Part shown: in pieces, positions 1 to 33,660 of the stretch
How positions within the stretch are numbered: position 1 is the first letter of the stretch
Layout: each line of letters opens with the position of its first letter
DNA from: Nitrososphaerota archaeon
GTDB taxonomy: Archaea; Thermoproteota; Nitrososphaeria; Nitrososphaerales; Gagatemarchaeaceae
Assembly (NCBI GenBank): GCA_027887005.1
Contig: JAPCJI010000012.1
Coordinates: 1-33,660 of the forward strand
DNA length: 33,660 nt
Direction: 5' to 3'
Notes under the pieces: generated by a model
What the model was told of the DNA's origin: nothing
Database searches by the model: none
Seen by the model: only the letters and a program-made list of their open reading frames with translations
Position numbers and translations under genes: made by a program

Positions 1-1073
1 AGCTTGGCATCCTTCCTGTTGGAGGCGAGAAAGGCTTCGACGTCCTTCCCCCTGTCCACGGTCGGACCCACTCGTTGTTCTAGTTCGGGGAGGACGAAGA
101 ACTCCGGTATGAGCAGGATTGCGCTGGACCTCGCATTGTCGGAGGCGGCCATCGACCTGGCGATTCGGAAGCCGCTGACTTCCAGATGCCTTACGATGTG
201 GCGCGTCGTCTTCCTTAGCTCTCCCCAGAGTGTGTCCTCGCTCAGCTCCTGGTGGGAGAAGGGGAGGGCAACCACTTCCTTGCGCATCGACGGATGGTCT
301 TTTCCTTGCATCTGGCGGAAGAAGGCCGTGGAGGGCCGACTTAGAAACTCTCTGGCCGCCAGGACCATCCTCCCCAGCTTCTCCGGCGAGATCGCTATTG
401 CCAGGTCCCTCCGCTCGTCCACCGGGTCAGGGAGGGTGAACAGCCGCTCCTTGCCGCTCGGCTTGAAGTTCGCGAAGAAGCTCAGCACTCCCTCCAGGTC
501 CTCATGTTTCAAGACCAGGACTTCGGCGACGTAGCCGCTGAAACCCTGGACCTGAATCTCTGCGCCGTAGACCCCAATCGCCTTCATGAACCTCTTGAGC
601 AGTCTGATCTGCGTCTTCTTATCCTGGGACAGGCCCTTTACCAATTGCACGTGGTAGGGTGACCTGTCCGCAGCGCTCTTCCACTCTCCCCTGTTCACAG
701 CGTAACAGGGAACGATGTTGACTCTGACGCTGTCGATGGTCGCCTCGGTGTACGGGTGCTGGGCGTACTTCTTCCCGCGGGGGAAACCCCTGGTCGCGAT
801 TGAGCCGACCGCGAGCCCCACTTCTTCGAAGCGCGACTCCGGCGTGGAGGGGTCGACCTTGACGAAGATGTCGAGGTCTACGTACTTCGGAAGCCAGGTC
901 CCCTTCGCGAAGGACCCCCCCAGGACCACTCCTCGAGTTTCAGAGTACCTTGCCGCCGCCTTCCTCGTCTTCCGCAGGAGTGAATCGGCCAGAGAGGTGA
1001 TCCTCCTTTGGACTGCTGGGGAAGGGTTGACCCCTGAGGCTGCGCCTTCGAGCACGCTGTGGAGGTCGGTCAA
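1..1073 (-). CDS. cca: Archaeal CCA-adding tRNA nucleotidyltransferase, 3' end cut by window edge
   Basis: Class I CCA-adding enzyme, which builds or repairs the CCA terminus of tRNA from CTP and ATP. The minus strand reads openly from a TTG at 1073-1071 to the left edge (about 357 codons; the family is usually 430-460, so the C-terminus is missing). About 50 residues in is GSFAKGTWLPKYVDLDIFV, the class I nucleotidyltransferase signature (GS, then DxD metal-binding aspartates). Further on, the stretch around VNIVPCYAVNRGEW is the usual archaeal palm/neck region. The TTG overlaps the thpR stop codon (TTGA), which suggests translational coupling; a GTG at 1055 is the alternative start. thpR-cca adjacency is common in archaea and fits a tRNA-processing operon. 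The only tRNA here whose 3' end is well defined (tRNA-Asp) encodes no CCA, so the enzyme is needed. Family assignment is firm; the start is less so. Confidence 0.9.
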   Translation of the reverse strand, partial: MTDLHSVLEGAASGVNPSPAVQRRITSLADSLLRKTRKAAARYSETRGVVLGGSFAKGTWLPKYVDLDIFVKVDPSTPESRFEEVGLAVGSIATRGFPRGKKYAQHPYTEATIDSVRVNIVPCYAVNRGEWKSAADRSPYHVQLVKGLSQDKKTQIRLLKRFMKAIGVYGAEIQVQGFSGYVAEVLVLKHEDLEGVLSFFANFKPSGKERLFTLPDPVDERRDLAIAISPEKLGRMVLAAREFLSRPSTAFFRQMQGKDHPSMRKEVVALPFSHQELSEDTLWGELRKTTRHIVRHLEVSGFRIARSMAASDNARSSAILLIPEFFVLPELEQRVGPTVDRGKDVEAFLASNRKDAK

Positions 1074-1627
1074 GTCAGTGGATACACCCCGACATCCGAG
1101 TAGGTCGGTCCCTGCGACGAGAGGACGCTCGACTTGAGCTTCAATTGCTTCAAAGCTAGAGATCCGAAGGAGCGGTCGGAGTTCGCGCTTAGGAGGGCCG
1201 ACAATTCCTTCGATTCGTTCCTTGACCTGAGCCGCGCGAGGGTCGCGTGAGCCCTGAATGGCCTCCCGTCGGTCTCGCCGATGGCTTCGAGGGCCGCGAT
1301 GGCCGATTGAGCGATTTGAACCACAAGGCCTTCCTGCGACCCGAGGACTCCGACCCAGACGACGTTGGGACGTTCGATGCTCGGGAACGCGCCGACCCCC
1401 CTGACCTCGACCCGGGCCGAGCTCAGGCGAAGGCCCTTGAGCCGGGCGTCTGCCTCCCTGGCTTGGCTCTCGGATATTTCGCCCAGGAACTTCACTGTGA
1501 AGTGCAGGTTCTCTCTTTCCACGAGCTTCAGGTCAGCCCCGGCCCGGGAAAGTTCCGCCTGGAAAGCGACGAGGGCGTCGAGGACCCTCGGCTCTTCGAT
1601 CTCGAGTGCTACGAAGGCTCGCAACAA
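1070..1627 (-). CDS. thpR: RNA 2',3'-cyclic phosphodiesterase / 2'-5' RNA ligase family (ThpR/LigT)
   Basis: 185-residue member of the 2H phosphoesterase superfamily, cytoplasmic, acting on 2',3'-cyclic phosphate RNA ends. The two catalytic HxTx motifs are visible: HFTV near residue 42 and HATL near residue 126. The N-terminus (LRAFVALEIEE) is the standard ThpR opening. The first codon is TTG at 1627, followed directly by another TTG at 1624 that would give the common RAFVA start, so the true start is one of these two. The gene overlaps the downstream cca start by four bases and diverges from the UPF0200 kinase; about 60 bases separate the divergent starts and must hold both promoters. Length matches the family (180-190). 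Confidence 0.92.
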   Translation of the reverse strand: MLRAFVALEIEEPRVLDALVAFQAELSRAGADLKLVERENLHFTVKFLGEISESQAREADARLKGLRLSSARVEVRGVGAFPSIERPNVVWVGVLGSQEGLVVQIAQSAIAALEAIGETDGRPFRAHATLARLRSRNESKELSALLSANSDRSFGSLALKQLKLKSSVLSSQGPTYSDVGVYPLT

Positions 1628-1688
1628 GTTTCAGCCGTCGGAACTTGATTTAAATCCACTCTCAGCCGGGCAGTCTACGAAGTCTATC

Positions 1689-2243
1689 TTGTACATCGTT
1701 CTCATCACTGGCATGCCCGGCGCAGGCAAGTCGACCGCCGCCCAGGCACTGGTGGCGAAGGGATGGAAGCGCGTGGTCATGGGGGACGTCATCAGGGAGG
1801 AGACCAGGCGGAGAGGGCTTGCCCCCGACTCCAAGAATACAGGAGAGGTGATGAAGGAATTGAGGAAGGAGCGCGGTGAAACTGCCGTCGCAGAGCTCTG
1901 TCTGGAGGCCGTCAGGAAGATGAAGGCTGACAGGGTGGTCGTCGACGGCATAAGGTCCATGTCAGAGGTGGTGACCTTCAGGAAATCTGCTGATGCGATT
2001 CTCGTAGTAGTCCACGCTTCCCCTAGGCGCCGGTTCTCCCTTCTCAAAGAGAGGGGAAGGAGCGACGACCCGCTTACCCAAGAAATGTTCCAGACAAGGG
2101 ACCAGAGGGAGCTGGGAGTGGGGTTGGGGAATGCGATCGCCTCCGCCGATGAGATGGTCTCGAACGAGCGCAGCACGCCGGAGAGGCTCGCCGTTGAGAT
2201 CGTCGCAGTAGTCGACCGCTGGGTAACGGAAGTTGCAGCCTGA
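1689..2243 (+). CDS. UPF0200-family P-loop kinase (nucleotide/dephospho-CoA kinase-like)
   Basis: 184-residue archaeal P-loop NTPase of the UPF0200 family, related to adenylate and dephospho-CoA kinases. The Walker A GMPGAGKST lies at about residues 9-17, followed by VVMGDVIREE, the acceptor-binding stretch typical of the family, and RVVVDGIRS as the Walker B-like strand with a conserved GIR; the lid region is rich in arginine (RRRFSLLKERGRSDD). The true substrate is not established from sequence. The open frame continues upstream to 1365, but that part lies antisense to thpR and carries no family similarity, so I start at TTG 1689, which puts the P-loop at the normal distance from the N-terminus. 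The end overlaps the UPF0201 gene by 11 bases. Confidence 0.85.
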   Translation: MYIVLITGMPGAGKSTAAQALVAKGWKRVVMGDVIREETRRRGLAPDSKNTGEVMKELRKERGETAVAELCLEAVRKMKADRVVVDGIRSMSEVVTFRKSADAILVVVHASPRRRFSLLKERGRSDDPLTQEMFQTRDQRELGVGLGNAIASADEMVSNERSTPERLAVEIVAVVDRWVTEVAA

Positions 2244-2637
2244 CCCGAGGGCTCGGGTCAGGGTCGAAGCTACGGTCGCCCCATCGGAAGACCCGGACAA
2301 GCTGTTGAGCGCTGTGAAGAGCGTCGTAGGGGGTGACCTGCGCGAGGAGATCGGAAGGAACGGGGTGAAGGTCTTTTCGGCAGGGCCGGGTACACTGCTC
2401 CGGCTGCACGACCAGTTCCGAGACAGGCACGTCCGGGGAGCGGCGAGGAGGTTGCTTCTGGCGGGAGCCAAGGGGAATTCCACGACCGTGATGGTGAACA
2501 GGCAGGCTGCGACCGTGGGGGTCGTCGTGCTTTGCAGCGCACCCGAAGAGTCGCCTCTGGGCCCGATCTATGTCACGGTCGATTGCAGGGGAATCGAGGC
2601 TGTGATTGACTGGCTCACGGCCTATGAAGAAGGATAG
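2233..2637 (+). CDS. UPF0201-family protein
   Basis: 134-residue archaeal conserved protein, UPF0201 family, function unproven; it is often discussed as RNA-associated because of its neighbours. Family hallmarks are seen: an N-terminal strand VRVEATVAPSEDPDK, the GNSTTVMVNRQAA stretch and the C-terminal ESPLGPIYVTV. UPF0200 and UPF0201 genes are commonly adjacent or fused in archaea, which supports both calls. The start is a TTG at 2233 inside the upstream gene; no ATG or GTG lies closer to the conserved part. The 3' end overlaps the convergent RNase Z gene by 16 bases. Confidence 0.8.
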   Translation: MQPDPRARVRVEATVAPSEDPDKLLSAVKSVVGGDLREEIGRNGVKVFSAGPGTLLRLHDQFRDRHVRGAARRLLLAGAKGNSTTVMVNRQAATVGVVVLCSAPEESPLGPIYVTVDCRGIEAVIDWLTAYEEG

Positions 2638-3542
2638 TCAACCTCGACGCGCATGCCGTCGGCGGCCGCGAAGGTGTTCGGAAACACGCCCCGTGCCTCC
2701 TTCACGAGGCCGGCAACGTTGCGATAGCGGGCACTGAAATGGGTGAGTCCGAGTTTCCGCACCCGGGCAGACTTCGCAAGTTCGGCAGCCTCCAGGCAGG
2801 TGCTGTGCTTCCTCTCAACAGCCTTTTCCTTGTCCTTTCCCTGGAAGGTCGAGTCGAAGATCAGCAGGTCGCATCCGGAGAAGAAGCGGGCGAGGCGTGC
2901 CGAGGGCCGCGTGTCCCCTGAGTAGCCAACCTTCCTTCCAGGGCGTGGAAGCCCGGTCACTTCTGAAGGGTCCACGATTTTCCCGCCGACCTTGACACTC
3001 CTCCCCCTCTGGAGCCTCGACCAAAGCTTTCCCTCGGGTATGCCAAGCTCCTTCGCTTTCTCCGGATAGAAGATGCCGGGCCTGCTCAGCTCTTCTACGA
3101 CGTAGGAGTAGGCCTCAATCGAATGGGTTGCTTTGGTGGCCTTCACCCTGAATTCCTTGGTTCGCAGCACCACCCCCTTCTTCGTGGGTATGAAATTGAT
3201 GGGGAAGGTGAGGCCGATATGAAGGAGCTCGCTGGTCACCTTGAGCCATCTGAGCAGGGGAGGGGGGCCGACTATTGTGAGCGGCTTGGTCCGCTGGGCC
3301 AGACCCATGGTCTGAAGTAGGCCCAGGAGGCCTGTGACGTGGTCGCCGTGGAGGTGCGTGATCAGGATGGTGGTCTGCTTGTTGAGCCCGATTCCCCGGC
3401 TTAGGACCTGGCGTTGCACGCCTTCTCCGCAGTCCATCAGTATAACGTCTCCTTCGCGCTGTATTGCGATGGCCGGGAGGCCTCTTCCCTTCGTAGGGGC
3501 TGCCGAGCTCGTGCCGAGAAAGGTGACGGTGAGCTTCGCCAA
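2622..3542 (-). CDS. rnz: Ribonuclease Z (tRNA 3' endonuclease)
   Basis: 306-residue metallo-beta-lactamase nuclease that cleaves tRNA precursors after the discriminator base. The zinc motif THLHGDH is at residues 62-68 (His63, His65, Asp67, His68). Later ligands follow: THSIEAY near residue 140, GYSGDTRPS near residue 210 (bridging Asp) and LTHFSARY near residue 271, the last being the HxxxRY-like motif specific to RNase Z. The length fits the short (homodimeric) ZS form. It lies 2 bases downstream of the Trm-G10 gene in the same direction and after prs, so the three minus-strand genes 5381-2622 probably form one operon. It supplies the substrate end for the CCA-adding enzyme encoded nearby. 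Confidence 0.95.
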   Translation of the reverse strand: MAKLTVTFLGTSSAAPTKGRGLPAIAIQREGDVILMDCGEGVQRQVLSRGIGLNKQTTILITHLHGDHVTGLLGLLQTMGLAQRTKPLTIVGPPPLLRWLKVTSELLHIGLTFPINFIPTKKGVVLRTKEFRVKATKATHSIEAYSYVVEELSRPGIFYPEKAKELGIPEGKLWSRLQRGRSVKVGGKIVDPSEVTGLPRPGRKVGYSGDTRPSARLARFFSGCDLLIFDSTFQGKDKEKAVERKHSTCLEAAELAKSARVRKLGLTHFSARYRNVAGLVKEARGVFPNTFAAADGMRVEVDYPSS

Positions 3543-3544
3543 GT

Positions 3545-4501
3545 CTAGGTCCTCCTCATGATGGTGATTGTCCTAGTCAAGAGCCTGTGGACATAAAGTT
3601 GCAGCTCCTCTTCGACTTCCATCTCAGCGGTCCCTTCTACGGCGACGCGGCTGGAGTGCATGAGGACCATCCTGGAGCCTCCCCGCAGCATCGGCGCGAC
3701 CGACCTCAGGGTCCTGTCGACTATCTCGCGGGGGCCCGAACCCCTGGTGCTGGAGGCCCTGCCATAGGGAACGTCGGTGGCGACTGCGTCTGCCCTGAGC
3801 AGAGGATGCTGGTAGGCGTCCGCCCGAAGGACCCCCATCCATCGCTGGCCGAAGTGCTTCATGTTGGCAAGGGAACCTGCGACCATGCGTGCGACCTGGT
3901 CTGATGCGACCACCCGGGCGCCGATCTCTGCCGCCTCGATGGGGATGCTCCCCGTCCCCGTGAACGGGTCGAGAAAGACTTGGCCTTCCCTGCATCGGCT
4001 CAGGTTTACGAGGGCCCGTGAGAGCTTTGGGAATATCGCGGAAGGGTGGAAGTATGCTCGCTTCCGGGGCCTTCGATGGGACCAAGTCTGGCGCATGGAG
4101 GCCGGCGCCGTGAGCACGAGGTAGTTCTTCCTCCCCCTCACCAGTGTGATTTCGTAGTCGGGGTTCTTCAGGTCAACCTTGACCTCTAACCTGCCCATTG
4201 ACGATTCGGGGTCTGGAGGGCTCAGCCCGGGGCTCAGATCGAAGTTCCTGAACCTCACCCGTTTCCCCCTGACGACCTCGGTGGCGTCGAACGGGTCGTC
4301 CAGCAGCACCCCGACTCGGCGGGAGAAGGCCACCCGTGATGAAACCCGGAAAGGGTCTGCCTCGGTCTCCACAAGGACGATGCGCTTCTCCGGGGTTTCG
4401 AACCTCGAACCCGGGTCGTAGGCAAGGAAGAGCGCCTTCGCTTCGGCTTCAGGGATGGAGGTCGTCTCCCCCGATAGGAGTGCCAGAGCCCTACTCTTCA
4501 A
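3545..4501 (-). CDS. tRNA (guanine10-N2)-methyltransferase, Trm-G10/Trm11 type
   Basis: About 318 residues: an N-terminal THUMP-like part (LALLSGETTSIPEAEAKAL), then a Rossmann methyltransferase. SAM motif I is FLDPFTGTGSIPIEAA at about residue 180 and motif IV is TDVPYG at about residue 250. Family members methylate N2 of G10 in tRNA. The motif IV core is DVPY rather than the usual DPPY/NPPY; Val here is unusual but the flanks (TD...GR) match archaeal Trm-G10. The frame opens at ATG 4537, 47 bases inside prs, but homology begins at TTG 4501, which overlaps the prs stop by 11 bases, so I prefer TTG. It sits in an operon between prs and rnz. Confidence 0.85.
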   Translation of the reverse strand: MKSRALALLSGETTSIPEAEAKALFLAYDPGSRFETPEKRIVLVETEADPFRVSSRVAFSRRVGVLLDDPFDATEVVRGKRVRFRNFDLSPGLSPPDPESSMGRLEVKVDLKNPDYEITLVRGRKNYLVLTAPASMRQTWSHRRPRKRAYFHPSAIFPKLSRALVNLSRCREGQVFLDPFTGTGSIPIEAAEIGARVVASDQVARMVAGSLANMKHFGQRWMGVLRADAYQHPLLRADAVATDVPYGRASSTRGSGPREIVDRTLRSVAPMLRGGSRMVLMHSSRVAVEGTAEMEVEEELQLYVHRLLTRTITIMRRT

Positions 4502-5381
4502 GGGTCTTGAGGTGGGAGGAGATGGCGTCGGAGACATCGACCGCGCTGAACATTCCAGGAACGGTGTTCGTCCCGACTATGGTCTTCACCCCGGCCTTCT
4601 CGAGCTTCTGGATGGCGTCTCCCACGAAGAGCCCGTGGGTGCAAACGGCTGCCACCTTCTTCGCACCTTGTTTGAGAACGGTTTCAGCTGCCGCGCAGAC
4701 GGTCCCACCGGTGCTGATGATGTCGTCGACGATTATCACCTCCTTCCCCTTCACTTCGAGCTTCGCGTCTTTCACTGTGACTTCTCCGCTGACCCTGTCC
4801 CGGGTCTTGGAAAGCTGGATGAACTTGGCACCGTAGAGCTGGGCGAAGGCCTCGGTTCTCTTGGACCCGCCGAAGTCCGGCGAGATCACGACAGGGTCGC
4901 GGTAGTCCAAATGGTCCCTCGCGTACCCGACGAGGCTGGGGACCGCAGACACGCTGTAGGTCGGAAACGAGAACAGGGAGAGGCCTTCAGCAGAATGCAT
5001 GTCGACGGTCACAAGCCTTCGAACCCCAGCCGCCCGCATCAGGTGGGCGACGACCCCGAGGGTAACGCCTTCGCCGGGAAGGAACTCCTTGTCCTGTCTT
5101 GCGTAGGCGAGGTAGGGGACCACGGCCGTCACCTTTGCCCCGTCCTGACTGAGCTGGTGCGCGGCGAGGAGAAGCTGGAAAAGATGCTGGTCCACGGGTG
5201 GGTAGGTCGACTGCACGAGGACCACGCTCTTTCCGGAGACCTTCTCATCCACTGTGAACTTCGATTCGCCGTCAGGGAAGACCTTGAACTGCGCGTTAAG
5301 CAGGCCGACCCCGAGCTTGTTGGCCACGGCTATCCCGAGGTCGACTGAAGCGGGCCCTGCGACTACGAATTTCTCGACCAA
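4491..5381 (-). CDS. prs: Ribose-phosphate pyrophosphokinase (PRPP synthetase)
   Basis: 296-residue enzyme that makes PRPP from ribose 5-phosphate and ATP, feeding purine, pyrimidine, histidine and NAD synthesis. Seen: the ribose-phosphate stretch FPDGESKFTV near residue 36, VVPYLAYARQDKEF (the flexible-loop lysine/arginine region) near residue 88, TVDMHSAEG near residue 125, SPDFGGSKR near residue 167 and the PRPP-binding VIIVDDIISTGGT near residue 216. Length is typical of archaeal PRPP synthetases (280-295). The start is TTG 5381. A TATA-like element 31-38 bases upstream (5412-5419) suggests a short or no leader. Downstream it overlaps the Trm-G10 start. Confidence 0.95.
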   Translation of the reverse strand: MVEKFVVAGPASVDLGIAVANKLGVGLLNAQFKVFPDGESKFTVDEKVSGKSVVLVQSTYPPVDQHLFQLLLAAHQLSQDGAKVTAVVPYLAYARQDKEFLPGEGVTLGVVAHLMRAAGVRRLVTVDMHSAEGLSLFSFPTYSVSAVPSLVGYARDHLDYRDPVVISPDFGGSKRTEAFAQLYGAKFIQLSKTRDRVSGEVTVKDAKLEVKGKEVIIVDDIISTGGTVCAAAETVLKQGAKKVAAVCTHGLFVGDAIQKLEKAGVKTIVGTNTVPGMFSAVDVSDAISSHLKTLEE

Positions 5382-5411
5382 TTCTGGGTCGTTTCCGCTC
5401 CGCTCTCATTG

Positions 5412-5419
5412 ATATTTAA
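5412..5419 (-). promoter_or_regulatory. TATA box of prs operon
   Basis: Minus-strand TTAAATAT lies 31-38 bases upstream of the TTG start of prs, in the 90-base gap between divergent genes. Spacing fits an archaeal TATA box with a very short leader. Seen as a motif only. Confidence 0.55.
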
Positions 5420-5471
5420 CAGATTACAGCCGAACTCCCTGTTTTGCAGACTTCATAGGAAAAGTTAAGGC

Positions 5472-5720
5472 ATGGCCGCGGCAGGAGGATTCGGAAACTG
5501 GTTGGACCAAGTCTGCCCCGAATGCGGAGTTGGAATCATGATGTACGATACGCCCACCAAGCGGTTTGGATGCAAGAACTGTGGAGCATTTCTCACCAGA
5601 GACCAGCTCTCGGACGCTAGGTTCAAGCAAAAGGCCCCAGTGGAGGACGAGAGGCGAAAGCGGGCCAGGCAACAGTCAGACTACCTTGAATGGTGGCTGA
5701 GCGGGAACAAGGAAAAGTAG
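5472..5720 (+). CDS. Small zinc-ribbon protein
   Basis: 82-residue basic protein with two CxxC knuckles, CPECG at residues 15-19 and CKNCG at about 35-39, separated by 16 residues: a classic zinc ribbon. The C-terminal half (KAPVEDERRKRARQQSDYLEWW) is charged and probably helical. I do not recognise a named family; zinc ribbons of this size in archaea are often nucleic-acid-binding or transcription-associated, but nothing here decides that. The ATG start is clear and no alternative upstream start is needed. It is divergent from prs and ends 10 bases before the convergent Nudix gene. Codon use matches its neighbours, so it is likely native. Confidence 0.8.
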   Translation: MAAAGGFGNWLDQVCPECGVGIMMYDTPTKRFGCKNCGAFLTRDQLSDARFKQKAPVEDERRKRARQQSDYLEWWLSGNKEK

Positions 5721-5730
5721 AGCGGGTCAG

Positions 5731-6210
5731 CTAGGAGGAGCGCATCCCCTTTGGGCGCCTAGCGGAGCCCTTTGCGGGCGTGTGGCGACCGAAGTAGGTT
5801 TGGAGCACCTCGCGGGTTCCTTTGCTCATCTTGAGATTCTTCAAATCGGCAGATGCGTACCACCCGTAGGCGGACGACTCACCGTTCAATCGGACTCGGC
5901 CCTTGACCGGGTTCGCTACGTAATCGATCAACACGTAGTGGTACCTGGGCCTGGAAGTGGCGTCGAGGTGGATGTCCGTCCCGACGTCGAAGAGGCCTTC
6001 GAGCCTTACGGTGAGTCCGGTTTCTTCCTCGACCTCCCTGAGGACGGCAGCCTGTACGCTCTCCCCCACCTCCACCAGGCCCCCCGGAAGGGCCCACAGC
6101 CCCTTGTTCGGCTGGAACTTGCGCTTGACGAGCAGGACGCGGTCTTTCCGCCTGACGATCGCCCCCGCGCCGACCAGGGGGTGAGATGGGTACTGCCGGC
6201 TTTGCTTCAT
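5731..6210 (-). CDS. Nudix hydrolase (ADP-ribose pyrophosphatase/MutT-like)
   Basis: 159-residue Nudix hydrolase that would hydrolyse a nucleoside diphosphate linked to another group. The Nudix box (G-x5-E-x7-REVEEETG) is complete at residues 44-66 with the metal-binding Glu pair intact. The substrate is not fixed: the compact fold, YHYVLIDYVA and the tail suggest ADP-ribose or a modified NTP. The frame is open far upstream (to 6807), but that part is antisense to the CinA-like gene; the ATG at 6210 gives the normal KQSRQYPSHPLVGAGAIV beginning and has a TATA-like element 24-30 bases before it. The lysine/arginine-rich tail is possibly disordered. Confidence 0.9.
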   Translation of the reverse strand: MKQSRQYPSHPLVGAGAIVRRKDRVLLVKRKFQPNKGLWALPGGLVEVGESVQAAVLREVEEETGLTVRLEGLFDVGTDIHLDATSRPRYHYVLIDYVANPVKGRVRLNGESSAYGWYASADLKNLKMSKGTREVLQTYFGRHTPAKGSARRPKGMRSS

Positions 6211-6233
6211 GATGGCGGAGAGGGCCAATACTC

Positions 6234-6242
6234 GTTTTAAGG
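6234..6242. promoter_or_regulatory. Shared divergent TATA-like element
   Basis: GTTTTAAGG lies midway between the divergent Nudix (start 6210) and CinA-like (start 6265) genes, about 25-30 bases from each start. Its near-symmetrical core TTTTAA/TTAAAA could serve both directions, with both genes near-leaderless. Confidence 0.45.
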
Positions 6243-6264
6243 CTGAGGCTCGGAGCGGCCCGCG

Positions 6265-7107
6265 ATGGTCAGGGCGGAGATGCTGAACGTAGGGAGAGAA
6301 CTCCTGATCGGGAGAACCCTGAACACCAACGCCCTCTGGGCTGGTAAGCGGCTTGCCGCCATGGGCACGATGCTGAGCCAGATAACGACCGTGGACGATG
6401 ATGTGGGGGAGATAGCCGCCTCGGTCAAAGCCTGCCTTGCGCGCGCCCCAGATTTCCTGATAATAGTGGGAGGACTGGGGCCCACGCCGGACGACATGAC
6501 CTTGAAGGGGGTGGCTACTGGGTTGGGGAGGAAGCTGACGCTGAACCGAGGGGCGCTGGCCATGATAAGGGAGCGCTATGTGGAGCGCGGACTCGGCGAC
6601 GTAGAAATCACGCCAGCGAGGAGGAAGATGGCAGTATTCCCGGAAGGGGCGCGGCCGGTGAGAAACCGTGCTGGGACTGCGCCTGGGGTGCGTCTGGAGG
6701 TGGGGAGGACCGTGGTCTTCTCGCTCCCAGGGGTCCCGGCGGAGATGAGGACCATCTTCAGGAGGTCCGTGGAACCTGAGGTCAGGGCGAAGCTCGGAAG
6801 GCTCCACAGGGGATACGTTTCACTCAGGCTGGAGGGAATCATGGAGTCTGCGTTGGCGCCAATGATCGCTGCCGAACTGAGGAAGCATCCTGGCGCCTAC
6901 ATCAAATCCCATCCGAAAGGCATAGAGAATGGCCTTTCGAAGATCATCCTTGACATTGCAGTGGTGGGCCCAATCGAGGAGGAGGCCGACGAGGCAGCGG
7001 GGAGGATAGCCGCGGCCATGCGCAGTGAAATCGAAGTGGCCGGGGCCAAGGTATCAGCTGCACGGGGTCCAGTTCCCGGAGCAGGAGATGACCTGAGACG
7101 GACATAA
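6265..7107 (+). CDS. CinA/MoaB-like molybdopterin-binding-domain protein
   Basis: 280-residue protein of the CinA N-terminal (MoCF) family. It opens with a MoaB/MogA-like domain: EMLNVGRELLIGRTLNTNA near residue 5, then IIVGGLGPTPDDMT near residue 66, the conserved GG(L/T)GPTxDD motif. A later SLPGVPAEMRTIF near residue 153 is also characteristic. Bacterial CinA proteins carry an added NMN deamidase domain; it is absent here, as in archaeal versions of 250-280 residues, so the activity remains open. The C-terminal about 15 residues, before the stop at 7105-7107, run into the start region of the GPN GTPase, where the reading frame is suspicious (see findings); the last residues may therefore be wrong. 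Confidence 0.85.
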   Translation: MVRAEMLNVGRELLIGRTLNTNALWAGKRLAAMGTMLSQITTVDDDVGEIAASVKACLARAPDFLIIVGGLGPTPDDMTLKGVATGLGRKLTLNRGALAMIRERYVERGLGDVEITPARRKMAVFPEGARPVRNRAGTAPGVRLEVGRTVVFSLPGVPAEMRTIFRRSVEPEVRAKLGRLHRGYVSLRLEGIMESALAPMIAAELRKHPGAYIKSHPKGIENGLSKIILDIAVVGPIEEEADEAAGRIAAAMRSEIEVAGAKVSAARGPVPGAGDDLRRT

Positions 7108-7856
7108 TATTCGTCACTGGAACGGCCGGAGCGGGTAAGTCTCTACTCACTTCGGCGCTCAAGCGTTGGTACGTGGGCAGGGGCGAGCAGGCTATTGCAG
7201 TGAACCTCGACCCGGGGGTCATCAACCTGCCATACGAGCCTGACGTCGACGTCAGGCTGAGGGTCAACCTGCAGGACGTGATGGAGGACTACGGGCTCGG
7301 GCCCAACGGTGCCCTGATTCTGGCTGCGGACCTGGTGGCGACGAAGCTCGCGGAGCTCCAGGAGGAGATAGATTCATTCAATGCCGAGTATGTGATCATT
7401 GACACTCCCGGGCAGACTGAGCTCTTCGCCTTCCGGGAAAGCGGGGAGTACATCGTCAAGGAGTTCAGGGCGGACTCCAAGGCCCTGCTCTTCCTGCTTG
7501 ACCCTTTGCTCGCGACCACTCCGGTCAACTTCCTTTCTCTGGCCCTTCTGTCGGCCTCGGTGGGGCTGCGGATGAACATCCCGAAGATCTCGGTCCTGAC
7601 GAAGAGGGATATTGCCAGAGATGGAGTGAAGAGGATAACGGAGTGGAGCAGGGACACGAAGGCGTTCCAGGACGCCCTGTCAGGGACCAAGGACAGCGAA
7701 CAGTACTCCCTGTACTCGGAGCTGTTCAAGACCCTCAGGTCGCTCGCGTTCGGGGCCGACCTGTACCCCGTCTCGTCGGTCACCCTCGACGGATTCGTGG
7801 CCCTGGTGGGGGAGCTTGCGAGGTTCGGCCGAAGCGGCGAAGAATTCACCGACTGA
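7104..7856 (+). CDS. GPN-loop GTPase (5' end uncertain)
   Basis: About 250-residue archaeal GPN-loop GTPase, homologous to eukaryotic GPN1-3 that assist RNA polymerase assembly and to Pyrococcus PAB0955. Seen: P-loop GTAGAGKS at 7119-7142, NLDPGV, the defining Gly-Pro-Asn in GLGPNGAL near residue 67, DTPGQTELF (G3) and LTKRDI (G4). The first in-frame ordinary start codon, GTG 7173, lies inside the conserved region and would remove the P-loop. Between the in-frame stop TGA 7089-7091 and the P-loop there is no ATG, GTG or TTG; only ATA codons at 7104 and 7107 are available. An ATG at 7088 in another frame would fit if base 7094 were extra. I list 7104 as a placeholder start. The 3' end is 1 base from the convergent hydrolase stop. 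Confidence 0.8.
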   Translation: MIFVTGTAGAGKSLLTSALKRWYVGRGEQAIAVNLDPGVINLPYEPDVDVRLRVNLQDVMEDYGLGPNGALILAADLVATKLAELQEEIDSFNAEYVIIDTPGQTELFAFRESGEYIVKEFRADSKALLFLLDPLLATTPVNFLSLALLSASVGLRMNIPKISVLTKRDIARDGVKRITEWSRDTKAFQDALSGTKDSEQYSLYSELFKTLRSLAFGADLYPVSSVTLDGFVALVGELARFGRSGEEFTD

Positions 7857-7857
7857 A

Positions 7858-8577
7858 CTAGACTAGAAAGCCCTGAAGAAGGCTAGCGAAGCTTTCCGGC
7901 CTCTCCAGGGGGACCATGTGTCCTGCCTCACGTATGATGAAAGCAGACGAGTTTGCGATGTTCTCGGCCAGGTAATGGGTCCACCTTGGGGGCGTCATCC
8001 TGTCCTTCTCCCCGCAGACGAGTAGGGTCCTCCCTGAGATGCGCGACAGTTTGTCCCTGATGTCGAATCCGTCGCAGGCCAGATAGTCGTTCAGGAAGAC
8101 GGGCAGGTTGCTGAACGAGAGGGCCGCTCTCGCCTCCCTTCCCAGCCCGAGGTCGATCGCGAAGTAGCTCATAGGAGTAATCGTCTTCTCAATTGTCAGC
8201 ATCGGGTCAGTCCGCAGTCCATCGACGATCGCAGGGTCCACCCCCAACTTGGCCCCAGCGCCAACCAGAATCAGTCCGCCCACGTCATCGGGATTCCTTA
8301 TCGCGAGCTCAAGGGAAATTGCGCTTCCCATCGAATGGCCGCAGACGAACGGCCTCGACAGGCCTGCCCCGGCGATGAACCCGTGAACGGCGTCTGCGTA
8401 TTCCGCGATCGACCTGCAGGTTATGTCTCCCGACGGGTGCCCTGGGAGGTTCAGGGCGAAGGCCCGCCCCTCCCCTGAAAGGAACTGTGCGGTCCGCTTC
8501 CAGAAGATGCTGTTTCCTCCGGCCCCGTGGATGAGGACTAGGTCTTTAGGGGCCGCGGATTCCGTGAATTCCAGCAT
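7858..8577 (-). CDS. Alpha/beta-hydrolase
   Basis: 239-residue alpha/beta-hydrolase fold protein. Oxyanion-hole stretch LIHGAGGNSIFW near residue 14, nucleophile elbow GHSMGS near residue 83, acid CGEKDRM near residue 189 and catalytic His in EAGHMVP near residue 215 give a complete triad. It resembles BioH/esterase-type members; the substrate cannot be read. The open frame extends upstream to 9045, antisense to prpB; ATG 8577 with a TATA-like element about 25 bases before it is the supported start. It is divergent from the methylisocitrate lyase gene, so a role as thioesterase or lactonase in the same pathway is possible but only by position. Confidence 0.88.
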   Translation of the reverse strand: MLEFTESAAPKDLVLIHGAGGNSIFWKRTAQFLSGEGRAFALNLPGHPSGDITCRSIAEYADAVHGFIAGAGLSRPFVCGHSMGSAISLELAIRNPDDVGGLILVGAGAKLGVDPAIVDGLRTDPMLTIEKTITPMSYFAIDLGLGREARAALSFSNLPVFLNDYLACDGFDIRDKLSRISGRTLLVCGEKDRMTPPRWTHYLAENIANSSAFIIREAGHMVPLERPESFASLLQGFLV

Positions 8578-8599
8578 CTCGGGCGAGGGCGCTCGGGAA

Positions 8600-8608
8600 T
8601 GATTTAAC
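8600..8608 (-). promoter_or_regulatory. TATA box of the alpha/beta-hydrolase gene
   Basis: The minus strand carries GTTAAATCA 23-31 bases upstream of ATG 8577, the distance expected of a leaderless archaeal transcript. Confidence 0.5.
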
Positions 8609-8691
8609 GATGGCGCGCAGTCCTCGGAACACCTACGGGAACAGAGATAAAGCCTGGAGTCGGCAAGAGCACTTGACAGCGGTTGAGCAAC

Positions 8692-9573
8692 ATGGCTGCG
8701 AGTCTGAGGAAGTCTCTCTCCGGAAAGCAAGTTGTCGTCGCCCCAGGCGTCTTCGCCCCCGCGGTTGCGAAACTGGCTGAAAGGATGGGTTTCAAAGCAC
8801 TTTATTTCTCTGGGGCAGGATTCTCCAATCTGCTCGCGCTCCCCGACCTCGGCATCACCACTCTCTCCGAAGTGACGGACGCGGCCCATAAGATAGCGTC
8901 CCAGGTCAGGGTCCCCCTCATCGTGGACGCTGATACTGGATTCGGGGAAGCGCTCAACGTTGCAAGGACGGTCAGGGAAATGGAGGCGGCCGGTGTGGCG
9001 GCAATTCACATCGAGGACCAGGTGCTGCCGAAGAGGTGCGGGCATCTCGACGGAAAGGAATTGGTGGACCCGGACGAGATGGCCAAGAAGGTACTGTCGG
9101 CGAAGGAGGCAGCGAGGGCCGGGTTGGTCATTGTTGCGAGGACCGATGCAAGGACGGCGGAGGGCCTCGACGCTGCGATTGAACGAGCCAGGTATTATGC
9201 GAAGGCCGGAGCGGACATGATTTTCCCCGAGGCTCTAGAGGGAAGGGACGAGTTCGCCGAATTCAGGAGGAAGGTCTCGCTCCCCCTCATGGCAAACATG
9301 ACGGAGTTTGGGAAGACCCCCTATATGAAGGTCGCAGACTTCGAGGAGCTGGGGTATAGCCTGGTCATTTTCCCAGTCACTGCCTTCCGGGCGATGATGA
9401 AGGCGGTCCGGGAAACCTTCCGAGAGCTGAAGTCGAAGGGGACGCAGAAGGGGATTCTCGGTTCGCTCATGACTCGCGCGGAGTTCTACGACCTGATTGA
9501 CTACTACGAGTATGAGACTGCGGACAAGAAGGCCAGCGACGCGGCAAGGCGCCTGAGGAAGGCGCGAAGTTAA
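8692..9573 (+). CDS. prpB: Methylisocitrate lyase (isocitrate lyase/PEP mutase superfamily)
   Basis: 293-residue TIM-barrel enzyme expected to split 2-methylisocitrate into pyruvate and succinate in the methylcitrate cycle. Seen: FSGAGFSN, the metal-site motif VDADTGFG near residue 80, IHIEDQ near residue 106 and the lyase signature PKRCGH with catalytic Cys at residue 116. Length matches PrpB (290-300) rather than isocitrate lyase (over 400). Related members cleave dimethylmalate or oxaloacetate, so substrate is inferred from the adjacent (methyl)citrate synthase 27 bases downstream. ATG 8692 is preferred; TTG 8683 is three codons upstream. A TATA-like AGATAAAG about 40 bases before the start is plausible. 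Confidence 0.85.
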   Translation: MAASLRKSLSGKQVVVAPGVFAPAVAKLAERMGFKALYFSGAGFSNLLALPDLGITTLSEVTDAAHKIASQVRVPLIVDADTGFGEALNVARTVREMEAAGVAAIHIEDQVLPKRCGHLDGKELVDPDEMAKKVLSAKEAARAGLVIVARTDARTAEGLDAAIERARYYAKAGADMIFPEALEGRDEFAEFRRKVSLPLMANMTEFGKTPYMKVADFEELGYSLVIFPVTAFRAMMKAVRETFRELKSKGTQKGILGSLMTRAEFYDLIDYYEYETADKKASDAARRLRKARS

Positions 9574-9600
9574 AGCATCCTGGGGAGCCTGGACGAATCC

Positions 9601-10716
9601 ATGTCCTCAGGGATGAAGGTTCCGAAGGGGCTCGCGGGCGTCTCAGTGACAGAAACTAGCATTTCCAAGAGCGATGCAGACGGGTCGCTGGTCTATCGCG
9701 GGTACCCCATCAGCGAAATAACGGCGAACGCAAGGTACGAAGAGACGGCCTACCTGATTCTGAACGGGTCGCTACCGACCAGGAGCCAGCTTGAGGCTTT
9801 CTCATCCGACCTCGCAGAGAAGATGCAGGTGGACGGGAGGGTCTTCGGGATAATGAGGGATCTCGGCAAGGGTGCCCTCCCCATCGACGCGCTGCGGACG
9901 GCAACGTCTGCGCTGGGGAGCCTTGACGACCAGCGCAGCATCGGGGGACAGCAGGCTTCGATCGAGGCGAAGATGGCTGTGCTGGCAGCGAACTGCCACC
10001 GGGTCCCAAACGGTGAGAGGCTAGTAGAACCGAAGAAAGGCCTGGACTTCGCCTCCAATCTGCTTCAGATGCTGACGACCAAGGAGGCTTCCGAGTACGA
10101 AAGGTGGGCCTTCGAGAGGGTGCTGATGCTCTACATGGAGCACGACCTGAACGCGTCGTCTTTCACTGTCAGAGTGGTTGCATCGACCCTGGCAGACCCC
10201 TACGCTGCGGCCTCGGCGGGCCTGGCTGCCCTCAAAGGACCACTCCACGGAGGTGCGAACGAGGTGGCGATGCAGATGCTCCTCGATGTCGGGGAGCCGG
10301 AAAAGGCGGCCAAGTACGTGGACAGGTCGTTGAAGGAGGGGAAGAAGGTGATCGGCTTCGGTCACAGAGTGTACAAGAAGTTTGACCCGAGGGCGGTGCT
10401 CTGCAAGGAGTACCTGCGCGAAATCCTCAAGCGGCGAGGAGGGGACGACAAGCTCTTCCGGGTCGCAGATTCCCTGGAGAAGGAGATCTGGGAGCGAAAG
10501 GGGATTCCCCCAAACCTCGATTATTATGCCGCACCGATATTCTACCTTCTGGGGATCGAGATCCCCCTGTACACGCCGATCTTCGCGGCGAGCAGGGTCT
10601 TCGGCTGGATGGCCCACTACAACGAGCAGATGGCTGAGAACAAGTTGATCAGGCCGGACGCGACCTACGTCGGGCCAGACGACCTGAAGTATGTCCCGCT
10701 GGACGAGCGGAGCTAG
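9601..10716 (+). CDS. prpC: 2-methylcitrate synthase / citrate synthase
   Basis: 371-residue short (type I, archaeal/Bacillus-like) citrate synthase family enzyme condensing an acyl-CoA with oxaloacetate. Seen: opening KGLAGVSVTETSIS and YRGYPI, catalytic His in GPLHGGANE near residue 218, second His in GFGHRVYKKFDPRA near residue 258 and catalytic Asp in NLDYYAAP near residue 310. Whether it prefers propionyl-CoA or acetyl-CoA cannot be read reliably; position directly behind prpB favours 2-methylcitrate synthase. No prpD or AcnD-type dehydratase is in the window. The 3' end overlaps the convergent MeaB-type gene by 4 bases. Confidence 0.87.
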   Translation: MSSGMKVPKGLAGVSVTETSISKSDADGSLVYRGYPISEITANARYEETAYLILNGSLPTRSQLEAFSSDLAEKMQVDGRVFGIMRDLGKGALPIDALRTATSALGSLDDQRSIGGQQASIEAKMAVLAANCHRVPNGERLVEPKKGLDFASNLLQMLTTKEASEYERWAFERVLMLYMEHDLNASSFTVRVVASTLADPYAAASAGLAALKGPLHGGANEVAMQMLLDVGEPEKAAKYVDRSLKEGKKVIGFGHRVYKKFDPRAVLCKEYLREILKRRGGDDKLFRVADSLEKEIWERKGIPPNLDYYAAPIFYLLGIEIPLYTPIFAASRVFGWMAHYNEQMAENKLIRPDATYVGPDDLKYVPLDERS

Positions 10717-11624
10717 CCGCCGATCCGGGCAGCGGCCTGGTCCACGGTAAACTTGCCTGCTAGGACCTCACGAGCGAGCTTCTCGACCGTGGCGTTGGGG
10801 ATGCGCCCGAGCCGCTCCATGGCGTTCCCCCTCGCAGTTTCGATTATCATGCTCCTGAGGCTTCGAAGCCTCAGCTCCGGGTCCCCCTGGACGAACTTGG
10901 ACCGGATCGACTCGACTGCCGTGTCGAGCCTATCGAGGCCGTCCCCGGTCAGGGCCGAGACCTTGACGACGGCGGGCGAGCGTGATTTCAACCCCCTGAC
11001 AAGCCCGAGGAGGCTGACCACCATCAGGTCAGCGCCCTCGAGGTCAGATTTGTTCACGACGTAGACGTCCCCTACTTCCATCAGCCCCGCCTTTGATACC
11101 TGGACGTCGTCGCCCAGTCCGGGCATGAGCACTACGAGGACCGCGTGGGAAACCCCGACCACGTCGATGTCTGCCTGGCCGATGCCCACTGTCTCGAGAA
11201 GGATCACATCGAACCCCGCCGCATCCATCAACTGGATCGCCTGGGACGCCGCGCGAGAAAGTCCCCCGGACCAGCCGCGAGACGCCATGCTCCTGATGAA
11301 GACCGCCTCATCGTCAGAGTGGGAGACCATCCTGACCCTGTCGCCCAGCAGGGCGCCCCCGGTTATGGGGCTCGTCGGGTCCACAGCGATGACTCCGACT
11401 TTGAGGCCTTTGCCCCGATAGGTACCGATGAGTCTGTCTACGAGGCTGCTCTTCCCTGTCCCTGGCGGACCGGTTATTCCGAGGACGAAGGCCCTCCCCG
11501 GAGTCTCTAGCTCCGAGAGGAGTCTCGCTGCATCCTTCCGATCATTCTCTACGATGGTTATTCCCTTGGAGAGCGCCAGCCTGTTCCCCCTCTTGACCTG
11601 CTTCGCGAGCTTCGAGAGTTCCAA
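10713..11624 (-). CDS. meaB: MeaB/ArgK-type GTPase, B12-mutase chaperone
   Basis: 303-residue SIMIBI-class G protein that in known systems loads and protects adenosylcobalamin-dependent acyl-CoA mutases. Seen: an N-terminal helical cap, P-loop GPPGTGKS at residues 52-59, AVDPTSPITGGALLGDR (switch I-like, with the family Asp and Arg), RSMASRGWSGGL, LLETVGIGQADID (G3) and VVNKSDLEGAD (G4). Length is close to family (about 310-330). The start is TTG 11624. It is divergent from the mutase large-subunit gene with a shared intergenic region, so coexpression is plausible, and its 3' end overlaps prpC tail to tail. Confidence 0.93.
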   Translation of the reverse strand: MELSKLAKQVKRGNRLALSKGITIVENDRKDAARLLSELETPGRAFVLGITGPPGTGKSSLVDRLIGTYRGKGLKVGVIAVDPTSPITGGALLGDRVRMVSHSDDEAVFIRSMASRGWSGGLSRAASQAIQLMDAAGFDVILLETVGIGQADIDVVGVSHAVLVVLMPGLGDDVQVSKAGLMEVGDVYVVNKSDLEGADLMVVSLLGLVRGLKSRSPAVVKVSALTGDGLDRLDTAVESIRSKFVQGDPELRLRSLRSMIIETARGNAMERLGRIPNATVEKLAREVLAGKFTVDQAAARIGG

Positions 11625-11654
11625 CTGTGCTTCATCGAGCCGTCGGTGTAGCCA

Positions 11655-11661
11655 TTTTTAT
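11655..11661 (+). promoter_or_regulatory. Candidate TATA element for the mutase gene
   Basis: TTTTTAT lies in the divergent meaB/mutase gap; a second TATA-like TTTATCTT follows at 11678-11685. With the second, transcription would start near 11705 and leave a leader of about 55 bases before GTG 11762. Confidence 0.35.
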
Positions 11662-11761
11662 CGGTTCGAAGGCATCGTTTATCTTGGAGCGCGTCGGGCC
11701 AAGGCCAACCTTGCTCGGGAGCGAGAAGGAAGCATACTGGCGGAAGAAGTCGAAATCAGTT

Positions 11762-13468
11762 GTGGAACGCAGGGCTAGGGCTGGTCCTCTCTACGACAAG
11801 AAGGCGGTGGACAGCGTCAAGAAGGGAGTCAGGCAGTGGCAGGAGAGGGTTTTCGACGAATGGGTGAAGGAACATCCGGAATCGAAGGCGGATTTCCAGA
11901 CTGCCTCCGGAATCCCGCTGAAGCCCGTATACACACCGGTTGATGTGGCCGACGTCGACTACGCCGACGTGGGGTTCGCCGGGGTCTTTCCGTACCTGAG
12001 AGGAGTCTACCCGAGCATGTACCGCGGGAGGCTGTGGACCATGAGGATGTTCTCGGGGTTCGGGACGCCAGAGGACACAAACAAGAGGCTCAAGCTGCTG
12101 CTTGAACATGGCGAGACTGGGCTCAGCATTGCGTTCGACATGCCGACCCTGTACGGGTTCGATTGCGACCACGTCCGGGCCCACGGGGAGGTCGGGAGGT
12201 GCGGCGTCAACGTGTCCTCCCTGAAGGACATGGAGGTGATATTCGGCGGGATCCCGTTGGACAGGGTCAGCACTTCGATGACGATCAACGCCCCCGCCAC
12301 GGTTCTGACATGCATGTACGCCGGGGTCGCGATGAAGCAGGGGGTGCCTCTTGAGAAGTTGCGGGGGACCGTCCAGGCGGACATGCTCAAGGAGTACATC
12401 GCCCAGAAGGAGTGGGTCTACCCTCCGGAGGCGCACCTCAGGCTGGTCAGAGACCTGATGGTCTTCTGCACCAAGAAGATGCCCCTCTGGAACTACATCA
12501 GCATAAGCGGCTACCACATACGGGAGGCGGGGTCGAGCGCAGTCCAGGAGCTTGCGTTCACGCTGGCGGACGGGTTCGGCTACGTGGAGCTCGGCATTGA
12601 AGCAGGGCTCAAAGTCGAACAGTTCGCTCCGAGGCTCAGCTTCTTCTTCAATTCAACCATGGACTTCTTCGAGGAGATCGCGAAGTTCAGGGCCGCGAGG
12701 AGGATATGGGCCACAGTCCTGAAAGAGAAGTATGGAGTCAGGGACAAGAGAAGCCTGCTGATGAGGTTCCACACGCAGACGTCTGGGGCCTCACTTACGT
12801 GGGAACAACCGCTGAACAACATAATCAGGACCACGATAGAAGCACTGGCCGGTGTTTTGGGAGGGACCCAGTCGCTTCACACCAACTCCTACGACGAGGC
12901 CTGGGCGCTTCCGACTGAGAAGGCGGTGGAGGTCGCCCTCAGGACGCAGCAGGTGATCGCGGAAGAGACCGGTGTCCCGAGCGTGATCGACCCTCTGGGA
13001 GGGTCCTACTATGTCGAGTGGCTCACGGAGCAGATGGAGGAGGAGGCGTACAAGTACTTCGACAGGATCGAATCTGCAGGAGGCCTGCTCAAGGCCATCA
13101 AGTCTGGGTACCTTCAGCGGGAGATTGCGGAGAACTCCTACAGGCTCTCGAGGAGGGTGGAGGAGGGGAAGGACAACGTCGTGGGGGTCAACAAGTACGC
13201 GGTCGAGGAGAAGAAGCCCATCGACACGCTCAAGATCGACTTCGAGGCCCAGAGGAGCCAGGTGAACAGGCTCAACAGAGTGAAGAGGGAGAGGGACTTG
13301 GATAAGGTGAAGGCGGCGCTCGCGAAAATCGAGAGGGCGTTTGAAAACGAGGATACAAACTCGATCGAGCCCATGCTGAAGGCCGTGAACGAGTACGCCA
13401 CCCTCGGGGAGATAGTGGACGTGGGGAGGAAGGCCTTCGGGACCTGGCGCGAACCTATGATACTCTAG
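11762..13468 (+). CDS. Adenosylcobalamin-dependent acyl-CoA mutase, large subunit (isobutyryl-CoA-mutase-like residues)
   Basis: 568-residue catalytic (TIM-barrel) subunit of a two-subunit B12 mutase, the layout of archaeal methylmalonyl-CoA mutase and of bacterial isobutyryl-CoA mutase. Family landmarks: TASGIPLKPVYTP, RGVYPSMYRGRLWTMR, SISGYHIREAG, FRAARRIWA, RFHTQTSG and GGTQSLHTNSYDEA. The two substrate-determining positions are Phe97 (codon 12050) where methylmalonyl-CoA mutases have Tyr (RQYAGF), and Gln215 (codon 12404, in KEYIAQKEW) where they have the carboxylate-binding Arg. Phe/Gln is the isobutyryl-CoA mutase pair. The frame is open from 11627; TTG 11684 is possible, but GTG 11762 matches family length. 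The small subunit follows 46 bases after. Family firm; substrate inferred. Confidence 0.9.
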   Translation: MERRARAGPLYDKKAVDSVKKGVRQWQERVFDEWVKEHPESKADFQTASGIPLKPVYTPVDVADVDYADVGFAGVFPYLRGVYPSMYRGRLWTMRMFSGFGTPEDTNKRLKLLLEHGETGLSIAFDMPTLYGFDCDHVRAHGEVGRCGVNVSSLKDMEVIFGGIPLDRVSTSMTINAPATVLTCMYAGVAMKQGVPLEKLRGTVQADMLKEYIAQKEWVYPPEAHLRLVRDLMVFCTKKMPLWNYISISGYHIREAGSSAVQELAFTLADGFGYVELGIEAGLKVEQFAPRLSFFFNSTMDFFEEIAKFRAARRIWATVLKEKYGVRDKRSLLMRFHTQTSGASLTWEQPLNNIIRTTIEALAGVLGGTQSLHTNSYDEAWALPTEKAVEVALRTQQVIAEETGVPSVIDPLGGSYYVEWLTEQMEEEAYKYFDRIESAGGLLKAIKSGYLQREIAENSYRLSRRVEEGKDNVVGVNKYAVEEKKPIDTLKIDFEAQRSQVNRLNRVKRERDLDKVKAALAKIERAFENEDTNSIEPMLKAVNEYATLGEIVDVGRKAFGTWREPMIL

Positions 13469-13514
13469 GCTCCAGCAAAGGTTTTCAAACCAGAGGAAAT
13501 CCGCGGCCTCAGGG

Positions 13515-13946
13515 ATGGCCAAGAAACTCGTTTCTTCTCAGCGAAAGATCAGGATCCTGGTCGCAAAGCCGGGCCTTGACGGACATGACAGAGGCGTCCT
13601 CGTCTTGGCCAGGGCGTTCAGAGATGCGGGAATGGAGGTGATTTACAGCGGTCTTCTTCCGACCCCGGAGCAGGTGGCGCAGATGGCCGTCGACGAGGAC
13701 GTAGACGCCGTGGCCCTGTCTCTGTTGAACGGAGCTCACATGACAGCCTTCCCCAAGGTCAAGAAGATCCTCGAAAAGAAGGGAGGCAAGGACATCATCG
13801 TAATGGGGGGCGGAATAATACCCGAAGAGGACAAGGCAAAGCTCCTCAAGCTCGGGATCACGGGGTTATTCGGCCCTGGGAGTTCCCTCGAGGAGATTGT
13901 GCAACACGTAAGAGGTAGAGTTCAGAAGGAGCGCTGGAGGGTTTAG
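13515..13946 (+). CDS. B12-binding small subunit of acyl-CoA mutase
   Basis: 143-residue cobalamin-binding domain protein. The base-off B12 motif DGHDRG places the cobalt-ligating His at residue 24; the downstream SLLNGAH and VMGGGIIP segments complete the DxHxxG...SxL...GG signature. The opening KIRILVAKPGLDGHDRG is typical of mutase small subunits and C-terminal domains. It lies between the large subunit and an acyl-CoA dehydrogenase on the same strand (46-base and 4-base gaps), so these three are probably co-transcribed. It works as a heterodimer with the large subunit, bringing the cofactor over the barrel. Confidence 0.94.
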   Translation: MAKKLVSSQRKIRILVAKPGLDGHDRGVLVLARAFRDAGMEVIYSGLLPTPEQVAQMAVDEDVDAVALSLLNGAHMTAFPKVKKILEKKGGKDIIVMGGGIIPEEDKAKLLKLGITGLFGPGSSLEEIVQHVRGRVQKERWRV

Positions 13947-13950
13947 AGGA

Positions 13951-15171
13951 ATGCTCGAGCAGGACGAATTCATGAAGCTCTCGAAGATGGACTTCGACGT
14001 CTCCGAGGAACAGAAGCTCATCCTCGAGCAGGTGGACCGGGCGTGCAGGGAGATACGCCCCATCGAGGACAAGTGCTACCTGGAAAGACGGCTCAACGAC
14101 CAGGTCAAGCCAGTCTTCGCCAAGGCCCACATGCTCGGGTTGCCCACTTCAAGGAAGTACGGGGACGGCCAGGGGGCGGACATGGTTACCTATGCCCTGG
14201 CCATAGAGCGGATTGGCAGGGAGGGGACAGGGGTGAGGACTTTCTTCTCCGTGCACCTGGCTCTCTGCCAGATGACCGTCCAGCTGTGGGGGAACGAGGA
14301 GCAGAAGCAGCGCATCCTGACCCCGGCGACCAGAGGAGACTCGCTTCTCGCTTTCGGGCTGACCGAGCCCGGGGCAGGGAGCGACCCGGCTTCGCTCACG
14401 TCTTCCTTCGAGGAGAAAGGGGGGAAGTTCGTGCTGAGCGGCCAGAAGACCTGGATCTCGAACGGGTCGATCGCGGACAGCGTTTTGGTCTTCGCGTACC
14501 CGAAGGGGAAGAGGGAGGGGATGTGCGCCTTCGTCGTCGACAGGACGATTCCGGGGTTCTCGGCGGAGCCGATTGAGCATAAGCTCGGCCTCCCTACCGC
14601 GGACACGGCCACGGTCTACCTCGACAAGGCGGAGGTCTCCAAGGAAAACCTCCTGGGACCGGTCGGCAAGGGGCTCTCGGTTGCGTATTCCGGTCTCATG
14701 AGCGGCAGACTGAGCGTGGCCGCTGGGTGCCTGGGCGTCATCCAGGACTGCCTCGACGAAGCGGTCCGGTATTCCGGGGTCAGGGTCCAGCACGGAAGGA
14801 AGATAGGCAAGCACCAGCTTATCCAGAGGCACATAGGGATAATGTCGACGAACCTGGACGCCGCCAGGTGGCTGGTGCTGAGGGCGGCGTTCGTCAAGCA
14901 GAAGTACGAGGAGAACCCGGGGAGCATGGAACTCCGAGAAGAGACGGACCAGGCAATAACCAAGGCGAAGTATTTCGCGGCCAACGCATCTTTCGACGCG
15001 GCGAACCGGGCCGTCCAGATATTCGGAGCGAACGGGTACTCCTATGAGAACAGGCCTGCAAGGCACCTGGCGGACACGAGGGTGACCATGATCTACGAGG
15101 GGGCGAACGAGATCCTTGAGCAGAAGATCGCACTCGGTTCTCTGGGCAAGGAATTCTCCGCCTACTCCTGA
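13951..15171 (+). CDS. Acyl-CoA dehydrogenase
   Basis: 406-residue FAD-dependent acyl-CoA dehydrogenase. Seen: ERIGREGTGVRTFFSVH, FGLTEPGAGSDPAS (FAD/substrate loop), KTWISNGSIAD, KLGLPTADTATVYLD and the catalytic-base region MIYEGANEILEQ with Glu383, the position used in short-chain, glutaryl- and isobutyryl-type enzymes. Start ATG 13951 is 4 bases after the small subunit stop, with GAGGA just before. Exact chain specificity is not readable; beside a mutase with isobutyryl-like residues, an isobutyryl-, butyryl- or methylsuccinyl-like substrate is possible. Electrons would go to an electron-transfer flavoprotein not encoded here. The next gene starts 22 bases later but is unrelated in function. 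Confidence 0.92.
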   Translation: MLEQDEFMKLSKMDFDVSEEQKLILEQVDRACREIRPIEDKCYLERRLNDQVKPVFAKAHMLGLPTSRKYGDGQGADMVTYALAIERIGREGTGVRTFFSVHLALCQMTVQLWGNEEQKQRILTPATRGDSLLAFGLTEPGAGSDPASLTSSFEEKGGKFVLSGQKTWISNGSIADSVLVFAYPKGKREGMCAFVVDRTIPGFSAEPIEHKLGLPTADTATVYLDKAEVSKENLLGPVGKGLSVAYSGLMSGRLSVAAGCLGVIQDCLDEAVRYSGVRVQHGRKIGKHQLIQRHIGIMSTNLDAARWLVLRAAFVKQKYEENPGSMELREETDQAITKAKYFAANASFDAANRAVQIFGANGYSYENRPARHLADTRVTMIYEGANEILEQKIALGSLGKEFSAYS

Positions 15172-15193
15172 GCGAGACCGACGGTGAGCTGAC

Positions 15194-16651
15194 GTGGAGA
15201 CGAGGAAAGCAGTCCTGGTGGCTGCGGTTGTCGTACTCATCGCCTTTTCGGGTTTCCTGGTCTACCAGGACCTCTCCGGACAGGGGTGCCATGCTCCGAT
15301 GAGCACGACCCCTTCGAAGTACCAGGCTGGAAAGGTCCAGTTCGGTGCGGTGACCGAGTACTGCCTCGCGGGCCCCGAGAGATGGGCGAACGGGATAGCA
15401 GCTTCACCGGATGGATCCGTTTGGTTCGGCGAGCAGGCCGTTCCAGGGATCGCGCAGCTCTTCCCCAACGGAACGGTCGATGAACATGCTTTCCCGAACT
15501 CCAACGGTACAGCAGGTCCAATCACCGACTACAAGAGCGGCATCTGGGGAGTCGCCCTTTGGCGTGGGATGGTCTGGGCGGGGGACGACGCGGCCAATTC
15601 GATCGTTGGATACAGCCCTTCCAACGGGACCTTCAGGGTTCTCCCGATCCCTCACAAGGGGTACATCCCTTACACTCTGACGCCGGGACCGGACGGGGCC
15701 CTCTGGTTCACCGCCCTTCTTCAAAACGGGACCCTTGGAAGGATCTCTCCGAGTCTGTCTCTCACGATGTATCCCGTATTTAAGAATCAGACGCAGATTC
15801 CGGTGGACATCCAGTTCGTGAACGCTAGCCTCGGGTACTACGTCGCGCTCGACCCGTTCCATGGAGCGGAGAGCGGACTCTACGCCTTCGACCCAGGAAA
15901 CGTGTCCGGAGGAGTGACCCCACGGCAGGTGAAGGGTGGTCTCGGCCTCACCTATGCGAACAGCCTCTCGATATCCTCCGGTGGTATCTGGGTCGCCCAA
16001 CACCTCGCATCCAACATAGTCGGATACGACCTGAAATCGCAGGGCTGGACAGTCTACCCGACCTCAACCCTGAGCTTCACGAACACCGCGCTTCCCTATT
16101 TCGTCCGTTCCAGCGGGTCCACCGTTTGGTTCAACGAGCACTACGCCAACCGTATTGGAGCCCTTAGCCCGGCCTCTGGGACTCTTACCGAATACAGCGA
16201 GGCCGACCCTCCTATCAACGACAAGAGCAAGCTGCAGAACGACCTCACGATTGCGTACTCTTCGTCTGGTTTGTGGTTCACATCTACCACCGGGAATTAC
16301 ATAGGTCTGATAGACGGGAGCTACGCCCCCGGGTTTTCCTTGTCTGCCTCGGGGGACAATTCTTTGACCCTGTCGGTCGGGGGAACTGCTTCCGCCCACC
16401 TGCGTTTGACCGGCTCCTGGTCCAGTGGGCTCAAAGTCTCTGTATCAGATTCGGAGAACTTCACCTCCTATCCGACCTTCATCTCGGTTCAACCTGACAA
16501 GACTCTGGTCCCCGCCGGGACAGGCCCCGTTCCCCTGGACGTGACCCTCTCCGCCAGGAACGGTCTGCTTCCTGGCCGATACACGGTCGGAGTGACCGTA
16601 ACCGACGGGCTGCTGTATCAGACGGCGTACCTGTTTGTTACGATCGAGTAG
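15194..16651 (+). CDS. Membrane-anchored streptogramin-lyase-like (Vgb) beta-propeller protein
   Basis: 485-residue exported protein. Residues about 5-24 are a hydrophobic segment after a short basic start (ETRKAV), a signal anchor. The following about 350 residues show repeated blades of the form GIAASPDGSVWFGE, LTPGPDGALWFTA, LSISSGGIWVAQ and AYSSSGLWFTS, with intervening N/I-GxxxP turns, the pattern of virginiamycin B lyase/NHL-type propellers. From about residue 380 a beta-rich C-terminal domain (SLSASGDNSLTLSVGGTASAH) resembles an immunoglobulin-like module. Many NxS/T sites are compatible with archaeal N-glycosylation. Such proteins are numerous in Nitrososphaeria and have no proven lyase activity. 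Start GTG 15194. Confidence 0.8.
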   Translation: METRKAVLVAAVVVLIAFSGFLVYQDLSGQGCHAPMSTTPSKYQAGKVQFGAVTEYCLAGPERWANGIAASPDGSVWFGEQAVPGIAQLFPNGTVDEHAFPNSNGTAGPITDYKSGIWGVALWRGMVWAGDDAANSIVGYSPSNGTFRVLPIPHKGYIPYTLTPGPDGALWFTALLQNGTLGRISPSLSLTMYPVFKNQTQIPVDIQFVNASLGYYVALDPFHGAESGLYAFDPGNVSGGVTPRQVKGGLGLTYANSLSISSGGIWVAQHLASNIVGYDLKSQGWTVYPTSTLSFTNTALPYFVRSSGSTVWFNEHYANRIGALSPASGTLTEYSEADPPINDKSKLQNDLTIAYSSSGLWFTSTTGNYIGLIDGSYAPGFSLSASGDNSLTLSVGGTASAHLRLTGSWSSGLKVSVSDSENFTSYPTFISVQPDKTLVPAGTGPVPLDVTLSARNGLLPGRYTVGVTVTDGLLYQTAYLFVTIE

Positions 16652-16679
16652 CGCCGCACCTCAGAGCCGAAACGCGCGG

Positions 16680-17390
16680 TCAGTTCAGGGTCCTGAGAAG
16701 GACAAGCGAGAGTGCGACCGCGACCACGCTGAGCACAATGCCCTTCAGGATAGATTCGAACTTCTTCGCATAGGGGGAGCCTCCTGCGACGACAGTCCTC
16801 TTGGCTTCCTTGTAGGGCCTTGACGCGCTGATTTCCACGTATGCAGTCGCAAAGCCGAAGATGCCAGCCGCAAGTCCGATCGGTGCGAAGGAATCTGTCT
16901 GCAATACATACCCGGCCACCACTGGAAGGAACCCCCAACTGAAGGAGAACCACAGGTCGGTATGGAAGCGCCCCTTGAAGAGCTCTAGGTTGTAGGCGAG
17001 GAGGAGGAAGATCTCGAGGACGCCGACGAGGAGGAGAAAGGGGGCGAAGGCGAGCGCAAGGTACAGGCCAACCCCAGCTGCAAGCAGGAGAGAACCGAAG
17101 CCAAGAGCAAAGAGCTGGTTTCTCGTCAGGAACGCACCCCAGGGCCTGTTCGGGGCGGTGGCATCAAGCGCATGGGCGGATATCCCCACGGCAAGGAGGT
17201 AGACCAGCGCCAGGAGCCCTGCCCGGTAGAGATTGGTGGATGGCGCTGCGAAGCACCCTATCACCGTGTAGCTCGCGTTCATCAGAGTGTATGGAACAAA
17301 GGTCATTCCCACAAGAAGCCTGAATCGTCTCGGACCCCACTTCGGGGTGTACCACTCGTTCTCCCTCGTTCCTTGAGCGGGCTCCTCCAA
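16680..17390 (-). CDS. Polytopic membrane protein, UbiA-prenyltransferase-like but lacking clear DxxxD motifs
   Basis: 236 residues with about seven hydrophobic helices. HALDATAPNRPWGAFLTRNQL resembles the first UbiA loop (where N-D-xx-D-xxx-D and NRP occur) and LLLAYNLELFKGRFHTDLWFSFSWGFLPVVAGYV resembles the later YS-xx-LK-...-G segment of that superfamily. The aspartates needed for Mg-prenyl diphosphate binding are not obvious: only one Asp remains before NRP and only one in the second loop. It could be a divergent or non-catalytic relative, or an unrelated membrane family. It is divergent, 39 bases away, from a UbiE-like methyltransferase, the usual partner of UbiA enzymes in quinone synthesis. 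The C-terminus is a final helix (VVAVALSLVLL). Confidence 0.55.
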   Translation of the reverse strand: MEEPAQGTRENEWYTPKWGPRRFRLLVGMTFVPYTLMNASYTVIGCFAAPSTNLYRAGLLALVYLLAVGISAHALDATAPNRPWGAFLTRNQLFALGFGSLLLAAGVGLYLALAFAPFLLLVGVLEIFLLLAYNLELFKGRFHTDLWFSFSWGFLPVVAGYVLQTDSFAPIGLAAGIFGFATAYVEISASRPYKEAKRTVVAGGSPYAKKFESILKGIVLSVVAVALSLVLLRTLN

Positions 17391-17429
17391 GAAATTACTC
17401 GTAGCCAGGATGACTTTTGACCGTTTCGA

Positions 17430-18260
17430 TTGCGCATAGCTCTGCCAAAGGATAAGTCAAGGGGGGGCGGCCTGTTCGATGTGCCTCCCGACGATGCCCC
17501 ACCAACCCAGGAGCTGAAGGACACGGCGCTCCAGATCTTCGACGGGCTGGCAGACTCCTATGAGCGGGCCCTCGACTTTGCGACGCTTTACCAGGACCGG
17601 TACTGGAAGTCCTGGGTGGCCGAGGAGTCAGAGTTGGGTGGGTCCAAGCTCGTCCTGGATGTGGGATGCGGCACCCTTCTCCTCGAGGAGAGGCTTAGGG
17701 CCTCTGGGAGCACGGTCGTGGGAATCGACCTTACAAGACGGATGATCCGGATAGGCCAAGGCAAGGGGCTCTCAAATGTTCCACTTCTCGTCAATGGGGA
17801 CGCTGAGGCTCTCCCGTTCAAGGCCTCCTCCTTCGACACGGTGGTATCGTGCTACGTTGCCAAGTACGTGGACCTTGAAAGATTCACGGGGGAGCTGGCC
17901 AGGGTCGCCAAGCCAAGGGCCCGAATCGTCGTTTACGACTTCGTCCGTCCTCGGGGTCTCTTCTTCCCTTTCCTGGCCCTCTACATCTACGGCGCGATGA
18001 GGATTGCGGGGTCGTTGCTTGGGTTGACGAAGCGCAAGGAGGCATTCACTTTCAAGAACCTGCCGAGGATAGTTGCCGGGGCCACATGGGACATGGACTT
18101 CGCGGCGATGCTGGAGAAGAAGGACGTCAGGTCTGGGTTTATGCGGCGGCTGTCGGGGGGAGTGGTGGCAGGATACGTTGGGACCAAAGGGGAGGGCCCT
18201 GATGTGCTCGCGGGAGGCCTTAGATATGGTCGAATCCCTATTCGGAAGCGATTCGCGTGA
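17430..18260 (+). CDS. SAM-dependent methyltransferase, UbiE/MenG-like class I
   Basis: 276-residue class I methyltransferase. SAM motif I VLDVGCGTLLLEERL near residue 75, acidic loop VVGIDLT near residue 97, post-motif DAEALPFKASSFDTVVSCYV near residue 125, and motif III-like ARIVVYDFVRP near residue 165. A hydrophobic stretch LFFPFLALYIYGAMRIAGSLLG follows, suggesting contact with the membrane or a lipid substrate. The start is TTG 17430; GTG near 17478 is an alternative. Its stop overlaps the ChrB-like start (GTGA), so it is translationally coupled to the next gene. Divergence from the UbiA-like gene hints at quinone or isoprenoid-lipid methylation, but this is inference. Confidence 0.8.
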   Translation: MRIALPKDKSRGGGLFDVPPDDAPPTQELKDTALQIFDGLADSYERALDFATLYQDRYWKSWVAEESELGGSKLVLDVGCGTLLLEERLRASGSTVVGIDLTRRMIRIGQGKGLSNVPLLVNGDAEALPFKASSFDTVVSCYVAKYVDLERFTGELARVAKPRARIVVYDFVRPRGLFFPFLALYIYGAMRIAGSLLGLTKRKEAFTFKNLPRIVAGATWDMDFAAMLEKKDVRSGFMRRLSGGVVAGYVGTKGEGPDVLAGGLRYGRIPIRKRFA

Positions 18261-18724
18261 AGTGGGTGACCCGGGAGAAGGCCAAGGTGGACAGAATTGC
18301 ATGCCCGTGGCTCATCAAGAGGTTCGTCGACCCTGCCGCCGAATTCCTGTTCGTCCCTGCCGAAACGGTGAAGGATGTCGCGAAGAGGGAGGGGGCAATC
18401 CCCTTTGACGCGGCTGGGGTCGAGCTGACCCATTACTGGGAAGGAGACAGGGAGTACGTCAGCTTTGATGCGATAATTAGGAAGTATGGCCTGAGCGACC
18501 CAGCCCTGCTCGAACTCGCGAGGATTGTCCGAGGCGCCGATGCAAAAATCTCCGACCCTCCCCCAGAATCTGCGGGGCTGGAGGCGGCTGCCCTCGGTTT
18601 CAGACAGATATCCCGAGACGACTTCGAGAACATGAGGCTGCAGTTCCCCGCCTACGACGCCCTTTACGAGTACTGCGCTCAGAAATTGAAGGGCACAGCG
18701 AAACTAGACTACACCCGGAAATAG
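18257..18724 (+). CDS. ChrB C-terminal-domain protein (chromate-resistance-associated)
   Basis: 155-residue stand-alone version of the domain found at the C-terminus of ChrB. The signature KVDRIACPWLIKRFVDP (residues 10-26) and EFLFVPAE are conserved, followed by GVELTHYWEGDREYVSFDAIIRKYGLSDPAL. In bacteria ChrB regulates or supports the ChrA chromate exporter; the biochemical role of the isolated domain is unclear. Start GTG 18257 overlaps the methyltransferase stop; an MFS transporter follows after about 28 bases. ChrB-domain/MFS neighbours are known in other genomes, so export of an oxyanion or other stressor is a reasonable inference. Confidence 0.78.
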   Translation: MKWVTREKAKVDRIACPWLIKRFVDPAAEFLFVPAETVKDVAKREGAIPFDAAGVELTHYWEGDREYVSFDAIIRKYGLSDPALLELARIVRGADAKISDPPPESAGLEAAALGFRQISRDDFENMRLQFPAYDALYEYCAQKLKGTAKLDYTRK

Positions 18725-18752
18725 GGCGCGTGGGGAGGAAAGGTTGGACTTG

Positions 18753-19922
18753 ATGTCCGGGCCGCGCAGTGTCTACCTAGCGAAAGGATCGAGAGTCTTC
18801 GTCTCCGGCCTGATGAGTGTCATGATCCCAGTCTATCTCAATTCGATGGGCTATGGACCGTTCTTCATCGGGGTGGCCCTTGCAGCGATTCTTGCCGGGA
18901 ATGCCGCCTCGAACATTGTCCTGTCGTACCTCGTCCAGCGCACGGGATCGAGGAAGCTACTGCAGGCGTTCAGTCTCCTCATGCTCGGGTCGGGACTCCT
19001 TTTGGCGGCGAGCACCCAACCAATCCCTATCCTCCTGGCCTGCTTCCTGGGGAACGTTAGCACGACCGGAACCGAAGCGGGCCCGTTCCAATCTGTCGAG
19101 GCAGGGGTACTTCCTGAATTGGTCGCAGAGGGGAGCGCTGTGAAGGCCTTCGGTCGGTACAACTTGATTGGCTACACGGCATCGGCGTTCGGTACGTCCG
19201 CGCTCTCGGTGCCCGGGTATCTTGGCAGCAGTTTGCCTGTATTCAGGACGCTCTTCATCGGGTTCGGAGTCGTGGGGCTCCTCCTTTTCACCATCTATAC
19301 TCGTTTGAGATTTCCGACGAGGAAATACATTCACGAATCCGGCCCGAGTCCTCTGGGCCCAGAGGCACGAAGGGACGTCACAAGATTGTCAGGCCTTTTC
19401 TCCGTTGACGCCTTCGGCGGAAGCTTCGTGTCTCAGTACCTTCTCTCGTACTGGTTCACGGTTGTCTATGGCGTCCCCGTTTCGGGACTGGCTGCGATCT
19501 TCCTCTTCTCCAATCTGATCTCGGGCGCATCAACCTACGGCGCGGCTGTCGTCGCAGAACGGCTAGGGAACCTCAGGACGATGGTCTACACCCACATCCC
19601 CTCGAGCATCCTTCTGATTCTCATACCGTTCGCGGGCACTCTGACCGCGGCTGTGGTGCTTCTTTTCCTGAGGCAGAGTCTGTCGCAGATGGACGTCCCG
19701 ACCCGACAGGCGTTGATGACCGAGATGTTCAAGGAAAGCGAAAGGGTCCCCGCCTACGCCATTACCAACACAGTTCGGAGCGTGGGCGCATTTGCGGCTG
19801 GGCCTGTGAGCGCGGGCCTTCTCGTGCTGGGGTTGCCGTCGGCGCTCCTATACCTGGGTGGGGCTACGAAGATCGGTTATGACCTTTCGACCTATGTAGT
19901 CTACAGAAAGAGGTTCCGCTGA
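18753..19922 (+). CDS. MFS transporter
   Basis: 389-residue 12-helix major facilitator. Helices can be followed from VYLAKGSRVFVSGLMSVMIP; the loop after helix 2 reads LVQRTGSRK, a variant of the MFS signature GxxxDRxGRR. The second half begins after a hydrophilic linker (ESGPSPLGPEARRDV), and SQMDVPTRQALM in helix 10-11 is typical of drug/oxyanion-efflux-like MFS. ATG 18753 sits 9 bases after GGAGGAAAGG, a good ribosome-binding site; TTG 18744 is too close to it. It is probably co-transcribed with the ChrB-domain gene. Substrate not readable. Confidence 0.88.
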   Translation: MSGPRSVYLAKGSRVFVSGLMSVMIPVYLNSMGYGPFFIGVALAAILAGNAASNIVLSYLVQRTGSRKLLQAFSLLMLGSGLLLAASTQPIPILLACFLGNVSTTGTEAGPFQSVEAGVLPELVAEGSAVKAFGRYNLIGYTASAFGTSALSVPGYLGSSLPVFRTLFIGFGVVGLLLFTIYTRLRFPTRKYIHESGPSPLGPEARRDVTRLSGLFSVDAFGGSFVSQYLLSYWFTVVYGVPVSGLAAIFLFSNLISGASTYGAAVVAERLGNLRTMVYTHIPSSILLILIPFAGTLTAAVVLLFLRQSLSQMDVPTRQALMTEMFKESERVPAYAITNTVRSVGAFAAGPVSAGLLVLGLPSALLYLGGATKIGYDLSTYVVYRKRFR

Positions 19923-19965
19923 AAGCCACCTCGTCAGTTTCCACATCTGGGAACCGTGCTCAGCC

Positions 19966-19972
19966 TTTAAAT
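19966..19972 (+). promoter_or_regulatory. TATA box of asnA
   Basis: TTTAAAT lies 27-33 bases upstream of ATG 19999, ideal for a leaderless archaeal transcript, and supports ATG 19999 over TTG 19990. Confidence 0.6.
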
Positions 19973-19998
19973 CGAATCCCTCTGACTGATTGAAAGAC

Positions 19999-21126
19999 AT
20001 GACCCAGAGCAAGGGAGACCTCGCCGGACCAGGAATAGGAACCTATGAGGAAGTTGAGAAAGCACTGCCCACTGACTACGGCAGCCTGCTTGACCGCAAG
20101 CAGACTCAGAGAGCGGTCTATCTGGCCAAGGGGTACATCGAGCAGAATCTTTGCAAGGAGCTTAACCTGATGATGGTCCAGGTCCCTCTCATCGTCGACG
20201 CGGAAAGCGGGATAAACGACATGCTCGACCGGGACGGCTCCCGGACTCCGGTGCAGTTCCACATCTCGAACGACTTCAACAAGCATCCGATCGACGCCCA
20301 GGTAGTACAGGCGGCCACGAAGTGGAAGCGGTTCGCGCTGCGCCAGTTCGAGATGGGGATTGGCGAGGGCATCTGCACGGACATGCGAGCTGTGCGGAAG
20401 GACTACTTCCTCGACCACGATCATAGCGCCTACGTCGACCAGTGGGATTGGGAGAGGGTGATAACGAACGAGCAGAGGAACCTCATCTTCCTGAAGGAGA
20501 TTGTGACCAAAATCTGGAAGGTCTTGAAAGGAGCTGAGATTCGTGTGCACGAGGAATTCCCGCAGCTGCGCGCGAAGTATCCGGAGATGGCCGAAAGAAT
20601 CGAGTTCATGCATGCAGAGGACATCCTGGAGACCTATCCCACCCTCCCCAGAAAGCAGCGCGAGACCGCCCTCCTTCAGCAGCATCCGGCGGTCTTCATC
20701 GTCGGCATCGGATGGGTCCTGAAGAACGGGAACCCGCATGAGATGAGGGCGGCCGACTACGACGACTGGGTCACCGAGACGAAGTCAGCCGACGGGAGGA
20801 CGATGCACGGGCTCAACGGGGACATACTGGTATGGAACCCGGTTACGAAGCGGAGGCATGAGCTGAGCTCCATGGGCATCCGGGTCGATGCGACCTCGCT
20901 GAAGAAACAGCTTGAGCTCAGCGGCCAGATGGATTTCATGAAATACGACTACCACAAGGGAATAGCCAGCGGTCAGCTGCCTCTTTCCATCGGCGGAGGC
21001 ATCGGTCAGTCGCGTACACTGATGCTGATTCTGAAGAAAGCACACCTGGGAGAGATCAGCGTTTCCGTCTGGCCGAAGATCCTGAAGGAAATCGGGGCCA
21101 AGAAGAATATTCACGTTCTGGAATAG
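19999..21126 (+). CDS. asnA: Aspartate-ammonia ligase (ammonia-dependent asparagine synthetase)
   Basis: 375-residue AsnA, a class II aminoacyl-tRNA-synthetase-fold enzyme that amidates aspartate with free ammonia and ATP. Landmarks match the bacterial enzyme: YIEQNLCKELNLMMVQVPL, AATKWKRFAL, GEGICTDMRAVR, YVDQWDWERV, VFIVGIGWVL, MRAADYDDWVTE, GLNGDILVWNP, ELSSMGIRVD and the class II motif 3 region IGGGIGQSR. All catalytic segments appear intact. It is about 45 residues longer than the E. coli protein, through an N-terminal extension and small insertions. It stands alone, with its own TATA box, and ends convergently with the LhgO-like gene. Confidence 0.95.
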   Translation: MTQSKGDLAGPGIGTYEEVEKALPTDYGSLLDRKQTQRAVYLAKGYIEQNLCKELNLMMVQVPLIVDAESGINDMLDRDGSRTPVQFHISNDFNKHPIDAQVVQAATKWKRFALRQFEMGIGEGICTDMRAVRKDYFLDHDHSAYVDQWDWERVITNEQRNLIFLKEIVTKIWKVLKGAEIRVHEEFPQLRAKYPEMAERIEFMHAEDILETYPTLPRKQRETALLQQHPAVFIVGIGWVLKNGNPHEMRAADYDDWVTETKSADGRTMHGLNGDILVWNPVTKRRHELSSMGIRVDATSLKKQLELSGQMDFMKYDYHKGIASGQLPLSIGGGIGQSRTLMLILKKAHLGEISVSVWPKILKEIGAKKNIHVLE

Positions 21127-21141
21127 GTATTCGGGCGGACG

Positions 21142-22470
21142 TCAGAGCGCGGCCAGGGCCCGGTCGAAGTCCCACCGGCTGTGCGAGCCTGCCGCTTTCG
21201 TCCTGAAGCCTTCAAGGCTCCCCTCCTTTCGAAGCTCGGCGACCAGCATCGCAGAGTAGGCCGGGGCCCCGGTGGCACCCGGCGAGTTGTAGTTGACAAC
21301 GTGCAGTACCCTGCGATCGTGGAACAGGAGTGCCTCAGGCACGAAGCCCCCCTCGCCGATTACCGATCCTCTGATTCCTGATACTCCTCGCGACCTTAGA
21401 GCCTCGGGTCGGAGGGCGGGGATGAACTCTTTCACTCGGGAGCACATCGCGCGCTTTGAAAGCGAACTCCTCCATTCCTTGCCAACCATGGCGAGGAAGG
21501 TCCTGCTCCTGAGAAGGTTCAGCTTGGGAGCGTTGGGGGCCTCGAGTGCGGTACCGAAGGAAGCGAATCCGGGGCCCTGGTAGGAGTAGGGGCCTGCCAC
21601 CAGCACCGCGTTCGGACCGATCTGCCTGCGCCCGTCGTATCGGACTACGAAATGGGGGTCAAGGAAGGGGAACTCGGGATACTTCGGGGGGGTGTAGACG
21701 TTCCTGCCCACCCTTGAGGCGAACGGCTCGTCGACGAACCAGTACTCGCCGCGGAAGTACATCGCCGAGTACTCCCTGGCGGAGCCGAGCATGTGGGCGA
21801 TGCGCAGCGCTCCTGCGCCTGCCGCGTTGAGGAGCACCCTGCAGCGGACGAGCCAGGGACCCTTCTTGCTGCGGAGTCCCACCTCCACGCCGCCGTCCTT
21901 GTCGCGTCTGGCAGACATGACCTCCTGACCGCCCAAGAAATTGACGCCGTTCGCCGAGGCAAGCCTGAAGACGAGGCGGGTCAGCTGTCCGAAATCAACG
22001 GAGACGTCGGCCTTCGAGAAGAGTGCGGCCTTGCAATCCACCTCCGGCTCCAATGCCCTCGCCGACGCCTTGTCGAGAAGTTGGAGCTCGCTTTCAGCGA
22101 TCCCGTTCTCGTGGCCCCACCTCGAGTACTCTTCGAGCGTCGAGACCTGCGCTTCGTTGACGGCCGCCTCGAGAGTTCCCACCTGATTCCACCAGAGTCC
22201 GAACTCCTTGGCAAGGTCGCGCCAGAGCGGGTATGACGCTTCGGATGTCCGAGCGAAGACCCTCTTGGCCCTGGGGTCGAGGTAGAAGGGGCGATGGATG
22301 ACGCCTGTGTTGCGGGAGCTTGTGTGGGGCGCGATGCCCATGCCCTGGTCTATCAGCAGGATTCTGCAATCGTAGAGGCTGGAAAGCCAATAGGCGAGCG
22401 TGACTCCAAGGACGCCGGCACCCACGATGAGGATATCGACTCCCTTCTGGGATCCCATGTCTTCCGGCAC
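21142..22470 (-). CDS. FAD-dependent oxidoreductase, L-2-hydroxyglutarate dehydrogenase (LhgO)-like
   Basis: 442-residue DAO-family flavoprotein. N-terminal dinucleotide fold ILIVGAGVLGVTLAY, then HTSSRNTGVIHRPFY (LhgO has HNSGVIHAGVYY), FRGEYW near residue 235, YPEFPFLDPHFVVR, IGPNAVLVAGPYSYQG and the C-terminal LHVVNYNSPGATGAPAYSAMLV that closes the FAD site. These blocks line up in order with L-2-hydroxyglutarate oxidase; related enzymes oxidise glycerol 3-phosphate or sarcosine, so the substrate is probable, not proven. Start GTG 22470, or ATG 22458. It follows the aIF-1A stop by 25 bases on the same strand and is probably co-transcribed, with no functional link evident. Confidence 0.82.
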   Translation of the reverse strand: MPEDMGSQKGVDILIVGAGVLGVTLAYWLSSLYDCRILLIDQGMGIAPHTSSRNTGVIHRPFYLDPRAKRVFARTSEASYPLWRDLAKEFGLWWNQVGTLEAAVNEAQVSTLEEYSRWGHENGIAESELQLLDKASARALEPEVDCKAALFSKADVSVDFGQLTRLVFRLASANGVNFLGGQEVMSARRDKDGGVEVGLRSKKGPWLVRCRVLLNAAGAGALRIAHMLGSAREYSAMYFRGEYWFVDEPFASRVGRNVYTPPKYPEFPFLDPHFVVRYDGRRQIGPNAVLVAGPYSYQGPGFASFGTALEAPNAPKLNLLRSRTFLAMVGKEWRSSLSKRAMCSRVKEFIPALRPEALRSRGVSGIRGSVIGEGGFVPEALLFHDRRVLHVVNYNSPGATGAPAYSAMLVAELRKEGSLEGFRTKAAGSHSRWDFDRALAAL

Positions 22471-22495
22471 CCTGCAGCGCCTCGAATCCAGCGGG

Positions 22496-22801
22496 TCAGA
22501 TTGTCTTGAGATATCCGTTCTGCTCTAGCCACTCTGCGTGGGCCCTGATGTAGCGCCAGAGGATGTCCGCCTTCCTGTTGTCGAAGTCCCAGGGAGCAAC
22601 TAGGACGATGTCCCCCTCTCGAATCCACATCCTCCTCTTCAGCTTGCCCCTGATGCGGCAGTTGCGGGTCTCTCCGTCGGCGCATTTGACTATGACCTGG
22701 TCCCCACCCGTCATTTTGATTGCCTTGCCAAGGATCTCGCCCTGTTGAGGCATGACGAGTTCCTTTAGGTTGGCTTCGCTCAGTACTTTCCGCTTACCCA
22801 T
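22496..22801 (-). CDS. Translation initiation factor aIF-1A
   Basis: 101-residue S1/OB-fold factor, archaeal counterpart of eIF1A, which binds the ribosomal A site during initiation. Seen: QGEILGKAIKMTGGDQVIVKCADG, RIRGKLKRRMWIREGDIVLVAPWDF and KADILWRYIRAHAEWL, all standard. The ATG start is 45-54 bases downstream of a TATA element at 22846-22855. Complete and of normal length. Confidence 0.97.
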   Translation of the reverse strand: MGKRKVLSEANLKELVMPQQGEILGKAIKMTGGDQVIVKCADGETRNCRIRGKLKRRMWIREGDIVLVAPWDFDNRKADILWRYIRAHAEWLEQNGYLKTI

Positions 22802-22845
22802 TCGATGTCACCTGGTCGCCTTCGGCGCAGTGGTTCTTGATGCTG

Positions 22846-22855
22846 GGTTAAAGCC
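22846..22855 (-). promoter_or_regulatory. TATA box of aIF-1A gene
   Basis: Minus-strand GGCTTTAACC, 45-54 bases upstream of ATG 22801, predicts a short leader of about 20 bases. Confidence 0.5.
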
Positions 22856-22857
22856 CT

Positions 22858-24093
22858 TCATCTGTAGTTCTTCCACTTCGACCCGGCTGCCTTGGGACGG
22901 TGCTTGAACTTGTCTCCCCCTCTCCTTGGGCCGCGCCGCCACTGGTGCCGGTCCTGCCTTTCCACGATTGGGACGTGCCTTTCGTCGTTGGGCCTGAGAG
23001 GCTTGATGGGCGCCTTGGCCATGCTCTGAATCCTAGCGAAGTCGGCGTTCTCGTCGCGGCTTACGAATGTGAATGACTTGCCCAGGTCCCCTGCCCTCGC
23101 GGTCCTGCCGACCCTGTGGAGGTAGACAAGCGGGTCTTCGGGGACGTCGTAGTTAATGACACAGCCGACCTGCCTGACGTCTATGCCTCGTGCGGCAACG
23201 TCCGTGGCGACCAAGACGTCTGCCCGGGAGGATCGGAACAGGCCCATCGAGTGGTCTCGCTGATTCTGGCTCAGGTCGCCGTGCAGCTGGGCCGCGTTGA
23301 TGAATCGCCGGTTCAGTTCCTTGGCGAGGCGTATGGTTCCGTACCTAGTCCGGCAGAAGATTACTGTGCTTCCGTGGTTCTCCTTCTTCAACAGAGAAAG
23401 GAGAAGGTCCAGCTTCTGGTCCCGCTCGACCCGGGCGTAGAACTGTTCGAGGGTCGCAGCAGAAGGCTCGTCTTCGTCGATGAGAATGTGCTCGGGGTCC
23501 TTCATGTACCGCCTTGAAAGTTCAACGATCTTCCTAGGCATCGTAGCCGAGAAGAGGCTGAGCTGCCTGTCGTCGGGAGTGCCTGAGAGAATGTAGTCGA
23601 CGTCGTCGATGAAGCCCATGTCCAACATCGTGTCGGCCTCGTCGATCACGACGAACCTGACCGCGTCGAGTTTGATCGTTCCGCGCTCGAGATGGTCGAT
23701 CAGCCTTCCTGGAGTTCCCACGACAACCTGCACTCCGCGTCTAAGGGCGTCCAGCTGAAGGTTCATCGACTGCCCTCCGTAAATCGTAACGCCCCTTATT
23801 CCGGTGAACGCTCCGAGTCTCCCGAGTTCCTCGGTGATCTGGACCGCAAGTTCTCGTGTCGGGGCGAGGACCAGCGCCTGGACCCTCCTGTCGTGCGGGT
23901 CGACTGCGTGAAGGAGCGGTATGCCGAAGGCGGCCGTCTTCCCGGACCCTGCCTTGGCCTGGGCGACGACGCTGCGGCCAGCCAATAATGGGCCTATTGC
24001 CTTCTCTTGAATGGGGAAGGGTTTGCGATAGCCGACCGAGTCGACTCCCTTCTGTATGGCACTGCTTATTTCCAGTTCGCTGAAGCTTTCCAA
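22858..24093 (-). CDS. DEAD-box RNA helicase
   Basis: 411-residue superfamily 2 helicase. In order: Q-motif PFPIQEKAI near residue 25, Walker A AKAGSGKT near residue 46, PTRELA near residue 78, GG near residue 105, TPGR near residue 125, DEAD near residue 150, SAT near residue 182, then the second RecA domain with TDVAARGIDV near residue 295 and HRVGRTARAG near residue 325. The C-terminal tail (RHQWRRGPRRGGDKFKHRPKA) is Arg/Lys/Gly-rich, an RNA-binding tail. Likely a cold-shock or ribosome-assembly helicase as in other archaea. A TATA box lies about 105 bases upstream, implying a leader of about 80 bases. Confidence 0.96.
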   Translation of the reverse strand: MESFSELEISSAIQKGVDSVGYRKPFPIQEKAIGPLLAGRSVVAQAKAGSGKTAAFGIPLLHAVDPHDRRVQALVLAPTRELAVQITEELGRLGAFTGIRGVTIYGGQSMNLQLDALRRGVQVVVGTPGRLIDHLERGTIKLDAVRFVVIDEADTMLDMGFIDDVDYILSGTPDDRQLSLFSATMPRKIVELSRRYMKDPEHILIDEDEPSAATLEQFYARVERDQKLDLLLSLLKKENHGSTVIFCRTRYGTIRLAKELNRRFINAAQLHGDLSQNQRDHSMGLFRSSRADVLVATDVAARGIDVRQVGCVINYDVPEDPLVYLHRVGRTARAGDLGKSFTFVSRDENADFARIQSMAKAPIKPLRPNDERHVPIVERQDRHQWRRGPRRGGDKFKHRPKAAGSKWKNYR

Positions 24094-24196
24094 TTTCTTT
24101 CTCTTTTCCTACAAAGTCAGAGTCACAGAATCAGTCAGTCCATGCCGCTGAATCGTTGACGCAGAATTGCAGCTGAAATCCGTCGCCTTTTCCCCC

Positions 24197-24205
24197 GTAT
24201 ATAAG
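24197..24205 (-). promoter_or_regulatory. TATA box upstream of DEAD-box helicase
   Basis: Minus-strand CTTATATAC is the best TATA match in the window. It predicts a transcript start near 24172 and a leader of about 80 bases before the helicase ATG at 24093. Such a leader would be long for this genome; I see no clear hairpin or C/D-box RNA in it. Apart from this promoter the 184-base gap 24094-24277 shows no gene. Confidence 0.5.
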
Positions 24206-24277
24206 CATCTTGAGCGACTTCGAGTAATTCGTCAGGGCGCACCTTCGACGCGCCTTGACAACCAGCCTTGGATGCAT

Positions 24278-24793
24278 CTAGTTGATTACTGATGCGGTCA
24301 CGTACAAGTTCCCTCCCAGTAACTGCACCCCATATTCAGGGAGCGGGGCAGGCGCGGGTCCGCCGAGAACGGTCCCGTCGCTGGGGCTGAATGTAGCGCC
24401 GTGGCAAGGACAGTATATTGACGAACCGCCGCCATATTGAACGGTACACGGTGCGTGCGTGCAAGTGGAACTGAACGCTCTCCATGTCCCATTGACATTC
24501 ACGAGAATCGAGTCACCGTATGCGGGGTGAGTGAAGTAAGCAGACGTCCTCCCGTTCAGGGCGCTCGAGGGGCCAATGAGAACGTACCCCGGAGGCGCGG
24601 AGGTCTGCTGCTGTGTCTGTGTCCTGGAAGATGACTGGCTGACCGACTGACTTTGGGTGGTAGGCAGTTGGTAGGTCTGGTCTCCAGACCCTGCCCTCGC
24701 GAGAAATTCGACGACCGATACGGCTCCAGTCGCCACGAGGGCAGACGTGACCACCATTCCTCGGATGAATTCTCTTCTGTTCATACTCTGCAT
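24278..24793 (-). CDS. Tat-exported Rieske [2Fe-2S] protein
   Basis: 171 residues. The N-terminus MNRREFIRG followed by a hydrophobic segment (VVTSALVATGAVSVVEFLA) is a twin-arginine signal/anchor. A Ser/Gln/Thr-rich linker (about residues 45-75) leads to the Rieske domain: CTHAPC and CPCHGA about 20 residues apart give both cluster Cys, both His and the two disulphide Cys. It would sit on the outer face of the membrane, as in bc-type complexes. ATG 24793 follows GGAG by 2 bases; ATG 24784 (MNRRE) is equally possible. The gene lies 5 bases after a putative haem b membrane protein, its likely electron partner. Confidence 0.9.
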   Translation of the reverse strand: MQSMNRREFIRGMVVTSALVATGAVSVVEFLARAGSGDQTYQLPTTQSQSVSQSSSRTQTQQQTSAPPGYVLIGPSSALNGRTSAYFTHPAYGDSILVNVNGTWRAFSSTCTHAPCTVQYGGGSSIYCPCHGATFSPSDGTVLGGPAPAPLPEYGVQLLGGNLYVTASVIN

Positions 24794-24798
24794 AACTC

Positions 24799-25335
24799 CT
24801 AAGCGAGCATCTTGCCGACATGGCGCGTTGCAAACACAAAGACCACGCCAGCCGTGACCGCAAGCGCAGCTGTCGCTATCCACACTGGCAGGTTGAAACC
24901 GGAGCCGACCGCGTGGACGGTCATCAACGCGATCGCCGCAAGGGTCATCGAGCCGTGGTAGAAGCGGGCTTCCCTGAACCTTTGGAGATAGGCTGTTCCG
25001 GTGAGACCCAGGAACAGCGCCGCGGCAACAGCGACGTAGCCAAGAAGTATTGCGTCGTTGATAGGATAAGTAATGAAATAAGCGACGTGGATGATGACGA
25101 AGAGGCCACCAAGTAGGGCGACGATGGTGTGACCTTTTCTTATGAGTTTGAGGTTGCTCAGATGGAGGCGACGACTTCTGCTCCGAAGTCTTCTGATGCG
25201 GCTCCCCGAATTCAGTGGCCCTCTAAGCAGGCGTTTGCTTATCAGCGGGTTTCTGTTTCTTATGAGGACGACGCTGAAGGCGACTAGGGCCAGAGACAAG
25301 TATCCGAATCCGTCTCCAAGGGTTAGTATGAACAA
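24799..25335 (-). CDS. Five-helix membrane protein with two bis-His pairs, putative haem b protein (cytochrome b-like)
   Basis: 178 residues with about five hydrophobic helices: residues 4-25, 69-90, 95-117, 127-145 and 150-170. Between helices 1 and 2 is a very basic loop of about 40 residues (GSRIRRLRSRSRRLHLSNLKLIRKG). Helix 2 carries His69 and His83, helix 4 His127 and His141: both are H-x13-H, the spacing with which cytochrome b holds two haems across the bilayer; ferric-reductase-type proteins have a similar pattern. It is much smaller than cytochrome b/b6 (about 215 residues or more) and no quinone-site PEWY is seen. Start TTG 25335. It lies directly upstream of the Rieske gene. Haem binding is inferred from spacing only. 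Confidence 0.7.
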   Translation of the reverse strand: MFILTLGDGFGYLSLALVAFSVVLIRNRNPLISKRLLRGPLNSGSRIRRLRSRSRRLHLSNLKLIRKGHTIVALLGGLFVIIHVAYFITYPINDAILLGYVAVAAALFLGLTGTAYLQRFREARFYHGSMTLAAIALMTVHAVGSGFNLPVWIATAALAVTAGVVFVFATRHVGKMLA

Positions 25336-25519
25336 TCGACTTTACTCGCGATTTGATGCTCCGAACGTTTCTTGCCGGAGCGCGCATCGTGTAGGCTGAG
25401 ACTCCGCGTCGAGAGAGATCCGGTTCAGGAAACACATCTTTGGCTTGGATTCATTCTTGGCTTAATCATTATTGTGGTACAATCATCTATCTTATCGCAT
25501 GCATCTGTCCCTCCCGCGT

Positions 25520-25822
25520 CTATTTGCTGACTACCAGCGCAAGGAAGAAGAAAAGCAGTATGGCAAGATCCAGAATAATGATGATTACTTGCTCAGTCCC
25601 GGACCCGAAGACAAGTGCGAGTTCATCTAGCTCTCTTATCAGGGCCTGGACAGCGAAAAATCCGAAAGCGACTGAGACGAAGAGCAACCTTCTCAGATTC
25701 GTCCTTCGGTATGCCATTAGAGAAATTGCCAGAAGCGTGATGGCGAAAAGTGCGACGACTAGGTTTAGCGATTCATACAGCTCGACTTCGTTGATATCTA
25801 AGAGGAGGAAGAAAGGTACCAC
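25520..25822 (-). CDS. Small three-helix membrane protein, unknown
   Basis: 100 residues, three hydrophobic helices: about 18-36 (LNLVVALFAITLLAISLMA), 45-62 (LLFVSVAFGFFAVQALI) and 78-98 (IIIILDLAILLFFFLALVV). The inner loop YRRTNLRR is basic and the DELALVFGSG stretch is acidic. No named family is certain; small membrane proteins of this shape often follow a winged-helix regulator in archaea. Start GTG 25822, 6 bases after the upstream regulator's stop, so the two are co-transcribed. The region 25336-25519 beyond its stop shows no gene and probably holds the promoter of the haem b-like gene. Confidence 0.7.
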   Translation of the reverse strand: MVPFFLLLDINEVELYESLNLVVALFAITLLAISLMAYRRTNLRRLLFVSVAFGFFAVQALIRELDELALVFGSGTEQVIIIILDLAILLFFFLALVVSK

Positions 25823-25828
25823 TCGCCA

Positions 25829-26458
25829 TCAGTACTCCTTTCCTTCGTCGCCCGAGAGCGCGAGAACCATGTCCGCAAGCCTACTGGACCATTTCTCCCA
25901 CGCGCTTGGGTGATAGTTCTCCATGAAGATCAATATCTCAGCCGTGTTGCCCAGGACCTGATAGGCCACAGTCCTGCCCTTTTGTTCCTTTTGCAATATT
26001 CCTAACTCTACGAGCCTCTTTATGTGCCAAGAAATCGTGGGCTGGGAGACCTGCAAAATCAGGGCTAGCTCTTCTTGGCTCGTATTCGGGTTTTGTATGA
26101 CGTTAAGCAAGACTTCTCTCGCGGTCTCCTGTGAGAGGACGCCGAGGAGCTTCTTCTGCGTCTCTCCGAACAGATCGCTCGGGTAGAAGAGCTTGTACAG
26201 TCCACGTCTCGAGGAGTTGACCCTACCCTGGTTCTCGAGCTTGTACAGGTGGTACTGGACGTCACCCGTGGCAAGGCCCAGTTCCCGCCCTATCTTCCTG
26301 AGGTGTATCCCAGGGTGCGTCTTGATGTAATCGTAAACCTTGCTCTGTGTGGTCTGAGGAGGGGTCGTGCGTTCAGGCCTGTAGGAGCGACCCTCCCCTT
26401 CCTCGTCGCCCTGGGCCAACGACTGGCGCCTTGTATCCAAGATAAGCAATGGGAGCAA
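25829..26458 (-). CDS. Tandem winged-helix transcriptional regulator
   Basis: Up to 209 residues with two winged-helix units. The first is about residues 38-90: SKVYDYIKTHPGIHLRKIGRELGLATGDVQYHLYKLENQGRV; the second about 110-165: REVLLNVIQNPNTSQEELALILQVSQPTISWHIKRLVELGIL. Recognition helices are GDVQYHLYKL and PTISWHIKRL. This double MarR/ArsR-like build is common in archaea. No metal-binding cysteines are visible. Several TTG starts are possible (26458, 26449, 26440); a TATA-like TTTAA at 26476-26480 favours one of the last two. It probably controls its own operon with the small membrane protein and perhaps the redox genes beyond. Confidence 0.85.
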   Translation of the reverse strand: MLPLLILDTRRQSLAQGDEEGEGRSYRPERTTPPQTTQSKVYDYIKTHPGIHLRKIGRELGLATGDVQYHLYKLENQGRVNSSRRGLYKLFYPSDLFGETQKKLLGVLSQETAREVLLNVIQNPNTSQEELALILQVSQPTISWHIKRLVELGILQKEQKGRTVAYQVLGNTAEILIFMENYHPSAWEKWSSRLADMVLALSGDEGKEY

Positions 26459-26548
26459 TTTGGGTTGCGGCCATCTTTAAGCCTGTTTTTGTGGAAATCA
26501 CGACGCTCGGCAAGGAGCCTTGGTCATGGAGAGGCGCCCTGGCCGGGA

Positions 26549-26563
26549 GTTTCGTCAATAGAT
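26549..26563 (-). other. tRNA-Asp intron 2 (T-loop, position 59/60)
   Basis: 15 bases inside the T-loop. The central helix is TTCG/CGAA, 3-base bulges are AAA and ACT, and the short inner hairpin is TC/GA around TATT. Cutting after the second base of each bulge restores the canonical loop TTCGAAT. Confidence 0.88.
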
Positions 26564-26584
26564 TTCGAACCCGGGTCGCCGCCG

Positions 26585-26604
26585 CTCTGCCTGGCGTTTG
26601 CCGT
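26585..26604 (-). other. tRNA-Asp intron 1 (position 37/38)
   Basis: 20 bases. The central helix pairs anticodon-loop CTGT with intron GCAG; bulges CAA and AGC are cut after their second base, leaving loop CTGTCAC. The inner helix closes with GGC/GCC around an AAAC loop. Confidence 0.85.
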
Positions 26605-26665
26605 TGACAGGGCAGCATACTGACCTCTATACTACCAGGGCGTCGGTGCACCCCGCTTCTCCTCA

Positions 26666-26676
26666 GTTATTTAATC
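26666..26676 (-). promoter_or_regulatory. TATA box of tRNA-Asp
   Basis: Minus-strand GATTAAATAAC, 25-35 bases upstream of the first tRNA base. Confidence 0.55.
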
Positions 26677-26702
26677 TCGAAGGCGTCGACGGCGTTCGGG
26701 CC

Positions 26703-26837
26703 TCAGATCTTCGTGAAGAAGTTCTCCGGGTGGTCGAGGGGCTTCGCGGGGTGCTTGTGGTGGCTTCCGCACCTGCCCAGGTGCCGCCTGTACTTCTTTT
26801 CGCTGATCAGCTTGCCGCACTTCGGACAGATGGGCAT
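26703..26837 (-). CDS. 44-residue zinc-finger miniprotein
   Basis: Small open frame, ATG 26837 to TGA 26703, beginning MPICPKCGKLISEKKYRRH. It shows CPKC at residues 4-7 and His19...Cys24 (RRHLGRC), a CCHC/C2H2-like finger, followed by a His-rich tail (SHHKHPAKPLDHPENFF). Rich in basic residues; probably binds nucleic acid or a protein partner. It begins 4 bases after the stop of the DHDPS/KDG-aldolase-family gene on the same strand, so it is likely co-transcribed. Codon-like composition, an ATG start and an intact finger support a real gene despite its size. Confidence 0.7.
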   Translation of the reverse strand: MPICPKCGKLISEKKYRRHLGRCGSHHKHPAKPLDHPENFFTKI

Positions 26838-26841
26838 CGTG

Positions 26842-27753
26842 TTAACGATCCTGCCAGAGTCTCATTGGAGACAGGTCCCTCATGACCTTTTTCGCTGCGG
26901 ACACGTCTAGCGGAAGAATTGGAGGTCGCGGCGACCCACAGTCGATTCCCCTCTTGCGAAGGACTTCGTAGTAGGCGGGTATTGGACCTGCCGAGGTCGC
27001 ATCCTTGATTTTCAATAGGACCCAATGGGCTGCAAGAGCTGCCTGGTAGTCTCCTTCTCGTTGGGCGACCACGAGGGCTTTCATCGCCTCCGGAAAGGCG
27101 TTCGCTCCTCCCGAAACAAGACCGGCTGCGCCTATCATCAAAGCGAACAGGGCGTATTCCTCGGTTCCGTTCATTACCGTGAAGCCCTCCGGGACAGATT
27201 CGATGATCTCCTGCAGTTGCAGGAAATCCCGGGAGGAATCCTTGATTCCAGAGATTGTGCCTGTCTTGGCCATGGAGGAAACTACTGAAGGCCTGAGGTT
27301 GTTCCCTGTGAACTGTGGGATGTTGTAGGCGAACAACGGAATGCCGATTGACCTCGATATGGCTTCGAAGTGCTTGACCGTCGCGTTCTCTCCCGGTTTG
27401 TAGTAATATGGGGTCAGGCTTGCCACTGCGTCGGCTCCTATCCTTTCAGCGTGCTTGGCGAGTGCGACCGTCGAAGCAGTGTCGGCGGAGCCCACTTGGA
27501 CGATGACCGGGACCTTTCCGGATGCTTCCTTGACTACGGTCTCGGCCACCTGTTTCCTTTCATCCACGTTGAGCATGGGCCCCAGTCCTGTAGTGCCACA
27601 TGGGTAGAGGCCGTCCACTCCTTTGTCAATCTGGAAGCGCACCAGGCGCGCCAGCGCGCGGCCATCGACACCGCCATTCTGGTCGAACGGGGTGAGAAGA
27701 GCGGTGACAAGGCCTCCTACCTTCTTCTGTCCTCTCAAAGTGTCTCTGGTCAT
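26842..27753 (-). CDS. Dihydrodipicolinate synthase / 2-keto-3-deoxygluconate aldolase family enzyme
   Basis: 303-residue class I (Schiff-base) aldolase of the DapA/NAL family. Seen: LVTALLTPFDQNGGVD, the carboxylate-binding GTTGLGP near residue 55, YYYKPGE, the Tyr-bearing AYNIPQFTG near residue 140 and catalytic Lys in GIKDSS near residue 170. GTTGLGP and the C-terminal GSPRPPILPLD resemble archaeal 2-keto-3-deoxy(phospho)gluconate aldolases more than DapA (GTTGE), so sugar-acid cleavage is at least as likely as lysine synthesis. ATG 27753 is supported. The 44-residue zinc finger follows 4 bases downstream. Confidence 0.88.
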   Translation of the reverse strand: MTRDTLRGQKKVGGLVTALLTPFDQNGGVDGRALARLVRFQIDKGVDGLYPCGTTGLGPMLNVDERKQVAETVVKEASGKVPVIVQVGSADTASTVALAKHAERIGADAVASLTPYYYKPGENATVKHFEAISRSIGIPLFAYNIPQFTGNNLRPSVVSSMAKTGTISGIKDSSRDFLQLQEIIESVPEGFTVMNGTEEYALFALMIGAAGLVSGGANAFPEAMKALVVAQREGDYQAALAAHWVLLKIKDATSAGPIPAYYEVLRKRGIDCGSPRPPILPLDVSAAKKVMRDLSPMRLWQDR

Positions 27754-27784
27754 TGGCCAGGGACTGGAAACTTAGGTGTTTCTG

Positions 27785-27879
27785 GCGCCAAGCAGTTCTG
27801 GGGCGACACCTTCGGCATGGTCACTGACAAGTTCGGTGTCCACTGGATGGTCAACGTCACCGCTCAGCCTCAAGGGTAG
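27785..27879 (+). pseudogene. C-terminal remnant of a PhnB-like VOC-family gene
   Basis: About 31 codons reading AKQFWGDTFGMVTDKFGVHW and on to VN plus a short tail and TAG. This is the characteristic C-terminus of PhnB/3-demethylubiquinone-like VOC proteins (FWGxxFGMxxDKFGxxWMVN). The rest of such a gene (about 110 codons) is absent: upstream the DNA belongs to the start of the aldolase-family gene on the other strand. The frame is open upstream only as antisense. It lies in the 145-base gap between two minus-strand genes. I read it as a decayed or truncated gene left by a deletion or rearrangement. Confidence 0.7.
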
Positions 27880-27898
27880 TCGACGTCTAGAAAGGACC

Positions 27899-28783
27899 TT
27901 AGACCGCGTATCCTCGGCTCTGGAAGAACTTTCCCGCCGCCATCCGCTCATCCCGCTTGAATCGCTTGAAGTCCCCGCGAATCATTCCAGGCATGTGTTG
28001 GGCGAGTAGTTTCTGCGAGACCGTCTGGTAGAATTCCTTGCAGACTGCTATGCCCCTGAGGACTTCGGCATCGTCGGAATAGACTCCATCCTCCTCCATC
28101 TCATATCCCATTGCTGCCAGTCTTGCGATAAGATTCGAGAAATTGCTGCCTGGGTCACGGATGGCAGAGATCCTCGCTTCCGAAAGGGTGATCGTTTCTG
28201 GTCTTGACTCCCGGATGAATCGGACCACGCTGGACATGGACTGGAGCACCCCAGGCCCGGCCCCCCTGATCTGGGTGTAGCACTCTTTCTGCATCTCCTG
28301 GATGTAGTCCACGTCCAGGTCGAGGACCCAAGGTCCGGCCTTGAGGCCGAGTGCAAGGCCCGACAGAGGTCTTGGGGGGCTTTCGTAGAGCTCGATTCCC
28401 AGGGTACGCTCCAGGAATTCGGCTACCGAAGCGATGGATTCTCTCTGATCACCCAGTCTAAGCGACGCGGGAAGTCTTGATTCTACGTCCGCGGCATGCC
28501 TCGCGAGCATCAGATGAGGTATTGCGATGATGAACCTAGGCTGGAACCTATTCGTCTGCGTCCTTCGTTTCGGAATCCGAGGGCCTTCCGGGATTCTTCG
28601 GAAGGCTGTATGTGCACCCGTCCGGGCAGCGATGGACCTGAGCTTCTTGGGGTATAGCTTCTCGTCTCCTCCTAGAGAGACGTCGAGGTGCGAGTCCAGG
28701 CTGACAATCGTGTCGACAGGGTGTCCGAGCTTCTTTATTGTAGCTGGGACTTGTGAATGTATGCTGTGGATGATTGCTCGCAT
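27899..28783 (-). CDS. Arginase-fold / UPF0489-like hypothetical protein
   Basis: 294 residues. TIVSLDSHLDVSLGG near residue 26 and WVLDLDVDYIQEM near residue 152 recall the metal-binding DxHxD and DxDxD strands of ureohydrolases and UPF0489 proteins. The middle (RESIASVAEFLERTLGIELYESPPRPLSG) and the SEARISAIRDPGSNFSNLIARLAA helix are not diagnostic. If the fold is right the active site is only partly like arginase. The tail FQSRGYAV is short. ATG 28783 with a TATA-like GTTATACC about 36 bases upstream. Function open; I would annotate as a probable metal-dependent hydrolase at low certainty. Confidence 0.5.
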   Translation of the reverse strand: MRAIIHSIHSQVPATIKKLGHPVDTIVSLDSHLDVSLGGDEKLYPKKLRSIAARTGAHTAFRRIPEGPRIPKRRTQTNRFQPRFIIAIPHLMLARHAADVESRLPASLRLGDQRESIASVAEFLERTLGIELYESPPRPLSGLALGLKAGPWVLDLDVDYIQEMQKECYTQIRGAGPGVLQSMSSVVRFIRESRPETITLSEARISAIRDPGSNFSNLIARLAAMGYEMEEDGVYSDDAEVLRGIAVCKEFYQTVSQKLLAQHMPGMIRGDFKRFKRDERMAAGKFFQSRGYAV

Positions 28784-28816
28784 CTTCCGTTGCCTCGCTT
28801 ATTTGCTCGAATGCTG

Positions 28817-28824
28817 GTATAACG
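28817..28824 (-). promoter_or_regulatory. TATA-like element of the UPF0489-like gene
   Basis: Minus-strand GTTATACC, about 34-41 bases before ATG 28783, in the 81-base gap. Confidence 0.4.
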
Positions 28825-28864
28825 GTTCCGTCGGTCAGAGGACGGAAGGGCGTAGATAGGGTGC

Positions 28865-29254
28865 TCACAGATCGGTCTTGAACAGCTCAATCCAGATTCC
28901 GTTCGGGTCCTCGACATAGGCCCACCTGCTCTTCTCAGTCTTGATGTCGTCCCTCAGCCTGTAGCCAAGCTTCTTGGCCCTTTTCAGCGCCTTGTCAAGG
29001 TCCTTCACGCCGAACGCAAGGTGGTCCAGCCCTTCTCCCACGACGTACTTTGTGTTGAACGGACTGTCGGCGTCGTAGTGGTTTAGCTCAATGCCGACCT
29101 TCATTTCTTCGGACTCCAGGTAGGCGATGTCTCCCTTTGACACCTCGATTCTGGTATGGCCTTTGTCCTTCATCCCAAGGAACCGCGTGTAGAAGTCTAG
29201 GGATTTCCTCATGCTCTTCACCCTGATTCCGACGTAGGTGAACTTGGACTTCAA
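28865..29254 (-). CDS. VOC-superfamily (glyoxalase-like) protein
   Basis: 129 residues with the paired beta-alpha-beta-beta-beta units of the VOC fold: KFTYVGIRVKSMRKSLDFYTRFLGM and LDHLAFGVKDLDKALKRAKKLGY, ending WAYVEDPNGIWIELF. Of the four usual metal ligands, the first His (normally xHVGIRV) is Tyr6 here, while a Glu in GIELNH, the His in DHLAFGV and the Glu in WIELF remain. It may therefore bind metal differently or not be a glyoxalase I. ATG start; nothing else is in the operon. Confidence 0.85.
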   Translation of the reverse strand: MKSKFTYVGIRVKSMRKSLDFYTRFLGMKDKGHTRIEVSKGDIAYLESEEMKVGIELNHYDADSPFNTKYVVGEGLDHLAFGVKDLDKALKRAKKLGYRLRDDIKTEKSRWAYVEDPNGIWIELFKTDL

Positions 29255-29365
29255 GGCAGGTCGGAGAGGTCGTCCATCCTAATAAGCGAAGAAGGCACCC
29301 GTAGCCATTGAGATGCGGCACCGCTTCTTCTTGGACCTCGCTTCCCAAGTGATTCATGACAGATC

Positions 29366-29503
29366 TTGACGAAAGAGATCCTTCTCGGAACTACGACCGT
29401 CGGAAAGGGTGGAATGACGAAAGTCCCTGAAGAAGTGATGGGAGTGTTGAGCCTGGAGCTGAAGCAGGGCGAAAGATCCAAGCTGCTGTGGACGCCGACC
29501 TAA
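29366..29503 (+). CDS. AbrB/SpoVT-like small DNA-binding protein
   Basis: 45-codon frame from TTG 29366 to TAA 29503. LLGTTTVGKGGMTKVPEEVM followed by GVLSLELKQGERSKLLW matches the swapped-hairpin AbrB fold (T-V-G-x-x-G-x-x-x-x-P-x-x-V-x-x-x-L-x-L-x-x-G). AbrB-type domains bind DNA as dimers, often as autoregulators or antitoxins; no toxin gene is beside it. The frame is closed upstream by TGA 29357, so TTG is the only start that keeps the whole domain. Confidence 0.6.
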   Translation: MTKEILLGTTTVGKGGMTKVPEEVMGVLSLELKQGERSKLLWTPT

Positions 29504-29543
29504 GTAAACACCGATTTATCTTAGACAGAGGAAGAAGTAAAGG

Positions 29544-29553
29544 TCTATATACC
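29544..29553 (+). promoter_or_regulatory. TATA box of the 29585 regulator
   Basis: TCTATATACC lies 32-41 bases upstream of the TTG start, with an AT-rich surround. Confidence 0.55.
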
Positions 29554-29584
29554 ATATCTTCCTGGGGAGTATAGGCCCATTTAC

Positions 29585-30145
29585 TTGGTGGACAAGAGAG
29601 ACCTGGGGGAAGACCTTCGAGCCGAAATCAAACAACTCAGAGCTCAAATCATGGAAGAAGTCAGGGACGCAGTCAGAGAGGCAAGAGAGCCGGCATCCGA
29701 ATCGTACCCAGGGTCCATACGAGTTGACCTTGGCAGCCGCGACATACAGGACACCGAGCCATCCTCCGTGGTTGCCAAGGACTTGGTGCGGTTGATTCGT
29801 GACAACGTAAGGTCCAGCCTCGTTGAGAAAGGGGAGCGTGCAGTGGACGACCTCGTCTCCGCGATGCCGGAGGGGACTGCCGCTGACGTACTGAAATCAC
29901 TGGCAAACATCGAAAGGATTCGGATTGTGAAGTTGCTGTACTCTGCAAACAGGACCTTCTCCGAGATGAAGGCGTCGACCAATCTCGAAGCTGCTTCGGT
30001 GTCTCACCATCTGAAGAGCCTGCTGCGGATGGGGTTGGTCGCCCATGGAGATGAAGGGGGCTATCAGCTAACCAAGAGGGGAAGATTGCTCGTCAGGACG
30101 CTTGCTCTGATGAACGAAGCACTGGGAGGCGAAGTCGTTGATTGA
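29585..30145 (+). CDS. ArsR-like winged-helix regulator
   Basis: 186 residues. An N-terminal charged coiled coil (LRAEIKQLRAQIMEEVRDAVREA, about residues 11-35), a linker, then a winged helix from about residue 100: LKSLANIERIRIVKLLYSANRTFSEMKAS and VSHHLKSLLRMGLV, wing GDEGGYQLTKRGRLLV. The opening is TTG 29585 directly followed by GTG 29588. Its end overlaps the next gene by 8 bases (TTG start inside the stop region), a strong sign of coupling. Probably regulates that membrane protein gene. Confidence 0.85.
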   Translation: MVDKRDLGEDLRAEIKQLRAQIMEEVRDAVREAREPASESYPGSIRVDLGSRDIQDTEPSSVVAKDLVRLIRDNVRSSLVEKGERAVDDLVSAMPEGTAADVLKSLANIERIRIVKLLYSANRTFSEMKASTNLEAASVSHHLKSLLRMGLVAHGDEGGYQLTKRGRLLVRTLALMNEALGGEVVD

Positions 30146-31529
30146 GATAGGAAAGGAAGGGACGCTAAGGCAGGGCACCAGGAGACTTTCAATCCTGCTG
30201 GATGTCGTTTCCGGAGTCTTTGTCTTAGCATGGATTGTGAGGGGGATCCTCGGGGTGTCCCAGTACTCGGCGACCCTCCTCTTCGTCGCGTTCGGGTTCG
30301 GCCTTCTCAATGAATTGTCCAAGGTTCAGGTCGACAGGGGCGCCATTCGCGCGGCTTCGAGCCTCCTGGGGCGAACAGCCATCTGGACATTCACCACCAT
30401 AATTGCGATACTGATTCTGGGTTGGGTGGCAGGTCTGCAGTCAGACGCGCTCCCACGGGTATTCAATTCATACCTTCCCAACCTGGCGATTGCAACGGTC
30501 TTCTTTGGCCTGGCTTCCATGGTCGTCCGCCAAGCCTCCCCCGACCCTCTGAGGATGAACGGCAAGAGGCTCAGGGCAACGGGGCCGCCGCTACTTCTCA
30601 GGCCGACCACCATCATAGAAATGGGAGAGACCAAGCTCTCCGCCAAGGCTGACTCGATCGGACTCCCAATAGGCAAGTCAAAGAAGGCTGTGGGGTGCGT
30701 CGTCAACGGAGACGTCAAAGCCGTTTTTGACACTCCGATGGGCACCGTAAGCGCAGTAATAGCCGGACCTGTGACGACCTTCGGTATACCATTCAGGGGT
30801 GAGAAGGCGACAGAGGAGGAGACAGTGAAAGTTTCCGGCAAGAGGATTAAGGATCTTATCAGCCAGACTCGCATTGAAACGACCATGGTGGGCGAGGCCG
30901 AAATCGAAGTCGACCTGCCGCCCTACGTCCGTCTCGATTCTGACGAGTTTCAAGATTCGATAGACGTCGGGCCGGTGAGCCTGAGGCGAGGGCCTAAGGG
31001 AGGCGTAGTCAAGATTGGTCCCATCTCCATCGATGCTGATGAACAGTCAGACAAATGGTTCAGCAGGAGGTACTGGGGCAGGCACGGGAGATTCTCCTCC
31101 TGGTGGTCGGTAAAGGGAACGGGGGACTGGAGCTACATCAGCTCGTCTGGCAATGGCGTGAAAGCGAAGTGGAACGGGAGCTCCCTAGAGATGAAGCAGG
31201 ATTCGATGAAGCTGAAGGTGGGCTCGGACGGTTTCATCTACTCCCCCCACGCACTCGAGACCTACACGCCTCTGCACACGCTAAGGGTGACTCAAGAGAA
31301 GGTCACGCTCAACACGAAGAGGTTCACGCTCGACATCCTGGGGGACCGTGTGATGCTGAGGACAGAAGAGGGGTCGAAAAGGACTGATTCAGTCGAACTC
31401 TCGAGAGATCTTCGCGCCCTGCTCGCGGACACGGCAAAGAGGCAGGTGAGCGACGTGCTCGAAGGGCAGCCCATAGAGCTCGACGAGATGCTTGGCGGGA
31501 CAGAAGTGTTGCTGAAGAAATATGCATGA
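30138..31529 (+). CDS. Large membrane protein with C-terminal beta-rich domain, unknown
   Basis: 463 residues. About four N-terminal helices (residues 18-36, 42-58, 75-97, 112-130), then a soluble part of about 330 residues, rich in beta-type and charged stretches: TVSAVIAGPVTTFGIPF, VGPVSLRRGPKGGVVKIGPISID and WWSVKGTGDWSYISSSGNGVK. I do not recognise a family; adhesin/DUF4097-like repeats are possible. The short hydrophilic N-terminus (IEIGKEGTLRQGTRR) suggests it is cytoplasmic. Coupled to the winged-helix gene upstream; the last bases overlap the quinone-reductase-like gene start. Confidence 0.7.
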   Translation: MIEIGKEGTLRQGTRRLSILLDVVSGVFVLAWIVRGILGVSQYSATLLFVAFGFGLLNELSKVQVDRGAIRAASSLLGRTAIWTFTTIIAILILGWVAGLQSDALPRVFNSYLPNLAIATVFFGLASMVVRQASPDPLRMNGKRLRATGPPLLLRPTTIIEMGETKLSAKADSIGLPIGKSKKAVGCVVNGDVKAVFDTPMGTVSAVIAGPVTTFGIPFRGEKATEEETVKVSGKRIKDLISQTRIETTMVGEAEIEVDLPPYVRLDSDEFQDSIDVGPVSLRRGPKGGVVKIGPISIDADEQSDKWFSRRYWGRHGRFSSWWSVKGTGDWSYISSSGNGVKAKWNGSSLEMKQDSMKLKVGSDGFIYSPHALETYTPLHTLRVTQEKVTLNTKRFTLDILGDRVMLRTEEGSKRTDSVELSRDLRALLADTAKRQVSDVLEGQPIELDEMLGGTEVLLKKYA

Positions 31530-32538
31530 AGCCACACCGGAAAGTCGGTCCGATACGATGAGGGCGGTCGTAGCCCACCGGTACGGCCCTCCCGAAGTGC
31601 TGGAGCTTCAGGATGTGGCCAAGCCAATTCTTACAGATGGGCGAGTTCTGGTAAGGGTCAAAGCCGCTTCGGTCAATCCAGTCGATAAGTATTCGATGCG
31701 AGGCCCGCTGATAATGCGCGTTTCTGGAGGTGGGTTGCTGAGACCCAAGATCGTCGTACAGGGAGCAGATCTGGCTGGGGTGGTCGAAGAGGTTGGGAGA
31801 GGCGTGACACGCTTCAAGCCGGGGGACGAGGTCTTCGGCACGGGCCGGGGGAGCTTCGCACAGTACGCTTCTGCTCGCGAGGACAGGCTTTCGCTCAAAC
31901 CGGCGAATCTTACGTTCGAGGAGGCTGCCGGCTTCCCCATCGCAGCGATCACCGCCCTGCAGGCGTTGCGAGACAAAGGACGGGTTCGACCGGGACAGAG
32001 GGTCCTGATCATCGGCGCATCAGGAGGAGTTGGAACATACGCTGTACAGATTGCGAAGTCCTTCGGGGCAGAGGTCACGGGAGTTTGCAGCGCCGGGAAG
32101 ATGGAACTGGCCCGTTCCCTAGGCGCGGATAGGGTCATCGACTATTCGATGGATGATTTCGTGAGCGAAGGCCTACGATACGACCTTGTGGTGGACGTAG
32201 TAGGGACGCTGCCGCTGTCGGACCGCCACCGAATTCTTGCTTCAGGAGGGACACTCGTTCTTGTCGGGGCTGACACGAAGCGTGGGTTTGCGAGGGTGCT
32301 CCTCCGGATGGCCAAAGCAAAGGTGCTGTCCGCGCTGTTCGGACAAAAGATCTTTTTCTTGGCGGCGAAGATAGACGGAGAAGACCTAGAAGCTCTGAAA
32401 GTTTTGGCTGAAGCCGGCAAAGTCAATACCGTTGTTGACAGGAGTTTTCCATTGGGTAACGCGTCTGACGCAATGCGGTACTTGGAAGAGGGTCACGCCC
32501 GAGGTAAGGTGGTCATAGAGGTGTCAGGTCAAGCGTGA
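31522..32538 (+). CDS. Zinc-free MDR-family NAD(P)H oxidoreductase (quinone reductase-like)
   Basis: Up to 338 residues. MDR (alcohol dehydrogenase-like) fold: substrate domain AASVNPVDKYSMRG, VQGADLAGVVEEVGRGVTRFKPGDEVFG, then the nucleotide-binding motif VLIIGASGGVGTYAVQIAKSFG near residue 170. No zinc-binding Cys/His set of the alcohol dehydrogenase kind is present, as expected for quinone reductase/crotonyl-CoA-reductase-like members. ATG 31522 overlaps the previous stop (ATGCATGA); the conserved opening MRAVVAHRYG begins at ATG 31558, an equally good start. Substrate not readable. Confidence 0.88.
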   Translation: MHEATPESRSDTMRAVVAHRYGPPEVLELQDVAKPILTDGRVLVRVKAASVNPVDKYSMRGPLIMRVSGGGLLRPKIVVQGADLAGVVEEVGRGVTRFKPGDEVFGTGRGSFAQYASAREDRLSLKPANLTFEEAAGFPIAAITALQALRDKGRVRPGQRVLIIGASGGVGTYAVQIAKSFGAEVTGVCSAGKMELARSLGADRVIDYSMDDFVSEGLRYDLVVDVVGTLPLSDRHRILASGGTLVLVGADTKRGFARVLLRMAKAKVLSALFGQKIFFLAAKIDGEDLEALKVLAEAGKVNTVVDRSFPLGNASDAMRYLEEGHARGKVVIEVSGQA

Positions 32539-32653
32539 ATCGAGTAGCAAGATCACGACCCCGATTCAAAGGGGAGCGGTTCGAAGGTTTGTATGATTCA
32601 ACTAATCTCATGGACTTCGTCCAACGCTCATGGCTTGCTTGAAGTAGGCGGAT

Positions 32654-33175
32654 ATGCGAGAGGCCTGGAGGATGAAGACTTTCGAAGGTGAAAAAGGGAT
32701 TGGGATTTCGGAACGCGAAGCTAGGAAGTTTCTGACCCAAAGCAAGTCAACGCTTCTCCTTGGGACGACCAACGCCGACGGAACCCCCATGATACACCCA
32801 GTCTGGTACTATTTCGACACGGCCAAGACCAAGCTGTACTTCTACACAGAACCAGCCTTGAAAAAGGCCACCAATGTAAGGAGGAGAAGTCGGATCTATT
32901 TTGATGTGGATAGCGACAAGTGGCCCTACAAGGGTGTGAAGGGGAAGGGGACCGCCAGAATCATAACTGCCAAAAGAGAGGCCCTCTCTCACGGTGAGAA
33001 GATTCTCGCAAAGTACGTTAAGAAAGGCCAACCCTTTGTCAAATCGGTGTTGGAGCAGGTCAAGAAAGGCGGCTATGTTGTATTCGAAATAACCCCAGTC
33101 TACTTTACCTCGTGGGATTACGCGAAATTGGAGCCACAGACTGGTAGAAGTCTTCGGGAAGCAATCATTTCCTGA
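32654..33175 (+). CDS. PPOX-fold (pyridoxamine 5'-phosphate oxidase-like) flavin/F420-binding protein
   Basis: 173 residues with a split-barrel flavin-binding fold: KSTLLLGTTNADGTPMIHPVWYYFD, LYFYTEPALKKATNVRRRSRIYFDVD and the GKGTARII strand are typical of PPOX-class F420- or FMN-dependent reductases and stress proteins. C-terminal FEITPVYFTSWDY is also family-like. ATG 32654, or ATG 32672 (MKTFEG). A short hairpin and T-tract follow the stop. Confidence 0.85.
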   Translation: MREAWRMKTFEGEKGIGISEREARKFLTQSKSTLLLGTTNADGTPMIHPVWYYFDTAKTKLYFYTEPALKKATNVRRRSRIYFDVDSDKWPYKGVKGKGTARIITAKREALSHGEKILAKYVKKGQPFVKSVLEQVKKGGYVVFEITPVYFTSWDYAKLEPQTGRSLREAIIS

Positions 33176-33178
33176 ACC

Positions 33179-33199
33179 GACAACGTGGAAGTTGTTTTT
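33179..33199 (+). terminator. Hairpin plus T-tract after the PPOX gene
   Basis: ACAAC and GTTGT pair around a GTGGAA loop, followed directly by a T-run, just 4 bases after the stop codon. Archaeal termination relies mainly on the T-run. Confidence 0.5.
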
Positions 33200-33212
33200 C
33201 GCGGGCCCGACG

Positions 33213-33240
33213 GGGCTCCTACCCGTACGGGTCCGAGCCC
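33213..33240 (+). other. Strong GC hairpin of unknown role
   Basis: GGGCTC (33213-33218) pairs with GAGCCC (33235-33240); inside is a second helix CCC/GGG around GTAC. Not followed by a T-run, so it need not be a terminator. It could be part of an untranslated RNA or a regulatory structure; nothing else identifies it. Confidence 0.4.
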
Positions 33241-33337
33241 ATCAGTCCTTCCTAACTGAGTTCCGCTAGACTTGGGCATACAACATCATCACCCGTGTTC
33301 GCGATATAAACACCAATCTTCCACTTCGCTGGGATGC

Positions 33338-33362
33338 CTGGGTTCGAATCCTAGCCGGGCTA
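33338..33362 (+). other. Orphan tRNA 3' half (T-arm plus acceptor strand)
   Basis: CTGGG (33338-33342), T-loop TTCGAAT (33343-33349), CCTAG (33350-33354), acceptor strand CCGGGCT (33355-33361) and discriminator A. The T-stem pairs with one G-U. No matching 5' acceptor (AGCCCGG or wobble equivalent), D-arm or normal anticodon arm lies upstream: the nearest candidate loop has only six bases. It looks like a tRNA-end duplicate (attachment-site remnant) or half of a fragmented tRNA. Otherwise the stretch 33176-33534 shows only the two hairpins above and no gene I can support. Confidence 0.6.
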
Positions 33363-33534
33363 TTCATCTCTCAGCACGATTTAGCGCATTTCGAAGCTCA
33401 CCACTCAAACAAGCAGGTTGGTGTAGCAGGCATCAACCTTTCATGCTCACTTCTTCCTCGGACTTCTTTAGGAGCCTGAGACGGGGACCGAATGCTTTAC
33501 AGGAGTCCCTTACGGGATTCCCCTTGACGATTAG

Positions 33535-33660
33535 TTGGACTCAGAGAAACTGGAGAAACTTCGACAGGCCGTAGTTAAGACGGGGTTTCCGCTCGAGCTC
33601 GATGTAGACGATGCCCTCACTTCCTTGGGGTTCTCCACCGTTCTCAACCGCCCCTACATC
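33535..33660 (+). CDS. Partial gene, N-terminus of unknown protein, cut by window edge
   Basis: The frame opens at TTG 33535, directly after an in-frame TAG, and stays open to the edge for 42 codons: DSEKLEKLRQAVVKTG then FPLELDVDDALTSLGFSTV and so on. KTGFPLE followed by a short helix and a G-F/W strand resembles the beginning of archaeal proteins predicted as restriction-endonuclease-like, but 42 residues cannot decide. Codon usage looks coding. Confidence 0.5.
   Translation, partial: MDSEKLEKLRQAVVKTGFPLELDVDDALTSLGFSTVLNRPYI

Follow-up and report, generated by a model that had tools for sequence, protein, structure and literature searches.

A two-intron tRNA-Asp(GUC) gene with a 15-nt T-loop intron in an uncultured Nitrososphaerota archaeon

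Introns of archaeal tRNA genes range from 11 to 129 nt with a median of 15 nt (PMC3218864), and position 59/60 is among their known insertion sites (PMC4090602). Multi-intron tRNA genes, with up to three introns per gene, have been described in Thermoproteales and in Nitrososphaerota/Thaumarchaeota (PMC4090602, PMC8450103, PMC3218864), and the gene described here shares with them a strict bulge-helix-bulge (BHB) motif at each boundary, the combination of a 37/38 intron with one at a non-canonical site, and an alpha/beta splicing endonuclease (EndA). For Thaumarchaeota, 107 non-canonical introns have been reported, along with a BHB model for this clade in tRNAscan-SE 2.0 (PMC8450103), and so has an alpha2beta2 EndA (PMC4090602). 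In Aeropyrum and Thermosphaera, tRNA-Asp(GUC) is likewise disrupted and processed at a BHB, but there it is split into separate transcripts (PMC3218864), whereas our gene is contiguous. Compared with the known multi-intron genes, nothing essential is different; new are the species, the precise sequences of the introns and the occurrence of a 59/60 intron in tRNA-Asp throughout the family. Intron-bearing tRNA genes of this kind are usual in these archaea and were already known.

The window, which is the whole 33,660-nt stretch of DNA analyzed, comes from a metagenome-assembled draft genome (MAG) of an uncultured Nitrososphaerota archaeon (1.6 Mb, 96% complete, 26 contigs). Its minus strand from 26641 to 26535 carries a 107-nt tRNA-Asp(GUC) gene made of three exons and two introns, with the CCA end not encoded. 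Exon 1 (26605..26641, 37 nt, tRNA positions 1-37) is followed by intron 1 (26585..26604, 20 nt, ACGGCAAACGCCAGGCAGAG) at the usual site, 37/38; exon 2 (26564..26584, 21 nt, tRNA positions 38-59) is followed by intron 2 (26549..26563, 15 nt, ATCTATTGACGAAAC) at position 59/60 in the T-loop; and exon 3 (26535..26548, 14 nt, tRNA positions 60-73) ends with the discriminator base G73. A TATA-box-like element, ATTAAATA, lies on the same strand at 26668..26675, at -34 to -27 relative to the tRNA 5’ end, and an AT-rich TATA-like element is found at a similar distance upstream of tRNA-Asp in relatives. Joining the exons (37+21+14) yields 72 nt with the anticodon loop CTGTCAC and the T-loop TTCGAAT, and ARAGORN called tRNA-Asp(gtc) once both introns were removed in silico. 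The earlier note had proposed just such a gene, with two introns, one of 15 bases in the T-loop, and a canonical 72-base tRNA after excision, and its reading proved exact to the base. Split or permuted organization was ruled out, the exons being contiguous and in order. A group I or other self-splicing intron was also ruled out by the intron lengths of 15 and 20 nt, compared to a catalytic core of at least 100 nt, and the Rfam scan of the window gave no match.

Each intron lies within a strict BHB, in which a 4-bp helix separates the two 3-nt bulges of the exon-intron junctions. The motif of intron 1 consists of an outer helix CTGCC/GGCGG (the anticodon stem), a central helix CTGT/GCAG and bulges CA^A and AG^C, and its inner helix contains one mismatch or bulge in the window. 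That of intron 2 consists of an outer helix CCGGG/CCCGG (the T-stem), a central helix TTCG/CGAA, bulges AA^A and AC^T, and an inner helix TC/GA capped by a TATT loop. When each of the four junctions is cut after the second base of its bulge, the canonical 72-nt tRNA remains. Both motifs were present in the folded precursor (z = -4.0, with 0/200 shuffles as stable), in agreement with the textbook BHBs that had been proposed for the two interruptions. When the 15 nt of intron 2 were shuffled, the 4-bp central and 2-bp inner helices returned in 0.09% of cases, and when intron 1 was shuffled, its four central pairs returned in 5.6%; a chance origin of the motifs was excluded because they are conserved across relatives.

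The unspliced gene escapes simple scans, as the earlier note had anticipated. ARAGORN found no tRNA in the window and none in the unspliced gene, and Rfam RF00005 matched the raw gene with wrong boundaries and a score of 17.2 bits, short of its 29-bit cut-off. Model R1 matched the gene at full length with 92.7 bits, the gene itself being among the sequences from which R1 was built. A current tRNAscan-SE 2.0 scan in archaeal mode should find the gene, because that program has a BHB model specific for Thaumarchaeota. The locus is thus a clean comparative case of an essential tRNA gene that is intact though invisible to simple scans, and it cautions that tRNA counts from scans of this sort are too low in Nitrososphaerota.

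We searched the genome for the processing enzymes. An EndA alpha gene (L083) aligns to the Aeropyrum pernix EndA (3p1z) with an E-value of 3e-41 and has the Y/H/K catalytic triad; it also has a loop lysine at the aligned position of A. pernix K44, a residue of the crenarchaea-specific loop whose role has been described (PMC6379350). An EndA beta gene (L084:1234-1782) aligns best with the Methanocaldococcus jannaschii EndA and has proline in place of the catalytic histidine. Alignments to 3p1z/3ajv and 1a79 point, at the sequence level, to an (alpha-beta)2-type EndA with the crenarchaea-specific loop, so that the search for a heteromeric endonuclease suggested by the earlier note was successful. 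RtcB is encoded by a single gene (E-value 1e-169). The note had also argued that two-intron genes imply an endonuclease able to cut non-canonical sites; the genome does encode an enzyme of the relaxed-specificity type, but the two introns, with strict BHBs and non-canonical in position only, do not by themselves require one.

We propose that the gene is a working tRNA-Asp(GUC) gene, probably the sole copy, from which both introns are spliced by EndA and RtcB, and we assign this reading a probability of about 0.96. That the gene is real and functional is almost certain, and splicing of both introns is very likely. The 107-nt precursor, plus its ends, would be transcribed with each intron inside a strict hBHBh’ motif, in which the T-stem or the anticodon stem would stack on an exon-intron helix of 4 bp with a 3-nt bulge at either end. 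The (alpha-beta)2 EndA would then cut after the second nucleotide of each bulge to release the introns, and RtcB would join the exon ends to give the 72-nt tRNA. Because the TTCG of the T-loop is paired within the BHB of intron 2, this intron would have to leave before the T-loop and elbow form, and so ahead of T-loop modification and probably of end-trimming. We infer this order of steps from tRNA biology, and transcription, cleavage and ligation are inferred as well.

The earlier note had called for a search for another, intron-free tRNA-Asp gene. BLAST with the spliced tRNA, model R1 and a pattern for the 5’ half all found none in the host genome; what these searches returned were tRNA-Glu, tRNA-Gln and similar genes. 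Among these the closest, on contig C8 (30710-30821, minus strand), is a tRNA-Glu(UUC) with a D-arm insertion of about 40 nt that is probably a D-loop intron, and it too falls below the Rfam cut-off. A complete single-contig relative (G019) has one tRNA-Asp that we could see, with both introns present. The gene at 26535-26641 is therefore probably the sole tRNA-Asp(GUC) gene of the genome, with the qualification that a second one could sit in the missing part of this 96%-complete draft. Two relatives (G039 and G040) gave two tRNA-Asp matches each, from duplication or mixed bins, and both copies read in G040 have both introns.

Matches were recovered in 29 of the 46 genomes of the family. We parsed 41 loci, with 25 distinct full tRNA-Asp genes, all of which (25/25) have the 59/60 intron, with lengths of 15-34 nt, while 21 have the 37/38 intron. 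Four genes (L044, L074, L076 and L080) lack the 37/38 intron and have a longer D-arm that resembles a D-loop intron, and two more (L071 and L079) have apparently three introns, in the D-arm, at 37/38 and at 59/60; the D-arm insertions in these six genes are apparent introns. The named records with the neighboring DHDPS-family gene are mostly Nitrososphaerota (Thaumarchaeota) MAGs, and in eleven of those loci the complete pre-tRNA is present, with 85-93% identity. Nine family genomes that were searched again, including three drafts of the same genus that are 90-97% complete, yielded no tRNA-Asp, and assembly gaps are the likely cause. For four drafts without a detected tRNA-Asp (G016, G030, G041 and G001; 90-97% complete), the cause may be an assembly gap or a more broken gene. 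The 5’ half of tRNA-Asp was not found in G016, G030, G041 or G044. A split tRNA-Asp in the same-genus drafts that lack the gene was considered and rejected: no tRNA surrounds the exact 15-nt matches to the 3’ end in G016 and G044 (L213 and L210), which resemble chance hits within coding sequence, and a match resembling the 3’ end in G017 (L190) has no T-arm upstream.

Across the 15 distinct genes of the genus, the mean pairwise difference was 1.4% in the exons, 32% in intron 1 and 22% in intron 2. The intron pairing was nevertheless retained, with 97.4% of cells paired and five pairs changed on both sides, compared to 0/500 shuffles. Compensatory changes occurred in the inner helix of intron 1, and a UA to CG change occurred in that of intron 2 (L068); the T-loop central helix and three of the four pairs of the anticodon central helix never varied and are uninformative on covariation.

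These comparisons bear on three other explanations of the locus. If the copy were a tRNA relic or decayed pseudogene carrying two small insertions, with tRNA-Asp supplied by another gene, this would account for the failure of ARAGORN and Rfam to recognize the unspliced gene. The near-invariance of the exons within the genus, the retained promoter-like element and the lack of any other tRNA-Asp detected in the host genome or in the closed relative G019 all argue against decay, making this explanation very improbable. It is slightly less probable again that only the 37/38 segment is an intron and that the 15-nt segment remains in the mature molecule and enlarges its T-loop. The T-stem could still pair at the base of such a loop, and TTCG/CGAA would lengthen it, but the segment varies in sequence and length among relatives while the BHB geometry is kept, and its excision yields the universal TTCGAAT loop. 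Moreover, a 22-nt T-loop would break the T-loop/D-loop elbow.

The draft, metagenomic nature of the host genome raises the further suggestion that the insertions are artefacts of assembly or sequencing. Both introns recur, diverged in sequence, in independent genomes and named records, and we give this suggestion practically no weight. We retain the reading of a functional gene with two spliced introns.

No full tRNA-Asp gene found in the family lacks the 59/60 intron, while the 37/38 intron has been lost in some and additional D-arm insertions, apparently introns, occur in others, and for this reason we considered that the 59/60 intron might be kept for a purpose. The 3’ half of the gene is a common attB site, and the intron could shield this half from integrases or serve as a checkpoint that places splicing ahead of T-loop modification and end-trimming; we consider such a purpose unlikely. 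In Caldiarchaeum, tRNA introns have been suggested to act protectively at integration sites (PMC3293823). The family orthologues with one, two or apparently three introns form a natural series for the study of intron gain and loss, and are also suited to asking why the 59/60 intron persists.

We extended the comparison to the order by searching 250 genomes and reading 40 stretches. Families f3, f4, f12 and f17, together with some members of f8 and f14, have 59/60 introns in tRNA-Asp; those members of f2, f6, f7, f13, f15 and f16 that were sampled have none. The large sister family f10, probably Nitrosopumilaceae, carries introns at 59/60 in tRNA-Glu(UUC), 14-19 nt long. These genes are like the window gene in intron position and layout (TTCAAA-ATCAATCGATGAAAA-TCCCGG in L117) and similar in intron size, but they belong to another isotype, and those read have no 37/38 intron. 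Outside the order, tRNA-Asp genes of f22 and f32 have a 59/60 intron and some also a 37/38 intron; three of them (L156, L160 and L158) match the window gene in isotype and in both intron positions, but their intron sequences differ from it and are too short to settle descent. The earlier view that T-loop introns are mainly confined to a few Thermoproteota lineages was too narrow given this distribution. Its placing of 15-20 bases near the lower size limit also did not hold against the published range and median, and a tRNA-Ser(UGA) gene of the host genome (C7:3331-3425, minus strand) has a 37/38 intron of 12 nt, shorter than the T-loop intron. In one member of f11 (L122 in G055), the T-arm insertion of tRNA-Asp is near 52/53 instead of 59/60.

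Elsewhere in the window, genes at 1070-4537 encode LigT/2’-5’ RNA ligase-like, metallo-beta-lactamase (RNase Z-like) and UPF0020 methyltransferase proteins, for which a role in RNA processing is possible. A cluster at 8683-13946 encodes PEP mutase/isocitrate lyase-family, citrate synthase-family, MeaB, methylmalonyl-CoA mutase and B12-binding proteins, suggesting propionate metabolism.
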